Below, piece after piece: positions 1 through 64,000 of a stretch of 64,000 nucleotides of DNA. Source of the stretch: a bacterium (GTDB taxonomy: Bacteria; Desulfobacterota; Desulfocorpusculales; Desulfocorpusculum); contig JBBFLE010000013.1 of assembly GCA_037481695.1 (NCBI GenBank), positions 1 to 64,000 on the forward strand, in the 5' to 3' direction. Each line of letters opens with the position of its first letter. The stretch's first letter is position 1. The position numbers and the translations under genes were made by a program. The notes under the pieces are model-generated. The model was given only the letters and a program-made list of their open reading frames with translations. It did not search any database and had not been told where the DNA came from.

Positions 1-198
1 TACAGAAAAACTACGATTAACTTACCGATTTGACTACGTTTTTCCTTCAGAAACGGAAATAACTTGTAAAGTCCTGTCATACTTCCCTGGCCTGAAAAGA
101 CCGCCATAAGCTTTGGAGCAAAAGAATTCCAGTAGATCAAACTTGGACCAAAAGCCTATCTAAGCTTAGAAATAACCTGAGAAGGTGTTTTGGGGCCA

Positions 199-1221
199 AT
201 GAGCAGATTCATGATACTGCTGGGAACACTCGGGGTGTTACTTTGCGGCTGTGAGATGAACTACCTTCTCAGCCAGGGGTATCACCAAGTCAAGCTCCTG
301 GCAGCTCGCAGATCCTTGGAAGATGTCCTGTCAGACCCATCTACACCTGAATTGATCAGGGAGCGTATCCGGTTGGTTCAGGACATCTGCGAGTTCGCAC
401 ACAAGGAACTGGGCCTGCAAAGCGCAAAATCTTACCGCTCCTTCATAGAGATCCCGGGATCGGTGGTGGCATATGTTGTATCCGCCTGTCCCAAAGACAG
501 ACTTGAACCATATCTTTGGCGCTTTCCTTTACTGGGATCCTTCCCATACAAGGGTTTTTTCAACCTCCAAGAGGCCCAGAGGGAAAAGGAGTCCCTGGAA
601 AAAGAAGGGCTTGACACCCACTTGACAGGGGTTTCGGCCTTCAGTGCTCTGGGCTGGTTCGCAGACCCCATTTATTCCTCGATGCTCAGAATGGATGATA
701 TGGAACTGTGCTACACCATTTTTCATGAGCTGGCCCATGCCACCGTGTTTTTCCCTGACCGGGTAGAGTTTAACGAACAGTTTGCTACCTTTGTGGGTTG
801 GCAGGCCACGGTTAGATTCCTGACAGAACAGAAGGGTTCCCATCACGCCACCAAGGTCATCCAGCTCCTGGAGGAGGAACACGCCTTGGCGCAAGTGCTA
901 AAAGAGGTGAAAGATGAGTTGACAGATCTCTATGGCTCGCCCCTGAGCAGAGAAGAAAAACTCTTGAGAAGGGAAATGGTTTTTCAAGAGGCCAGGATGC
1001 GTTTGAGCCGCACTGGAAGAGCAAGACTCCAGAGCCTGGCCGCCATGGAATGGAACAACGCCTCTTTCTTGGCCTTGTGGCGTTACCGCTACGACACAGG
1101 AGAGCTTGCAAGCCTCTTGTCGAAGTTGAAAGGAGACCTAAGGGCTCTTATAGAGATGGTAATATCCTGGAGAGAACAAGGCATGGATCCCATGGACAAA
1201 CTGCTTGATGAAATAAGGTAG
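199..1221 (+). CDS. Putative aminopeptidase lipoprotein (PF10023-like zinc peptidase)
   Basis: A 340-residue predicted zinc metallopeptidase. The N-terminus is hydrophobic and ends in a lipobox (LLCGC), so it should be a membrane-anchored lipoprotein facing the periplasm. The catalytic signature FHELAHATVFF (HExxH) is followed about 20 residues later by NEQFATFVG, which supplies the third ligand region typical of the 'putative aminopeptidase' family PF10023. The ATG at 199 is preferred over an in-frame TTG at 190 because GAAGGTG at 181-187 sits 11 bases before the ATG but only 2 before the TTG. The next gene converges on it. The substrate is unknown; the assignment is from motif recognition. 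Confidence 0.85.
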   Translation: MSRFMILLGTLGVLLCGCEMNYLLSQGYHQVKLLAARRSLEDVLSDPSTPELIRERIRLVQDICEFAHKELGLQSAKSYRSFIEIPGSVVAYVVSACPKDRLEPYLWRFPLLGSFPYKGFFNLQEAQREKESLEKEGLDTHLTGVSAFSALGWFADPIYSSMLRMDDMELCYTIFHELAHATVFFPDRVEFNEQFATFVGWQATVRFLTEQKGSHHATKVIQLLEEEHALAQVLKEVKDELTDLYGSPLSREEKLLRREMVFQEARMRLSRTGRARLQSLAAMEWNNASFLALWRYRYDTGELASLLSKLKGDLRALIEMVISWREQGMDPMDKLLDEIR

Positions 1222-1225
1222 GAAA

Positions 1226-1244
1226 GCGGGGCATGGCGCCCCGC
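1226..1244. terminator. Possible bidirectional terminator hairpin
   Basis: A perfect 7-bp stem GCGGGGC / GCCCCGC with a 5-base loop lies in the 37-bp gap between two converging genes. Neither side carries a strong T-run, so efficiency is uncertain. Confidence 0.5.
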
Positions 1245-1258
1245 ATCAATGGAAGATT

Positions 1259-1783
1259 TCAGGCCCCGTCTATGGTGTGCCTTTCCTTTGCAGTAAACCA
1301 CCCTTCGGGATTCTGGAAATACTCCATGGTGTCCTTGAGAGAAACAAGATGGTCATGCTCCATGGAAGCCAGGAAGTTGAAGAATTCCTTCTCTTCAGGA
1401 GCTTCCACCTTCTGGGCCAGGTCTCTGTAGAAAGCCTCCCCTTTCTGCTCAAACTCTATGGCAATACGTACTGCTTCTAAATCGTCTCGGTCCGCCAGGG
1501 AGAGCCGCTGGGGGGACTCGGCGAAAGATCTCAAAACTTCCCGAACCTGGGTGCCCTTGACCTCCAATGGCACATCCTGGGGCCAACGACCCTGCTCCTG
1601 CAGCTTGCCGTGAAGAGCCTTGATCCTCTCCATGTGTTCCCGCTCGTCGTGGGCCAAGGAAACAAACATCTTCTTGCCCAGTGGATTGCTGGTCCGCTCA
1701 CTGTGTTTGCGATAGAACTCTGCCTCCCTGGCTTCGTTCTCCATGGCCACTTCCAGGGCCTTCATCCTCTGTTGCCTATCCAT
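1259..1783 (-). CDS. Ferritin-like / rubrerythrin-family protein
   Basis: A 174-residue four-helix protein with two copies of the di-iron pattern: ENEAREAEFYRK followed by HDEREHMERI, and EFEQKGEAFYRD followed by SMEHDHLVSL. These are the Glu and ExxH ligands of the rubrerythrin/ferritin-like fold. There is no C-terminal rubredoxin domain (no CxxC pairs), so it is the erythrin-only type. Such proteins handle peroxide or iron in anaerobes, but the exact role cannot be read here. The start at 1783 is chosen because AAGGAGG lies 6 bases upstream; an ATG 6 bases earlier overlaps that site. It appears monocistronic, with about 340 bp of gene-free DNA upstream. Confidence 0.85.
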   Translation of the reverse strand: MDRQQRMKALEVAMENEAREAEFYRKHSERTSNPLGKKMFVSLAHDEREHMERIKALHGKLQEQGRWPQDVPLEVKGTQVREVLRSFAESPQRLSLADRDDLEAVRIAIEFEQKGEAFYRDLAQKVEAPEEKEFFNFLASMEHDHLVSLKDTMEYFQNPEGWFTAKERHTIDGA

Positions 1784-1789
1784 GTACAT

Positions 1790-2130
1790 CCTCCTTTTTC
1801 TTTTCTCGCTGCGCGCTATTGGTGAACATGAAAAGATGCAAGTCTCATTTCATCCTCGGCTCAAAGAAGCTCTTGAAGAAAACCAAGGGTCCCCCTTTTT
1901 TTGCCCGGTATAACTCTCCAAGGGATTTGGGCCAAGATCAATGCTCATAAAATTAAGCCTACATTTCATGCTACACTGAGTCCACCACAGTTTCAAATTC
2001 CGGCGGGATGGCCAAGGCAAATCAATACATTTTCACCCATTGACCAGTATGTGCCGGGATATATTAGATTATCTTGTCCGCTTGTCTTGGGTTCAGGAGG
2101 CCACAAGCCCCGGTTCACAGGCCCTGGTAA
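1790..2130. other. Gene-free region
   Basis: This stretch lies between the ferritin-like gene and the 3' end of the histidine kinase gene. It should hold the ferritin-gene promoter (minus strand). I see no RNA gene, clear terminator or repeat in it. Confidence 0.5.
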
Positions 2131-3966
2131 TTATTCAGGCTGGGTTGTTTGCTCGCAAAGAGGCAGCCTCACCGTGAAGGTGGTGGTCTTCTCATCCACT
2201 GAGACCTCCACCTGACCACGAAGCAGTCTTACTATTCTATGAGTTATGTGGAGTCCTCTTCCCCTCCCCTGTCCATCCAGCAGCTTCTGTCTGTCTTCCT
2301 CAGGAATTCTGCCGGTGTTTTGAATCTCAACGCAGGCTCTGCCTTCTTCATCTTTGAATGTTCTGACCCAGAGGCTGCCTCCCATGGGGGGGATGGCATT
2401 GGTGGCATTGTTGAGAAGATTGTCCAATACCCTCTCTAGGTGAAGAGGATAACAGCGTATCCAGAGATCCTCCTCCAAGGGCCCTAAATTCATCACCACA
2501 TTTTGTTTGAGTTGTTCTTTGATGGCCTGTTCGTTTATCTCCACACGACGCCTGAGTCTCTCCGTGAGGTTCACCACCTCTTCCTTGCCTACTCCATATA
2601 CACTCAGGGCTAGCTCCTGCAGCCGGCTGGTTTCCTCAAGAAGAATCTCCACACACCTTCTTATCTCCTGGCTCCCTCCACCAGGGCAACTTTTTTCCAA
2701 GAGCCCCTTCAACCTCCTGGCAAAACCGGCAGTGGCTATGGCCGGATTCTTGAAATCGTGAAGGATGTCGTCCAACCTTTCCATTTGCTGGGCCTTCACC
2801 AGTTCTCTGCCCAAGAAAAGCAGGATCTCTATCTCCTCTTCTGTGTAGCCGGTTCTCTTTTCCAAGGCATCGAAGGTCATGAAGTGATTCAATTCCTCCT
2901 CTCCGCTCAGGGGCACGTAGAGAATGGAATTGATATTGTGGACCTTTGCCATGCGTTTAAGATTTTCTGAGATCAGACTGCTTTTCTGTGGGTCCCTGAC
3001 CAACACATATGATGGAGTCACCACCTCGTAAGGGCTCTCACTGTTGAAGCTTCCCAACTGAAGCAGCATCTGAAATGCAGGTTCGCTCTCTATGGAAAAC
3101 ATCTTGCCTATACCGTGGTAACCTGCGGATTCCGGATAACCTGCCTCAAGAACCACGTGCCTTCGATCCTCGGTCACTGAGAAAAGCGCACAGCTCTGAA
3201 TGTTGACTATGTCCGCCAGTTCCGGAATGACCCTGTTGAACACATCCTTCATCTTTATCCCTTCCCTGGAACCCAGACGAAGGAATATTTTTCGTACTAT
3301 GGCATCCTTTTTCTCGCTGAGCCTTCTGAGGGAAAGGATCTTTTTTCTCGCAAACACAAAGCCAAGACGTCTGGCCATGAGCTCTGCAACCAAGACCTCG
3401 ATGGGAGAAAAGTCCCTGTTTTTCTCTGGAAAATAAATCTGTACAACCCCCACCGTGTCCCTCTCTTCTGAGTAAAAGCTGGGTATCTCCAAAGGAATGG
3501 CCATCAGAGAGTGAACTCCCCGGCTCAAGGCTCCTCCCTTGTCATGGTACAAAGGTTCCTGCTCAACATCTGGGACTAGGTAAGTCTTTCCAGTTTGGAC
3601 CACCAGGCCTGCTATACTGCCTTGCAAATTGATGTACGTGGCCCGAAGGCCCTCCTGGGAAGGATACGAACCATAGGCCAGCATTTGACCTGTCTTGGGA
3701 TCATAGATCCTGACCGAAGCATGATGAGCGTCCAGAAACTCCACCATGGAGGCTGCTGCCAGCTCCAAGATCCTGGGTTCCGAAAGCTCCGGATTTATCT
3801 CAAGGATTTCATGCACCTGGCCGGTCAATAGCCTCAGGAAGTCTGTCAAGAGGTGTTCTTCCATCCATTGAAAAAGCCTGGGCCAGGACGCCTCCGGCAG
3901 ATCCAGCTGTCTGACCCACTGCTCTTTCTGAATCTCTTGGATGAGCTTTTGCGATTTATTCCACAT
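2131..3966 (-). CDS. GAF-domain sensor histidine kinase
   Basis: A soluble sensor kinase of about 611 residues with no membrane segment. Two GAF-like regions (about residues 45-205 and 225-390) precede a HisKA/HATPase core. The H-box reads LHDFKNPAIATAGF (His about 403), the N-box LDNLLNNATNAI, and the G-box region GRGRGLHITHRIVRLL. It should autophosphorylate on His in response to a small ligand bound by a GAF domain. No receiver-domain gene is adjacent, so the partner is unknown. An in-frame TTG at 4020 lacks a ribosome site; the ATG at 3966 follows AGGGGAGTCGAGGG and is preferred. It is 69 bp downstream of the TPR gene on the same strand. Confidence 0.87.
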   Translation of the reverse strand: MWNKSQKLIQEIQKEQWVRQLDLPEASWPRLFQWMEEHLLTDFLRLLTGQVHEILEINPELSEPRILELAAASMVEFLDAHHASVRIYDPKTGQMLAYGSYPSQEGLRATYINLQGSIAGLVVQTGKTYLVPDVEQEPLYHDKGGALSRGVHSLMAIPLEIPSFYSEERDTVGVVQIYFPEKNRDFSPIEVLVAELMARRLGFVFARKKILSLRRLSEKKDAIVRKIFLRLGSREGIKMKDVFNRVIPELADIVNIQSCALFSVTEDRRHVVLEAGYPESAGYHGIGKMFSIESEPAFQMLLQLGSFNSESPYEVVTPSYVLVRDPQKSSLISENLKRMAKVHNINSILYVPLSGEEELNHFMTFDALEKRTGYTEEEIEILLFLGRELVKAQQMERLDDILHDFKNPAIATAGFARRLKGLLEKSCPGGGSQEIRRCVEILLEETSRLQELALSVYGVGKEEVVNLTERLRRRVEINEQAIKEQLKQNVVMNLGPLEEDLWIRCYPLHLERVLDNLLNNATNAIPPMGGSLWVRTFKDEEGRACVEIQNTGRIPEEDRQKLLDGQGRGRGLHITHRIVRLLRGQVEVSVDEKTTTFTVRLPLCEQTTQPE

Positions 3967-4035
3967 CAGGCCCTCGACTCCCCTTTGCCTGACAACATAG
4001 GCCCAAAGGCTCAATAACAAAGGCTCGTTTACAAG

Positions 4036-4470
4036 TCAAGCCTTAGGCCGAATTGCATCCAAGAGTCGGTGCGCCTCGCTGAGCCTCTCCTGGCTCAGTC
4101 TGTCATAAGGTTTGGCCTTGTCCAAGAAGGTTCGCAGGTGGGTGGAAGCTTTCAGAGGATCCCCCTTGGCTAGGTAAGCCTTTCCCAGGAAGAAGTCCAA
4201 GGCATGTAGGCCAGGGATCGTCTGACGGATCTGCTCCAGCATCTCTATGGCCTCGTCCTGTCTGCCCGCCTCCACCAGTGCTGCGGCCTCCTCCATTCGC
4301 CCAACTGCCAGGCGATGACGCAGCAACACCTCCCCGAGATCTGACTGGAATTCCTTTCCGCGATCTTTAAGGTCGCCCAGCTTCTTGTGAACCAGCCACA
4401 GAAAGTAGAGGAAGCACCCCAGGAACAAGAGAAGGAATATCCAGATCCCCTGTCCGAAGAATCCACTCAT
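4036..4470 (-). CDS. Membrane-anchored small TPR-like protein
   Basis: A 144-residue protein with one N-terminal membrane helix (residues 8-28, IWIFLLLFLGCFLYFLWLV). A charged helix follows, then about two TPR-like helical pairs (AALVEAGRQDEAIEMLEQI and AYLAKGDPLKASTHLRTFL). It is probably a scaffold at the cytoplasmic face of the inner membrane. It lies just upstream of the histidine kinase gene in the same direction and may be co-transcribed; a functional link is inference. The family is not recognised beyond the TPR character. Confidence 0.65.
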   Translation of the reverse strand: MSGFFGQGIWIFLLLFLGCFLYFLWLVHKKLGDLKDRGKEFQSDLGEVLLRHRLAVGRMEEAAALVEAGRQDEAIEMLEQIRQTIPGLHALDFFLGKAYLAKGDPLKASTHLRTFLDKAKPYDRLSQERLSEAHRLLDAIRPKA

Positions 4471-4501
4471 TCCTGCTCCAGGAACCCCTCAACGGAAGGC
4501 A

Positions 4502-4530
4502 AAGCCCGAAGACCTGAGGCCTTCGGGCTT
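4502..4530 (-). terminator. Hairpin downstream of the COX24-like gene
   Basis: A perfect 10-bp stem AAGCCCGAAG / CTTCGGGCTT with a 9-base loop lies about 100 bp past the 3' end of the 33-residue gene and before the TPR gene. On the minus strand it is followed by TGCCTTCC, so the U-tract is poor. It may be a weak terminator or a processing hairpin. Confidence 0.45.
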
Positions 4531-4628
4531 CCCAGCTTGATCAGCCTGAGGTTTAGATCGAGGACATCCTCCAGGCAAAGCCCCTGCAAACCAAGCCCTT
4601 CCCTTCTCGGGCCCATCATGAGCCCAGA

Positions 4629-4730
4629 TCAGTGCCCTCGCTTTCTTCTTTGGTGACGCATTTTCTCCCTGAGCTTCTTGTACTTGTGCTTTCGGATCTT
4701 CTTGCGACGCTTCTTTATGACGCTTCCCAT
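4629..4730 (-). CDS. 33-residue AURKAIP1/COX24-domain protein (mS38-like)
   Basis: A very short, extremely basic protein. It begins MGSVIKKRRKKIRKHKYKKL and ends RHQRRKRGH, with about 20 of 33 residues Lys or Arg. The pattern KKRRKKIRKHKYKKLR matches the COX24/AURKAIP1 domain known from mitochondrial ribosomal protein mS38 and from small bacterial proteins. GGAGG about 9 bases upstream supports the start. It lies on the same strand as, and downstream of, the ribosome/RNA operon ending in dut, which fits a ribosome-associated role. That role is inference from the mitochondrial homologue; the ORF is real-looking despite its size. Confidence 0.8.
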   Translation of the reverse strand: MGSVIKKRRKKIRKHKYKKLREKMRHQRRKRGH

Positions 4731-4909
4731 TGCGCTTGCCTCCGCTATCTATAAAGACGGCCCTGGGACCATTTCCTTGTTCTCCAGGATTGATCAGACC
4801 ATCAAACTGAGCCCGCCACTTTTCCTAGATAACCCGACTCGGGGTCATAGCCTTGGGAGAATTTCAAGTTGCTATTATAACTGCTTCAAACATAAGCAGG
4901 CAAGCAGCT

Positions 4910-5407
4910 TTAGCGCCCCGTGTGGCCAAATCCTCCCTCACTTCTTAAGGTTTCACTCAGTTTTTCTGCTTTGTTAAGCCTGGCACGCACAACCCTCTGC
5001 AAAACCAGTTGAGCAACTCGGTCACCCCGCTTTACCGAATAGGGGCTTGTTCCCAGGTTCAACAGGACTACTTTTATCTCCCCGCGATAGTCTGCATCTA
5101 TGGTCCCAGGTGCATTCAAGACCGTTATTCCGTGAGATGCTGCCAGACCGCTTCTTGGCCTGACCTGTCCTTCTATTCCTGGAGGCAGAGCCATGCACAG
5201 GCCTGTGGGAATCAGCGCCCAGCCTCCAGGGGGAATAGTCACCTGCTCTTCCACAGCAGCGTAAAGATCCATTCCCGACGCTAGATCGCTGGCATATTGG
5301 GGCAGGGGCAGACCTTGATGGTTCGGCAGGGTCTGCACCTGTACATCCACTTGCTCTGGCATGTAATCTGATTTCCTGCTCATCCTTACTCGAGTGAGCC
5401 TGTCCAT
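4910..5407 (-). CDS. dut: Deoxyuridine 5'-triphosphate nucleotidohydrolase
   Basis: A trimeric dUTPase of about 165 residues that hydrolyses dUTP to dUMP and PPi, keeping uracil out of DNA and supplying thymidylate synthesis. All five motifs are present in order: ASGMDLYA (1), PRSGLA (2), GTIDADYRGEIKV with the catalytic Asp (3), GDRVAQLVL (4) and GGFGHTG (5). The start is uncertain: TTG at 5410, ATG at 5407 and later ATGs are all in frame. The family N-terminus is normally shorter, so the true start may be 10-17 codons downstream. It follows the M16 peptidase gene with almost no gap and is probably the last large gene of the nusA-pnp operon. Confidence 0.93.
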   Translation of the reverse strand: MDRLTRVRMSRKSDYMPEQVDVQVQTLPNHQGLPLPQYASDLASGMDLYAAVEEQVTIPPGGWALIPTGLCMALPPGIEGQVRPRSGLAASHGITVLNAPGTIDADYRGEIKVVLLNLGTSPYSVKRGDRVAQLVLQRVVRARLNKAEKLSETLRSEGGFGHTGR

Positions 5408-5413
5408 CAAGGC

Positions 5414-6676
5414 TCACATCACCCAATTTCGAAGGGGGTTGGGAATATCTGCCAGGGAAGCCCTTCCCAAAATAACGCCTGTCATCTTCTCTGGTACAAA
5501 GGCTTGCTGGGCAGCGCTCTGGACTGAATTCGGGCTCTCCTTTTCCAAGGCTTCTATGACCTCCTCCACAGAGACATCCCTTCCGAAATAAAGTTCATTT
5601 TGGGCCTGTCTGCCCATTCTTCTGTCAGAGCTTTCCAAACCCAGCACAAGCCCCCCCTTCACCTGCTCCCTGGCAGACTCTATTACCTCCTGGCTCACTG
5701 GAGTGTCGCGCAACTCCTCCATTTGCTCCAAGATTACTTCCAGTGCTTCCTTGAGTTCCTGCCTGGTGGTGCCCAGGTAAACACCCAAGATTCCCGTGTC
5801 AGCATAGGAGCTCAAAAAGGAGTACACAGAATAGGCCAACCCCCTTTTCTCCCTAATCTCCTGGAAGAGCCTGCTGCTCATTCCTCCGCCCAAGATGGTA
5901 TTAAGGAGGTAAAAAGCATATCGATCCGGATGAGTCATGTGCGGAGCTGGAACGCCAAGGCACACGTGTACTTGTTCCAAATCTTTTTCCACCAGTTTCA
6001 AGCCTGGATTGCTCTCTGGAGTCTTCTTTTGCGGCCAGTTGGGAACTGCGCACAGGCACCCGGCCGAGTTCTCCAGGAGCTCCAAGAGATTCTTTTCATG
6101 GAAGTTTCCTGCAACGGAGAACAGGACCTCCTTGTGGTGATAATGACTGGCCCATTTCTCCACCAGGAACTCCCTGGGCATTCGAGCTACTTGCTCGGAC
6201 TCGCCTTGAATTGGGTGGGCCATGGAGGAACCCTTCCACATGGCCTCGTGAAAAAGGTCCATGACGTGCTCCTCAGGAGTGTCCTCCACCATACGTATTT
6301 CTTGAAGCACTACGCAACGCTCCCTTTCCAATTCCGTGGGGTCAAAAATAGAATTCAAGTACAGATCTGTTATCAGGTCCACGGCCAAAGGCAGATGCTC
6401 GTCCATTACCTTTACATAGAAGCTAGAATATTCCCGGCTGGTAAATGCGTTGAGCACCCCACCCACGGCGTCTATTTCCCAGGCGATCCGCTGGGCAGAG
6501 CGTCTGCGGGTGCCCTTGAAAAGCATATGCTCTATGAAATGAGCCATGCCCTTTTCCTCGGGCCCCTCCAGGCGGGAGCCTGCAGCCACCCATATTCCCA
6601 TGCACACAGAACGCAGGTGCGCAATGGGCTCCAGAAGGACTCTAACGCCGTTGGCGAGAACGATCTTCTCTGCCAT
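5414..6676 (-). CDS. M16-family zinc peptidase (processing-protease-like)
   Basis: A 420-residue M16 (pitrilysin/insulinase) peptidase. The inverted zinc motif is HFIEH (HxxEH) in AHFIEHMLFKGT. The downstream Glu lies in the ERCVVLQEIRMVEDTP region, and the second half carries the RGLAYSVYSF element. It is the about 420-residue single-unit type found next to pnp in many bacteria (YmxG/PepR-like). The start at 6676 is preferred over 6727 because GGCGGGAGGG precedes it. It overlaps the 3' end of pnp by 35 bp in another frame, which suggests translational coupling. The physiological substrate is unknown. Confidence 0.9.
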   Translation of the reverse strand: MAEKIVLANGVRVLLEPIAHLRSVCMGIWVAAGSRLEGPEEKGMAHFIEHMLFKGTRRRSAQRIAWEIDAVGGVLNAFTSREYSSFYVKVMDEHLPLAVDLITDLYLNSIFDPTELERERCVVLQEIRMVEDTPEEHVMDLFHEAMWKGSSMAHPIQGESEQVARMPREFLVEKWASHYHHKEVLFSVAGNFHEKNLLELLENSAGCLCAVPNWPQKKTPESNPGLKLVEKDLEQVHVCLGVPAPHMTHPDRYAFYLLNTILGGGMSSRLFQEIREKRGLAYSVYSFLSSYADTGILGVYLGTTRQELKEALEVILEQMEELRDTPVSQEVIESAREQVKGGLVLGLESSDRRMGRQAQNELYFGRDVSVEEVIEALEKESPNSVQSAAQQAFVPEKMTGVILGRASLADIPNPLRNWVM

Positions 6677-8825
6677 GTGCTTTGCCACCCTCCCGCCGAT
6701 GGGGACGATCCTCCCTGGGCTCGCCACCTTGAGAAAACTGTCCTGTGGGATCTGCCAGCAGGGCTTTGCGACTCAGTCTTATTTTTCCGGAGTCATCTAT
6801 CTCTATCACCTTGACCTGAACCTCATCTCCTTCCTGAATCACGTCTGTAACTTTCTTTGTGTGAGAATGATCCAGCTGAGAGATATGCAGGAGCCCGTCC
6901 GTGCCAGGCAGAATCTCAACAATGGCACCAAAATCCAGCACCCTTTTAACCTTCCCCGTATAAACACCCCCCACCTCAGCCTCCTCGGTTAGGCCTCTTA
7001 TTATCTGTATGGCCTTCTGCGCCTTCTCCATGCTGCTGGAGGCTATGTTGACGGTCCCGTCATCTTGCACCTCGATCTTGGTGCCAGTGTCTTCCACTAT
7101 CTTGCGGATGACCCTTCCCCCAGGACCTATGACGTCGCGGATCTTATCCGGTTTGATGTGAATGGTCACGATCCTGGGAGCATACGGAGACAACTCAGAA
7201 CGGGGCTCTGGGATGGCCTCCAACATCCTTTCCAGAATCCAGAGCCTTGCCCTTCGCGCTTGGGCCAGGGCCTGGGCCATGATGTCCCTGGTCACCCCTT
7301 GTATTTTTATATCCATCTGCACGGCGGTGACACCCTGCTGAGTGCCTGTCACCTTGAAGTCCATGTCGCCGAGGTGATCTTCATCTCCCAAAATGTCGGT
7401 CAATACCACCACCCTCTCCCCCTCCTTGATGAGTCCCATGGCCACACCGGCCACTGGGGCCGAAATGGGCACACCGGCGTCCATGAGGGCAAGGGTGGTC
7501 CCGCATGTGGAGGCCATGGAGGAGGAACCGTTGCTCTCCAGCACCTCGGCCACCACTCTTATGGTGTATGGGAACCTGTCCCAAGGGGGGAGCACCGGTT
7601 GAAGGGCTCTTTCTGCCAAGGCCCCATGGCCTACCTCCCTGCGGCTGGGAGCCCTCAAAGGCTTTGTCTCCCCTACGCAGAAGGGAGGGAAACGATAATG
7701 GAGGATAAAAGTCTTGCGGGCTTCTTCCTCGGAGAGAGTGTCCAGACGTTGCTCATCTTCTGCAGTACCCAATGTGGCTACAGCCATGACCTGAGTCTCA
7801 CCTCTGGTGAAGAGTCCGGCTCCATGGGCACGAGGTAGCAGGCCCACCTCACATGTGACTGGACGCACCTCATCAAAGGGTCTGCCGTCAATCCTTCTTC
7901 CCTCATCCAGGATCATGGACCTGGCCACCTGCCTCTCCAGCTCCTCCATGAGGCTGCGGATGGCCATCTCCTGACCAGGATACTGCTCCAAAAGCTCAGC
8001 CAACACCTTCTCTTGAAGAGTTGCCAGAGCCTCTCTGCGCTCCTTCTTCCGAGGAATCCTGAGGGCTGTGCCCATCTGTTCCAAGGCCATTTCTCTTACT
8101 TTGGAAGCCAGCTCCTCGCCAACCGCCGCTGGACTGAACTCCCTCTTGGGCACACCGGCCATTTCCCTAAGCTCCTCTTGCATCTCCACGAGAGGCTGCA
8201 AGGCCCTGTGTCCAAAGAATATGCCGTCTAGAATCTCATCTTCTGGGACAACATTTGCTCCCCCTTCCACCATGACCACTGCATCTTTGGTGCCAGCCAC
8301 TATGAAATTAATGTCACTCTCCTCGAGTTCCTTTTCCCCTGGATTGACTACCCACTCTCCATGGATGCGGCCTACTCGAACAGCTCCCACCGGGCCTGAA
8401 AAGGGGATATCCGAAATCACAAGAGCTGCCGAAGCTCCGTTTATGGCCAGAATATCTGGTAGGTTATCCATGTCGGCAGACATGACGGTGGCAATCACCT
8501 GTACCTCTGAAAAATATCCTTTGGGAAAAAGAGGCCTTATGGGCCTGTCTATCAATCTGGAGACAAGTACTTCCCTGTCACTGGAACGCCCCTCCCTCTT
8601 GAAAAACCCTCCAGGAATCTTTCCGGCCGCGTAAGCCATCTCTTGGTAGTCCACTGTCAAGGGCAAGAAGTCTATGCCCTGCCTTGTACGATCTGAAACT
8701 GCTGTCACCAGTACACCCGTATCCCCATACTGCACCCAGACCGCTCCATGGGCCTGCCGAGCCAGCCGACCGGTCTCCAAGGACAGGAGGCGACCTCCAA
8801 TTTCTCTCTCTACTCTTGCTGCCAT
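6642..8825 (-). CDS. pnp: Polyribonucleotide nucleotidyltransferase (PNPase)
   Basis: A 727-residue phosphorolytic 3'-5' exoribonuclease. It has two RNase PH-type core domains (about 1-230 and 300-540) joined by a helical domain, then a KH domain (IRDVIGPGGRVIRKIVEDTG) and an S1 domain (GGVYTGKVKRVLDFGAIVEI). The active-site region is visible as DILGDEDHLGDMDFKVTGT. The C-terminal tail is Arg/Gly/Glu-rich (GGEPREDRPHRREGGKAHGR), consistent with extra RNA or protein contacts. It follows rpsO by 74 bp, the conserved rpsO-pnp order. In the cell it degrades mRNA, often in an RNase E- or RNase Y-linked complex. Confidence 0.98.
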   Translation of the reverse strand: MAARVEREIGGRLLSLETGRLARQAHGAVWVQYGDTGVLVTAVSDRTRQGIDFLPLTVDYQEMAYAAGKIPGGFFKREGRSSDREVLVSRLIDRPIRPLFPKGYFSEVQVIATVMSADMDNLPDILAINGASAALVISDIPFSGPVGAVRVGRIHGEWVVNPGEKELEESDINFIVAGTKDAVVMVEGGANVVPEDEILDGIFFGHRALQPLVEMQEELREMAGVPKREFSPAAVGEELASKVREMALEQMGTALRIPRKKERREALATLQEKVLAELLEQYPGQEMAIRSLMEELERQVARSMILDEGRRIDGRPFDEVRPVTCEVGLLPRAHGAGLFTRGETQVMAVATLGTAEDEQRLDTLSEEEARKTFILHYRFPPFCVGETKPLRAPSRREVGHGALAERALQPVLPPWDRFPYTIRVVAEVLESNGSSSMASTCGTTLALMDAGVPISAPVAGVAMGLIKEGERVVVLTDILGDEDHLGDMDFKVTGTQQGVTAVQMDIKIQGVTRDIMAQALAQARRARLWILERMLEAIPEPRSELSPYAPRIVTIHIKPDKIRDVIGPGGRVIRKIVEDTGTKIEVQDDGTVNIASSSMEKAQKAIQIIRGLTEEAEVGGVYTGKVKRVLDFGAIVEILPGTDGLLHISQLDHSHTKKVTDVIQEGDEVQVKVIEIDDSGKIRLSRKALLADPTGQFSQGGEPREDRPHRREGGKAHGREDRSRQRR

Positions 8826-8899
8826 ATCTTTCCCTTTCTTTCTCCCCTCTTGCCCCTTGGCGGGCAGGGACGCAGTGGCGTGACCAGTAATCAGAAGCC

Positions 8900-9169
8900 T
8901 TACTTGCGAAGACCCAACTCCTGGATAAGGCCTCTGTAACGGTTCACGTCCTTTGCTTTTAGATAATCCAGTAGTCTTCGACGCTGACCCACCAGTTTCA
9001 TCAGACCCCTTCGTGAGTGATGGTCTTTCTTGTGAGTCGCAAAATGCTCTGTGAGCTGATTGATACGCTCTGTGAGCAAAGCGATCTGAACCTCGGGGGA
9101 ACCCGTATCTGACTCGTGCCTTCTAAACTTACCTATGATCTCCGTCTTCTTCTCAATGGCCAGTGACAC
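8900..9169 (-). CDS. rpsO: 30S ribosomal protein S15
   Basis: An 89-residue protein of normal family length. Characteristic segments are [30 protein letters not shown] and [11 protein letters not shown]. It binds 16S rRNA in the central domain and the 30S platform. The start is GTG at 9169, with GGAGG 8 bases upstream. It sits between truB and pnp as in many proteobacteria, where S15 and PNPase expression are linked. Confidence 0.98.
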
Positions 9170-9198
9170 TTCCCTAACCTCCCTGTTCAGATGTATAG

Positions 9199-9216
9199 CC
9201 CTTCCCCATGGAAGGG
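9199..9216. promoter_or_regulatory. Hairpin between truB and rpsO
   Basis: A perfect 7-bp stem CCCTTCC / GGAAGGG with a 4-base loop lies in the 64-bp gap upstream of rpsO. There is no U-run after it on the minus strand, so an RNA-processing or S15-leader element is as likely as a terminator. Confidence 0.35.
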
Positions 9217-9233
9217 TCTGAAGCTAAGTGGGC

Positions 9234-10160
9234 TCAATTGCCGCTCCATATTTGTTCAGGATGGATATACGCACCAGCAGCTTCCCCCATGATTAATCCT
9301 ATACCAAGAAAACTCCCCAGCTCATCCATAAGTACCACCCTCTCGCCCTCTTGATGATCGCATTGCAGTTGCCCAGAGAAAGCCTCCTGAGGCAGATCCT
9401 GTCCATGTCTTGCCTTGCGGGCCCATGGAGAGCTCAGCAGCACCTTTTTCCACTGCGACAGGACTCTTTCCAAGGGCCACACCCTCGCCATCAGTGCTTC
9501 CCCTCTCAGAGACCGTACCTCTTCCCACTGCAAGGCATCTTCTACCCTCAGGTGGCCCACTGCCACCCGTCTCAATTCGGCCAGATGCCCTCCACATCCC
9601 AGAACTTTTCCCAAATCCCTGGCCAGAGATCTCATGTAAGTACCCTTGGAACACCTGACTCGGAATCTTACCAGGGGGATCTCCACTTCTTTGAGCTCCA
9701 GCTCGTGAATTTGGACCTTTACTGGCTGCAAATCCACTTCCTCGCCCCTTCTGGCCCTCTTATAAGAAGGCACCCCCCTTAACTTCTTGGCAGAGAAACG
9801 TGGGGGAAGCTGTGTTATCTCCCCTCGAAATGCCTCCAGGACTCTTTCAACATCCTCCCGCGTCAGCCCTTCCACATCCCGCTTGAGAATCACCTGGCCT
9901 GTGGCATCATCGGTATCAGTGTCCTCACCCAACAGAATGCTCCCCACATACTCTTTGTCCCAGGCCGTGATGTAATGGGCCAGCCTGGTTGCCTTTCCCA
10001 GACAAAGGACCAGTAGTCCCGTGGCAAAGGGATCAAGAGTGCCTGTATGGCCCACCTTCTTTATCCTGGACCAACGCCGAACCCGATCCACCACCCCAAA
10101 AGAGGTGAGTCCCGATGGTTTGTCCAAAAGAAGCACCCCAGGTACCTGATCTTTTATCAA
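9234..10160 (-). CDS. truB: tRNA pseudouridine-55 synthase
   Basis: A 308-residue enzyme that isomerises U55 in the T-loop of tRNAs. It starts with the family N-terminus GVLLLDKPSGLTSFGVVDRV and carries the catalytic aspartate in GHTGTLDPFATGLLVLCLG. The later CSKGTYMRSLARDLGKVLGC segment is also typical, and a PUA-like C-terminal part follows. The start codon overlaps the nrnA stop (ATGA type), indicating translational coupling. Confidence 0.97.
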   Translation of the reverse strand: MIKDQVPGVLLLDKPSGLTSFGVVDRVRRWSRIKKVGHTGTLDPFATGLLVLCLGKATRLAHYITAWDKEYVGSILLGEDTDTDDATGQVILKRDVEGLTREDVERVLEAFRGEITQLPPRFSAKKLRGVPSYKRARRGEEVDLQPVKVQIHELELKEVEIPLVRFRVRCSKGTYMRSLARDLGKVLGCGGHLAELRRVAVGHLRVEDALQWEEVRSLRGEALMARVWPLERVLSQWKKVLLSSPWARKARHGQDLPQEAFSGQLQCDHQEGERVVLMDELGSFLGIGLIMGEAAGAYIHPEQIWSGN

Positions 10161-11122
10161 AGAGCCTCCTCCAAAGCTGAAAGCAGGCTCCTTTCCAGCT
10201 CTGCGGCAGACCCCTTCAGAGTAAAACCAGCTGCATTGGGGTGCCCTCCTCCACCGAACCTGGATGCCACCTCCCCTACATCCACTGCGCCTCTGGAACG
10301 AAGGTTCACCCGATATTCGCTGTCATCTCGCTCCCTTATGAGAGCCGCCACCTCCACTCCCTTTATGGACCTGGGGATATCCACGAATCCATCGGTCATC
10401 TCATCTTCGGCCCCCACCTCTCGGAACATGGGGCGGGTTATCCACACCAGGGCCACCCTCCCTCCCTTTAGCAAACGAAGGGTGTTCAGGGCCAGGCCCA
10501 GCAACTTGAAACGTTCCGGAGGAAAACTCTCATAGACTTGCTCCACCAGGAGCCGGTGGTCAGCACCGGCCGCCAGCAGGGCGCCTGCCACCTCCAGGGC
10601 TCTTGGGGTGGTATTGGAAAACCGAAAGGAACCTGTATCTGTCATGAGCCCTGCGTAAAGGGCCGTGGCAGCATTGGGGGGCAATGTGACCCCGAGCTGC
10701 AGGGCTATGTCATAGATCAGCTCTGCTGTGGCCGCGGCCTCGGTTCGAATCAGCCCAGTGCCTTCAATAGGCTCTCTAGGAGGGTGGTGATCCACCACCA
10801 CCATGTGACCCTTGCCTTTGAATCTCACAAAACTCTCCCCCACCCTATGGGAGGTGGAGCAGTCCAGCAGAAAGGTGGCCTGGAACATGGCCCCCTGAGG
10901 CAGCTCGTTTTCAATTCTTTCAACACCCGGCAAAAAGCGGTACATGTGGGGAATGGGCTCTCGATTGTAAATCTTCACTTTCTTGCCCAAAGCTTCCAAT
11001 ATGAGCGCCAGGCCCAAAGAGGAACCTATGGCATCCCCATCTGGATTCACGTGTGAAACAACCAGAAACCTTTCCTGACTTAGGATGAGTCTCGCAATTT
11101 CAGAGACCACCTCGCTACTCAT
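10157..11122 (-). CDS. nrnA: DHH-family phosphoesterase, NrnA-like oligoribonuclease / pAp phosphatase
   Basis: A 321-residue DHH/DHHA1 enzyme. DHH motifs include VSHVNPDGDAIGSSLGL and VDHHPPREP; the DHHA1 domain ends in SRFGGGGHPNAAGF. NrnA-type enzymes degrade 2-5-mers of RNA and dephosphorylate 3'-phosphoadenosine 5'-phosphate, which fits beside rbfA, truB and pnp in an RNA-metabolism operon. The ATG at 11122 overlaps the end of rbfA and follows GCAGGAGTCAGG. A longer in-frame reading to 11191 adds 23 non-conserved residues. Confidence 0.92.
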   Translation of the reverse strand: MSSEVVSEIARLILSQERFLVVSHVNPDGDAIGSSLGLALILEALGKKVKIYNREPIPHMYRFLPGVERIENELPQGAMFQATFLLDCSTSHRVGESFVRFKGKGHMVVVDHHPPREPIEGTGLIRTEAAATAELIYDIALQLGVTLPPNAATALYAGLMTDTGSFRFSNTTPRALEVAGALLAAGADHRLLVEQVYESFPPERFKLLGLALNTLRLLKGGRVALVWITRPMFREVGAEDEMTDGFVDIPRSIKGVEVAALIRERDDSEYRVNLRSRGAVDVGEVASRFGGGGHPNAAGFTLKGSAAELERSLLSALEEAL

Positions 11123-11471
11123 TTCCTGACTCCTGCTGCAGTTGCCTGAATATCTTCTCCATCCGCTCCCCTTGTTCCATAGAATTGTCAAATACGAAGA
11201 AGATCTCCGGCATGAACTTCAGATGAAGCCTCGAGGCCAGCTCCCGCTTGATGAAGCCATGTGCGCTTCGAAGCCCTTGGGCTGCCTGAGCACGATCCAG
11301 CTCTGAGCCCAGAACACTGTAGAAAACCCTGGCCACCCTGAGGTCAGGGCTCAAGTCCACTTGGGTTATGCTCACAAAACCTATCCTAGGATCTCTGACC
11401 TTCCTGATAAGGAGATCAGAGATCTCTTCCCTTATGCGAACACCTACTCGCTTTCTTCTCTCACCAGCCAT
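11115..11471 (-). CDS. rbfA: 30S ribosome-binding factor A
   Basis: A 118-residue single-KH-fold protein for late 30S maturation near the 5' end of 16S rRNA. Family features visible are RVGVRIREEISDLLIRKVRD, DLRVARVFYSVLG and LHLKFMPEIFFVFDNSMEQG. The start at 11471 (MAGERRKRVG) matches the family N-terminus and overlaps the end of the DUF503 gene. Placement between infB and truB is the classical order. Confidence 0.96.
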   Translation of the reverse strand: MAGERRKRVGVRIREEISDLLIRKVRDPRIGFVSITQVDLSPDLRVARVFYSVLGSELDRAQAAQGLRSAHGFIKRELASRLHLKFMPEIFFVFDNSMEQGERMEKIFRQLQQESGNE

Positions 11472-11763
11472 GATCACCAAAGTGCAAGATCTCGGTCTGC
11501 ACATCCACCACTTCGCTCAGTTGTAAGTCCTCTATGAAGTTGACCACCTTGTCCATGACCGAGCGAACTACCCTGCTGTCTGAGCCCACCACTGCAACCC
11601 CCAAGAGTATGCTTTGCCACAGATCCTGATCTCCCACCTCCGCTACCGCCACGCTGAACCTGCTTCTGACTCTATCCAGAGTCTTTCTGACCACCTGCCG
11701 CTTCCCTTTCAAGGAGTGGTTATCATAAAGAAGTAACTGAATCCTTCCTACCCCAACGACCAT
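11461..11763 (-). CDS. DUF503 (YlxP-like) protein
   Basis: A 100-residue protein beginning MVVGVGRIQLLLYDNHSLKG. The HSLKGKR pattern and later VAVAEVGDQDLWQ are typical of the DUF503/YlxP family, which is commonly found between infB and rbfA and is thought to be ribosome-associated. The start at 11763 is chosen by family alignment rather than the in-frame ATG at 11811. The gene overlaps rbfA by 11 bp. Confidence 0.93.
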   Translation of the reverse strand: MVVGVGRIQLLLYDNHSLKGKRQVVRKTLDRVRSRFSVAVAEVGDQDLWQSILLGVAVVGSDSRVVRSVMDKVVNFIEDLQLSEVVDVQTEILHFGDHGW

Positions 11764-11878
11764 ACCTGACTCCCACAGCCTTCCACTGCCTCCAACCCCC
11801 GAGAAATGCAATGGGCCCGCCCTTGGGTCACTTACTGCTGAGGGACTGCCTTGAATCCGGCAGATGCACCAGCTCCGC

Positions 11879-14689
11879 TTAGAGCTCTGCGGCCACCTCC
11901 TCCACTTCGTAAGCCTCTATCACATCGCCCACCTTCACGTCGTTGAAGTTTTCCAGGTGTATTCCGCAGTCTTGACCCTCCAGAACCTCCTTTACGTCTT
12001 CCTGATAGCGACGCAAGGTGGCAATCTTGCCATCGTAAATTACCACATTGTCCCTCAAGAGCCTCGCCTTGGCTCCCCTTACCACCCTGCCCTGCTTAAC
12101 CATTGTGCCTGCCACCATGCCCACCTTGGATATTCTGAAGGTCTGCACCACTTCGCCCCTACCCAGAAGGTTCTCCCTGCGGGTGGGCTCCAACATTCCC
12201 CTCAGGGCTTTTTCCACATCCTCTATGAGTTCATAAATTATGTTGTATACACGGATATCAACGCCCTGTTCCTCAGCCAGCGCCTGTGCTCGGGGCTCAG
12301 GCCTGACATTGAACCCTACGATCACCGCGTTGGATGCTGCAGCCAGGTTAACATCATTTTCTGTTATGCCGCCCACAGAGGCATGAAGCACGCTTATCTT
12401 TATCTTTTCACCCCCCATCCTGGAGAGAGTATCCCTCAAGGTCTCAATGGAGCCCTGTACGTCTCCCTTTACCACCACTGCCAGCTCCTTGACCTCCCCC
12501 GTGTCCATTTGCTCTTTGATCCTATCCAGAGCCACTCTGCCTGTTTGAGCCATTCCTTCCCTACGCATCTTTTCGCGTCTGAACAACTCTATGTCTCTGG
12601 CCTCTTTCTCGTAGGCCACAACCCAGAACCTCTCTCCTGCAGCCGGCACCCCCGAAGCTCCCACAACCTCCACAGGCGTAGAAGGACCAGCCTCCTCCAG
12701 CTTTCTGCCCAGGTGATCCAGCATCATTCTGACCTTGCCTGAGTACATGCCCGCCACAAAGGCATCGTTGAGCCTTAGGGTGCCTTCCTGGATCAAGACC
12801 GTGGCAAGGGGCCCGCGCCTCTTGTCCAGCCTGGCCTCGATCACAGTGCCCCTGGCGGGTCTGTCTGGGTTTGCCTTAAGTTCCAGCACTTCAGCCTGTA
12901 TGAGTATGTTTTCCAGAAGAGTATCTATGTTCATGCGTTGCTTGGCTGAGACATCACAGAAGATGGTATCTCCGCCCCAAGCTTCAGGCACCAGGCCCAA
13001 AGAGGCCAGCTCATGGCGCACTCTCTCAGGATCAGCATTAGGTTTGTCTATCTTATTGACCGCCACGATGATGGGAACCCCAGCTGCTTTTGCGTGGTCA
13101 ATGGCCTCCCTGGTTTGGTTCATCACTCCGTCGTCGGCAGCCACCACCAGGACCACCACATCAGTCACCTGGGCCCCCCTGGCCCTCAAAGAGGTGAAGG
13201 CTTCATGACCTGGAGTATCCAGGAAGGTAATGAGTTGCCCCTTCACCTCCACCTGATAGGCTCCGATATGCTGGGTGATACCCCCCACCTCATTTTCGGT
13301 GACATGGGTCTGTCTTATGGCATCCAGCAAAGAGGTCTTTCCATGATCCACGTGCCCCATGACCGTCACAACAGGTGGACGGGGCTTCAGGTTGCCTTCG
13401 GCCTCTGGAGTCGCCGCCTCTTCCAGCAGCTCCTCCACCCGGCTTAGCACCCGCTCCACCTCATAGCCGAACTCGCTGGCCACCAGGGCTGCTTCGTCCG
13501 GATCCAGCATCTGATTGACAGTGGCTATGACTCCCATCCCAAGAAGGCTCTTTATCACCTCACTGCTCTTGACCCCCATCCTCTTGGCAAGTTCACCAAC
13601 CGTGATGGACTCCATCACGCGGATCTTGCGCTTGACAGCTTTGGGAATGGTCAGTTCAGGCCTTTTTTGCTCCTTTTCCTTGCGTTTTCTGGGCCCAAAG
13701 GGCAGCCCCCTCTCTCTTTCCTCTAACTCTGCCCTGAGCTGTATGACCTCTTTCTTCTTAGTTTTTCCTCTACCTGGCTTCTCCTGTGTCACCACCTCAA
13801 AAGCTTTTAGGGATTTCTTCTTGGCCTTACCCCAAGCCTCCTTTTCCGCAACAGGAGCAGAAAGTTCGGGACCAAGGGATACCAGAGGAGTCGAGGCCAC
13901 AGAAGCTGGTTTGCGGGGAGGCTCGGGCCTGGGACGATGCAAAACCTTGGCAGGCTCCACTCCAACTTCCCTTCGCATGGGATGGGCTCTTGCGGGCTTC
14001 TCTGGAGCCAGCTGGGGGGGCTCCACCTCAGGCCGAGAAGGTACCGTCGCTGGCTCCGGCTCCAAGGCTTTTCCCTCGGGCTTCTTCTCATCCGGCCTGG
14101 CTACCCCCTGGAGCTCTTCCACCTGGGGCTTTTGCTCCTGTGAAACCTCTTTCTCCTTTTTGGGCTCAACGGAAACCGCCTTGGGCTCTTGCTCTTTGGC
14201 AACAGGCCTCCTGATCACGATGGCTGCCTGTTCATGACGTTCCTTTTTCTTCTTGCGGGGCTTCTCAGGCGGCTGCTCCAAGGGTAATGCCACTTCACTG
14301 GAAGCCTCATGCTCGACCCGTACCTCTGGCTCCTCCGAGGACTTCTGTTCCACTGGCTGTGGTTCCGGAGTCGAAACAGGTGTTGGGACTGATGGCGACG
14401 GCTCCGTCTGGGCTGCTTGGGGGGCAGGAGCTTGTGTGGCAACCGTTTCTGGAGGCTCTTCCACCGCTTTCACAGGACGCCTGCGGATCACCGTGGACTT
14501 GACCCGCTGCTCGCTGACCTTTTGTTTTTTTTGCACATGGGATATGGTGGCCCTGACCTTGGCCACTTCATCGTCGTCTAGGATACTGATGTGACTTGAT
14601 ACGAATACACCCAATTCCCTCAAATGATTCAAAAGGGACTTGGGATCGATCTGGTATTCCTCTGCCAATTCAAAGACCTTCATAGGCAT
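11879..14689 (-). CDS. infB: Translation initiation factor IF-2
   Basis: A 936-residue initiation GTPase that delivers fMet-tRNA to the 30S subunit. There are two IF2_N modules, one at the extreme N-terminus (KVFELAEEYQIDPKSLLNHL) and one at about 355-405 (ITVGELAKRMGVKSSEVIKS). They are separated by a roughly 300-residue linker rich in Pro, Glu, Lys and Ala. The G-domain carries GHVDHGKT (G1), DTPGHEAF (G3) and NKID (G4), and domains II-IV follow. The linker is long compared with many bacteria. The start at 14689 has a G-rich stretch 10 bases upstream. Confidence 0.98.
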   Translation of the reverse strand: MPMKVFELAEEYQIDPKSLLNHLRELGVFVSSHISILDDDEVAKVRATISHVQKKQKVSEQRVKSTVIRRRPVKAVEEPPETVATQAPAPQAAQTEPSPSVPTPVSTPEPQPVEQKSSEEPEVRVEHEASSEVALPLEQPPEKPRKKKKERHEQAAIVIRRPVAKEQEPKAVSVEPKKEKEVSQEQKPQVEELQGVARPDEKKPEGKALEPEPATVPSRPEVEPPQLAPEKPARAHPMRREVGVEPAKVLHRPRPEPPRKPASVASTPLVSLGPELSAPVAEKEAWGKAKKKSLKAFEVVTQEKPGRGKTKKKEVIQLRAELEERERGLPFGPRKRKEKEQKRPELTIPKAVKRKIRVMESITVGELAKRMGVKSSEVIKSLLGMGVIATVNQMLDPDEAALVASEFGYEVERVLSRVEELLEEAATPEAEGNLKPRPPVVTVMGHVDHGKTSLLDAIRQTHVTENEVGGITQHIGAYQVEVKGQLITFLDTPGHEAFTSLRARGAQVTDVVVLVVAADDGVMNQTREAIDHAKAAGVPIIVAVNKIDKPNADPERVRHELASLGLVPEAWGGDTIFCDVSAKQRMNIDTLLENILIQAEVLELKANPDRPARGTVIEARLDKRRGPLATVLIQEGTLRLNDAFVAGMYSGKVRMMLDHLGRKLEEAGPSTPVEVVGASGVPAAGERFWVVAYEKEARDIELFRREKMRREGMAQTGRVALDRIKEQMDTGEVKELAVVVKGDVQGSIETLRDTLSRMGGEKIKISVLHASVGGITENDVNLAAASNAVIVGFNVRPEPRAQALAEEQGVDIRVYNIIYELIEDVEKALRGMLEPTRRENLLGRGEVVQTFRISKVGMVAGTMVKQGRVVRGAKARLLRDNVVIYDGKIATLRRYQEDVKEVLEGQDCGIHLENFNDVKVGDVIEAYEVEEVAAEL

Positions 14690-14943
14690 GCGATCGTTTC
14701 CCCCGTCGAGGCGTCAGAGAGCAATAAAGGCTCGCCTGCCCTCATCTTGATGACCAGTCTATTACCCCCGCCAACACAAGGCCGAATCTAAGCACCATCC
14801 CTATACCCAAGAGATCCTCTTGAAGCCAAAAACGATTCCCGTTCCAAAGATCTCTGCCTCAGTAGCCTCTTCTAAGAACTCTGGAGAAGAAACTTCCCTT
14901 GGCCTGGACTCCTGTAAGAAAGCCACACCTTGGGGCCCAGGGC

Positions 14944-16431
<1,488 letters not shown>

Positions 16432-16473
16432 CCTTCATCACTCCTTGCTGCGATGGTCAGGAGGACCATACCA

Positions 16474-16926
16474 CTAATCCAAGAGCCTGGCCCTGGCGAT
16501 CTCTGATAGAGGAATCCTTTGGATTTCTCCAGAGGTTTGAAGCTCCAAGACTCCGTCTTGGAGCCCCAAGAGAATGCCCTGAAGAAATTTCCGATTCCCA
16601 CCCCAGGGCTTCACCTTTACCCTGTGGCCACACCATCTTTGGAAATCCTCAGGCTTGCGCAGTGGCCGTTGCGGCCCAGGGGATGAAACCTCCAAACGAT
16701 ATGGATGGTCTATGGGATCCTTGGCGTCCAGTAGGTCTCCCACCTCACGGCTCACCAAGGCACAATCATTCAGGCTCACTCCCCCTTCTTTCCTGTCTAT
16801 GTAAAGACGCAGCACCCATCCCCGCGGCTCCCTTTGGAACTCAATCTCCACCAGTTGCAAATCGTGGGAGACCACAATGGGCTCCAACATGGCCCAAAGC
16901 TTTTCTTGGAGTTGCCTCTGCTCCAT
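16474..16926 (-). CDS. rimP: Ribosome maturation factor RimP
   Basis: A protein of about 150 residues for 30S assembly. Family features are VEIEFQREPRGWVLRLYIDR, SREVGDLLDAKDPI and YRLEVSSPGPQRPLRKPEDF. The ATG at 16926 gives the normal family length; an ATG at 16974 is in frame but adds 16 unconserved residues. It is the first protein gene after tRNA-Gly and is followed by nusA 42 bp on. Confidence 0.94.
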   Translation of the reverse strand: MEQRQLQEKLWAMLEPIVVSHDLQLVEIEFQREPRGWVLRLYIDRKEGGVSLNDCALVSREVGDLLDAKDPIDHPYRLEVSSPGPQRPLRKPEDFQRWCGHRVKVKPWGGNRKFLQGILLGLQDGVLELQTSGEIQRIPLSEIARARLLD

Positions 16927-16981
16927 CTCCACCAGAAAAAAAACCCCAATCTTTTCCGAAAGAATGGGGTCCATGCAGGCC

Positions 16982-17006
16982 GCGCCGTCCTATAGGGGAG
17001 CGGCGC
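16982..17006. promoter_or_regulatory. Hairpin between tRNA-Gly and rimP
   Basis: A GC-rich hairpin pairs GCGCCGTCC with GGA-G-CGGCGC (one bulged base) around a 6-base loop. No U-run follows on the minus strand, so it is more likely a processing or attenuation element that lets transcription pass from the tRNA into rimP-nusA-infB. Confidence 0.4.
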
Positions 17007-17028
17007 AGCATAACCCGGTTTTCGGACT

Positions 17029-17104
17029 TGGAGCGGGCAACGGGCCTCGAACCCGCGACACCGAGCTTGGGAAGCTCGTACTCTACCAACTGAGCTATGC
17101 CCGC
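17029..17104 (-). tRNA. tRNA-Gly (anticodon CCC)
   Basis: A complete cloverleaf reads on the minus strand. The acceptor stem GCGGGCA pairs with TGCCCGC. The D-arm is GCTC / GAGT, the anticodon stem CGAGC / GCTCG with loop TTCCCAA, and the T-arm GCGGG / CCCGT around TTCGAGG. The discriminator base is T, as usual for tRNA-Gly, and CCA is encoded at 17029-17031. It would decode GGG. It lies directly upstream of rimP, analogous to tRNA-fMet (metY) upstream of rimP in E. coli. Confidence 0.95.
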
Positions 17105-17114
17105 ATCACATTAT

Positions 17115-17143
17115 TTTCTACCTCAAGCTATAGCAATTGTCAA
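17115..17143 (-). promoter_or_regulatory. Sigma-70-type promoter for tRNA-Gly (and possibly rimP-nusA-infB)
   Basis: On the minus strand a perfect -35 TTGACA (17138-17143) is followed after 17 bp by TAGAAA (17115-17120). Transcription would start within a few bases of the mature tRNA 5' end at 17104. The element fits into the 47-bp gap between prmA and the tRNA. Confidence 0.65.
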
Positions 17144-17151
17144 GCCAGCCT

Positions 17152-17991
17152 TCACAAATCCTTCAAATGGGTAGTGCCCATCCCGTTTCCCTCAAGCAAG
17201 AAAGCACTCCAAGCTCCTTGGACACGACTTTTTGCCACCCTCATGGGCGTCTTTTCAATGGCACTTAACAGCTTCCCAGCCTGGGATCCCACTACTCCAG
17301 CCAGTATGCACCAGGGAATTCTCCATAGGCTTGACCGAGATACCATTTCCAAAAGGAGTTCCAGGTGTAGATTGGCCATCACCAGTTGGACCGGGTTTTC
17401 CAAATACTCCAAGGCATCACCAAGTCTCACAATTACTCGGTCCTCCAAAAGATTTCTGGTCACATTGGCCCTGGCGGTTTCAACAGCCACCGGTTGGCAG
17501 TCCACGGCCAGCACACGCGAGGCTCCAAGCTTGGCTGCAGCCAAAGCAAGGATACCTGATCCTGTTCCCAAATCCAGCACCTCCTTGGGAGTTGCCAGCC
17601 CATAGAGGAAAACCAAGAGTTCCAAACAGGCTCTGGTAGAGCCATGGAACCCGGATCCAAAGCTCACACCGGGATCCACCAGAAGAGCCTGGGGTCTATC
17701 CGGAGAAATCCAAGGCGGGCTCACACACAGCGGGCCAACGCAAAAAGGCCTCAGAGCAGTACCAGCTTCCCAGTCCTGGTAAGGTATGATGGTTTCGCAA
17801 CGAACTCTAATGTTCCCCCTTCTCAAGGCCTCCTTTTCCACTTCTTCCCGATGGGCACTCGAGAAAAAGACAAATGAATAACCAGCCTCATACCAGCAGC
17901 CCAGGAAGCCCTTCTCCCTCCACCCTGAGGGAATCCCTTGCAGAATGCCTTCCAGCTCGTAGATGTAAAGCTGCTCGTACGGACCGCCCAT
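17152..17991 (-). CDS. prmA: Ribosomal protein L11 methyltransferase-like (PrmA family)
   Basis: A 279-residue SAM-dependent methyltransferase. The PrmA signature DPGVSFGSGFHGSTRACLEL corresponds to the family DPGxAFGTGxHxTT. Motif I is VLDLGTGSGILALAAAKLGA, and motif IV reads ANLHLELLLEM where canonical PrmA has ANI-type residues. The N-terminal L11-recognition domain is short, so the target could differ from L11. It is placed just upstream of tRNA-Gly and the translation operon. Confidence 0.82.
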   Translation of the reverse strand: MGGPYEQLYIYELEGILQGIPSGWREKGFLGCWYEAGYSFVFFSSAHREEVEKEALRRGNIRVRCETIIPYQDWEAGTALRPFCVGPLCVSPPWISPDRPQALLVDPGVSFGSGFHGSTRACLELLVFLYGLATPKEVLDLGTGSGILALAAAKLGASRVLAVDCQPVAVETARANVTRNLLEDRVIVRLGDALEYLENPVQLVMANLHLELLLEMVSRSSLWRIPWCILAGVVGSQAGKLLSAIEKTPMRVAKSRVQGAWSAFLLEGNGMGTTHLKDL

Positions 17992-18182
17992 TTCAAATCC
18001 TAAATCAAGCCACTCTCCCAGAAAGGAAACCCAGGGCTAAGTTAGTGACCTCCCAACTCAACCTCTAAAGGTACAAGAACTTGCTTGTTTACTGATAAAA
18101 GCTTGAGCCTGCGTAATTTGGATCCAGCTAGGAATTGGACATATGAGCCCCCCAAAGCCGCTCTCTTTCATTGGGGCCCTCA

Positions 18183-18878
18183 TCAGGACAGAAATCTCAT
18201 CAAGTAAGACATCTGGTTTCCCACCAAGAGCAAGCCCAGAACAACCAAGGCACATCCGCTTCCCAACCTTATCCAAAACATGAAACGACTCGCCGCCCTA
18301 AGACGAGGCAGAATGGCCCCGGTGGCAAACCCAAGGGCAACAAATGGCAGGCTCAATCCCAGGGAAAATAGACACAGAAGCACAACGCCCTGCTCCACTG
18401 TCTCCCTTGTGCCCGCATAGGCAAGAATAGAGCCCAGCACCGGCCCAAGACAAGGAGTCCAGCCTGCTGCAAAGGCAACCCCAACCAGGAATGCTCCCAA
18501 GCCATGGGCTGGACGACCCCTGAGATGAAAACGCATTTCTCTCTGCAAGAAGCTTGCTCTGATCAAACCCAATTGATGAAGCCCGAAGATTATCACCACC
18601 AAACCACCCAATATTTCCAAGGCCCTCTGATTGGCCCCCATGATCCTCCCCAATGTGGTGGCAGTGGCCCCCAGTATCACAAAGATAGATGAAAACCCCA
18701 GGCAAAAAAGCAACACCGGAGGAAGGATTTCTTTGCTCACAGGCCTGTCTGCCAGGATCTCTTCCACAGCCTTTCCCGTGATAAAAGACATATATGCGGG
18801 CAGTAAAGGCAAGATACAAGGGCTAAAAAATGTTAGAATTCCGGCCCCAAAGGCCAGGGCCCATGAAACCTCAGTCAT
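18183..18878 (-). CDS. ccdA: Cytochrome c biogenesis protein CcdA (thiol-disulfide transporter)
   Basis: A 231-residue polytopic inner-membrane protein with six predicted helices in two symmetric halves. Each half has a Pro-flanked cysteine: FFSPCILPLLPAY and GWTPCLGPVLGS. These are the redox pair that passes reductant from cytoplasmic thioredoxin to periplasmic partners. It is the short CcdA type, without DsbD soluble domains. GGGGAGG precedes the start. No periplasmic thioredoxin-like partner is adjacent in the window. Confidence 0.93.
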   Translation of the reverse strand: MTEVSWALAFGAGILTFFSPCILPLLPAYMSFITGKAVEEILADRPVSKEILPPVLLFCLGFSSIFVILGATATTLGRIMGANQRALEILGGLVVIIFGLHQLGLIRASFLQREMRFHLRGRPAHGLGAFLVGVAFAAGWTPCLGPVLGSILAYAGTRETVEQGVVLLCLFSLGLSLPFVALGFATGAILPRLRAASRFMFWIRLGSGCALVVLGLLLVGNQMSYLMRFLS

Positions 18879-18912
18879 GCCTGATGCCTCCCCGTTCCTT
18901 TAGTCTCCTCCT

Positions 18913-18933
18913 GCCAGGAGCATTGCTCCTGGC
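18913..18933. promoter_or_regulatory. Inverted repeat upstream of ccdA
   Basis: A perfect 8-bp inverted repeat GCCAGGAG / CTCCTGGC with a 5-base loop lies 35-55 bp before the ccdA start. It has no T-run. It may be an operator or an mRNA leader hairpin. Confidence 0.3.
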
Positions 18934-19216
18934 CTCCACAGGCAGCAATGAATACTGGGCACCCAGCTATATCCCCATGGGAACATGATTCTTCTTCCTC
19001 AAGCTTCCAAGGTGCGCCTTTTCAAGCCTGGGGACGGTCTTGGAGCCTCATACAAGTCCTTGGGAAGCCCTGGAAAGTAAAATCCCAAGAGCGTCTTTGT
19101 TGGCCGCAATGGCCACCAGGATCATTGTAAACTTTGGCGCCCAGAGCCCAGTCCTTGTATGAAGGGCTTTGCCTCAAGTATGATACATGATGTTCTTTGG
19201 GAAAAGGGTCCAAGAG

Positions 19217-20620
19217 ATGGGATCAAGGCCTAGGCACAACAGATGCACTGTGGTGGGGCTCCTGCTTTGTTTGCTTGCTGGAGTAACATGGGCAGGCTGT
19301 GCCCCCACGGTGAAAAAAGCCGAGGAGTGGCTTACTCCCTCTGTGAAGAGTGAGAAGGAGATGGGAAGGGAGTTTGCCCAGGAGGCAGCCAAGAAGCTCT
19401 CACTGGTGGAAGATCCTGACATCCTGGAGTATGTTGCGCACATAGGAGCCCCCATAGTGGAAGCAGCCCAGCCTATGACCTACAGATTCCGCTTCCACGT
19501 GGTTAAGAGTCCAACCCTGAATGCTTTTGCGGTACCAGGAGGCCATATCTATCTATACAGCGGGCTTCTTCTCAAGGCCCGCCATCCAGGGGAAATAGCC
19601 GGGGTCATAGCCCACGAGCTGGCCCACGTCAAGCACCGTCACACTGCTCAGATGATAGGCAAGGGCACCCTGGTAAATCTGGCCACCCTGGCTGCCATCT
19701 TGATATCTCGTGGAGAGCCCGCTGTGACAGCAGGAGCGGCCGGAGCGGGGATGGCCATGCAGTTGAGCTTTACTCGGGAGTTTGAACAGGAGGCCGATCG
19801 GTATGGCCTCTTCTATTTGTACCAGGCAGGCTATGACCCCAACGGTCTTCTGGATTTTTTCGAAATGATGATGAGGGAGCAGCGCTTTTCCATAAGCCGA
19901 ATCCCTCCGTACCTGCTGACCCATCCCTTGAGCACAGAGCGAATGGCCCAGATAGAGAGCCTTGTCCAGATTCACAGACTGCAGGTGACACAGCCAAGGG
20001 AGCTTGCGGACTTCCACAGATTCCAGGCGTTGCTTCAAGCCGAGGTGTCCGGCGCCACTCAGGTGATCCCCCTTTTTCAACAGCGTGTGGAGGAGAATCA
20101 GGCGGACGCCAAGGCCTGGCATCAGTTGGGACTCGTCTATTTACGTTACGGCTGGGTGAAGGAGTCATTGCAGGCCCTTTCCAGATCCCTGGAGTTGGAT
20201 CCTACTCTGGCATCAGCGTGGGCCGACCTGGCCATGCTCCAGGCTCGGATGGGTCGTTGGGAGGAAGCTCAAGCTCTCTTCCAGAAGGCATTGGAGTTGA
20301 GGCCTGAGCACGGCCCTTTTCTGGCCAAGATGGGAGAAGCTCTAGTCCAGAAAGGAAGTCCCTCGGAAGCCTTGCAATTCTTGGACAGAGCCCTGGCTGC
20401 AGATCCACTCCTCATAAGAGCCCATGAGATGAGAGCCAGGGCCAAGAAAGACCTTGGGGATGATGGCGGCTTCCATGAGGACATGGCCAGTTTTCACGAA
20501 AAAATGGATCGCACGGTGGAGGCCTTGAAGCACTTCCGCTTGGCCATGAAGGCATATGGGGAAAAGAGCCCCAAGGGCGAGGAGATGCAAAGAAGAATAG
20601 AACAACTCAAGGCTTCCTGA
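19217..20620 (+). CDS. M48 metallopeptidase lipoprotein with TPR domain (BepA-like)
   Basis: A 467-residue periplasmic zinc peptidase. The N-terminal hydrophobic segment ends at a lipobox (WAGC). The M48 motif is IAHELAHVKHRH, with the third-ligand Glu in FEQEADRYGLFY. At least four TPR units fill the C-terminal half (KAWHQLGLVYLRYGWVKESL, SAWADLAMLQARMGRWEEAQ and so on). This layout is that of BepA/YfgC, which controls the quality of outer-membrane assembly and LptD. The ATG at 19217 has AAAAGGG 8 bases upstream; an ATG at 19187 has no visible site. A second, polytopic M48-TPR gene lies at 33019. Confidence 0.9.
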   Translation: MGSRPRHNRCTVVGLLLCLLAGVTWAGCAPTVKKAEEWLTPSVKSEKEMGREFAQEAAKKLSLVEDPDILEYVAHIGAPIVEAAQPMTYRFRFHVVKSPTLNAFAVPGGHIYLYSGLLLKARHPGEIAGVIAHELAHVKHRHTAQMIGKGTLVNLATLAAILISRGEPAVTAGAAGAGMAMQLSFTREFEQEADRYGLFYLYQAGYDPNGLLDFFEMMMREQRFSISRIPPYLLTHPLSTERMAQIESLVQIHRLQVTQPRELADFHRFQALLQAEVSGATQVIPLFQQRVEENQADAKAWHQLGLVYLRYGWVKESLQALSRSLELDPTLASAWADLAMLQARMGRWEEAQALFQKALELRPEHGPFLAKMGEALVQKGSPSEALQFLDRALAADPLLIRAHEMRARAKKDLGDDGGFHEDMASFHEKMDRTVEALKHFRLAMKAYGEKSPKGEEMQRRIEQLKAS

Positions 20621-20748
20621 TTAGGGCTTGGCTCTGGAATCCAAATCCCAAGTGATGTTAGGGTCCATGCTCATGAACAAGTCGACGGCAAAGGGGTTAA
20701 TGTATCCTCTATGAGCACATTTTCACCTTGGAGAGTAGTCCCATAGCC

Positions 20749-22101
20749 ATGAAAAGCACATCAGTTGCAAGCCAACGTGCACGCCTGCAAGTTTTTGTAG
20801 CCATGGGGGTGCTGGGGATTTGTTCGGGGGGGATGCTGCTTCGTCTGGAGCCCTTTACCACCTGGTATTATGCCATGGCTTGGTGGCCTTTTATATTCAT
20901 CATGGATGGGGTTGTGTTGTGGAAAAAAGGGAATTCTCTTTTTTGGAGGAATCCAAAAGAGTTTTTCTCCCTGGCAATGCTGTCTATTCCTGTTTGGCTT
21001 TTTTTCGAGATTTACAACCTGCTATTGCAGAATTGGTACTATGTTGGCTCGAGCCGCTCCTGGGAGATGCGCTGGCTGGGATATATCATCTGCTTCGCCA
21101 CGGTTCTCCCGGCAGTGTTTGAAGCCCAGGAGCTGGTGGGTGCCATAGGGCTGGTCCCTGAGCTGAATACGAGACCTTTGCCCCAAGGGAGGCTCCTTGC
21201 ACCAGCGCTGATGGCAGCCGGCTTTCTCTGCCTGGTTTTACCTCTTTTAATACCAAGTTATGGATTCCCTTTGATATGGATAGCTCTGATATTTCTTCTG
21301 GAGCCCGTAAACAAGATCTGGGGACAACCCAGCCTCCTGAGAGAAATGGAAAGAGGATCCATCACCATGCCTTTAAGGCTTCTGGCAGGGGGACTTCTGT
21401 GCGGCCTCGCCTGGGAGCTCTTCAATTTTAACGCCCTTTGTAAATGGATCTACACAGTCCCTCATTTCGAGGAACTCAAGTTGTTTGAAATGCCCTTGGC
21501 CGGTTTCCTGGGTTTTCCTCCCTTCGCCTTGGAATGTTATGTGATAGTTCAGTTTATTAAGGGGATTATGCGAAGGGCCAAGACTGCGGCTATCAGGTGG
21601 AGTTGTGTGGGAATTACCTGTGTGGCCTCGGTGGGTGTTTTCCCATTACTGGACAAGTACACAGTGAATTCCGTGCACCCTCTTTTGGAAGATTTGAAGG
21701 ATTTAGCCCCCCAGGAAGCCAGGATCTTGGAACAAGCTGGTATCAAAAGGCTGGACCTTTGGGTGCTGAGGCCGGGGACTAGAGCAAGGGAATCCCTGGC
21801 ATTGGAGCTTCTAGGGGCAACCCCGGAGGTGGTGGCCAAGTGGCGCACCTGGGCGGCCATGGCCGCCTTGAAAGGTATGGGCACCCAGAATCTGCGACTC
21901 ATGATGGAAGCAGGGGTTTTCAAGCTGGGGGATCTGGCAAACCAAGAACCCCAAGCTCTTGCCAAGAAACTTGGTGAAATCCAGCAGATAAAGTCTTGGG
22001 CGAGGCAGACACCCAGAGAAGCCCAGGTTCGCCTCTGGGTCAGGGAAGCAAAGCGTATTTGCTCTGGGGAGGCTGAACCTGCATGGCCCGGCTGCAAGTG
22101 A
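20749..22101 (+). CDS. Polytopic membrane protein: duplicated membrane module plus DUF4332-like HhH tail
   Basis: A 450-residue protein of unrecognised family. It has about nine membrane helices up to residue 300, then a soluble helical tail. The membrane part contains an internal repeat: WPFIFIMDGVVLW ... FFEIYNLLLQNWYY ... LPAVFEAQE in the first half aligns with IALIFLLEPVNKIW ... AWELFNFNALCKWIY ... FPPFALECY in the second. The tail (RILEQAGIKRLDLW, KGMGTQNLRLMMEAGVFKLG) looks like a helix-hairpin-helix DUF4332-type domain. ATG at 20749 is preferred (GGAGAG upstream) over an in-frame TTG at 20728. The following gene begins 9 bp after its stop, so the two are probably co-transcribed. Function unknown. 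Confidence 0.75.
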   Translation: MKSTSVASQRARLQVFVAMGVLGICSGGMLLRLEPFTTWYYAMAWWPFIFIMDGVVLWKKGNSLFWRNPKEFFSLAMLSIPVWLFFEIYNLLLQNWYYVGSSRSWEMRWLGYIICFATVLPAVFEAQELVGAIGLVPELNTRPLPQGRLLAPALMAAGFLCLVLPLLIPSYGFPLIWIALIFLLEPVNKIWGQPSLLREMERGSITMPLRLLAGGLLCGLAWELFNFNALCKWIYTVPHFEELKLFEMPLAGFLGFPPFALECYVIVQFIKGIMRRAKTAAIRWSCVGITCVASVGVFPLLDKYTVNSVHPLLEDLKDLAPQEARILEQAGIKRLDLWVLRPGTRARESLALELLGATPEVVAKWRTWAAMAALKGMGTQNLRLMMEAGVFKLGDLANQEPQALAKKLGEIQQIKSWARQTPREAQVRLWVREAKRICSGEAEPAWPGCK

Positions 22102-22110
22102 GGAGGCAAG

Positions 22111-22662
22111 ATGGGTGAGATAAAAAGCAGTATCGAACTGGCCATGGAAAGAACCAAAGGGCTCACATTTACCGAAGAGGAAAGACAAAGGCTGCAAGAG
22201 GACAAGGAGCGAAGATTGGCCCAGGCCATCGTATCCCAATATCTGCGGGGAGAGATGACCCTTGAAGACTTGGAGAGAAAGAGGCTTCAGACCACCGGCT
22301 CTGCACTTCTGGCTTTGGATAGGGCCTTGGTGGAGAGTTTGAACATGAGCCCCGAGACCTTTCCCCTTGTGGTGGAGGCATTGGAGAGGCTTCTAGGAAA
22401 GGGCCACAGGGCGATATTGCAAAAGCTAAAGGACATCTCCATGGAGTGGGGCCAGCTCCTTCAGAAGCAAAGGCGCAAGATAAAGGCAGAGCTTCGAGAA
22501 GAGCTGGCCCGAAGAGGAGTGGGAGGATCAGCCGTGGTACCTTATGTAGAAGGCTCTACTGTTTGGAAAAAAAACGTGGAGGAGCTCTTCACCCGGTTTA
22601 GGGATCGGTTATTGGAGCTCCAAGGGCCCCTTGGAAAGGCCCTGGAGAGCTGCCAGCCTTGA
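22111..22662 (+). CDS. Conserved hypothetical helical protein
   Basis: A 183-residue, strongly charged, all-helical protein beginning MGEIKSSIELAMERTKGLTF. The central region (LLALDRALVESLNMSPETF) is amphipathic and the second half is Lys/Arg/Glu-rich, with coiled-coil potential around KQRRKIKAELREELARR. There is no membrane segment or signal peptide. AGGAGG lies 4 bases before the ATG, and the gene starts 9 bp after the membrane protein gene. I recall similar N-termini in hypothetical proteins of Desulfobacterota but cannot name a function. Confidence 0.7.
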   Translation: MGEIKSSIELAMERTKGLTFTEEERQRLQEDKERRLAQAIVSQYLRGEMTLEDLERKRLQTTGSALLALDRALVESLNMSPETFPLVVEALERLLGKGHRAILQKLKDISMEWGQLLQKQRRKIKAELREELARRGVGGSAVVPYVEGSTVWKKNVEELFTRFRDRLLELQGPLGKALESCQP

Positions 22663-22874
22663 ACTTAAGCCCATCAGACGGCCTTGGAGCATAGAAGTCG
22701 GGGTTTCTTGGAAAAGCCCGGCAAGCCGAGAGCCTGCTTGCTCCATACCCATGCGCTATTAATTCTTGGGGATAGGCTGGATTACATCTGCCCCTTTTTG
22801 TGGACCAAGGAAGTTGCCATGGCCTTACGTGCTTGGGTGAGTGGGAAGACTAAGGATTCAAGAAAGGTATTTCT

Positions 22875-23543
22875 CTACAAATAATAAGGATAGTACATCT
22901 GACGGATCATCTCGAAATTTCTTTGTATCCGAGACCTTCCCACCAAGGGGTTTCCGTGTCCAGGGAGCATCAGCTCCACATCCAGGCTGGCTAGTTTCTC
23001 TATGCTGTTTACCAGAGCCCTTTGATCCCCTCCTGGAAAATCCGTGCGGCCTATGCCCATTTCAAAAACCACATCGCCTGTGAATAGCGCTTTCTGGGCA
23101 GGCCAGTAAATGCAAATGGAGCCAGGGGAATGACCAGGTGTCTCCAGGATCTGGAACCTTTCCTGCCCCAGCACCAGTTCACCTTCTTTTAGCAGCACAT
23201 CCAATCTGATCTCAGGGGGACTGACGCCCATCATTCTGTAGAAATCAGCTCCCATCCCTTTGATGAAGGCTTCATCCTGGGCTCCCAAGGCAGTCCAAAC
23301 AGGCTTTTGGACAAAGGCTTCAAGACCTTCTAGATGATCCGGATGGGCATGGGTGACGATCACCCCCTCAATGGTGTCTTCATGGAGACCATCCAGCCTC
23401 ATGCTTTGGAAAAGATGATTCAAGAACTCCGTATGCCCAGGGTCCACCAAAACCACCTGATCGCATTTGATGACATAAGAATTGGCATTATTGGCAGAAG
23501 GGTGATTCCAGGGATAAGCGTACAGGCCCTGGGTGAGCCTCAT
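22875..23543 (-). CDS. MBL-fold metallo-hydrolase
   Basis: A 222-residue metallo-beta-lactamase-fold hydrolase of the glyoxalase-II-like type. Zinc ligands are visible as THAHPDHLEGL (HxHxDH), ETPGHSPGS, FTGDVVF (Asp) and LPGHGNPL (His). The substrate is unknown; thioesters and oxidised glutathione-like thiols are common for this group. AGGGGG 7 bases upstream supports the start. It is oriented like the oxidoreductase operon to its right but separated from it by 184 bp. Confidence 0.88.
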   Translation of the reverse strand: MRLTQGLYAYPWNHPSANNANSYVIKCDQVVLVDPGHTEFLNHLFQSMRLDGLHEDTIEGVIVTHAHPDHLEGLEAFVQKPVWTALGAQDEAFIKGMGADFYRMMGVSPPEIRLDVLLKEGELVLGQERFQILETPGHSPGSICIYWPAQKALFTGDVVFEMGIGRTDFPGGDQRALVNSIEKLASLDVELMLPGHGNPLVGRSRIQRNFEMIRQMYYPYYL

Positions 23544-23727
23544 GGAAAGCCCCCTGAATTAGGTCTTCTCCTATTACCTTGAAAGCCCAGAATCTGAAGC
23601 TAAAAAACCCCTGTCTAGCAATCTAAACCAGGCACTCAGCCACATTGTCCAAAAAAAGCCTTTATCTGGTATCCTCAGCCCCAACGAGTCGCCTTTCTTG
23701 GCGAGCCCTCCAGGCCAAGGTTTCTGC

Positions 23728-24270
23728 TCATCTTCCCTCCAGTATAAAAGCCGCTCCCCTCTCTATGGCTGCTTTGTTGAGCTGAAAAAACTTCTCTTTA
23801 CCTTGAGTGGCCTTAGCCATACCTTTCACAACATCTTCCACCGTAAGGAATCCGGTACCTGCCACCAAGGCACCCAGCATTACCATGTTGGCAGCTCTCT
23901 CAGAGCCCACCTCCCTGGCCAGCCTCACCGTGTCCACCCTTATCTCTGAGACGTCCTGGCGCCTGGTGGAACGGGAGATGAGAGAGGAATTGATCAAGAT
24001 CTTGCCTCCCTGATGAACCGAAGGCTCGAACTTGTCCAGGGAAGGGGCATTCATGGCCACCAGCACGTCCGACTCTGAGGCCACAGGTGAGGCTATCTCC
24101 TCGTCAGAAACGGTCACCGTGCAATTGGCTGTGCCCCCCCTCATCTCGGCCCCATAGGCAGGAAGGTATGTTACATTGAGGCCCTTGAGCATGGCAGCGT
24201 GAGAAAGAACGTATCCCATCAACAAAACGCCCTGTCCACCAAATCCTGCAAAGGTTGTCCGCACCATCAT
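23728..24270 (-). CDS. 2-oxoacid:ferredoxin oxidoreductase, gamma subunit
   Basis: A 180-residue gamma subunit of the VorC/KorC type. It starts MMVRTTFAGFGGQGVLLMGY; the GFGGQGV pattern and PAYGAEMRGGTANCTV are family hallmarks. Together with the two upstream genes it forms a three-subunit enzyme that oxidatively decarboxylates 2-oxoacids to acyl-CoA with ferredoxin, or works in reverse. It overlaps the beta-subunit gene (ATGA). Confidence 0.93.
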   Translation of the reverse strand: MMVRTTFAGFGGQGVLLMGYVLSHAAMLKGLNVTYLPAYGAEMRGGTANCTVTVSDEEIASPVASESDVLVAMNAPSLDKFEPSVHQGGKILINSSLISRSTRRQDVSEIRVDTVRLAREVGSERAANMVMLGALVAGTGFLTVEDVVKGMAKATQGKEKFFQLNKAAIERGAAFILEGR

Positions 24271-25037
24271 CTCACGTCTCCCAGCCCGCTAGTATCTTTG
24301 ATGACTCCCAGAGGATATGTTTTTGTGAGAATGGACTCTGTCCACTTCCAAGCATCTGAAGGGTTCATTTTCCAGTTGGTGGGGCAGGGCGAGAGAAGCT
24401 CCACCAAGCTGAACCCAAGGTTGTTAAGCTGAACCAGAAAGCTTTTCTTTATGGCCCTCTTGGCTTTTTGGATGTTTTTCACTGATGTAAGGGCACATCT
24501 CTCTATGTATACAGTCCTTTGACAAACAGCCAACATCTGAGAAATGTCTATGGGCGCCCCGTCCCGATCAGGATCCCTGCCCCCTGGGGTGGTTGTGGCC
24601 ACCAACCCCACTGTGGTGGTGGGAGCCATCTGTCCTCCGGTCATCCCGTAGATGGCGTTGTTGATAAATATGGTGCTTATCTTCTCGCCCCTGTTTGCCG
24701 CGTGTATGGTCTCGGCAGTCCCAATGGCCGCCAGGTCCCCATCTCCTTGATAAGTAAGCACAAACTTGTCCGGGTGGACTCTCTTGATGCCTGTGGCCAC
24801 GGCCAGAGCCCTTCCGTGGGGGGCCTCTACCATGTCAAAGTTGAAATAATTATATGCCAGCACAGCACAGCCCACCGGAGCAACTCCTATGGTCTTTTCC
24901 CTAAGCCCCATTTCGTCCAAGAGCTCAGCCACAAGCCTGTGGGCCACCGAGTGCCCGCATCCAGGGCAATAATGTGTCATATTGGGTTTGAGTGACTCAG
25001 GTCTTGAAAAAAGTTTTTTTAAGGCCGTTGAGCTCAT
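24267..25037 (-). CDS. 2-oxoacid:ferredoxin oxidoreductase, beta (TPP-binding) subunit
   Basis: A 256-residue subunit that binds thiamine diphosphate. The N-terminal cysteines are in HYCPGCGHSVAHRLV; the TPP/Mg motif is TYQGDGDLAAIG followed by INNAIYGMTGGQMAPTT. The CPGCGH and GVAPVGCAVLAYNYF elements resemble 2-oxoisovalerate (VorA) and 2-oxoglutarate (KorB) enzymes; I cannot separate these specificities by eye. Start and stop overlap both neighbours. Confidence 0.93.
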   Translation of the reverse strand: MSSTALKKLFSRPESLKPNMTHYCPGCGHSVAHRLVAELLDEMGLREKTIGVAPVGCAVLAYNYFNFDMVEAPHGRALAVATGIKRVHPDKFVLTYQGDGDLAAIGTAETIHAANRGEKISTIFINNAIYGMTGGQMAPTTTVGLVATTTPGGRDPDRDGAPIDISQMLAVCQRTVYIERCALTSVKNIQKAKRAIKKSFLVQLNNLGFSLVELLSPCPTNWKMNPSDAWKWTESILTKTYPLGVIKDTSGLGDVR

Positions 25038-26125
25038 ATCTCCACCTTCCTTCCAACAAGGCCATCTCCCTTGAGCACGGACAACGCAAACTGGGCCACA
25101 TCTGCAGGAGTGGGTATGGGCCCACCCGGAATTCCATGCAGATAAACCTCTGAGGTGCTTCCCACGGACATGAGCACATCCTCTACCATCTGTCCCACGC
25201 TAAGTTCGAAGACCCCTATCTTGGCTCCGCCTCTGGCCAGAGTGCGAAGCGCCTCCTTGGGATAAGGCCAGAGGGTCACAGGCCTAAAGAGACCTACTCT
25301 AAATCCTTCCCGCCTGAGCCTGTTGACTGCTCCTTTGGCAATGCGGGAGGCTGTGCCATAGGCCACCAGGATAAGCTCAGCATCATTCACCTGGTAGGTT
25401 TCGTACCTTACTTCCCTGGCTGTGATCTCCTCATATTTCTTCTGGAGCTTCATGTTGTGCTGGTACAATGTGGGAGGGTCCAGGAGCATGGAAAACACGG
25501 CCCTAGGCTCCCTTCCCTTGCAACCATCAAGAATATAATCCTTGGGAGGCAGCTCCTTGGGATCTATGGGATCTCTGAAAATGACCGGTTCCATCATCTG
25601 GCCCATGAGGCCATCACCCAGGATCATCACCGGATTGCGGTACTTGTCAGCCAGATCAAAGGCATCGAAGGTCACCTCAGCCAACTCCTGATTGGAAGCT
25701 GGAGCCAGCACCAGAAGCCTGTAATCCCCGTGTCCTCCACCTCTGGTGGCCTGAAAATAGTCGGCCTGTGAAGGAGCTATGTTGCCCAGCCCAGGGCCGC
25801 CTCTCATCATGTTGACAATGACCGCCGGGAGTTCCTGGCCGCACAGATAGGAAATACCTTCCTGTTTCAGGCTTATGCCCGGTGAGGAAGATGAGGTCAT
25901 CACCCTGCCACCCGAAACCGAGGCCCCTATGACCATGTTGATGGAGGCTATCTCGCTCTCGGCCTGTATGAAGGTGCCTCCCACTTCCAGAAGTCTGGAA
26001 GAAAGGTACTCGGGCAGCTCATTCTGGGGTGTGATGGGATAGCCAAAATAATATCGGCATCCAGCCCTCACAGCAGCTTCCCCTACCACATGGGCCCCAC
26101 GCATCAACATCTTCTCGCTCGGCAC
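25034..26125 (-). CDS. 2-oxoacid:ferredoxin oxidoreductase, alpha subunit (VorB/KorA type)
   Basis: A 363-residue alpha subunit beginning MPSEKMLMRGAHVVGEAAVR. Typical elements are GYPITPQNELPEYLSSRL, SSSPGISLKQEGISYL and MRGGPGLGNIAPSQADYFQA. The annotation 3-methyl-2-oxobutanoate dehydrogenase VorB fits best, but 2-oxoglutarate is possible. It is the first gene of the operon and uses GTG at 26125 after AGAGGTGA. No 4Fe-4S ferredoxin-like delta subunit is seen within the 600 bp upstream. Confidence 0.92.
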   Translation of the reverse strand: MPSEKMLMRGAHVVGEAAVRAGCRYYFGYPITPQNELPEYLSSRLLEVGGTFIQAESEIASINMVIGASVSGGRVMTSSSSPGISLKQEGISYLCGQELPAVIVNMMRGGPGLGNIAPSQADYFQATRGGGHGDYRLLVLAPASNQELAEVTFDAFDLADKYRNPVMILGDGLMGQMMEPVIFRDPIDPKELPPKDYILDGCKGREPRAVFSMLLDPPTLYQHNMKLQKKYEEITAREVRYETYQVNDAELILVAYGTASRIAKGAVNRLRREGFRVGLFRPVTLWPYPKEALRTLARGGAKIGVFELSVGQMVEDVLMSVGSTSEVYLHGIPGGPIPTPADVAQFALSVLKGDGLVGRKVEI

Positions 26126-26731
26126 GGCTCACCTCTTAAGAATTCAAGATCAAAGCCCGCCTGCGGCGGGCGCTTGCAGTTCATACTAGCCGGGCAGTGT
26201 TAGGCTAGTCAAGGCCCCAGTAGAACCTCTCGAGCAAGAAACTCCTTTTCCTCTCCACTAAAGTCCATATCCGGCAAACTAAACTGCCCTCCAAGCGAAA
26301 GCTGGAACCCCCAGACCACACTTGGCTGTCTTCAGCTTAAACCCGGGAAACCCCTGAAAATCAGGCGGCCTTTGAGAATAAATCTCTCCATCCCAGCATA
26401 TGGTGAATCTAGCCACCATTTTTCCCCAGCCTGAACAATGAAGACCAAGGAGAATCACACCAAAAGCACTCTTTTTTGCCAGCTGGCAAGAAATATTGCT
26501 GGATTACCAGACATTTTTTCCCCTGTGGCACAAGATTTCATGGGCCGCCTGAGCTTGGAGATCAAGTCTTTCTCCTAGGGGGCGCAGCCAGGGATGAATG
26601 CCCCTGGGAGTTTTTTCTCTGCAGGAACCGCTGGGGTGTGAATTGTTCCATGCATTGGTGGATCTGATTCTTCACATGAGGCCTCATGATGCCTTCTGGC
26701 GCATGGCAAGGCCGGATACTATAATGCTCTT
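26126..26731. other. Divergent intergenic region with hairpin
   Basis: About 600 bp between the oxidoreductase operon (minus) and the radical SAM gene (plus). It holds a GC-rich hairpin, GCCCGCC / GGCGGGC at 26155-26171, in the operon leader. A perfect -10 hexamer TATAAT lies at 26720-26725 before the plus-strand gene. I see no convincing coding sequence or RNA gene; short open frames here lack ribosome sites. Confidence 0.5.
26720..26725 (+). promoter_or_regulatory. -10 element TATAAT abutting the radical SAM start codon
   Basis: A perfect TATAAT ends 6 bases before the ATG at 26732, so the predicted transcript would be leaderless. No good -35 sits 16-18 bp upstream, and no Shine-Dalgarno precedes the ATG. 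Confidence 0.45.
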
Positions 26732-28078
26732 ATGAAAAAACGATCCCCAAGAGATTCCAATTCCTGTCAGAATCCAGGCCCAATCCAGGAGGCACCCAAG
26801 CTTCTTTTTGCCGATGAAAAAGGAGTCATCTACGAGCACCCTTATCTGCTTGCCATGGGCATGGCTGGTGAAGAGCTGGTGCTACCCAAACTGGAGGAAT
26901 GGATCCCCTTACCCGAGATGAGCAAGCTTTTTTTTGTACCAGGATGTCCACCTGTAGGTGTGGATCCCCAAGATGGCAGCCTGGTGTGCCTGGAGACGGA
27001 AAAGGTAGGATGTAAAAGGGTCAGATGTTCTGCTGTGGCCGCATTCCTGGAGCCCGGGTACGTGCGCACGCTTCTGCCTGCCTTTACAAGCTCAACAAGA
27101 ACCTATGTGTTACCTCTTTGGGCATACACTGCCGTGGGATTCGCCCCCAATGGATATGTGACAGCTGCCTTCCGGGTGGAGGAGAATCCTCGCTGGGATC
27201 CCAGAAACTTCGATGATAGAGATCTTCTCCCCAGGGTGAAGGAGAGACTCCAGGAGAAAAAAAGCCCCCTCTTGAGCCACCTGGCCCATTGCGCACTGAG
27301 AAATCACTGCTTTGCCGCCAAGAATCTCTTCATGAGACGGTGGGAAGCCCCCATCCCGGTCAGCAGAAAGTGCAATGCCAGATGTCTGGGCTGCCTTTCG
27401 AGTCAGCCCAAGGATTCCTGCCCCCCAGCCCATGGGCGTATTAGATTCAGGCCTGGGCTGGAAGAGATAGTGGAGTTGGCCCAGGAACACCTGGAGCAGG
27501 CCCAGGAACCCATTGTTAGTTTTGGGCAGGGCTGCGAGGGGGAGCCTCTCACAGAGGCAGAACTCATAGCCCAGGCCGTCGGTACAATCAGGGCCCGTAC
27601 CCAGCTGGGCACCTTGAACATGAACACCAACGGCAGTCTTCCTCAGGCTCTCAGAAGGGTGGTTGAGGCAGGGCTGGATTCCATAAGGGTGAGCCTAAAC
27701 AGCGCACGCCCTGAATTCTACAAAGCCTATTGCAGACCACTGGGCTTTGGCCTGGAGGAGGTGGAGGAATCCCTTGTCTTGGCCAGGGAGGCCGGTCTTT
27801 TCACCATGATCAATTACCTGGTTTTCCCGGGTGTCAGTGATCAGGAGGAGGAATGGAAAAGCCTAAAAGGGCTCGTGCAAAGAACAGGTGTCCAGTTCCT
27901 TCACCTCAAGAACTTGTGCATTGACCCCCAAGTTTATTTAAATGCCATGCCCAAGACTGCATCATCCCCCATGGGCATGCGCCGGCTGTGGGAGAAAATC
28001 CGCCAGGAGCTGCCCCAGGTAAGGCTCGGGTACTTCAATCAGCCGATTCTCAAGTCCGAATCCCGAATTCTTCCCTGA
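26732..28078 (+). CDS. Radical SAM protein
   Basis: A 448-residue radical SAM enzyme. The iron-sulfur motif is RKCNARCLGC (Cys214, Cys218, Cys221; CX3CX2C), placed unusually far from the N-terminus after a roughly 200-residue unique domain that contains PKLLFADEKGVIYEHPYLLA. Further core elements are GQGCEGEPL (GE motif), LNMNTNGSLP and IRVSLNSARPEFYKAYC. The second half resembles MoaA/PqqE-type barrels without an obvious SPASM cluster. The substrate is unknown. Its 3' end overlaps the converging MetE-like gene by 29 bp. Confidence 0.88.
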   Translation: MKKRSPRDSNSCQNPGPIQEAPKLLFADEKGVIYEHPYLLAMGMAGEELVLPKLEEWIPLPEMSKLFFVPGCPPVGVDPQDGSLVCLETEKVGCKRVRCSAVAAFLEPGYVRTLLPAFTSSTRTYVLPLWAYTAVGFAPNGYVTAAFRVEENPRWDPRNFDDRDLLPRVKERLQEKKSPLLSHLAHCALRNHCFAAKNLFMRRWEAPIPVSRKCNARCLGCLSSQPKDSCPPAHGRIRFRPGLEEIVELAQEHLEQAQEPIVSFGQGCEGEPLTEAELIAQAVGTIRARTQLGTLNMNTNGSLPQALRRVVEAGLDSIRVSLNSARPEFYKAYCRPLGFGLEEVEESLVLAREAGLFTMINYLVFPGVSDQEEEWKSLKGLVQRTGVQFLHLKNLCIDPQVYLNAMPKTASSPMGMRRLWEKIRQELPQVRLGYFNQPILKSESRILP

Positions 28079-29135
28079 GCCTCTGGGAGGTCTGAACTGT
28101 CAGATCCATGGCTCGTATGGCAGACTCAGGATCCAGACTCCCCAGGCCGCAAGCCGGGGTTATGAAGGAATTCCTGAGAATTTCCTTCAAACCCACCCTT
28201 TCTTGAGCCAGGCTTTGGGCCTTCTCTTTCCAGCTCTGGGCCAAGGTTTCTGCTTTGAGCTTCTCCAGATCCTCTCCCCTTGTGGGTACTATGCCCCAAG
28301 CCAAGATCCCTCCCCTGTCCAAGAAATCCATGAGCTCCTGGCTGAAAAGAGCTACTCTATCAAAGTAGGAGTAAGCGTCGAAACTCAAGACTCTAAGCTC
28401 TTTGATGTTCAGCAGGGCTCCCCAGTCAGCATTGGCACAAACATGCACGCCCGGCCAAGCCCCCTCTGCCTCCACGGCCGTCAATATTTCCCGCAGATTT
28501 GCCAGGGCCTCTTGAGGTGCTATGCTGATCAGCGAGGAGCTGCCTAGGTTTCCCAGTGTCGGCTCATCCACGGACAAGATTACAACTCTTGCCAACTGCT
28601 TTAGCTTCCTGGCCTGCCAGCGCGCCTTGAGGCACAAGAGCCTTACCATGGCTTCCCTGACCCTCTCATCATGGTAAGCCCACCTTGATTTGGAGTCCTG
28701 AATCCCCGTAAGCACGCTCAAGGGTCCGCTCACCTGTCCTTTTACAAAGGCCAAAGTCCTGCCCGAGCAAATTACATCCATCAACCGATAAAACCCTGGT
28801 GCCGCCTGGGAGCTCATGACAAAAAGGGATGAATCCAAGTCCTTGTTCCCCTCGGTCACGGCCAAGAACTCTTCATAAAAAAGCAAGAGTTCTCTTTCAA
28901 AATCCTCCCCCTCGTTCTGCACCCACACACGAGAGCCCACCCTCAAGCCTGGCAGGCCCTCGGAGAACTGAAGCAGGAAACTCTCTTGGGGATGCACTGG
29001 CAGCTGAACCCAATGGGGGCTCTGAGGGGTTCTCTTCAAGACCTCATCCAGCGCCTCTTTGTGATCCTGAAAAGGAAGACTCCCAATAAAAAAGGGAAGC
29101 CCCATGGGCCTTGGTTCCTCAAGCTCCAAGCTCAT
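28050..29135 (-). CDS. Short MetE-like (UroD/MetE superfamily) methyltransferase
   Basis: A 361-residue protein equivalent only to the C-terminal catalytic barrel of cobalamin-independent methionine synthase. The zinc site is conserved: His231 and Cys233 in GVHVCANADW and Cys329 in ITPACGLGSL. ILSVDEPTLGNLG also matches the barrel. It lacks the N-terminal methyltetrahydrofolate domain of full MetE (about 750 residues). Short MetE-like proteins elsewhere take methyl groups from corrinoid proteins or other donors; which applies here is unknown. GGAGA precedes the start. It converges on the radical SAM gene. Confidence 0.82.
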   Translation of the reverse strand: MSLELEEPRPMGLPFFIGSLPFQDHKEALDEVLKRTPQSPHWVQLPVHPQESFLLQFSEGLPGLRVGSRVWVQNEGEDFERELLLFYEEFLAVTEGNKDLDSSLFVMSSQAAPGFYRLMDVICSGRTLAFVKGQVSGPLSVLTGIQDSKSRWAYHDERVREAMVRLLCLKARWQARKLKQLARVVILSVDEPTLGNLGSSSLISIAPQEALANLREILTAVEAEGAWPGVHVCANADWGALLNIKELRVLSFDAYSYFDRVALFSQELMDFLDRGGILAWGIVPTRGEDLEKLKAETLAQSWKEKAQSLAQERVGLKEILRNSFITPACGLGSLDPESAIRAMDLTVQTSQRLREEFGIRT

Positions 29136-29636
29136 TGGAATTCTCCAGGATTTATTATGATTTCAAGTCTCAAGAAATTTCCAAAGTCAAAAGAATCGAT
29201 CCATGCAACCTCTCTTGGAACAAACCTAGAGCCTCACCTTTTTAAAACAATGAACTCCCATGGCTTTCTTGGGGCTTACATGGGTGAAAAACCATATTTC
29301 ACCAAGGGTGCATTTTACCCTGAGCCCAACTGCACGCCAAGGTTGGCTGCCTGGATGGGTTGCGGCCATAAGGGCCATGGACCTGCAGTTCCCTTAATCC
29401 GTGAAATGTTTTGGGGGATGAGTACTCACAGGGCCTGCTTGACCCATGTCCAGGCGCAACCCGGCTTTCTGTTTCAGATCCCGAATGCTTTAAACCTGAA
29501 AGAAGATTTTTCCTTGCACATTGAAGATGCTTCTGGCACCATTTGGATGGGGTGAACCTCTGGATGCCGGCTGCAGGCCGAGAAATGGTAAGGCTCTGGC
29601 GGCTTCATGGGGTCGGCTGGATGGGAGGTAAACCAG
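29136..29636. other. Gene-free region
   Basis: About 500 bp between divergently oriented genes. It should contain both promoters; I see no convincing coding frame, RNA gene or strong hairpin. Confidence 0.4.
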
Positions 29637-30173
29637 TTGCCAGATCCAAACTGCCCTTCCAAATCTTCGCCTTTGGGTGCCAGGTGCCCCAGATGCCAGG
29701 AAAAGCTTTCACCTCACGCCATGGAGGGCTTTGCTCTGCAAGTGTGCACCCTGTGTGGAGGTCTCTGGATAGGCCTGGAGGAGTTCAAAGAAGCTCTAAA
29801 AAAGAGGCCCCCAGAATCTTTGGGAAATCACCAGCAAAGAGGAGATACGGCTTTAGCTTTGTGGGAAGAAGGAAAGCTGGCCTGCCCACTTTGCGGCCTG
29901 AGCATGAGCAAAGGGCGCTACGCTTACTCCAGCGACGTGATAATAGATAGATGTGAGCACTGTGGCGGAATCTGGCTGGACAGAGGGGAACTGGCTCGCC
30001 TGAGAGCCTTTGTACACAGGCCAGTTCCTGAAGATAGGCTCCTCATGGCCCAGATGGAGGCCCAGGCACTCAAGAAGAAGGCTCAGGCCAGGGAATTGTC
30101 CCAGGCCCGGGCCACAGGCGCAGGAGCCTCCTTGGGGGAGATCCTTAGAATACTCAAAGAGATTTTTTCTTGA
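29637..30173 (+). CDS. Zinc-ribbon protein with two zf-TFIIB-type modules
   Basis: A 178-residue cytoplasmic protein with two zinc-ribbon modules of the bacterial zf-TFIIB type: ARCPRCQEKL ... VCTLCGGLWIGLEE, and LACPLCGLSM ... DRCEHCGGIWLDRGEL. The C-terminal third is a charged helix (ALKKKAQARELSQARA). The start is TTG at 29637, with GGGAGG 8 bases upstream; an ATG at 29607 is in frame but has no ribosome site. The role is unknown. It precedes the acyl-CoA ligase gene by 72 bp on the same strand. Confidence 0.78.
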   Translation: MPDPNCPSKSSPLGARCPRCQEKLSPHAMEGFALQVCTLCGGLWIGLEEFKEALKKRPPESLGNHQQRGDTALALWEEGKLACPLCGLSMSKGRYAYSSDVIIDRCEHCGGIWLDRGELARLRAFVHRPVPEDRLLMAQMEAQALKKKAQARELSQARATGAGASLGEILRILKEIFS

Positions 30174-30245
30174 GGCCGGGCAGGAAACCCTTGTTGTCCT
30201 CAATCCTCGCGGGATTTTGTGGTCTTCTCACAAGGGAGGTGATCC

Positions 30246-31982
30246 ATGGCCAAGAACTTTTCTTTCTGGCCAAAAGGTTGGCCCACCAGTCTCAATTATC
30301 CTGAGCTGCCAGTACAGGCCATATTGGAGAACACAGCAAGAAGGGTTCCAGATCGCATAGCCATTATCTTTTCGGGCCTGGAGCTGACCTATGGAGAACT
30401 GCTGGATCTTTCCAAGAGGTTTTCCTCTGCCCTTTTTCACTTGGGTGTAAGAAAGGCAGACAGGGTGGCCATCCACCTGCCCAACTGCCCGCAATTCGCT
30501 GTGGCTTACTACGCTCTGTTGAGGATAGGGGCGGTATTTACCCCCTTGAGTCCTCTTCTGTCCCCAAGAGAGGCCCATCACCAGCTTTCAGATTCAGGTG
30601 CCGAGACTCTCATCTCCCTGGATCTGCTCTTTTCAAACATAAGACCCGTTCTGGCAGATACGGCTGTAAAGAGGATCATCACCACCAGTCTGGCGGATTG
30701 TTTTTCAGCCCTGAACGCCCCTCTGAAGCCCATAGGGAAGATAGTCGTGCCTGACACCCTGGACATGGTGAGTTTGCTCAGGGAGCATCCAGAAGAGCCC
30801 CCGGAGGTTGAGATCAACCCCCGGGAGGATCTGGCCCATCTGGCTTATACTGGAGGCACTACAGGACTGCCCAAGGCAGCCATGCTTACCCATTTCAATG
30901 TGGTATGCAATGTACTTCAGGTCTCCCACTGGTTTAGCGGCTCAGAACCAGTGGTGGAACAAGGCCTGATAAAGAGTAGACCCCCGCAGGGGGCAATTCA
31001 ATCCATGCCAAAGACCATCCAGCCGGATCAGGAGACAGCACTGGTGGTGGTTCCCTGGTTTCATGCCATGGGGGTCGTGGGTTATCTGAACAACCAGGTA
31101 TACAGTGGAAATACCATGGTGGTCTTCCCCCGATTCGATGCCACAGAGTATCTTAAGGCTGTGCGGAAATATGGAGCTACCATGCTGGGTGGTGCGCCTC
31201 AGCTCTACATTCCCTTGGTGAATCATCCAGATTTCCTAAAACAGGATCTTTCCACCATAAAGTTGGCAGCTTCCGGCGCTGCACCTCTGGCGCGTTCGGT
31301 GCTGGATCGAATGATGGATGCTTTCTCTGGAGTGGTTGCCGAAGGCTACGGTCTGACCGAGTGTACCATGTGTGCTGCTTTCAACCCTCCTTCTCGAGAG
31401 CTCGTGAGGGCTGGCAGCGTGGGATTGCCCCTTTTCGACACAGAGGTCAAGATAGTAGATCTGGTGACAGGACAGGAGCTCCCCCCCAACCAAGACGGCG
31501 AGATCTGTATAAAAGGGCCTCAGGTGATGAAGGGTTACTGGAATAAGCCTCAGGAGACAGAAAAGACAATTGTGGATGGATGGCTCCTCACAGGAGATAT
31601 AGGCCATCTGGATCAGGACGGATTCCTTTACATAACAGACAGAAAGAAAGATATGATCATATACAAGGGTTACAATGTCTATCCGAGGGAGTTGGAGGAA
31701 GTGCTCTTTACACACCCGGCAGTGGAGCAATGTGCGGTTGTGGGCAGAGAGGATGTGGAATTGGGGGAGGTTCCCGTGGCCTTTGTAAAACTGAGGATGG
31801 GGGCTCAAGCCACCCCAGAGGAGATCATGGAACATGTGAATCAGCAGGTGGCCAGGTATAAAAGGATTCGGGAAGTTGTGTTCATGGAGCAGATCCCGGT
31901 GAGCGCTGCCGGAAAAGTGCTAAAAAAAGAGCTGCGAGAGTTATTGAGACAAAAGGAGCAGAAGGAGCCTTCTAGGAAATGA
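30246..31982 (+). CDS. Long-chain fatty-acid-CoA ligase family (AMP-binding)
   Basis: A 578-residue adenylate-forming enzyme converting a carboxylate, CoA and ATP to acyl-CoA. The P-loop-like motif is LAYTGGTTGLPKAAMLTH, the A5 motif EGYGLTEC, and the A8 hinge region LLTGDIGHLDQDGFLYITDRKKDMI. The lysine-bearing C-terminus reads AAGKVLKKEL. This matches FadD/acyl-CoA synthetase family I proteins; the chain length cannot be judged. GGAGGTGATCC precedes the start. Its stop overlaps the next gene's ATG, so an operon with the membrane protein and M48 peptidase genes is likely. Confidence 0.92.
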   Translation: MAKNFSFWPKGWPTSLNYPELPVQAILENTARRVPDRIAIIFSGLELTYGELLDLSKRFSSALFHLGVRKADRVAIHLPNCPQFAVAYYALLRIGAVFTPLSPLLSPREAHHQLSDSGAETLISLDLLFSNIRPVLADTAVKRIITTSLADCFSALNAPLKPIGKIVVPDTLDMVSLLREHPEEPPEVEINPREDLAHLAYTGGTTGLPKAAMLTHFNVVCNVLQVSHWFSGSEPVVEQGLIKSRPPQGAIQSMPKTIQPDQETALVVVPWFHAMGVVGYLNNQVYSGNTMVVFPRFDATEYLKAVRKYGATMLGGAPQLYIPLVNHPDFLKQDLSTIKLAASGAAPLARSVLDRMMDAFSGVVAEGYGLTECTMCAAFNPPSRELVRAGSVGLPLFDTEVKIVDLVTGQELPPNQDGEICIKGPQVMKGYWNKPQETEKTIVDGWLLTGDIGHLDQDGFLYITDRKKDMIIYKGYNVYPRELEEVLFTHPAVEQCAVVGREDVELGEVPVAFVKLRMGAQATPEEIMEHVNQQVARYKRIREVVFMEQIPVSAAGKVLKKELRELLRQKEQKEPSRK

Positions 31983-32974
31983 ATCCCCAGGCAAGTCCCA
32001 TAAAGGAGTCATCAGCAGAAGCCCCCTCCAAATCCAAGAGCACTTGGGGAGGAGGCGGGTGGACCGCTTTTTGTTTGCTTCTCCTGGTAGTATTGGTCGG
32101 ATTGGGAATGATCCTTTATCTATGGGAGGACATAGGCCGTCGTATGAGCCAGCCCTTTCTGGAGGAGGAAAGGGCCAGATGCGAAGCCAGGCTTGCCTCC
32201 ATGCAACGCAAGATTCCCCACCCAGCCCAGCCCGCCACAGCAGGATCCCCACCTGAGGAGGTGAGACGTTGGACCGAGCTGACAGGCTCATTTCCTCAGT
32301 GGCCCGAGGATCTGTTGGAACCAGGAAGCTGCACAGAAGTGGAGGAAGACTTCAGGGCTCTTTGCCAGGAGCTGGACAGAAAGCCTTACCTTCAAGGCAG
32401 ACTTCCCACAGGTGGAAGCTATGCATTTTTTTCCGGTATGGCCAGACGGCTATCAGCCCATCCTCCTGTGGCCTCAGGGGAAATGCGTTTGCCAGAAGCT
32501 GTTGTGGCCAATGTTTTTCATCTCTTCAGAGTGCTTGGCAGGGAGCCCCTGGGGATTCTCAACCGCATCCTGGCCCAGGAGCAGGCCCTGGCTGAACCTG
32601 CGGCCATAGTGGTTTACAGATGGCTTGCAGCTCAGGAAAAGTGCTGGAAGGAGAACTCCGTTGCGCCCAACTCGGCCTTGGAGGATTATGCAGCGTTTTT
32701 CTTGAACACCCTGGGAGGACAAGGATACCTGAGAAGGCGCCCTCCGAAACTGGCGGCTCTGGCAGGATTTTACTCCTTGGTGATTCTGGAAAAGGCGATC
32801 TCCTCCGGAAGAAATCCTCATGGCCTGGACCTGAGGCCTCACATAGTTTTCTACCGCGAACTCATCAGAAGTCAGGAGCTTGTGTTCAAGGAAAGGTACT
32901 TGGAGACCCTGTCCAAGATGGAGACTCGCTGGAAGGATTTCTCCCATACCGAATCAGGGTCCGGCCGTCCTTGA
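31979..32974 (+). CDS. Single-pass membrane protein, unknown
   Basis: A 331-residue protein. A short Ser/Pro/Lys-rich cytoplasmic N-terminus precedes one membrane helix (AFCLLLLVVLVGLGMILYLW, about residues 29-48). A 280-residue domain follows, likely outside the cytoplasm: mostly helical, with GEMRLPEAVVANVFHLFRVL and EDYAAFFLNTLGGQGYLRRR. I do not recognise the family. It overlaps the acyl-CoA ligase gene by 4 bp and is followed by the M48 peptidase gene after 44 bp, which suggests a shared envelope-related task. Confidence 0.7.
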   Translation: MNPQASPIKESSAEAPSKSKSTWGGGGWTAFCLLLLVVLVGLGMILYLWEDIGRRMSQPFLEEERARCEARLASMQRKIPHPAQPATAGSPPEEVRRWTELTGSFPQWPEDLLEPGSCTEVEEDFRALCQELDRKPYLQGRLPTGGSYAFFSGMARRLSAHPPVASGEMRLPEAVVANVFHLFRVLGREPLGILNRILAQEQALAEPAAIVVYRWLAAQEKCWKENSVAPNSALEDYAAFFLNTLGGQGYLRRRPPKLAALAGFYSLVILEKAISSGRNPHGLDLRPHIVFYRELIRSQELVFKERYLETLSKMETRWKDFSHTESGSGRP

Positions 32975-33018
32975 GAAGTGCCAGTCTTGCTTAAAACCTT
33001 CGGGAAGCTAATCATACC

Positions 33019-34872
33019 ATGTACAGCAATGTGATAGTGGCTCTGGCCGTGATCCTCATGTGGGAACTCCTGCCCAGCTCCACCGGGGGGGCCGGGCTAG
33101 AATTCCTTGAAAGAATCGAGCTTACCTCAGGGCTAATCTTTTTTTACATAATCCTTGTGCGAACGGCTTTTATCCATTGGAAGAAAAGACGCAGGCCAAG
33201 CCTCGAGTCTCATGCCTTCCAGCTCTTCCATGCTTCCTTTGTGCAACGCTTTGTCATATGCGGTGCCATTTTCTATGGTCTGATCCTGTATTGGTTGGGC
33301 TGGAAAACCAGTCTTGAAAAGCTTCCCATGGGAGGCAGCGATCTTCTGCTGAGCCTCCTGGGCATCTTGCCATTTCTGTTGATTCTCTTGGGTGTTTGGG
33401 CAGCCTGCTTCCCTGGTGGCAGGCCCGGCCTTTGGAAAATGAGTTCATATCTTTGGGACCAAGCCCTTCTTTTCTTGCCAGTATTGGTACCATGGACGGT
33501 CATACTGGCCATCATGGACCTCATCAGGCTATTGGCCCCTGGGCTGGAAAGAAAACTGCAGGAAGATAGCCTTTGGGGTTTGGGGGTTTTTGCAGTGCTC
33601 CTTCTGGTGTTGGCCTGGGGCTTTCCTACTTTGGTCATCAGGCTTTGGAAATGCTCCCCCATGCCTGTGGGCAAGCTGAGGGAGTTCCTGGAAGATTTCT
33701 TTCAAAGGCAGGGGTTCCGATACAAAGGGATATTCCTCTGGAACCTCCTTCAGGGCTCCACGGCAACCGCAGGGATAATGGGAATTTTCCCTAGCTCCAG
33801 GTATGTACTGATCACACCTTCCTTGTTGAGCCTCTTGGAACCACAGGAGCTGGAAGCTGTCATGGCGCACGAGATAGGTCATGTACGTCATCTGCACATG
33901 GTCTTTTATCTGGCCTTCATGATGGGCCTCACCCTGATTCTGGATCTGTGTTTGAGGGCGGCGCCGTGGGCTTTGGGAGGCGGATTCCTGATGCTTGAGG
34001 CTGCCGGGCTCCCCATAGATGGGTGGTGGGAAAAAAGCTGGCTGGATTCCTCCAGCGTGAGACTTGCAGCATCCCTTTTTTTTGTTGCAATGGCAGTGTT
34101 CTACCTTCGCTTCGGCTTCGGCCTGTTTTCCAGAAACTTCGAAAGACAGGCGGATCTTCACGCCTTGGAGATACAAGGAAACGCTCTACCCCTCATAAGA
34201 TCTTTGGAAAAGATAGGGGGATTCCACCCCTTGATACGCTCACTGCCCAACTGGCACCATTACAGCATCCAGGAAAGAGTTTACTTCCTGTCCAAGTGTC
34301 AGCAATTCCCGGCTGAGGTATCACGCCACCACAGGAAAGTAATGAGGCTTGTGGGAGGGTATCTGTTCGTGCTGCTTGTGCTTCTGGCCTTGGTCATAGG
34401 ATGGAGATCCTTTCACTGGGACAGATATCTAAGCCTCAGGTTCCAGACCACGCTCACCAGTAGAATGCTGCAGAAGGATCCCGTGAATCCAGCCCTGTTT
34501 TTCATTGCCGGCACCCTTGCCATGGAAACAGGAGATCTGGCCCGCGCACAAGAGTTTTTGCAAAAATCCTTGGAACTGCAGCCCCATAATCCAGAGGCAC
34601 TCAACAATCTGGCCTGGCTGTACGCCACAGCCCAAGACCACAGGTTCAAGGATCCTCAAAAAGCCTTGAGCCTGGCCTTGGAAGCTGCCAGGCTAAAGCC
34701 CCAGGAAGCTTATATCCTGGATACCTTGGCCGAGGCCTATTTTCAAAACGGCTATTTTAAAGAGGCAGTGGAGGCAGCACAAAAGGCTTTTTCCTTGGGA
34801 GGACATGCCTCGGAGCATTACAGGCGCCAGCTGGAGAGATTTCAGAGAAGTTTGTTGCCTGAGGGCCCCTGA
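33019..34872 (+). CDS. Polytopic M48 metallopeptidase with C-terminal TPRs
   Basis: A 617-residue integral membrane protease. Several N-terminal helices (about 5-20, 37-52, 78-95, 108-130, 150-172, 186-208) precede the catalytic motif VMAHEIGHVRHLH (His284, Glu285, His288). More helices follow, with the third-ligand region FERQADLHALEIQG. After a last helix (LFVLLVLLALVIGW, about 457-470) come three TPR units, such as NPALFFIAGTLAMETGDLAR and NPEALNNLAWLYATAQDHRF. It resembles HtpX/Ste24-like proteases with an added TPR domain. No strong ribosome site is seen. It may process envelope or lipid-linked proteins; this is inference. Confidence 0.87.
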   Translation: MYSNVIVALAVILMWELLPSSTGGAGLEFLERIELTSGLIFFYIILVRTAFIHWKKRRRPSLESHAFQLFHASFVQRFVICGAIFYGLILYWLGWKTSLEKLPMGGSDLLLSLLGILPFLLILLGVWAACFPGGRPGLWKMSSYLWDQALLFLPVLVPWTVILAIMDLIRLLAPGLERKLQEDSLWGLGVFAVLLLVLAWGFPTLVIRLWKCSPMPVGKLREFLEDFFQRQGFRYKGIFLWNLLQGSTATAGIMGIFPSSRYVLITPSLLSLLEPQELEAVMAHEIGHVRHLHMVFYLAFMMGLTLILDLCLRAAPWALGGGFLMLEAAGLPIDGWWEKSWLDSSSVRLAASLFFVAMAVFYLRFGFGLFSRNFERQADLHALEIQGNALPLIRSLEKIGGFHPLIRSLPNWHHYSIQERVYFLSKCQQFPAEVSRHHRKVMRLVGGYLFVLLVLLALVIGWRSFHWDRYLSLRFQTTLTSRMLQKDPVNPALFFIAGTLAMETGDLARAQEFLQKSLELQPHNPEALNNLAWLYATAQDHRFKDPQKALSLALEAARLKPQEAYILDTLAEAYFQNGYFKEAVEAAQKAFSLGGHASEHYRRQLERFQRSLLPEGP

Positions 34873-35157
34873 GGGGGTAAAATCCCGAAGTTGTAACATC
34901 TATGGGACAAGCAAACAGATGCAGCAAGGCTTTGCGCCCAAGGCCCAGGAATCCATTGATGAAATGACCTGGATCTGGAGTCATGTTTCGGGATGGGGCA
35001 ACCAGGAGCTGGCCATGTCTGAAGTTTTCTTCTCAGAGGGCTTTGTGGGCCACCATGGAGGAGGCAGGGAGCTTCCATGGCAGCATTTAACTTTGGCATG
35101 AGTCTTTGGTGGATTTGCCGGTAGATCTTCCGGCATGTGAGCTTAGGAGGGAACAAC

Positions 35158-36168
35158 TTGTCAGGAAAGTGGTCACTGGAGAGCATAATGGAGGCGGCTC
35201 GTGGGTTTCAGGTGAGTCGTTTGATTCTGACGGCCGCGGAGTTGAATTTGTTTCCCCTTCTGGGAGGGGATCCCAGAGGGGCCCAAGAGGTAGCCCAAGG
35301 CCTTGGTTTGGACGGGCGTGCCACAGAGATCTTCCTGGATGCCCTGGCAGCTTTGGGATTACTGGAGAAGAGCGGAGGAAAATATCGCATTTCAGAGGGC
35401 CTGGGCTCAGTCCTTGCCGGAGACTCAGAGCAAAACGTGATGCCTCTGCTCAGGCACATGGCAACGCTTTGGAGGAGATGGGGGTCACTCAATGAGGTCT
35501 TGAGAACAGGTATGCCTCCTGAAACAGATTCCTGGGAGGCAAGACCCAAGGAGGAGAGGGAGGCCTTCATAGGGGCCATGCACGTCATAGGCAAACAGAT
35601 GGCTCCGGAGTTGATAGGCGCCATATCCTTGGATGGAGTAAGAAGCATCCTGGATGTAGGAGGCGCTTCGGGTACATATGCCATAGCATTCCTGGAAAGC
35701 AAGAAAGATCTTAGGGTCACGCTTCTGGATCTACCTTCGGTCATTCCCCTGGCCAGGAAGCGTCTGGAAGAAAAAAAGCTTTTGGAAAGAGTGGAATTGG
35801 TGGCAGCCGATTTCGAAAAGGACTCCCTTCCACCAGGCCACGACATGGCCTTTTTGTCGGCCATAGTACATCAAAATGACAGAGTCCAAAACAGGCTCCT
35901 TTTCTCCAAAATCAGACAGGCCCTCAACCCTGGAGGCAGACTTGTGATAAGAGATCATGTCATGGATCCTTCCAGAACCAGACCTACTGCCGGGGCACTT
36001 TTTGCGGTGAATATGCTGGTATCCACCCGAGGCGGAACCACATACACTTTCCAGGAACTGAAAGAGGACTTGGAATCAGCCGGTTTCCAACATGTACGAT
36101 GGACCCGCGTGGGCGAAAAGATGGACTCCCTTGTGGAGGCAGTACGAATGGGCGATGAGCTCCCATGA
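35158..36168 (+). CDS. SAM-dependent O-methyltransferase family protein
   Basis: A 336-residue methyltransferase of the plant/bacterial O-methyltransferase type. A winged-helix dimerisation domain (residues about 1-90: LTAAELNLFPLLG, GLDGRATEIFLDALAALGLL) precedes a Rossmann domain with motif I SILDVGGASGTYAIAFL. Later VTLLDLPSVIPLAR and GGRLVIRDHVMDP fit the same family. Such enzymes methylate hydroxyl groups of small aromatics or quinone-like compounds; the substrate is unknown. The start is TTG at 35158, with AGGAGGG 6 bases before it. It overlaps the PilZ gene by 4 bp (ATGA). Confidence 0.88.
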   Translation: MSGKWSLESIMEAARGFQVSRLILTAAELNLFPLLGGDPRGAQEVAQGLGLDGRATEIFLDALAALGLLEKSGGKYRISEGLGSVLAGDSEQNVMPLLRHMATLWRRWGSLNEVLRTGMPPETDSWEARPKEEREAFIGAMHVIGKQMAPELIGAISLDGVRSILDVGGASGTYAIAFLESKKDLRVTLLDLPSVIPLARKRLEEKKLLERVELVAADFEKDSLPPGHDMAFLSAIVHQNDRVQNRLLFSKIRQALNPGGRLVIRDHVMDPSRTRPTAGALFAVNMLVSTRGGTTYTFQELKEDLESAGFQHVRWTRVGEKMDSLVEAVRMGDELP

Positions 36169-36581
36169 TCGGATTTGCCCAGGACACCAGAAGGTTTCCC
36201 CGTTACCGGGTGGCCTTGCCCATGCGTTTTAGCCTCATCAGCGGGGAAGACCGCCGCAGGGTGTCGCGTTTTTACCGCACCACTGTGAGAGATCTGGGCC
36301 TGGGCGGAGTATCAATAGTGACCCCGGTGCTGAAGCTAGACGGCATACATTTTTTTTATAACTCCATACCTACGGTGCGAAACCAAATCATGATGCAGAT
36401 ATACCTTCGCAAAGAAGATCTCCCTCTGGTTGCATTGGGATACGCTGCTCAGGGCAGAGTCGTGAGGATAAAGGACAGAAAGGCATACCTGGTGGGCATC
36501 AATTTTCTCCAGATCAACGAGGTCCAGGGCCAGAGACTCAGAGGATTTCTCCTGCAGTTGGAAAAGGGAAGCCGCCCTTAG
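36165..36581 (+). CDS. PilZ-domain protein
   Basis: A 138-residue protein with the c-di-GMP-binding PilZ signature: RRFPRYRVALPMRF (RxxxR-type N-terminus) and VRDLGLGGVSIVTP (D/NxSxxG-like: DLGLGG). A short insert contains HFFYNSIPT. It is probably a single-domain adaptor. It is translationally coupled to the methyltransferase gene and ends 2 bp from the converging acyl-CoA synthetase gene. Confidence 0.82.
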   Translation: MIGFAQDTRRFPRYRVALPMRFSLISGEDRRRVSRFYRTTVRDLGLGGVSIVTPVLKLDGIHFFYNSIPTVRNQIMMQIYLRKEDLPLVALGYAAQGRVVRIKDRKAYLVGINFLQINEVQGQRLRGFLLQLEKGSRP

Positions 36582-36583
36582 GC

Positions 36584-38044
36584 TCAAGTGGTTTTTTGGT
36601 GATAGCGCATCCATAAATCCATGGCCTTGAGACACCTGGACATGTCCTGGAAAAGGGGTATCTTGGCTCCTATTACCATATCTTCCAAGGCCTTACGGTT
36701 GCTCTGTGCATGGCTGTGGGGCATTACCACTACAAGAGGGCAACTGAGGCTTCTTGATGCTTCCACACAGGTGCGAACGGTCTCCAGAGTAATGCCTGGG
36801 AAGCGGTGTTCAGGAATGTGGAAGTACTCCAGGGCCAGCACCAGTACCAGCACATCCACCTCTTTGGACTCATCCAAGGTTTTGAAGATCTCGGGGAAAA
36901 GATGCCATCTGAAGAAACCGGCCGCCAAATCCAAAGGGTTTCCCAAGCTGGTTCCTGGTAAGTCGAGTATACCCCTCAGTCTCTCCAGGAGCTCCCCGCT
37001 GAGGGCCGGCACCTGGAATCCAGCAGTTACGGCCTGATCAGTGTAGTTCACGCTCAGCCCGCCGCTGACACAGAGCAAGGCCAGGCGTCTTGCCCTGGGC
37101 TTTCCCAACCATTGCAAACACTGGCTTCCACCCACCATTTCCTCCAAATCCCGCACCTCTAGGGCTCCCACCTGTCTTATGAGGCCTCTCCATATATCCC
37201 AGGAACCTGCCATGGAACCCGTGTGGGATTGGGCTGCCCTGCTTCCTGTGGAGGTGTGCCCGCCTTTTAGGACCAGAAGGGGTTTTCGGCAGGCCAGTCT
37301 TGCCATGGAACCCAAAAGCTCACGACCCAAGCGAGTTCCCTCTATATAAAGCCAAACCAGCCTGGTGGCTTGATCCTCTCCTAGGAAGTCCAGGAGTTCT
37401 GAACTACTCAGGTCAGCCTCGTTTCCGTAGGATACCACCTTGGAGAATCTAAGCCCCCTGGAGCCAGCCAAGAGCACCCCCGAAATGCTCATGCCTCCAC
37501 TTTGTGAAACATAACCGATGCTCCCGGGTTCTTTGGGGAAATCCGGTCTGAATGTCAGTCGGCTTTCAGGGCAGTATATGCCCATGCAGTTGGGGCCTAT
37601 GAGCCTAAGTGGTTGCTCTTTCACCCATTGACGGATTCGCTCTTCCAGCTTTCTTCCGGCAGGGCTTCCAGATTCCGAAAAGCCAGAACTGAAAATTGCC
37701 ACGGATCTTACTTTCTTGGCTGCGGCATCTTGCAGTACTGCCCATACCGAAGCCGCAGGCACGGCTATGATCACATGATCAACAGGCTCCGGGATATCCA
37801 CCAGTCTCTTGTACGTGGGAAATCCTTGGACTGGCTCGCCCTTGAGGTTCAGGGCATAAAGTCTCCCCTCAAAGCCCATTTCCCTGAGGGACTGGAGAAA
37901 AAAACGATTCATGTTCAGTTCCTTGGGGGAGACTCCCACCACCGCCACTGAAGCTGGCCTAAATATTTTTTCCAGCTCTTGTTTTTTTCTATTCCCAGTC
38001 TCCAAATCCTGTCCTGAAATTTCCTCAAGAGCCATTTTTCTCAA
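36584..38044 (-). CDS. Acyl-CoA synthetase (NDP-forming) alpha-like, CoA-binding protein
   Basis: A 486-residue protein of the acetyl-CoA synthetase (ADP-forming)/succinyl-CoA ligase alpha type. It has a CoA-binding domain (FRPASVAVVGVSPKELNMNR), then two ligase-CoA domains with IGPNCMGIYCPESRL, GYVSQSGGMSISGVLL and the phospho-histidine loop AAQSHTGSMAGSWD. The ATP-grasp beta part is missing and no beta-subunit gene is adjacent. TTG at 38044, with AGGAGGG 5 bases upstream, is preferred to an ATG three codons later. The carboxylate substrate is unknown. Confidence 0.85.
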   Translation of the reverse strand: MRKMALEEISGQDLETGNRKKQELEKIFRPASVAVVGVSPKELNMNRFFLQSLREMGFEGRLYALNLKGEPVQGFPTYKRLVDIPEPVDHVIIAVPAASVWAVLQDAAAKKVRSVAIFSSGFSESGSPAGRKLEERIRQWVKEQPLRLIGPNCMGIYCPESRLTFRPDFPKEPGSIGYVSQSGGMSISGVLLAGSRGLRFSKVVSYGNEADLSSSELLDFLGEDQATRLVWLYIEGTRLGRELLGSMARLACRKPLLVLKGGHTSTGSRAAQSHTGSMAGSWDIWRGLIRQVGALEVRDLEEMVGGSQCLQWLGKPRARRLALLCVSGGLSVNYTDQAVTAGFQVPALSGELLERLRGILDLPGTSLGNPLDLAAGFFRWHLFPEIFKTLDESKEVDVLVLVLALEYFHIPEHRFPGITLETVRTCVEASRSLSCPLVVVMPHSHAQSNRKALEDMVIGAKIPLFQDMSRCLKAMDLWMRYHQKTT

Positions 38045-38298
38045 GAAGCCCTCCTCGCAGTTTTCTGGGCAACAATTTCAGTTGGAAGAAAATAGGGCAT
38101 AAGAGGGCCTCTGTGCAAGAGATCTGTGCCCAGTTATCACCACAAAGTAGGCAATCATCTCAGGGGGGGGTACTCCCTTGAGCTTGGCCAATCATTGCCC
38201 TAACTTGCTGGACAGGGCTACGAATATCCTGGAAAATGGTTGAGTCCCAAATCAGGATTCCTTTGGCCGATTCATTGGAGAGAAGAGCCTTTGCAACA

Positions 38299-39861
38299 AT
38301 GAGCAATCTTGAGATATTGCTCTTATATCCTCCCGTTGCCATGCCTTCTGAACCCCCTGTGGGACTTGCTACCGTAGCTGGTCTGCTCAAGAGGGCCGGG
38401 GTGAGTTACCAGGTCTTGGATCTAAATGCAGAGGCATTCCAAGTGCTTCTCTCCTGTGATTTTCCATGCCAACAGCCTTTGGATACATTCTCCAAGAGAT
38501 CCCTTGGGAGACTTCAGGAGTATTTGGAAAGGCTACGCTCCCCTGATATTTTGAAACAACCCGGGGAGTATGCCTCGGCCATCAGCCACATCCAGAGAGC
38601 CCTGTGGCTGCGAACTGCTGCTTCTGGAAATCCCAGGGTTACTTTGACGGATTTCAAGCATCCACGGCTCTCACCTCTGTCCACACAGGACCTGCATGGC
38701 ATGGCCTCGGAAAGATCCATGGGCCCCATAGGAGAGTGGCTGGAGGCCAGGCTCTTGGAATGCCTTGGTTCCACTGGGGCTCAGTTGGTTGGTATTTCGG
38801 TCCAGTACTTGAGTCAGGCCTTACCAGCTATGGCGTTGGCAGGGGCCATCAAGAGTGAGTTTTCTGGAGTTAAGGTGGTCATGGGTGGGGCCCTGGTGGG
38901 CACTTGGGCCAGACTGGGACGGCTGCCCAGGCTTGATCCATGGGTGGACCTGCTGGTCCCAGGCAAAGACCTGAGCCCTCTGGCTCAACTTCTGGGTATA
39001 GAAAGACAATTCCTAGAGGGAGATTTACCCACGCCGGAATTCGAGGGCTTCCCTTGGCAATATTACCTCTCTCCCCAAAGAGTGACTCCCCTGTTCACCA
39101 GTCTTGGATGCTACTGGGGAAGATGCAGCTTTTGCCCAGAAGCTGACAAAAACCAAAGCTTCCGGCCTTTACCCACTGAGCTGATTGAGGTTTGGATGGA
39201 AAAGATCAAAAGAGAAACCCAATGTCCATGGATCCACATCACGGACAACGCCATCCCGCCAAAGGTTTTGGCCGCCTTGAGCAAGATGGATCTCGGGGTC
39301 AGATGGTTCGGCTTCGCAAGGTTTGAAAGCATACTTTCAGACCAGAAATTGGCTTTGGAACTCCACCGTTCGGGGTGTCGGATGTTGCAGCTTGGTCTGG
39401 AAAGCGGCTCTCAAAGGATTTTGGACAGACTTTGCAAAGGCACGGATTTGCATGAGGTCTCACGTATTCTTGCCAATTTGCACCAGGCTGGTATAGCTAC
39501 TTACGTTTATGTTCTCTTTGGAATACCGGGTGAGACTCTGGAGGATGCCAGGAGGACTCTGGAATTTGTGGCAGAGAATGCCGAGTGGATAGATTATCTT
39601 CATTGTTCCATCTTGAACCTGCCCAAGATCAATGGATCGGCATGGGATGTGCAGCTACAAGAATTGGGTGGCCAAGAACTCCAGGATCTTAGCTTGTACA
39701 CAGGCTTTCGCGCAGCCGAAGGCTTGGACAGGAGATCCGCCAGAAGATTCCTCTTGAGGGAGTTTAGCAGGGAGCCCAGAATTGCCAAGATCCTCAAGAG
39801 GGATCCGCCGGCTTTTACTTCAGCCCATGCTGCACTGTTTCACGCTGGAACAGAGGGATAA
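38299..39861 (+). CDS. B12-binding-domain radical SAM protein with CX4CX2C cluster motif
   Basis: A 520-residue protein starting MSNLEILLLYPPVAMPSEPP, the usual opening of B12-binding radical SAM enzymes. An N-terminal cobalamin-type Rossmann region contains VGISVQYLSQALPAM and GVKVVMGGALVGTW. The radical SAM barrel carries LGCYWGRCSFC (Cys271, Cys276, Cys279). The first spacing is four residues instead of the usual three. Later GLESGSQRILDRLCKG, and GIPGETLEDARRTL, match the SAM barrel. The ATG at 38299 fits the family N-terminus; an earlier in-frame ATG at 38236 is less likely. The substrate is unknown. Confidence 0.85.
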   Translation: MSNLEILLLYPPVAMPSEPPVGLATVAGLLKRAGVSYQVLDLNAEAFQVLLSCDFPCQQPLDTFSKRSLGRLQEYLERLRSPDILKQPGEYASAISHIQRALWLRTAASGNPRVTLTDFKHPRLSPLSTQDLHGMASERSMGPIGEWLEARLLECLGSTGAQLVGISVQYLSQALPAMALAGAIKSEFSGVKVVMGGALVGTWARLGRLPRLDPWVDLLVPGKDLSPLAQLLGIERQFLEGDLPTPEFEGFPWQYYLSPQRVTPLFTSLGCYWGRCSFCPEADKNQSFRPLPTELIEVWMEKIKRETQCPWIHITDNAIPPKVLAALSKMDLGVRWFGFARFESILSDQKLALELHRSGCRMLQLGLESGSQRILDRLCKGTDLHEVSRILANLHQAGIATYVYVLFGIPGETLEDARRTLEFVAENAEWIDYLHCSILNLPKINGSAWDVQLQELGGQELQDLSLYTGFRAAEGLDRRSARRFLLREFSREPRIAKILKRDPPAFTSAHAALFHAGTEG

Positions 39862-39886
39862 AAAAGGCCTGGGAACAATTTTCCCC

Positions 39887-39915
39887 TTGACTCGGATAAG
39901 CGGTTATTGTATGAG
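39887..39915 (+). promoter_or_regulatory. Promoter of the cold-shock gene
   Basis: A -35 TTGACT (39887-39892) and -10 TATGAG (39910-39915) are separated by 17 bp. They predict a leader of about 135 nt before the cold-shock start at 40059, in line with the long leaders known for cold-shock genes. Confidence 0.55.
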
Positions 39916-40058
39916 GATTCCCATTGCAGAAGGGGTCTGGCGGCGTCCATGTTAGGCGTTCCCACGCCGCACGCTTTGGAAGGATTGGTCCTTTGCCAGA
40001 GCGGCGACCTGAAGTTGGGTAAAGAGGAACGGTCCATCAAAAGAAGGAGGTTGGTGCT

Positions 40059-40259
40059 TTGGCAGAGGGTACGGTCAAATGGTTTAACGAGAAAAAGGGG
40101 TATGGTTTCATCCAACAGAAGGATGGCCGGGATCTGTTCGTACATTTTTCCTCCATCGACATGCCTGGTTTCAAAACCCTGACAGAAGGGGACCGGGTGG
40201 TTTTCGAGGTGGAGGAAACCGACCGGGGACCGCAAGCCAAAAACGTTAAAAAATTGTAA
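40059..40259 (+). CDS. csp: Cold-shock protein (CSD, RNA chaperone)
   Basis: A 66-residue single cold-shock domain. RNP1 is KGYGFI and RNP2 is LFVHFSSI, within [14 protein letters not shown] and [11 protein letters not shown]. It binds single-stranded nucleic acid and melts RNA structure. The start is TTG at 40059, with AAGGAGG about 10 bases upstream; no ATG fits. It appears monocistronic, with its own promoter and a strong terminator. Confidence 0.96.
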
Positions 40260-40279
40260 AACGGTCCTATCCTAGGCAG

Positions 40280-40306
40280 GGGTATCTCTGAAACCCAGAG
40301 ATACCC
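40280..40306 (+). terminator. Terminator of the cold-shock gene
   Basis: A perfect 11-bp stem GGGTATCTCTG / CAGAGATACCC with a 5-base loop lies 20 bp after the stop, followed by TTGCTCC. The short T stretch makes it a moderate intrinsic terminator. Confidence 0.65.
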
Positions 40307-40407
40307 TTGCTCCTGGTTGGCTCTGTTGCAAGAGAGCTTCTCGTTGACTTGCAACCCGGGGATGAATAGACTCTTTTCTTAAAGCAAGCAACCTCCCCAG
40401 AGGAGCC

Positions 40408-41484
40408 ATGCGACTTACTGCCAACCACCTCACGTTCCTGCGCCTGGCGTTGATTCCCATCCCTTGTGCCCTGCTTCTGGGCGGCGCGATTCAGAAATCC
40501 TTGGCATTGGTCTTGTTTGTCCTGGTGGGCTTGACGGATTTTCTGGACGGATACCTGGCCAGGAAACAGGGTCCCACTGTTTTGGGAGCCCTGATGGATC
40601 CCTTGGCGGACAAAATATTTGTTGCTGCCATGTTCGTGCCTTTGGCGTACCAGGGTTCCGTGCCTTTGTGGATGGTGTGGTTGGTTTTCATCAGGGAGTA
40701 TGCCATCACAGAACTCAGGAGCATCCACGGGGCCCGCAAGGCAATTTTTCGCACCTCGGAACTGGCCAAGTACAAGACCACTATCCAGATGATAGGAGGG
40801 GGAGTAATCATCCTCAACGACATCTTCGGGGCCAATTCCTGGGTCTTTGTCCCACTGGGGGGCCTTTTTCTCTTTACGGTTTGGGTGGCGTGGAAGGTGC
40901 GCCAGGCCGGGCGAAAAACAGCATTGAGGGCACTGACCTTCATGATTCTTGTGGCCTGGGCCCTGGCCATGAGGTGGCAGTTTCCTTATGACCAGGTGAA
41001 CTGGGCCATAATGGGCTTGGTCACCTCGGTGACTGTGGCAAGCGGGCTTCATTATGCATATCATACCTGGAAGCTGATGGGTGTCGAGTTCTCTCAATCC
41101 TTCAGGTGGGCCGACTGTCTCGCTTTCTTGGCAGCCAGTGTCCTGTTCCCCACCATTTTTCTTGCTGCTACTGGCCTAAAAGTGGTCTCTATTTGGCTGG
41201 TCTTGGCGGTGCTGGCTTCTGAAATGTTAGTAGGAGGTCTCAATAATCTTTCGGCAGCCTCCCGGCAGGCACTGCCCTATGCACCAGGGAAAATGCGCTT
41301 GGTCTTACTCAATGGAGCAGGTCTGCTGGGCCTGGTTCTGATGGCCTTGGGCACAAAGAACTGGCAGCATGACCTGGGATACCTGGCCTTCTGGATATGC
41401 CTGATTGTGAGTCTCGTGGGGTGCATAAAGGCCGCTTATGTTCACAGACGAGCCCTTGGGGGGATTCCGGCCAAGGCATTGTAG
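40408..41484 (+). CDS. CDP-alcohol phosphatidyltransferase (PgsA-like) with extra C-terminal membrane half
   Basis: A 358-residue membrane enzyme. The N-terminal 190 residues match phosphatidylglycerophosphate synthase, with the catalytic CDP-alcohol motif complete in LTDFLDGYLARKQG followed by GALMDPLADK. It would make phosphatidylglycerol phosphate or a related lipid. The C-terminal 165 residues add about five membrane helices (such as FLAASVLFPTIFLAATGLKV, LVLAVLASEMLVGGL and YLAFWICLIVSLVGCI) not present in ordinary PgsA, which is about 180-190 residues. GAGGAG precedes the ATG. It is the only phospholipid-synthesis gene in the window. Confidence 0.87.
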   Translation: MRLTANHLTFLRLALIPIPCALLLGGAIQKSLALVLFVLVGLTDFLDGYLARKQGPTVLGALMDPLADKIFVAAMFVPLAYQGSVPLWMVWLVFIREYAITELRSIHGARKAIFRTSELAKYKTTIQMIGGGVIILNDIFGANSWVFVPLGGLFLFTVWVAWKVRQAGRKTALRALTFMILVAWALAMRWQFPYDQVNWAIMGLVTSVTVASGLHYAYHTWKLMGVEFSQSFRWADCLAFLAASVLFPTIFLAATGLKVVSIWLVLAVLASEMLVGGLNNLSAASRQALPYAPGKMRLVLLNGAGLLGLVLMALGTKNWQHDLGYLAFWICLIVSLVGCIKAAYVHRRALGGIPAKAL

Positions 41485-41711
41485 GAGCTGGGTTGCTCTG
41501 GAGCCTAGATCACTGCCCCCAAAGGCACTCCTGGAGCTCAAGTCCCAGGGTCTCAAACACGGCGGATTTGGGGATGGTTAGAGCCCTTTGCAGTGTAAAG
41601 CGCGAAAGGATTGATTTACCTTTTCTGGGCAGGGAAACACTTTTTTTTTTCCACTAGTGTGTCCAATTACTTTGGAAGCTGGCAGATAGCTTCTCCTCGA
41701 GGATGGAGGGA

Positions 41712-42944
41712 ATGATCAAGGCCTTCCTGATAATGGAAAAAGGCTTGCTGGAAGAGCGGGTCTATCCGTTGGAAGAGCGCCTGACCATTGGACGCAGCCC
41801 CCTCAACGTGGTTCATCTGCCAGATCCAAGTGTGTCAAGAAGACATGCGGCCCTTTACAGCCTTGGCGGCAAGACCATAGTGGAGGACTTGGGCAGTCAC
41901 AATGGCACCTATGTCAACGGGGAGAGGGTTTTTAAGGCTGTGCTTAAAAATGGAGACACCCTTCGTGTGGGTAAGGTGATACTCCACTACAGGGAGCAGT
42001 ACGCCTCTGAAGAGGAGCCCAATGACATTACGCAAGAGATCATCAGGACAACCCAAGAGCTTCTCCAAGGCGGTGACGAGCTGGCAGATGTGAAGATTTC
42101 CATGGCCGGAAAAGATGGGACCTCTTTCTCTCATCGCTCCAGAAGACTCTCTGAGACCCTTTCCAGGATACCTATTTTCGCTCCCTTGGATGATGAGACC
42201 CTCTCCCTGGTGGCCCACTCGGCCAGGCTCCTGGTTTTTGACCGTGGAAGGACGGTTTTCCGTCAGGGGGATCGAGGCAGCTCTCTTTACGTTGTGCTGG
42301 ATGGGAAGGTGCGAGTGGTGACCTACGACCACGAGGGCAGAGAGCTGGAACTGGCTATCATAGGGGAAAACCAGTTTTTCGGAGAAATGGCCTTCTTTTC
42401 AGGAAAGCCCAGAAGCGCCACCGTGCAGGTCTTGGAAGAGTCCATCTTGTGTGAACTGAGTTTTCAGATGATGCTAGAGGTGGTGCGCAGAGTTCCCCAA
42501 GTCCGCAGTATCCTTGAAAGTTACTATAATGAAAGGCTCCAGGACACACTGGCTAAGAAGAAGGCCGCGGGCATTGTGGACAGGAGGAAACAGCCCAGGC
42601 TCAACGAACGGCTTCCAGTCAGTTTTTCTACAGTGGGTGTTCTCCCCTCTCATATAAGAGGCCGCATTTTCAGGTCCACATCCCAGGATATCTCCCAGAC
42701 AGGAATAAGGATCAAGGTTCAAGACAGGGCTCTAATGAGCCTTCCAGCCGGGTGTCAGCTTCGTTTGGAGATCGGCCTTCCCCAAGGCTGGGGCACTGTG
42801 AAGGCCTTGGGGATACTAAGAAATATTGTGGACAGCAAGGAAGGAGGGGACCTGGGCTATCTGGGCATAGAATTTCTGGAAATGGCTTCTGGGCACAAAA
42901 ACAAGCTGATGAGATTCATCAGAGGTGAGGCGCTTCCTCCCTAG
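41712..42944 (+). CDS. FHA - cyclic-nucleotide-binding - PilZ fusion protein
   Basis: A roughly 410-residue cytoplasmic signalling protein with three sensor modules; numbering here is from the in-frame ATG at 41703. FHA (about 1-95) has LTIGRSPLNVV, SVSRRHAAL and SHNGTYVNGE. A CRP-type cNMP-binding domain (about 155-280) has the phosphate-binding cassette FFGEMAFFSGKPRSATV. PilZ (about 294-405) has DRRKQPRLNERLPV and QDISQTGIRI. It may join phospho-threonine, cyclic mononucleotide and c-di-GMP inputs. There is no DNA-binding or enzyme domain. The start at 41712 has GAGGAT and GGAGG upstream; 41703 is also possible. Confidence 0.85.
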   Translation: MIKAFLIMEKGLLEERVYPLEERLTIGRSPLNVVHLPDPSVSRRHAALYSLGGKTIVEDLGSHNGTYVNGERVFKAVLKNGDTLRVGKVILHYREQYASEEEPNDITQEIIRTTQELLQGGDELADVKISMAGKDGTSFSHRSRRLSETLSRIPIFAPLDDETLSLVAHSARLLVFDRGRTVFRQGDRGSSLYVVLDGKVRVVTYDHEGRELELAIIGENQFFGEMAFFSGKPRSATVQVLEESILCELSFQMMLEVVRRVPQVRSILESYYNERLQDTLAKKKAAGIVDRRKQPRLNERLPVSFSTVGVLPSHIRGRIFRSTSQDISQTGIRIKVQDRALMSLPAGCQLRLEIGLPQGWGTVKALGILRNIVDSKEGGDLGYLGIEFLEMASGHKNKLMRFIRGEALPP

Positions 42945-43009
42945 TGAGCATCTTTGTTCGTAAGGGAAAAATATGGGCAGATACAGCCCCTGGGTCCAAA
43001 TCATGGAAA

Positions 43010-43282
43010 TCAAGATGCCAGCAGTATTCTAACCTTGCGCTCCTGACGAGTGGTTCTCTCACCCAAGGAGCTTCCGCAATGCACACAGAGGTATTCATGT
43101 AACTCTCCGTCCGGTAGAATCAGTAGAAGCCTCTCTCTTACGGGCATGGCTGCTTTGCACTTGGGGCAATACAACTCCGAGGCCGAAAGCCCTGTATCGG
43201 TTCGAGATGAGGCAGCCCTTTTGTTTCCTGAAGGAGTCTGCACGAGACCCATTGCTTTGAAATAAGGCTTTCCTTCCTTCAT
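43010..43282 (-). CDS. Small zinc-ribbon protein
   Basis: A 90-residue protein with one zinc-ribbon, LYCPKCKAAMPVRER ... YLCVHCGSSLGER (CxxC-x(~28)-CxxC). The N-terminal half is polar and Lys/Arg-rich. GGGAGG 7 bases before the ATG at 43282 selects this start over 43297. Family not recognised; cysteine spacing suggests a structural zinc site. It converges on the FHA-cNMP-PilZ gene. Confidence 0.68.
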   Translation of the reverse strand: MKEGKPYFKAMGLVQTPSGNKRAASSRTDTGLSASELYCPKCKAAMPVRERLLLILPDGELHEYLCVHCGSSLGERTTRQERKVRILLAS

Positions 43283-43297
43283 AGCCAAGCCTCCCAT

Positions 43298-43712
43298 GAC
43301 AGCTTTTTATCACTTTAAAAATTGGCCCCCTTTTGTGTCAAGCAGGCAAGCAAAAAAATAACAGATCTCTAGCCCGGATTATTCCTCAGGGTGGGTGAGT
43401 CTGAAGACCACACCCCCAAGCTCCCGACACATAGAACTTCTTTGATTCCCAGAGATGGGAAGGCTTTGCCTCTGGTCAGGAGTCTCAAGAGGCCTGTTCT
43501 TCTTGCCTTGAGTATTATAAGAAGGGGATGAGAAGGATCAATCCACCGCAAATATCTGGGAGCAGAATCAAGCCTGGGAACAAGATTTTAGAGGTGTACC
43601 CAGGCATTTGAATCAGAGAATCGCCTTGACCTGATGAGGGTTTGAGGAATAATCTATTCTTTAAGTCCGGCCCCTGAGGCTGGTATTTTTTTGTTATTTT
43701 GGAGGCCCATCA
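43298..43712. other. Divergent intergenic region
   Basis: About 415 bp between the zinc-ribbon gene (minus) and the L,D-transpeptidase gene (plus). It contains the sigma-70-like promoter at 43626-43655. I see no convincing coding sequence: the open frames of about 60 codons lack ribosome sites. Confidence 0.45.
43626..43655 (+). promoter_or_regulatory. Promoter of the L,D-transpeptidase gene
   Basis: TTGACC (43626-43631) and TAATCT (43650-43655) are separated by 18 bp, about 58 bp before the start codon. Confidence 0.5.
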
Positions 43713-44684
43713 TTGAGAAAGATATTTTTTTGTTACTTGGCTTGGCTATTTCTTCTGGGGAATTCCTCTGCCAGCGCCACTGGAGCCTATAAATATCAGT
43801 TGCCTTCCAATTCAGTATCGCCTCAAAACTGGGAAACTGTGATCGGGGTGGTCCGAGGCCACACAGTCCAAGAAGGAGAGACTTTTCTTGATATAGCCAG
43901 GAATTACGGGCTTGGCTTCAATGAGATGGAAATCCTTTACCCCACTATAGATCCCTGGATCCCTAGGGTGGGAACCAGGCTATTGATTCCTACCCAGTGG
44001 GTCCTTCCTCCCACGGAAAAGCAGGGAATAGTCATAAACGTTCCAGAGATGAGACTCTATCTGTTTTACCCCAAGACACAAATGGTGCGCACTTATCCCA
44101 TAGGCATTGGAGATGTGGATTTTGAAACCCCTTTGGGCACGTATCATGTTGTGTCCAGGCAGGTTAACCCGTCTTGGACAGTGCCCAAGTCCTTGAGAGA
44201 AAAATATGGTGTTTCTTTCATGCCCCCCGGGCCCGAAAACCCCCTGGGCAGCCGCTGGCTGGGGCTTTCCAGAAAAGGATACGGTATCCACGGAACAGAT
44301 TTTCCATGGTCAGTGGGAAGATTGGTTACCCACGGCTGCATACGTCTCTATCCAGAGCACATGGAGCACTTGTTCAACCAGGTGGAGGTGAAGACTCTGG
44401 TGGAGATAATCTACGAGCCCGTCAAGGTAGGGTTCAAAGGCGGAGATATATATTTGGAGGTGCACCCTGACCCGTATAAGAAAATAAAAAACTTAAGAGA
44501 GCATGCCCGCAAGCTCATTCAACACATGGGAATAGTGGCTCTCGTCTCCACCAGCGACCTAGAGGCGGTCCTGGACCACACAAATGGTGTACCCGTCAAG
44601 ATTGGATCTCTAAAGTACAAAGACCCAAATATCACACTCAAGACCACTCCAATCAAAACCGTGACAGGACAAAAGAAGAACTGA
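43713..44684 (+). CDS. LysM-containing L,D-transpeptidase (YkuD family)
   Basis: A 323-residue periplasmic enzyme. Signal peptide (FFCYLAWLFLLGNSSASA), then a LysM-like peptidoglycan-binding region (HTVQEGETFLDIARNYGLGF ... RVGTRLLIPTQW), then the YkuD domain. The domain has IHGTDFPWSVGRLVTHGCIR; the catalytic cysteine is residue 209. It forms 3-3 cross-links or attaches proteins to peptidoglycan. The start is TTG at 43713, with GGAGG 8 bases before it. A C-terminal 80-residue extension (KIKNLREHARKLIQHMGIVA) is of the type seen in the ErfK/YbiS group. Confidence 0.92.
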   Translation: MRKIFFCYLAWLFLLGNSSASATGAYKYQLPSNSVSPQNWETVIGVVRGHTVQEGETFLDIARNYGLGFNEMEILYPTIDPWIPRVGTRLLIPTQWVLPPTEKQGIVINVPEMRLYLFYPKTQMVRTYPIGIGDVDFETPLGTYHVVSRQVNPSWTVPKSLREKYGVSFMPPGPENPLGSRWLGLSRKGYGIHGTDFPWSVGRLVTHGCIRLYPEHMEHLFNQVEVKTLVEIIYEPVKVGFKGGDIYLEVHPDPYKKIKNLREHARKLIQHMGIVALVSTSDLEAVLDHTNGVPVKIGSLKYKDPNITLKTTPIKTVTGQKKN

Positions 44685-44958
44685 CACGCACAATTTGTTC
44701 TGACTGTTCCCAGGATGGCTCACCATGGAGCCCACCCCCAGGGCCATGGACCTGTATCCATTTTTGAGGCCTGAACCGCGAAGACCTCATAGGGAAAATG
44801 AAGCTGCATTTGAGCATAAATCGTGCACTCCGGCACATCTTCAACTCGGGCCTCATTGCTCACCAATGAATAATAGTGCCCCTTAGGAGTCCATGAAGCT
44901 CTGGGTGGTTCACCTCCCAAGAATGCCAGACTACTCAATTCGTGGTCCCTGCCCTTCC

Positions 44959-45348
44959 TCAAGCCCGCTCCAGCCGAACCAATGTTTCTTTTACCTGGGA
45001 CAGTAGCGACAAATCTGAGGTGATCCGCCCCACCGGACACACAGGACTATAAGCCCGACATTCACCAGCGCGGCTCACGGGAGTGGGCCCCCAAAATATG
45101 CACAAGGCAGGTCCCATGGGCCAGTACGCTAGGGTTCCGGGTTCTACCACATCCTGCTGATCCCCCTGTGGCAATTCCCAAGGAAGGTAGAAATATAGCT
45201 CATCACCCCAGCGACTCGCCTGGCCGGAAACCGGCAATCTCTCCCAGAGGGCCGAGCCCGTTGAAGTACGGTTCAGCTGCCCGCTAAAGACCTCAGAACC
45301 CACAAATATACGAACAGCCCTTGCATCTTTATCTTTGGATTCCACCAC
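44959..45348 (-). CDS. Cyclophilin-like-fold protein (TM1367/DUF369 type)
   Basis: A 129-residue protein resembling the TM1367-type cyclophilin-like family. Typical strands are ALWERLPVSGQASRWGDELY, YLPWELPQGDQQDVVEPGTL and AYWPMGPALCIFWGPTPVS. The fold is a small beta-barrel without known prolyl-isomerase activity. The start is GTG at 45348 (a second GTG follows), with a G-rich stretch upstream. About 275 bp of gene-free DNA follows it before the transpeptidase 3' end. Confidence 0.78.
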   Translation of the reverse strand: MVESKDKDARAVRIFVGSEVFSGQLNRTSTGSALWERLPVSGQASRWGDELYFYLPWELPQGDQQDVVEPGTLAYWPMGPALCIFWGPTPVSRAGECRAYSPVCPVGRITSDLSLLSQVKETLVRLERA

Positions 45349-45448
45349 TTTAACCCCCGACTCTCCCTTGCCAAGTTGCTTTTCGTTATTTTTTAAAAAC
45401 CAGAGGTCTTGGGCTGGGCCCTCCCCCTTTTTACTCAGACCCCGGCCA

Positions 45449-45474
45449 GATCAAAAATCAAGCTGTTTTTGATC
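45449..45474 (-). terminator. AT-rich hairpin downstream of the MucR-like gene
   Basis: A 9-bp inverted repeat GATCAAAAA / TTTTTGATC with an 8-base loop lies about 85 bp past the MucR-like stop. The stem is AT-rich, so it could equally be a regulator-binding palindrome upstream of the cyclophilin-like gene. Confidence 0.4.
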
Positions 45475-45559
45475 ATTAAGGGTCTTGTACTGCAAAGTTC
45501 GAAACTGCCAGATATTAGATTTGGTAAAAAATGTTCCCCAAACAATCCAAGCCAGGAGG

Positions 45560-45976
45560 CTACTTCTTGGCCTTCTTGGCTTTGGCAAGCCTTTCTCCAA
45601 GGCCTTTTGCTTTGGCAATCTCACGCCTCTTTGCAGAAAGAGTTTTGGAACTAAGACTCTGGCGCATGGGAATGGAGTGCTTTTTCTTGTATTCCTTGGG
45701 AGTCAGATTGTGGGTTTGAAGGTGCTTGGCGGACAGTTGTCGAAATTCCCTTCCGCATTCCAGGCAGATCACTTTGCTTCGCTTTATTGAAGCCAATCCC
45801 GACACTGCTGGAACTTCTTCTGTTTTCAATGTCTTTTCTTCTTGCGCCTGAACCCATCTGAGGGACTTGTAAAGCTTTTTTATGGCATCTGTCATATCGT
45901 CGGCGCTCATCTGGGCATGGGAAGCCTGAGCTTTCAATATTTCCACGGTCATCTCCAAGAGGTTTCTCTCAGCCAT
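45560..45976 (-). CDS. Ros/MucR-family zinc-finger transcriptional regulator
   Basis: A 138-residue DNA-binding protein. The single zinc finger reads VICLECGREFRQLSAKHLQT then HNLTPKEYKKKHSIP. The CxxC and HxxxH ligands with the following helix are the Ros/MucR signature. The N-terminal half (LLEMTVEILKAQASHAQMSA) is the oligomerisation region, and the C-terminus is Lys-rich. MucR-type proteins bind AT-rich DNA and silence genes, including their own. The ATG at 45976 follows GAAAGGAGAAAGG. A 700-bp AT-richer non-coding region lies upstream. Confidence 0.9.
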   Translation of the reverse strand: MAERNLLEMTVEILKAQASHAQMSADDMTDAIKKLYKSLRWVQAQEEKTLKTEEVPAVSGLASIKRSKVICLECGREFRQLSAKHLQTHNLTPKEYKKKHSIPMRQSLSSKTLSAKRREIAKAKGLGERLAKAKKAKK

Positions 45977-46687
45977 TTTATCCTTTCTCCTTTCTCTTCC
46001 AGGCTTATTCTCCGGCCAGCTCCTGCCGGGCACTTACCCACTTCAATCAGCGCACAATCAATGTCCTAAAGTATTACCGGATATCTCTCTACACTTACAG
46101 CTTTGCCTGATGAGAAACAGGCTGCTCTTAATCACTCGAAAAAGATATACTGAATTTGGAGTTTAGACTCCAGCTTGCCAGGCTTGGCTAAGAAACCAAG
46201 ACCACAGTTCCTGCTGAAGCGATATCATTCTAGTTGGCTGTACAAAAAGATGCAAGCCAAAAAAAGGCTTATGAATCCATAAGCTGTCTTGAGCAAAAGA
46301 AATGGGTTGGTTAATTCCATGCGCCATGGCTATTCCAAACAAGAAATTGTAGACTTCTTGTGAAAGACAAACATATTGTAAGCCCTGTCAAATGGTCTGT
46401 AAGCCTCCCTCGGCCAATATTCTCAGGGAATCTTTTTTATTTGGAATACCTGGAATCCATGAAAGAAGTCTATGCTATCTTTAGCCCTCGGAGGTTAAAT
46501 CCCAGATCAGCCTCAGAATTAAGAACCCATGGGGTCTCGGGTCAGTGATTTGGTTTGCATGATCATCTTGGGAACATAGCCTCCTGATCAACTCGTGGAG
46601 GGCTCCAGGTAAGCTCAACTGCTTGATATGAAGTCATCTGTGGGATAAGATCCCTTAAACGGAGCGCATTGCACAGGGGGTGGCGTT
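45977..46687. other. Long AT-richer non-coding region
   Basis: About 700 bp between the divergent MucR-like and CBS genes. By eye it is clearly richer in A and T than neighbouring DNA, with many A-tracts (46240-46300, 46360-46380). I see no gene, tRNA or repeat. It would suit MucR/H-NS-like binding; this is inference. Confidence 0.45.
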
Positions 46688-47110
46688 ATGAAGGTGGCCG
46701 ATGTGATGACCAGGAATCCTCGAGTCATTGATCCTGAGGCGCCCATTCGCCAGGCCTTACGCCTTCTTCGGGAAGGCGGTTTTCGCAGGCTTCCTGTAGT
46801 GCAGGATAAAGAGCTGGTGGGTATTATAAGTGAGAGGGATCTCAGGCAGGCCATGAACACTCCAGTATTGCTCCATGAGAGAAAGCAGGATGATTATATA
46901 TTGGATAATGTCAAGGTCGGCACCTGTATGAGTAGCCAGGTCTACACATTGAGCCCGGAGGACTCCCTGAGCAAGGCAGCAGCTCTCATGAAAGAGAAAA
47001 AGGTTGGGGGATGTCCTGTAATCCATAGGGGTGAACTGGTAGGGATCATAACTGAATCCGACCTGCTGGATTACCTGGTTCGATCCATTGAGGCAGGAAG
47101 GTTGTTGTGA
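46688..47110 (+). CDS. CBS-domain pair protein
   Basis: A 140-residue protein of two CBS motifs: KVADVMTRNPRVIDPEAPIR ... LVGIISERDLRQAM, and VGTCMSSQVYTLSPEDSLSK ... LVGIITESDLLDYL. CBS pairs bind adenosyl nucleotides and regulate partner proteins. AGGGGGTGG precedes the ATG. Its stop overlaps the long reading of the next gene (47107) and lies 50 bp before the S41 start preferred here, so the genes are probably co-transcribed. Confidence 0.92.
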   Translation: MKVADVMTRNPRVIDPEAPIRQALRLLREGGFRRLPVVQDKELVGIISERDLRQAMNTPVLLHERKQDDYILDNVKVGTCMSSQVYTLSPEDSLSKAAALMKEKKVGGCPVIHRGELVGIITESDLLDYLVRSIEAGRLL

Positions 47111-47160
47111 AGCCCAGGTTGTCTTGGCCAGGTGGGATCAACAACGTTGGGGAGGATGGA

Positions 47161-48489
47161 GTGAGACGCAAGAGCATAATGAGCATTAAGGTTTTGCTTT
47201 TGGTGCTCCTTGCCTTTGGGGCAGGAGTTCTGGCCAGTGGGGATGGGCTCAGGCGGGTCTTGGCTCTGCCCAAAGAGAATCCTGACCGATACGAAAAGCT
47301 CAAGATATTCACGGACGTGTTGGCCTACGTGGAGCGCAACTATGTGGAAAAGGTGGGCACTGAAAAGCTCATATACGGTGCCATCCAGGGAATGTTGCAA
47401 TCCTTGGATCCCCATTCCTCTTTCATGAGCTCAGACGTATTCAAGGAGCTACAGGTCGAGACCAAAGGAAGTTTCGAGGGGCTTGGAATCGAGATAACAG
47501 TGCGTGATGGAGTCCTCACGGTGGTCTCTCCCATAGATGACACCCCGGCCTTCAGGGCTGGTCTCAAGGCAGCAGACCAGATATTGAGGATCGATGGTGA
47601 ACTCACCAAGGACATGCCCCTCATGGAAGCCATAAAACGTCTGAGAGGCCCCAAAGGGACCAAAGTAACATTGACCATAATGCGAAAGGGCTGGACTGAA
47701 CCCAAGGAGTTTCAAATTACCAGAGACGTGATCCCCATAGCCAGCGTCAAGTACGAGAAACTGCAGGACAACCTGGGCTACATCCGGATCAAGAGCTTCC
47801 AGGAAAGCACCGCCCAGGACTTGGAGAAGGCCCTGCGCGATTTGGAGGGAGTGCCCGGAGGATTGAGGGGGTTGCTCCTGGACCTGAGAAACAACCCCGG
47901 AGGCCTACTGCCCCAAGCCATAGAAGTGGCGGATAAGTTCATAGGCGAAGGGCTCATCGTGTACACAGAGGGACGTCAGGAGCGCAAGGAGTATAGGGCT
48001 CACCAGGAAGGCACTCGCTCCAACTTCCCAATGGTTGTCTTGGTAAACGGTGGCAGTGCCAGCGCTTCCGAGATAGTGGCCGGTGCCCTCCAGGATCATA
48101 GAAGAGCCCTTTTGTTGGGAAGTCCCACCTTTGGCAAAGGATCTGTTCAGTCCATTTACGGCCCACTGGAAGACGGCTCAGGACTCAGGCTGACTGTGGC
48201 TCTTTACTACACTCCCAAAGGCCGCAACATCCAGGCCAAAGGCATAGTACCGGATGTGCGTGTTGAGGAGGATGAGTGGGAGTACAAGCCCTCAGGCAAG
48301 AGGGTAGTCAGGGAGAAAGATCTGAGTCGCCACCTGGAGACAACTAAGGAGAAGGAGGATAAGTCTGCCAAGGAAGCAGAAGGTGGGCTGGCAGAAGAGC
48401 ATCTGAAGGACATACAGTTCTTGAGAGGGTTGGAGCTGCTCAAGGGCCTGACCCTTTTTCAGAGCACTGGGGCTGCTCGTTCCCCTTGA
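47161..48489 (+). CDS. S41-family C-terminal processing peptidase with PDZ domain
   Basis: A 442-residue periplasmic serine protease (CtpA/Prc group). Signal anchor KVLLLVLLAFGAGVLASG, then a PDZ domain (about 95-180: GLGIEITVRDGVLTVVSPID), then the catalytic domain. That domain has LLLDLRNNPGGLLPQAIEV, the Ser in NGGSASASEIVAGAL and the Lys in GKGSVQSIYGPL. A charged C-terminal extension (TTKEKEDKSAKEAEGG) follows. GTG at 47161 is preferred, since GGGGAGG is 5 bases upstream; the long reading to 47107 overlaps the CBS gene. It pairs with the polysaccharide deacetylase, a common envelope-gene neighbour. Confidence 0.93.
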   Translation: MRRKSIMSIKVLLLVLLAFGAGVLASGDGLRRVLALPKENPDRYEKLKIFTDVLAYVERNYVEKVGTEKLIYGAIQGMLQSLDPHSSFMSSDVFKELQVETKGSFEGLGIEITVRDGVLTVVSPIDDTPAFRAGLKAADQILRIDGELTKDMPLMEAIKRLRGPKGTKVTLTIMRKGWTEPKEFQITRDVIPIASVKYEKLQDNLGYIRIKSFQESTAQDLEKALRDLEGVPGGLRGLLLDLRNNPGGLLPQAIEVADKFIGEGLIVYTEGRQERKEYRAHQEGTRSNFPMVVLVNGGSASASEIVAGALQDHRRALLLGSPTFGKGSVQSIYGPLEDGSGLRLTVALYYTPKGRNIQAKGIVPDVRVEEDEWEYKPSGKRVVREKDLSRHLETTKEKEDKSAKEAEGGLAEEHLKDIQFLRGLELLKGLTLFQSTGAARSP

Positions 48490-48593
48490 GCTGGGCCAGC
48501 CTCAACGGATTCAGTGGGCAGCCTGCCCTGGGGTCTCAGGCCCCAAGGCAGGCTATTGAATCGATTCATGGTACTTAAACACCTCTTGTAAAC

Positions 48594-49820
48594 ATGACTC
48601 CCAGGCGTAAAGGGCGTGGCTCCAGCCCAAGAAAGCGCAACTTGCCTGTCAGAAACCTTTTCTTGATGGCGTTTTTGGCAGGCCTGGGCGTCTTGGGAGG
48701 TATCTGGCTTTCCCCCCATAGGTCAGGCAAACCCGTTGGTATGGTCAAGGCCCCAGTGCCTAGCCTGGATTCGGGTTCTGGGCTCGGGGATTGGGCATGG
48801 ATAAATGCCAGACTGAAAGTTCTATGGGAGGACTTGGGAATTCCCCAAGAAAATATTGTCTCCATAGGGTCTGATTCCTCAACCCAGATGCTGCCTGCCA
48901 ACCTGGAAGTCAGGCTCCCCAAAAATGTTTCTCTGGGCTCGGCCAGCAGGGCTCTTGAGGCTTTGGCAAGAGATCCTGCAGCTAGGCTTGAGATCCGCTG
49001 GGAAAAGGAAGAAAACACAGCCCGAACGGCAGTCATAAACCTCAACGGTTCCAAGGCCCTCACCATCTTACTATTGGAGGAGCCTGCACCCATGGCCCAG
49101 GGACTTGGAAGGGAGCCCAAGATAGCCATCATCATGGATGATGTGGGTCAAGACCAACGGGCTTTCAGGCAATTGATGGAGCTGGGAATACCCCTTACCT
49201 TGTCCATTCTCCCAGCGGGGGCACAGGCTCAGGAAATGGCCAGGGAGGCCAATTCCAGGGGATTGGAAGTGATGTTACACATACCTATGGAACCCAAGGA
49301 CTATCCCTCCCGTAAACCAGGACCTCATGCCCTCATGGTCTCCATGGATGGTCAGCAAATCGCCAGGTTGATCCAATACCAGCTGGAGCTGTTCCCACAG
49401 GCCTCGGGAGCCAACAACCATATGGGCTCAAAGCTGACAGAGGACCTTCAACATATGTCCACCTTGATGGATGTGCTGGCCAAGAGGTCCATGTACTTCG
49501 TGGACAGCCTTACCAGCCCGCACTCCGTGGCCTATAGCGTGGCCACCCAAAAGGGATTGAAGGCTTACAGAAGAGACGTGTTCCTAGACAACATCAAGAA
49601 CCCCGAAGGAATAAGGGAACAGTTCCAAGTTGCCATGAGCTTGGCCAAGAAAAAGGGGCATGCCCTGGCCATATGCCATCCTTATCCAGAAACCCTGGCC
49701 TTGCTCCCGGAACTGTACAGGTCCTGCCTGGCCCAGGGGATCCGTTGGGTCAAGGTATCCGAGCTTTCGGGGGAATTCCTGGGGCAGAGTGCTCCATTGG
49801 CCTCCAGGAAACCACCGTGA
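48594..49820 (+). CDS. Divergent polysaccharide deacetylase family protein (DUF610/YibQ)
   Basis: A 408-residue protein with one N-terminal membrane anchor (FLMAFLAGLGVLGGIWL). A roughly 130-residue region follows, then the divergent deacetylase domain: KIAIIMDDVGQDQRAFRQL, LTLSILPAGAQAQEMAREA, LEVMLHIPMEPKDYP and NNHMGSKLTEDLQHM. The metal ligands resemble the NodB fold (MDD and H..M patterns). These proteins commonly follow S41 peptidases and EnvC-like factors and are thought to act on cell-wall glycans; activity is unproven for the family. The gene is 104 bp downstream of the S41 peptidase gene. Confidence 0.9.
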   Translation: MTPRRKGRGSSPRKRNLPVRNLFLMAFLAGLGVLGGIWLSPHRSGKPVGMVKAPVPSLDSGSGLGDWAWINARLKVLWEDLGIPQENIVSIGSDSSTQMLPANLEVRLPKNVSLGSASRALEALARDPAARLEIRWEKEENTARTAVINLNGSKALTILLLEEPAPMAQGLGREPKIAIIMDDVGQDQRAFRQLMELGIPLTLSILPAGAQAQEMAREANSRGLEVMLHIPMEPKDYPSRKPGPHALMVSMDGQQIARLIQYQLELFPQASGANNHMGSKLTEDLQHMSTLMDVLAKRSMYFVDSLTSPHSVAYSVATQKGLKAYRRDVFLDNIKNPEGIREQFQVAMSLAKKKGHALAICHPYPETLALLPELYRSCLAQGIRWVKVSELSGEFLGQSAPLASRKPP

Positions 49821-49833
49821 GGTCTTAAACATT

Positions 49834-52010
<2,177 letters not shown>

Positions 52011-52101
52011 AGTGGGTTGCCCTAAGGCTCATATGGATCCATACTGAAGTGTGTTTCTCAAAACTGTGGCGGCATGAAGCGCCATCCAAAGAGGGGGAGC
52101 C

Positions 52102-52323
52102 ATGAAAGAAATAGTTCAAAAGGTAATAGACGAGATTCGCCCAGCCCTTCAGGCTGACGGCGGGGATGTTTCTTTGGTGGACGTGGGAGAGGATGGAGTC
52201 GTAAAGGTCAGACTTACAGGAGCATGCGGGGGCTGTCCCATGTCACAAATGACCCTGAAAATGGGTATCGAAAGAAGGCTAAAGGAAAAGGTACCCGGGG
52301 TTACCTCAGTGATCTCTGTTTGA
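52102..52323 (+). CDS. NifU C-terminal-domain iron-sulfur scaffold protein
   Basis: A 73-residue stand-alone Nfu domain: [20 protein letters not shown] and the cluster-binding pair in [19 protein letters not shown] (CxxC). It carries or transfers Fe-S clusters. GAGGGGGAGCC precedes the ATG. Confidence 0.96.
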
Positions 52324-52345
52324 GTTAAGAAGCAAAGGGCCGCGA

Positions 52346-52645
52346 GTGGGGGCAGTAAAAGCACCAATTGAGATTAGCCCAGCAGATGAGCCGGGTACCA
52401 GGTGGGATTGCATCTCAGATCATTCGGGGTTAGAAGATCTGGTCCTCCAGATCTTCTCACTCACCCCGGATCAAATTCTGGCCTGGGGACAGGTTCCCAA
52501 GGGTGGTCATTGGGGAACCCAGGTGGATCCAGATTCTGTTTTCACTCTTGACAAGCCACTGGTCGTGGGACCTGCCTGTATGGTCCGGATTACTCTGCCA
52601 GGTCAGAGAGGTGGCCTTTTCAGATTCACCTGGCTTGGAGAATGA
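52346..52645 (+). CDS. Hypothetical protein
   Basis: A 99-residue possible protein starting at GTG 52346, with AAGGG 6 bases upstream and 22 bp after the Nfu stop. It has an alternating hydrophobic pattern (LEDLVLQIFSLTPDQILAWG, PACMVRITLPGQRGGLFRF) suggesting a small beta-rich domain. I do not recognise a family. Codon use looks like its neighbours; existence is likely but not certain. Confidence 0.5.
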   Translation: MGAVKAPIEISPADEPGTRWDCISDHSGLEDLVLQIFSLTPDQILAWGQVPKGGHWGTQVDPDSVFTLDKPLVVGPACMVRITLPGQRGGLFRFTWLGE

Positions 52646-52724
52646 TCCAGACTAAGATATCATCAGAAAAAGCATTCCATGTGTCCATCGCGAAGAATTC
52701 ACTCAGCCAACTCGGGAGCTGGCC

Positions 52725-54056
52725 ATGACAAGGACCCGCCAATATGCCGAAATGATCGTCCGCATGGCGGATGGCACCATCAAGCAGATCAATCCTTTGA
52801 CAGGACGGGAGTCCTGGTATGTGCCGGGGCGTGGTAACAGGCCGCTTCCCCATCATAAGCCGGATCAGCAAAAACCCATTGAAGTAAAGGAGGTAGAGGA
52901 CTTTTGTAGCTTCTGCACATCGCGCTATTTTGAAACCCCTCCTGAAAAATCCAGACTTGTAAGAACCCAAAACGGTTATCGCACCCTTTACCGGCTATTG
53001 CCGCATCAACTCCACGAAACTAAACCACTTTTCCGACGTGTGGCAAACCTCTTCGAAATAGTGACCACAGAATACTGGGAAAAGAACTACGATTACACCC
53101 TCAGCCCGGAACTTCAGGCTTGGAAAGAAACTTATCTGAGCAACCCTGCAGGTCAGAAACATGCCTTTGGGGTGGTGGATGCCAAGCTTCGCATGATGGG
53201 TAAGAGTCCAGAGCAGATAGCGGCAGTGACCGACTTCCCCGAAAGGGAAAAGATGTGTGACGCCTTCTTCGGAGGAGGACATGAACTCATAGTGGCCGGA
53301 CGCCATTACCGGGAAGGTGCCAAGTTCGATCATGAACTTTTTTCTTCAGGAGAGATGAGCGAGGAGGAACACTACCAGTACATTCGGTTCACCATAGAGG
53401 CTGTTGAGGACATTTACCGCACCAACCGGTACATTAGATACGTGGTGGTTTTCCAGAACTGGCTGGCACCTGCGGGTGCCTCCTTTGAACACCTCCACAA
53501 GCAACTGGTGGGCTTGGATGAGTGGGGCACGGATATGGAAAACGAGGTGGCGGTGGCCAGGGAAAACCCCAATGCATACAATGAACTGGTAGTCAACTTC
53601 GCCAGCTACACAAACAGGGTAATAGCAGAAAACGATTATGCCATTGCCTTCGTGGACATAGGCCACAGGTTCCCCACGGTGGCCATTTACTCCAAGAGCC
53701 GCAACCTCAGGCCCTCAGAGCATGAACCTGAGGAGGTAAAAGGCATGAGCGATCTAATCCATGCCTGCCATGCGGCCACCGGAAGCAGCGTGTCCTGCAA
53801 TGAGGAATGGTACTTCATGCCCGAGGATTGTTTGGATAGAATTCCATGGCATGTCATGATCAAGTGGAGGGTGAACAATCCCGCCGGATTTGAAGGTGGC
53901 ACGCAAATATACATCAACCCCATTAGCTACATCCAGCTAAGGGATCAGATCGTTCCCAAGTTGTATCAGCTTCGAGACCAGGGGCGCATCACCAACATGA
54001 GGATAGGTCCTGAATGCAGGCTCGCCCCAAACCCTTTGATGTACAACAGGCCATAA
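52725..54056 (+). CDS. GalT/HIT-superfamily-like protein (DUF4921 type)
   Basis: A 443-residue protein distantly related to galactose-1-phosphate uridylyltransferase. It has a probable zinc pair in DFCSFCTSRYFETPP. An HIT-type motif FEHLHKQLVGLDEWG corresponds to the His-x-His active site, and a second half contains WHVMIKWRVNNPAGFEGGTQ. I recall the grouping as DUF4921. Transfer or hydrolysis of nucleotide-linked phosphate is plausible but unproven. GGGAGC precedes the ATG. Confidence 0.8.
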   Translation: MTRTRQYAEMIVRMADGTIKQINPLTGRESWYVPGRGNRPLPHHKPDQQKPIEVKEVEDFCSFCTSRYFETPPEKSRLVRTQNGYRTLYRLLPHQLHETKPLFRRVANLFEIVTTEYWEKNYDYTLSPELQAWKETYLSNPAGQKHAFGVVDAKLRMMGKSPEQIAAVTDFPEREKMCDAFFGGGHELIVAGRHYREGAKFDHELFSSGEMSEEEHYQYIRFTIEAVEDIYRTNRYIRYVVVFQNWLAPAGASFEHLHKQLVGLDEWGTDMENEVAVARENPNAYNELVVNFASYTNRVIAENDYAIAFVDIGHRFPTVAIYSKSRNLRPSEHEPEEVKGMSDLIHACHAATGSSVSCNEEWYFMPEDCLDRIPWHVMIKWRVNNPAGFEGGTQIYINPISYIQLRDQIVPKLYQLRDQGRITNMRIGPECRLAPNPLMYNRP

Positions 54057-54059
54057 AGG

Positions 54060-54102
54060 GCATCTTGGGGGCATAATGGGCCAGGCTTTTTCCCAAAGAT
54101 GC
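54060..54102 (+). terminator. Hairpin after the DUF4921 gene
   Basis: GCATCTT-GGG pairs with CCC-A-AAGATGC (one bulge) around a 21-base loop, starting 4 bp after the stop and followed by TTCTTCGTG. A moderate intrinsic terminator candidate. Confidence 0.5.
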
Positions 54103-54328
54103 TTCTTCGTGTTGGAAGCCGTGCATCCGTATTCCATGGCCATATGGTGTCATGGCGCTGCTGGCCAAAAGAACTGAGCCTGGCAGCTCAAGACCTCCAA
54201 GCCCAGGAAACCCTCTGTTCTATGATGTTCCAAGACCTCTCCTTTTTCCCCTTGGAGCAATTTCACGGCCCCATGCCGAGTCCTCCCCGTCCAGGTAAAG
54301 CAGAGATCTCTCATCCTCTGAGAGAAAT

Positions 54329-54988
54329 TCAGGATCCATCCCAGCGTATTTCTCCCCAGAGCCCGGGTTGAAACCCTTTGGCCAAGAATTGCCTGTATTC
54401 CCAAAAAGAATCCCTGACTGTTATGCCCTCCCCATGGCCGGGCAAAAGCAGGATCTCCGGAGCCAGGGTGAAAATCTTCTTTTCCAGACTTTCCAGGAGT
54501 GATTGGAAGCCTTCCGGGCTCCACGTCCGCCCCGGGCCTCCTGGGAACACGGTGTCCCCACAGAAGGCCAAGAGCTCATCCAGCACAAAGCTGCAACTTC
54601 CCTCGGTATGGCCCGGGGTGTGAAGAACTTTCAGCCTGGCCTCACCCAGTGCAACCACCTGTCCATCCTCCAGATGGATTTCGGGTTTCAGTTCCATTGC
54701 CCCAGGCTCCAAGACATGAACTCCCACTGGTGCTCTTGTGGCTGTGCGCACCTCTGGGAGGGCCCCCACATGGTCCGGATGAATATGGGTAAGCAGGATT
54801 CCCACCACCTGGCAATGGGCCACCTCCCCCAAGAGCCACTCAGGATCCCATGGTGCATCTATGAGCAAGGCCTCTTGGCTGGAGATATGTTTCAGAACAT
54901 AGGCATTGGTCTCCCAGGGTCCCAATTGCCCTCTTATTACCTGTAGTCCTCGCTCATCCAGGATCTTTTTAACCTTCCCCCCCTTCAT
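54329..54988 (-). CDS. MBL-fold metallo-hydrolase
   Basis: A 219-residue metallo-beta-lactamase-fold hydrolase, a second one besides 22875. Zinc ligands: LTHIHPDHVGALPE (HxHxDH), LHTPGHTEGSCSF, FCGDTVFPGGPG and LPGHGEGI. It resembles glyoxalase-II-like enzymes; the substrate is unknown. GAGGAGG precedes the ATG. It follows the BFN-PDZ gene by 15 bp and is probably co-transcribed with it. Confidence 0.88.
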   Translation of the reverse strand: MKGGKVKKILDERGLQVIRGQLGPWETNAYVLKHISSQEALLIDAPWDPEWLLGEVAHCQVVGILLTHIHPDHVGALPEVRTATRAPVGVHVLEPGAMELKPEIHLEDGQVVALGEARLKVLHTPGHTEGSCSFVLDELLAFCGDTVFPGGPGRTWSPEGFQSLLESLEKKIFTLAPEILLLPGHGEGITVRDSFWEYRQFLAKGFQPGLWGEIRWDGS

Positions 54989-55003
54989 GAAGACCTCCTC
55001 TTC

Positions 55004-55798
55004 TCACCTCTTGGGCACTGGGGGAATAACCAGCTCCAGCCTCTTGCCTTTCCTAAATAATTCCAGCCTCATTTTCCCTTGAGAAGATTGCAGGGCCTCT
55101 TCCAATTCCTCAGGGCTTTCCAAGATCCTGCCCTCAATCTTCTCCAGAATGTCTCCTGGCTGGATCCCTCCCCTTTGGGCCGGGGTTTCGGAAAACACAT
55201 GGGCAACCAGAACACCCTTACCCTTGTGCCCCAGCGCCAGGCTCAGCTGCTGGTCCAGCTCCTGCACCTCCAAACCGTAGAGCTCAATGAGAGAGCCCGT
55301 CATGCTCAAGCTCTTGGTTTCAAAAAGAGATCTTTCCACTGAGACTGGTTTCATGGTCTTAACAGCCAAGACCAATGCATCGCTGGGGCGGGCATCCACC
55401 TGGATGAGTCCTTTGGGTCCTTTGAGTAAGATCAGGGCATAGTAGATCTCCTCTTTGAGTTCTGTCACCCTGACCTCTTCCAGTGAAGCCTCCAGGCGGT
55501 TTATGACCGAGGCCAGCAGGTCATGGGTAAGGGGCCTCTTGGAGACATGTCCCCCCATGGCTGCCTCCAGAGCCATGGCCTCTGCCTCTCCTATCCATAT
55601 GGGCATGGTTCTCCTTCCGCTCGGATCTGTTAACAAAACCACAGGCTGGGCCGTACGGGGATCTCTCACCACTGCCTGCACCTTCACCCGCTGGAAATCC
55701 CCCCAAGCTGGGATTGCTGTCAAAAGCCACATGAGCACAAAGAGCCATGAGACCATCCCTGGCAGGAGAAGTTCTGACAGCCTGGCCAATCCAGACAT
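55004..55798 (-). CDS. Exported bifunctional-nuclease-domain (DUF151) protein fused to PDZ
   Basis: A 264-residue protein. A Sec-type signal peptide or anchor (MVSWLFVLMWLLTAIPAWG, to about residue 33) is followed by a BFN/DUF151 domain. The BFN part has VVLLTDPSGRRTMPIWIGEA, MTGSL-flanked helices and VDARPSDALVLAVKT at about 134-147. A PDZ domain at about 175-262 has LVAHVFSETPAQRGGIQPGD. BFN proteins are normally cytoplasmic; export plus PDZ is unusual. The start has AGGAGGTGA 4 bases upstream. Confidence 0.88.
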   Translation of the reverse strand: MSGLARLSELLLPGMVSWLFVLMWLLTAIPAWGDFQRVKVQAVVRDPRTAQPVVLLTDPSGRRTMPIWIGEAEAMALEAAMGGHVSKRPLTHDLLASVINRLEASLEEVRVTELKEEIYYALILLKGPKGLIQVDARPSDALVLAVKTMKPVSVERSLFETKSLSMTGSLIELYGLEVQELDQQLSLALGHKGKGVLVAHVFSETPAQRGGIQPGDILEKIEGRILESPEELEEALQSSQGKMRLELFRKGKRLELVIPPVPKR

Positions 55799-56343
55799 GG
55801 TGTCACCTCCTAGGAAACTTGATGCAAATGGCCCACAAACTTGCTAAGAACTGATGTACGTGGCCTCGTCATGGGTTGCAAACCAGGCCCATAACTCAAT
55901 AAGTGCCTTAGGGTCCTGTTTTTCTGTCCATGCGAGGGTTCAAAAAATCTTCCCAGAAGTGTTCCCGGTCTTCAGTGGAAGGTCCACCCATCCATTTGGC
56001 CGCCCACTGGACCACTTATCTGAAAAAGCTCATCTTTCCCTTTTTCTATTATCACTGATCCTGGGGCTCAGTTGAACCATTGTTCAAGAATTGTTGAAAA
56101 GTGTTCCACCCCGAGGGCTGCTGCCTTAACTGTTTTTAATAACTGAAAAAGCGGTTATACCTTGGGCTTGCATATCAAATTCTCTCAAGATAGATCCCTG
56201 TGAGAAATCAGCATAGCCTGGGACCTAGGCATCCCCAGTCTCCTGGCCTTGCCTAATCCGCCTGACTGGCACATCATATGAAGCACCAGGTGGGGGGTTG
56301 ACTCCCCTTGGGAGCATGGTAATTGGCCTTTGGGAGGTGTGTT
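55799..56343. other. Divergent intergenic region
   Basis: About 545 bp between the BFN-PDZ gene (minus) and a small plus-strand gene. It should hold two promoters. I see no gene, tRNA or strong hairpin. Confidence 0.4.
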
Positions 56344-56643
56344 ATGAAAGCATCCCTTCAAGCCGACGGTCAGAGCATAGCCATGAAGCCTTTTGTAGAA
56401 GAATTCGTGGCCAGGGTTGGCATAGCCGTGCTTCAGTCCCTCAAGGGGACTCAGGGCGCCACCAAGGCTTTGTTCCTCATAAGAGGGAAAAATCTGGAGC
56501 TGCAGGTCAACGGTCAGGCCTTGGATCTGCACATAGACCGGGGCTTTGCAGAGGTCATAGCAAGGGACACCATAATGGGCGCCTTGAGCCATCTGCGCGG
56601 CCTTAGAGGCAAGAAAGAGATCCGCTTGGAAATTGAGCTCTAA
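56344..56643 (+). CDS. Small conserved-looking hypothetical protein
   Basis: A 99-residue cytoplasmic protein starting [20 protein letters not shown]. Its core ([40 protein letters not shown]) suggests a small alpha/beta fold. GGGAGGTG 6 bases before the ATG makes it a convincing gene. It overlaps the converging adenosine-specific kinase gene by 4 bp. I do not recognise a function. Confidence 0.65.
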
Positions 56644-57122
56644 CGTTTGTAACCTATTTTTCGAAGCAGTCCCTTTCGCCATTCTACATCTTTGGCTTCC
56701 TCCACTCCTTTGGGCATGAAGCCGTCCACCACCCCCATGATACCCCTTCCCTGCTCTGTCTGAACCAGTATGACCTCCACAGGGTTGGCAGTGGCGCAAA
56801 ATATGTTACAGACTTCTTGGCAGGACTTCACTGCATTGAGCACGTTTATGGGATAGGCGTCTTTCAGAATTACCACGAAGCTATGGCCTGAAGCCACCTT
56901 CTGGGCATTGGAAACCGCAACCTGCCTGAGAGCTTCATCGTTCCCGTCCGATCTGATCAGGCAGTCTCCCGAGGCCTCACAAAATGCTATCCCGAACCGG
57001 GCTTGAGGCACTGCGCATGCCATCACCTCATAGAGATCCTCCACGGTCTTGATGAAGTGAGATTGCCCTAGAATAAGATTGCAGCCCTCTGGTATCTCCA
57101 AACGAACAGCCATCCATTCCAT
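56640..57122 (-). CDS. Adenosine-specific kinase (PF04008 family)
   Basis: A 160-residue protein with typical family segments [60 protein letters not shown] and [20 protein letters not shown]. The family is annotated as adenosine-specific kinase from structural and ligand work on thermophile members; true activity is uncertain. The start at 57122 has GGGGGTGAT upstream, in preference to 57161. Confidence 0.88.
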
Positions 57123-57195
57123 GCCATCACCCCCTGCTCTCCAAAAGAATTCCACACCCAAGCCCCTGGTACAAGGGAAAACCTCCGCGCCGGAC

Positions 57196-57666
57196 TCACT
57201 CAGCCTTGCAAGGGGGAATCCGCTCTTTCAAAGAGGCCAGGCTTTGGGGGTTTAGCACCGGGACAAGCTCCCAGCCTGGCAGCTCGCGGCCGTCTTTGCG
57301 CTTTACCAGAAGCCACTGGTTGTCACCCCCCCTGCCCTTCATCTTCATGAGAGTGAAGCCCCCCTTTAGTTTTTCACCCTCCAGGATCACAGAAATCTTT
57401 CCCTCTGCCATTTGTTCTAGCTGATAAGAGCCCCTGTCCCAGATGAGAACAGGACCGGCTCCATACTGCCCTTGGGGGATTATTCCCTCAAAATCAGCAT
57501 ACTCCAGAGGATGGTCTTCCACCTGCACAGCCAGCCTCTTCTGGGAAGGGTCCATTGATGGCCCCTTGGGCATTGCCCATGAACGAAGCACTCCGTCCAT
57601 CTCCAGCCTGAAATCATAATGAAGCCTGGAGGCATGATGCTCATGAACAACAAAGATCCCGCTCAA
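57196..57666 (-). CDS. Stand-alone LigD 3'-phosphoesterase domain protein
   Basis: A 156-residue single-domain protein equivalent to the 3'-phosphoesterase (PE) module of bacterial NHEJ ligase LigD. Catalytic residues are in [20 protein letters not shown] and [20 protein letters not shown], with [15 protein letters not shown] following. It resects 3'-ribonucleotides or phosphates from DNA ends. Neither ligase/polymerase domains nor Ku are in the window. The start is TTG at 57666 with AGAGGAAAG upstream. Confidence 0.9.
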
Positions 57667-57764
57667 GGTAGCTTTCCTCTATTTCCTGGCATCGCTTCTA
57701 AGGATCATTTATCATAGCCCAACACTCTGATCAACTCTTGCTGGAAGATCAAGAGGGGGAAAAA

Positions 57765-58607
57765 TTGAAAATTGCCGAGCACAAGCAGCAGTTGGCAAGA
57801 ATGGAACAGGTCGCCAAAAAGGCCGTTGGTGCAGCAGGGCAGATCATTCGCAGTAGAGTGGGACACCCCGGAAAAGTACACCAGAAGGCTCTAGCGGATT
57901 ATGTCACAGAGGTGGACAAGGCCTGTGAGGAGGTCATTCTGGATGTCATAACTTCAAGCTTTCCTGACCACGGGATACTCTCAGAGGAAAGTCCCTCTTT
58001 GGAAGTCCACGACTCCCATTTCACCTGGATCGTGGATCCTCTGGATGGAACGACCAATTTCATCCATGGCTTCCCTATGGTTTCGGTCTCGTTGGCAGTG
58101 GCCCAGGCAGGCAGGCCTGTTCTGGGTCTGGTCCTGGATCCATTGAGAAGGGAGCTGTTCTCGGCAGCCAGAGGGCGTGGCGCCAGGCTCAATGGGCGGC
58201 CCATCCATGTCAGGGATGCGGCCACTGTCCAGGATGCCCTCATGGCCACCGGGTTCCCGCACAGGGCAAAGCACTTCTTGAGGCCTTATATGGCTGCCAT
58301 GGAAAGGATTCTGAGCAAGGCCAATGACCTGCGCAGGGCAGGCTCCGCAGCCCTGGACCTGGCCTATGTGGCCTGCGGAAGGCTGGACGGATTTTGGGAG
58401 CCCGGACTCAAGCCCTGGGATGTGGCTGCAGGATCCTTGTTGGTGATGGAGGCCGGGGGTAAGGTGACCGATTTCTGGGGCTCTTGGGACTATGTTTCCA
58501 ACGGGCACATAGTGGCGGCCCCAGCCCTGATCCATGGTTTCCTGCTGGAGCAGATATCCCACGAACTGGCCCCTGCTCTGGCAGCCGAGCCCATTAAGCC
58601 AGCCTGA
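57765..58607 (+). CDS. Inositol monophosphatase family protein
   Basis: A 280-residue Mg-dependent phosphatase. Metal-binding motif WIVDPLDGTTNFIHGFP, Glu in GILSEESPS, and C-terminal GLKPWDVAAGSLLVMEAGGK. Likely substrates are inositol phosphate or fructose-1,6-bisphosphate-type sugar phosphates. TTG at 57765 with AAGAGGGGGA upstream is preferred to an earlier TTG at 57738. Its 3' end overlaps the converging yhhQ-like gene by 14 bp. Confidence 0.93.
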   Translation: MKIAEHKQQLARMEQVAKKAVGAAGQIIRSRVGHPGKVHQKALADYVTEVDKACEEVILDVITSSFPDHGILSEESPSLEVHDSHFTWIVDPLDGTTNFIHGFPMVSVSLAVAQAGRPVLGLVLDPLRRELFSAARGRGARLNGRPIHVRDAATVQDALMATGFPHRAKHFLRPYMAAMERILSKANDLRRAGSAALDLAYVACGRLDGFWEPGLKPWDVAAGSLLVMEAGGKVTDFWGSWDYVSNGHIVAAPALIHGFLLEQISHELAPALAAEPIKPA

Positions 58608-59283
58608 AAGGACTGAAGCGAGTTTCGCGGTCCATGGCGTCCAGGCCTTCTTTGGCTTTCAGGAAATTCACTACCAAGTAGGTGAAAGGAGTTGCGGCCG
58701 CTTCGTACAAGGACTTGGTCAGCCATTGAGCCACAATGGCCCGGCCCAGATCAGCCTCCGGGATGCTGCCTGCAAATGCCAAGCTCATGAAGACCAGGGA
58801 ATCCAGTGCTTGCCCCACCAATGTGGAGCCTATGGTCCTGCTCCATAGCCATCTTCCTTGGGTGGCCAACTTCATCTTGGCCAGCACATAGGCGTTGGCG
58901 AACTCCCCCACCAGATATGCGGCAAAAGAAGCCCCCAGGATCCTAGGCGCAGTCCCCAATATCCTATCATAGGCAGCCTGTGCGTCCCAAAAAGGCGCAG
59001 CCGGCATAAACCCGCCTACCCAGACAGCCCCAACGAATATCAGATTGCAGAAAAAGCCCAGCCAGATCACCCTTCTGGCCTGGGCATAGCCATATACCTC
59101 GGTCAGCACGTCCCCCACGATGTAGCTCAGAGGAAATATTATCACTGCCGCTGGGAGAACCATGCCCGCCACATGTATGAGCTTCACGGCTATTAGATTG
59201 GCCGTTATGAGACAGGTCACAAAAATACCGGAGATAAAGATCAAATACTGGGAGGTAGGCTTGCCACAGGCTTCATCTCTCAT
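58594..59283 (-). CDS. yhhQ: Queuosine precursor transporter (YhhQ/QPTR)
   Basis: A 229-residue membrane protein with about six helices. Family marks are FVTCLITANLIAVKLI, FPLSYIVGDVLTEVYGYAQA and GEFANAYVLAKMK. It imports preQ0/preQ1. It is the downstream partner of queF with a 4-bp start-stop overlap (ATGA), so uptake and reduction are made together. AGGAGG precedes the ATG. Confidence 0.95.
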   Translation of the reverse strand: MRDEACGKPTSQYLIFISGIFVTCLITANLIAVKLIHVAGMVLPAAVIIFPLSYIVGDVLTEVYGYAQARRVIWLGFFCNLIFVGAVWVGGFMPAAPFWDAQAAYDRILGTAPRILGASFAAYLVGEFANAYVLAKMKLATQGRWLWSRTIGSTLVGQALDSLVFMSLAFAGSIPEADLGRAIVAQWLTKSLYEAAATPFTYLVVNFLKAKEGLDAMDRETRFSPFRLA

Positions 59284-59696
59284 GGTAAACCTCCTATGGA
59301 GCGGCTGCCATGCTCAGCCATTACCTCCAGAGAGATCCCCCCCCTGGGATTCATGCGGCAGCTCACACGCATCCATCTTGGGCTGCAGGCCCCCACCAGG
59401 TCTTCCAGGATACGGTTTGCCAGCTCTTCTGCGAAAATGCCCGTGTTTCTCAAGCTAAAAAGATAAAGCTTCAAGGACTTGGACTCTATACACCGTGCTG
59501 CTGGAACATATCTTATCTCCAGCTTGTAGAAATCCGGCTGACCTGTAATGGGGCAGAGACTGGTTACCTCCCTGGTCCTAAAACAGATCTCATACTCCCT
59601 CTGGGGCCGGGGATTGGAAAAGGTGTCCAAAAGATTTGGGTCATATTCTGCCGGATAAAGTGTCTTGCCCTGCTTTAGGTGCTTGAGTTCCTCCAT
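59280..59696 (-). CDS. queF: NADPH-dependent 7-cyano-7-deazaguanine reductase (QueF)
   Basis: A 138-residue single-domain QueF that reduces preQ0 to preQ1 in queuosine synthesis. The catalytic cysteine is in TSLCPITGQPDFYKLEIRY; the ligand helix reads CIESKSLKLYLFSLRNTG. Length is that of the short (YkvM) type. The ATG at 59696 has GGAG upstream; an ATG 36 bases earlier is in frame but lacks a site. It overlaps yhhQ. I found no preQ1 riboswitch in the 5' region. Confidence 0.95.
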   Translation of the reverse strand: MEELKHLKQGKTLYPAEYDPNLLDTFSNPRPQREYEICFRTREVTSLCPITGQPDFYKLEIRYVPAARCIESKSLKLYLFSLRNTGIFAEELANRILEDLVGACSPRWMRVSCRMNPRGGISLEVMAEHGSRSIGGLP

Positions 59697-60419
59697 AGCC
59701 TGCTTTTCTCCTATGCAACTTTGAAGGTTCATTATTTTAGCACAAGATCTTGAGTCCCAATAATCGCCCCTTGAGAACCTTTGTGGGGGCCAAACCCCAA
59801 GCCTTTGACTTCTGGAGGATTCACCGCTCAGTTCTTATTGGCACACAAGCTCAGAATATTTTGGGACTCCTGCTAGTGAGGAGAGGCCTTGCAAATCCAA
59901 AAAATCGGGTCTCTAGTCTAGGGGTATGCCACCAGCCTCAATGGCCCAATTCTTGGAAATGACACTAAAATCTGCACAAGAGCAAATTAAGAAGTTTTAG
60001 CTTATTCCATGGGATCGGCCTGGCAGCCACGGGCAGGAATCCTCCAGGAGTCATGGAGAAATTCGGGTTCATTGTCTGAGTCTCTCTTATTGGTTGGAGG
60101 CACCATCGTATCCGTGAGGTAAAAAATTTTTCTCTCCACCATGGATGACAAGTAGGTGTTTTTTAAGGGGAATTGCATCCCTGATGGAAATCCGGTGAAT
60201 CGCGGCAACTCAAAAATTTTCTTATGAAAAATCAGGAAATCCCTGATTGACTAGCAGTCTAAAGAGGGGGATGTTAGTGCTTGTACAGCTGCCAAATCCG
60301 GGACCGCGTGCATAGCATCTGACTGGGGATATGAGCAAAGGGACGTTACAAGGGAGTTGGCATAGTCCCCCAGAAGGTATAGCGGCGGAAGTTTCTGTTA
60401 AGAGGCCCAGGGGTGCTAC
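59697..60419. other. Gene-free region
   Basis: About 720 bp between queF (minus) and the sigma-54 activator (plus). It should contain both promoters. Short frames are present (for example minus-strand 60002-60178), but none is convincing. I see no tRNA or riboswitch; a small palindrome ATCAGG-AAATC-CCTGAT lies near 60230-60250. Confidence 0.4.
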
Positions 60420-61898
60420 ATGGTTAGGACCTCTCCAAGGGTTTCTCTCAAGGTGGAAGCTTTGGCCATGGCAGCCGATGGGCAGGAGCATCCGGTCCGT
60501 CTGGTGGACTTGGGCCTTGCAGGAGCCCGTCTGGAGCCTGTGCAGTCGGTTCCCGGGAAGAAAAAAGACCAGAACTATCATAGGTTGTGCCTTTCTTTGC
60601 CCGGTCTAGGGGATCTGGACATAGGCATCGAAACCGTTTGGGATGACTCAAAGAAAAAAGGGGTTCGCTTTTGCGGTGCCAGCCGGGGAGATTTTCTCAA
60701 GATATGGCATCATATAAGGGAGTCTCTTCACACCACAAGCTTTTGCCACTATTGCGGTTCTGACTCGGTCAAAGAAAAGAAATGCAGGGCCTGCGGCTGG
60801 AGCAGCAATTATGATGATCCGGGCTACTTCTCCTACTGGGAGAAGGAGTCCCGCTTGAGAACCCTTGCAGAAATGGCTAGTCGTATGGATGCGGAAGCCC
60901 TAGAGAAGGCGATCAACCTTCTGCATGAAACCATTGGTCATGGGGGCCGACAGCCGGCCATGGAGGTAGTCGAGGAATTCGTAGGCTCAAGCGAATCCAT
61001 GAAGCAGGTCTTCGGGCTGATCCGCAGAGTTGCTACTACCGACCTGCCGGTTCTCATCCTGGGGGAAAGTGGAACCGGAAAAGAGATGGCTGCGAGGGCC
61101 ATTCACGAAAGGAGCAGCCGAAGCAAAGGGCCTTTTGTGCCCATCAACTGCGCCAGTATTCCGGAGCAGCTCATGGAGGCAGAACTGTTCGGGTATGAGA
61201 AAGGGGCCTTCACCGGGGCATACCAGGCCAAGAAGGGCAAGCTGGAGCTAGCCCACGGAGGAACCGTTTTTCTGGATGAGGTGGGGGAGCTTCCCCCTGG
61301 CCTGCAACCCAAATTGCTTCGCTTCTTGGAAGACGGTGGTGTTGAAAGGGTTGGTTCCCTGAGCAGCCGCCAGGTGGATGTCAGGCTGATAGCTGCAACC
61401 AACAAGGATCTGGAACTGCTGGAGAAGGAAAAACTTTTCCGAACTGACCTTTACTACAGGCTCCGGGTGTTTGTAGTGAAAATGCCTCCCCTGAGGGAAA
61501 GGGGAGAAGATGTGATTGTCCTGGCAAATTACTTCCTCAAGAAGGTCAAGATGGAGAGGGCGTGGAAGTGCAAAGGTTTCTCAAAGGAAGCCTTGGAGGC
61601 CATGAGGCTTTACCACTGGCCAGGAAACGTAAGAGAGCTTTTTAATCGCATCAGAAGAGCAGTGGCGGTCCAAGACGAATGGATTAGGCCTGAAGACATG
61701 GAGCTGGCTTGGCCTGATCCACCAAAGGCAGGATCCAAGCTGAGGAGCTTGAGCTGGCTGGCCAAGAAACAGATCCTCCAAAAGGCCATCAAGGACAATC
61801 AGCTAAACATGGCACGCACTGCCAGGGCTCTGGGCATAAGCCGGTCATACCTTTACACTCTCCTCAAGCGCTTCGAGTTGAACCGTGAGTTCTCCTAG
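60420..61898 (+). CDS. Sigma-54 activator with N-terminal PilZ and zinc ribbon
   Basis: A 492-residue regulator. An N-terminal PilZ-like domain (about 1-105: SPRVSLKVEALAM, VDLGLAGARLE) precedes a zinc ribbon FCHYCGSDSVKEKKCRACGW (Cys109, 112, 122, 125). A linker helix follows, then the AAA+ domain: Walker A GESGTGKE (215-222), GAFTGA (262-267) and Walker B VFLDEV (283-288). A Fis-type HTH is at about 464-487 (NMARTARALGISRSYLYTL). The intact GAFTGA loop means it should activate sigma-54 RNA polymerase, perhaps under c-di-GMP control. There is no receiver domain. AGGGGTG precedes the ATG. Confidence 0.93.
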   Translation: MVRTSPRVSLKVEALAMAADGQEHPVRLVDLGLAGARLEPVQSVPGKKKDQNYHRLCLSLPGLGDLDIGIETVWDDSKKKGVRFCGASRGDFLKIWHHIRESLHTTSFCHYCGSDSVKEKKCRACGWSSNYDDPGYFSYWEKESRLRTLAEMASRMDAEALEKAINLLHETIGHGGRQPAMEVVEEFVGSSESMKQVFGLIRRVATTDLPVLILGESGTGKEMAARAIHERSSRSKGPFVPINCASIPEQLMEAELFGYEKGAFTGAYQAKKGKLELAHGGTVFLDEVGELPPGLQPKLLRFLEDGGVERVGSLSSRQVDVRLIAATNKDLELLEKEKLFRTDLYYRLRVFVVKMPPLRERGEDVIVLANYFLKKVKMERAWKCKGFSKEALEAMRLYHWPGNVRELFNRIRRAVAVQDEWIRPEDMELAWPDPPKAGSKLRSLSWLAKKQILQKAIKDNQLNMARTARALGISRSYLYTLLKRFELNREFS

Positions 61899-62292
61899 CC
61901 CGCATGGTCCATGATTAGTGAGTAATACCGGCTCGCTTTGATATACCGGGACGAATCCATTTATCCTCAAGTCCAGACGGATTCTCTCTATCGGGCTCTT
62001 CCCGACTCCAGGCTGAAGATGGGTAGAGTTAGGAGTTAGGGGTGGGGCCCTCAATGTTAGAGATTCTGGGGAGTAATCCTGACTAGCCGGGGTTGATCAC
62101 AACTGATGCATGACAGAGGGATCATGTTAACAGGCCCTCTTGGGAATTCATTGGCAGGGCAAAAGCAACCTTATCTTCCTGGGAGGGCGCAAGTTTCTTC
62201 CGCCGTACGTTCAATGCCGGCAACAGGCGCTTCAATGAGCCCTCAATCTGCCGCCGGCCTATGGTCCAATTTCCTGGATGCAGCCCGGTCTT
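61899..62292. other. Gene-free region between converging genes
   Basis: About 390 bp between the 3' ends of the activator gene and the outer-membrane protein gene. I see no gene, repeat or convincing terminator; a -24/-12 promoter consensus was not found here. Confidence 0.4.
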
Positions 62293-63528
62293 TCAGAACA
62301 GACCGCCAAGCACTCCCAGGAGATCCACGTATATGGGCATGGTGAGTTGGAACTGATAATCGGGGGAGTCCCGGGTAAGCCCAATGCCAACAGAGCCAAA
62401 AAGGGAGACAGTCTTGGAGAAACGATGGCTGGCTCCTATATTGAAGGCAGCAGTATTGGCCTCGGTTTCGGAAATTTTATCCCCATTCTGGTATGTAGGC
62501 CAGGTGAAAATATTCTGAAAGGAGATATTGAGCGATGTCCTCTCGCTCAAAGCAACGGCCATCCCCAGTACGTACTCAAAGGCATCTCCCGGATCTATGA
62601 GTCCATAGACCCCCCCCACATCCCTTTCCAGGTTCCAATAGTAGTTTGCGCTTCCGAAGAAAACCACGGGGTCGAAAACCTTGACCAGATTCACCCCTGT
62701 GGATAGGCCATAATGCCCTGTTCCAGTGGGCACTTCCTTGGCCAAGGTAGCTCCAAAAACGGTTTCGGTCTTCAGGCCATAAGGGTCCCTTCCCGTGGGA
62801 AACTTCCCCCTGGCCGTGAAAAGCACATCCGGCATCCAGCTTCTTGATCTGTATGCATGAAAGGTAAGGGCGGTCTCCACATCTCCCAGATCGTCTCCCT
62901 GGATCAGCCTTACAGGTTCTATCTCGGTGCCTGTAGTGCTAGCCGGGCGCACCAGACGGTCCCTCCTGTACAAATAGGGAAACTTGGCTTCCAACTGAAG
63001 TCGGTCCAGTAAACCGTACCTGAGGGTCAAAGAACCTGTTAGGATATCCCTCTTGAGTTCTTCCACGTCAATTCTACCGATGACCAGAGCGTCAAATAGG
63101 GTGAAACCGCTTATAGTAATGGAGTTGCGCGAAAAATGTGCATAGCTCAGACTGGGCTCAATGCCCAGGACTCCCTTGGGAAGCAAGATTCCGCCCGCTT
63201 CCAAAAGAACTGGTTCAGTGGCCTCTTCCACCTTTGTCTTGCGCTTTGAAGCCTCGGGCTCCTCCGCCTCCTGGGCTGCCCTTTGACGTTCAGCTTCCCT
63301 TGCAGCCTGCTGCTCCGAGCTGGGGGCCTGTTCCCTTTTCAGACTTTCCAGCTGACGCTTCAAGTCCTCCAGCTTCCTGTCATATTCCTGCTGCACCTCC
63401 TGGATCTTCTTTTGCAGACTCTCCAAAGTCACGGGTGGGCTCTCCCCAGCGCCTGCACAAATGGGGGCCATAGCCATTGACACGAGAACAAAACTCAGCA
63501 TGAATCTGAGCCTTGTGGATGTTCTCAT
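62293..63528 (-). CDS. Predicted outer-membrane beta-barrel protein with coiled-coil N-terminus
   Basis: A 411-residue exported protein. Signal peptide (LRFMLSFVLVSMAMAPICAGA), then an acidic, Gln/Glu/Lys-rich coiled-coil segment (LQKKIQEVQQEYDRKLEDLK), then about 270 residues of alternating amphipathic strands ending in a Phe (DLLGVLGGLF). A terminal aromatic residue is typical of outer-membrane barrels. It resembles 'transporter' barrel proteins related to the phenol-degradation MetA type. GGGAGGCG precedes the ATG at 63528. The ligand is unknown. Confidence 0.75.
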   Translation of the reverse strand: MRTSTRLRFMLSFVLVSMAMAPICAGAGESPPVTLESLQKKIQEVQQEYDRKLEDLKRQLESLKREQAPSSEQQAAREAERQRAAQEAEEPEASKRKTKVEEATEPVLLEAGGILLPKGVLGIEPSLSYAHFSRNSITISGFTLFDALVIGRIDVEELKRDILTGSLTLRYGLLDRLQLEAKFPYLYRRDRLVRPASTTGTEIEPVRLIQGDDLGDVETALTFHAYRSRSWMPDVLFTARGKFPTGRDPYGLKTETVFGATLAKEVPTGTGHYGLSTGVNLVKVFDPVVFFGSANYYWNLERDVGGVYGLIDPGDAFEYVLGMAVALSERTSLNISFQNIFTWPTYQNGDKISETEANTAAFNIGASHRFSKTVSLFGSVGIGLTRDSPDYQFQLTMPIYVDLLGVLGGLF

Positions 63529-63757
63529 TAATCGCCTCCCTCTCCTAGAGATGCTTATTACAGTGCTTCCACATCCCAACTACAGATAGTATCTTCCTGA
63601 AACCCGTGTCCTATATAAAGTAATCCTTAGCATAAGTCAAGAAAAAATTCTCTTGGAATATACGGCCTGGAACCGAACCACGAGCAGGACGTTGCGGTTT
63701 GTGGGCTTTGATGAACCAAGAGGATTAATTTTTGGGATCCAGGAAAAGGAATTTCTC

Positions 63758-64000
63758 TTACTTTGAACGCCGCAGTTGTTCCAGGAATTCGGGCTGTATT
63801 TTCAAGCCTAGGTCCTGGGCTTTTTCCAGGTCTGATAAGGCCTTTTCATAGTCTCCCTGGGCGTAGTAAATCCGGGCCCTGTTCTCGTAGGCCAAAGCCA
63901 AATTAGGATTCATTTGGATTAGCTTTGTAAGATCTTCTAGAGCCCTCTGGTAGTCACCTTTCTGCGCATAGGCGAACCCTCGATTCCTGTAAAGGATGCC
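63758..64000 (-). CDS. TPR-repeat protein, partial (5' end beyond the window)
   Basis: The last 80 residues of a TPR protein, running off the right edge. Two TPR units are visible: YRNRGFAYAQKGDYQRALED and AYENRARIYYAQGDYEKALS. The tail is QPEFLEQLRRSK, then the TAA stop. Length, signal peptide and function cannot be judged from this fragment. Confidence 0.8.
   Translation of the reverse strand, partial: GILYRNRGFAYAQKGDYQRALEDLTKLIQMNPNLALAYENRARIYYAQGDYEKALSDLEKAQDLGLKIQPEFLEQLRRSK

Follow-up and report, generated by a model that had tools for sequence, protein, structure and literature searches.

The gene at 20749–22101 on the forward strand of the window, the 64,000-nucleotide stretch of DNA analyzed here, encodes a member of a real, well-delimited and widespread membrane-protein family that has no name. 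Its membrane core is a confirmed duplication, and its C-terminal helix-hairpin-helix (HhH) tail is optional. About one third of the sampled genomes of the phylum carry the family, which has 21 invariant residues and a confident structural model, and for which there is neither a Pfam or NCBIfam model nor a fold match in the PDB.

The open reading frame is intact, running from an ATG at 20749 to a stop at 22101 (450 aa); an in-frame TTG at 20728 is an alternative start that would add seven residues. The parts of the gene and the adjacent features are given in Table 1.

Table 1. Features of the duplicated membrane protein and its neighbors in the window.
Feature	Position	Strand	Evidence or remark
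M48 peptidase with TPR repeats, lipoprotein-like start	19187..20620	+	also upstream in a second genus (L114)
Complete gene (450 aa) for the duplicated membrane core and DUF4332 tail	20749..22101	+	ORF and translation; relatives in 107/297 same-phylum genomes
TM1, residues 6–30, N-terminus predicted inside	20764..20838	+	AF2/DSSP helix; K/R bias
Repeat A, TM2-TM3-TM4, residues 40–132	20866..21144	+	hhalign to repeat B, E 3e-8; invariants
Motifs of repeat A: W45, D53, S79, W83, FE87xxN90, W96xY98, P121			
Copy A E-x2-N ... W-x-Y, residues 87–98, predicted TM3 outer end and outer loop	21007..21042	+	four residues conserved in 90/90
TM5, linker helix joining copies A and B, residues 150–167	21196..21249	+	AF2/DSSP
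Repeat B, TM6-TM7-TM8, residues 169–276	21253..21576	+	hhalign; conserved residues
Motifs of repeat B: W177, C218G, WE223xxN226, [KR]W233xY235xxP238, FEMP249xxGxxG, P258			
Copy B E-x2-N ... W-x-Y, residues 223–235	21415..21453	+	four residues conserved in 90/90
TM9 (residues 280–304), then (I/L)DxxTV motif leading to the tail	21586..21678	+	AF2/DSSP
DUF4332 (PF14229) helix-hairpin-helix domain, residues 320–436, predicted extracytoplasmic	21706..22056	+	Pfam E 5e-16; topology in 28/28 tailed members
C-terminal Cys pair C438/C449	22060..22095	+	tail comparison: window, L113, L114
183-aa soluble-looking gene, 9 nt downstream of the core gene	22111..22662	+	known families: none

The two-repeat membrane part proposed in the initial annotation is borne out, and the duplication of the core into two homologous copies is well supported. 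Profiles of residues 34–145 and 160–272, built from 90 relatives, align in hhalign with an E-value of 3.1e-8 (score 47.4), whereas in a control with 23 unrelated families of membrane proteins the half-profiles and the whole core score at most 22.3. Five pairs of identical residues, each conserved in at least 95% of members in both copies, are in register (W45/W177, E87/E223, N90/N226, W96/W233 and Y98/Y235), a count that was never reached when the conserved columns were permuted 100,000 times. P121/P258 are also in register (90/90 and 80/90 members, respectively). According to DSSP, both copies in the model have the same order of elements: a long helix, a short helix, a long helix, a strand at W-x-Y, and a broken long helix. 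As for the motifs that had been listed for the repeats, the Glu and Asn residues within the membrane helices are indeed conserved in both copies, whereas the P-x3-E acid and the SLxxR arginine are weaker. Residue E125 of copy 1 is Glu in 42 of the 90 members and E262 in 66, and the arginine has no in-register conservation between the copies.

AlphaFold2 models of the whole protein (pLDDT 93.9, pTM 0.92) and of residues 1–308 (pLDDT 95.5, pTM 0.92) were obtained, and nine long helices are seen. The predicted order is TM1, copy A (TM2–4), a linker helix (TM5), copy B (TM6–8), TM9 and an extracytoplasmic DUF4332 domain. Loop charges alternate along the window protein in a pattern that corresponds to an N-terminus inside, and each of the 28 tailed members has more K+R in its predicted inner loops than in its outer ones (mean 15.5 versus 4.5). 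This charge bias makes an inner-membrane protein with its N-terminus inside a well-supported prediction, and the presence of TM9 would thus place the tail outside the cytoplasm. Members without TM9 end after a short, often basic stretch behind TM8, which fits the same topology. Helix limits combined with this topology, rather than coordinates, put E87/N90 and E223/N226 at the probable outer ends of TM3 and TM7, with W-x-Y just beyond. Foldseek searches of the PDB returned nothing at E≤0.001 for the whole model or the core, and a fold search against a viral library gave no significant match.

A six-frame protein search of 297 same-phylum genomes found the membrane core in 107, mostly as a single copy; a pattern scan of genome contigs located one further relative in an Acidobacteriota genome (41% identity). 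The family alignment comprises 90 members, in which 21 columns are invariant: W45, S79, W83, E87, N90, W96, Y98, P121, W177, G219, W222, E223, N226, W233, Y235, P238, M248, P249, G252, G255 and F259. The invariant residue types of the core are W, E, N, Y, P, S, G, M and F, and never His, Lys, Arg or Asp. The window protein matches DUF4332 alone in Pfam and nothing credible in NCBIfam, nor does it match a defence-system family in PADLOC or a phage family in PHROGs. Each of the 90 members was scanned, and no Pfam or NCBIfam model was found for their membrane core, in agreement with the earlier view that this combination has no named family. A relation to YhhN, which had been put forward as a check, is not seen: PF07947 is unmatched by the protein at E≤1 and is not among the 22 matches listed for the 90 relatives at E≤0.1. 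Plasmids and viral contigs contained no relatives. The top three PDB entries by sequence are light-harvesting-type chains (E 0.02–1), which we judged to be chance matches.

The tail passes the Pfam threshold for DUF4332 (59.3 bits; cut-off 23.2), as the initial annotation of a DUF4332-like HhH tail had anticipated, and is the sole DUF4332 match in the window genome. The only sensible PDB partner of the model also concerns the tail and is the N-terminal HhH domain of RadA (probability 0.91, rmsd 1.3, E∼4). The tail had been described as normally soluble; the HhH domain stands, whereas its predicted location outside the cytoplasm gives that description a twist. Tails are mostly net basic in the sequences of the tailed members, which would allow binding of an anionic polymer. 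Both L113 and L114, the rows nearest to the window protein and the other members of its taxonomic family, are tailed and have the C438/C449 pair, a feature compatible with an oxidising compartment. In the literature searched, DUF4332 is mentioned once in passing, in a figure of a heliorhodopsin operon.

The tail is dispensable. It is present in 28 of the 90 members, in at least two clades, while 33 members stop after TM9 with (I/L)DxxTV, 27 are without TM9 and two end otherwise, one of them with an apparently frameshifted HhH tail. TM9 and (I/L)DxxTV are kept in tailed and short-tailed members and are missing from the clades without TM9. The tails fall in a nine-member clade and a 25-member clade, the latter also with untailed members, and their distribution on the tree needs five changes. 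Two proteins within a tailed clade (L047:8946-10220 and L064:2695-3606) have a lost or apparently frameshifted HhH tail. Eighteen of the 27 members without TM9 form a single clade (SH-aLRT 98) with an extra N-terminal module of ∼110 residues and the motif YLEFPPxTxYVxHAPFSW, exemplified by L110:9607-10707 (− strand) and present in 17 more. This module is limited to that one clade and has no family match; its FPP...PFS loosely resembles the FEMP...PFA of copy B.

In the window, the core gene follows the M48-TPR gene and is followed by the 183-aa gene and, on the opposite strand, an MBL hydrolase. In L114, M48 lies two ORFs upstream, and a homologue of the 183-aa protein downstream precedes a 234-aa ORF on the opposite strand. 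The L113 contig begins near the core, which is accompanied by the 183-aa homologue and a 222-aa ORF on the opposite strand. The 183-aa protein is helical and has no match in Pfam, NCBIfam, PADLOC or PHROGs. It is encoded behind the core in the three genera sampled from the window's family and nowhere else among the loci compared; the suspected linkage to the gene at 22111 therefore holds inside this family but not outside it. The window's only tRNA is a tRNA-Gly (ccc) at 17029–17104 (− strand).

Elsewhere, the commonest neighbor is the cytoplasmic protein RimO (S12 methylthiotransferase), whose gene immediately follows the core gene in the same orientation in ∼20 loci from seven taxonomic families (including L117, L119, L127, L037, L054, L066, L058 and L060). 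It is missing beside the core in the window's family, and we set it aside as a functional partner in favor of conserved gene order. One representative of each neighbor cluster was scanned against Pfam. A LysM-NlpC/P60 cluster lies upstream of the core in eight loci, with a gap of 3–4 nt in most; the two genes look translationally coupled in one tailed clade (L082, L085, L092, L106 and others). A DsbC cluster adjoins the core in the same direction in five loci, and other envelope neighbors in that direction are patatin (three loci), MlaA (one locus) and M48-TPR (the window's family). Envelope proteins thus recur among the close upstream neighbors across several lineages. Further neighbors are an AP_endonuc_2 TIM-barrel cluster downstream (eight loci), a 5-FTHF cyclo-ligase cluster upstream (six loci) and, in one family, DUF1848 and a helicase. 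No competence genes were recognised among the core neighbors looked at. Since the neighbors vary, from cytoplasmic RimO to folate or sugar enzymes, the context fixes no pathway.

The weak likeness to lycopene cyclases (LC) suggested in the initial annotation did not hold up. At the level of motifs, both have a helix whose outer end carries an acid, followed after 9–10 residues by W-x-[FY] and next by a helix containing Pro; when copy B is compared with LC in hhalign, this acid/W-x-[FY]/Pro register is the one picked. One repeat also runs in a comparable way from a helix through a basic inner loop to the acid-ending helix, W-x-[FY] and the Pro helix. However, comparison of the core with LC profiles gave a probability of only 0.2–0.5%, with LC at rank 3 to 26 of 26 targets, no better than unrelated membrane families, although the shallow LC alignments limit the power of this test for very remote kinship. 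The LC set was drawn from ten PF18916 domain places, aligned as six CrtY-type domain copies and five LC-like proteins, with 23 membrane families as the null and three further PF18916 places left out. No PF18916 match was found in the window protein, its 90 relatives or the window genome, and no lycopene cyclase is among the PDB fold matches. LC repeats have P-[LVI]-E-E in their third helix (invariants P65, E67 and E68); the core lacks this motif and has LPAVF and FEMPxxG/GFPPFA instead. Moreover, squalene/phytoene synthase (SQS_PSY) is recognizable in 12 of the 107 carriers and absent in 95, the window genome included, and its co-occurrence with the core is at background (odds ratio 1.1, p = 0.84). 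A divergent heterodimeric cyclase of the CrtYc/CrtYd type (PF18916), with a carotenoid or another isoprenoid as its substrate, is therefore highly improbable. We reject a carotenoid-cyclase function on the basis of the background profile scores, the missing P-x-E-E and the lack of association with SQS_PSY, whose distribution also leads us to reject a carotenoid or triterpene substrate. Four loci (L141, L145, L146 and L148) contain single-chain PF18916 matches that are unlike CrtYc/CrtYd and have the motifs FTE..YPxYWxP..GFGIEDFLF and PLEELxYG; they are possibly a separate lycopene-cyclase-like family.

Beyond the family, duplication, high-confidence model and charge bias observed above, we propose, with a probability of roughly 0.35, that the core has an outward pocket in which an amphipathic envelope lipid is bound and then either altered or transferred, the HhH domain being an optional accessory module. 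The duplicated E-x2-N and W-x-Y, K/R232 and the FEMP loop may form one pseudo-symmetric pocket, which would open to the outer leaflet or the periplasm. The substrate, at a guess, is most likely of the phospholipid, polyprenyl-linked sugar or lipid A type. It would be modified or handed on by acid-base chemistry, putatively metal-free because the core has no invariant His or Asp. Our best guess for the role is that the protein handles a lipid or glycolipid of the outer leaflet in envelope maintenance; the HhH tail might be a periplasmic accessory module for a partner or an anionic polymer. The same-direction neighbors, which are often envelope proteins (LysM-NlpC/P60, DsbC, M48-TPR, patatin, MlaA), agree with this proposal, whereas RimO and the folate or sugar enzymes do not. 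As the family has no relative of known function and no PDB fold match, the pocket is one that we infer. It would be a tentative assignment to regard these proteins as a new class of membrane enzyme or lipid flippase, with an unsolved fold, one duplicated outward E/N/W/Y site and, sometimes, a periplasmic HhH domain.

Two other functions were weighed against lipid binding. The parallel copies and linker helix (3+1+3, plus TM1 and TM9) could instead provide a route by which a small solute or a lipid permeates, as in PQ-loop/SWEET/PnuC proteins, where parallel three-helix repeats are likewise joined by one helix. Conserved polar positions extend from the inner (D/N53, D/E185, GxSL) to the outer side (E87, N90, W96, Y98), and the fold search with the core lists cystinosin and PnuC third and fourth, although far from significant. 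We nevertheless consider a transporter slightly less likely than the lipid-handling pocket: the TM-scores of 0.15–0.25 and rmsd of 14–16 Å indicate no shared fold, the transporter families of Pfam and NCBIfam are unmatched, and the many strictly invariant aromatics are more suggestive of a site for binding or catalysis. Somewhat less likely again is that the core is a membrane anchor or assembly factor, that is, a scaffold for the periplasmic HhH domain or partners with no chemistry of its own. The fusion of the tail in only part of the family, the conserved W/Y/P-rich outer loops, which could bind proteins, and the neighboring DsbC, M48-TPR and NlpC/P60, which are envelope quality-control and remodelling proteins, would suit such a role. 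However, tailless members retain every invariant residue, which a mere anchor does not need, and Glu and Asn within helices are costly to a scaffold.

Residues E87, N90, E223, N226, W96 and W233 are targets for mutagenesis and structure determination. An extracytoplasmic DUF4332 domain, if true, raises the question of which ligand an HhH module would have in that location.

Among known systems, PQ-loop/SWEET/PnuC proteins share with the core two parallel three-helix repeats and a linker helix, but the best E-value is ∼1, TM-scores stay at 0.15–0.25 and there is no sequence-family match. PF18916 proteins likewise have two parallel membrane repeats, in which an acid close to a helix's outer end is followed by W-x-aromatic and a Pro-containing helix; they differ in that the core has the additional TM1, TM5 and TM9, and most carriers are without the carotenoid precursor enzyme. 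The tail has an HhH fold like that of the RadA N-terminal domain. Relative to the DUF4332 family, its peculiarities are the attachment to a membrane core of nine helices and a location predicted to be extracytoplasmic. PsbU is a lumenal HhH protein. ComEA is a periplasmic HhH DNA receptor (PMC3879209, PMC9747964). Both are examples of HhH domains that function away from the cytoplasm, but neither has a polytopic core such as that of the window protein, whose tail, compared with ComEA, has its extracytoplasmic location predicted from the K/R bias in 28 of 28 tailed members.
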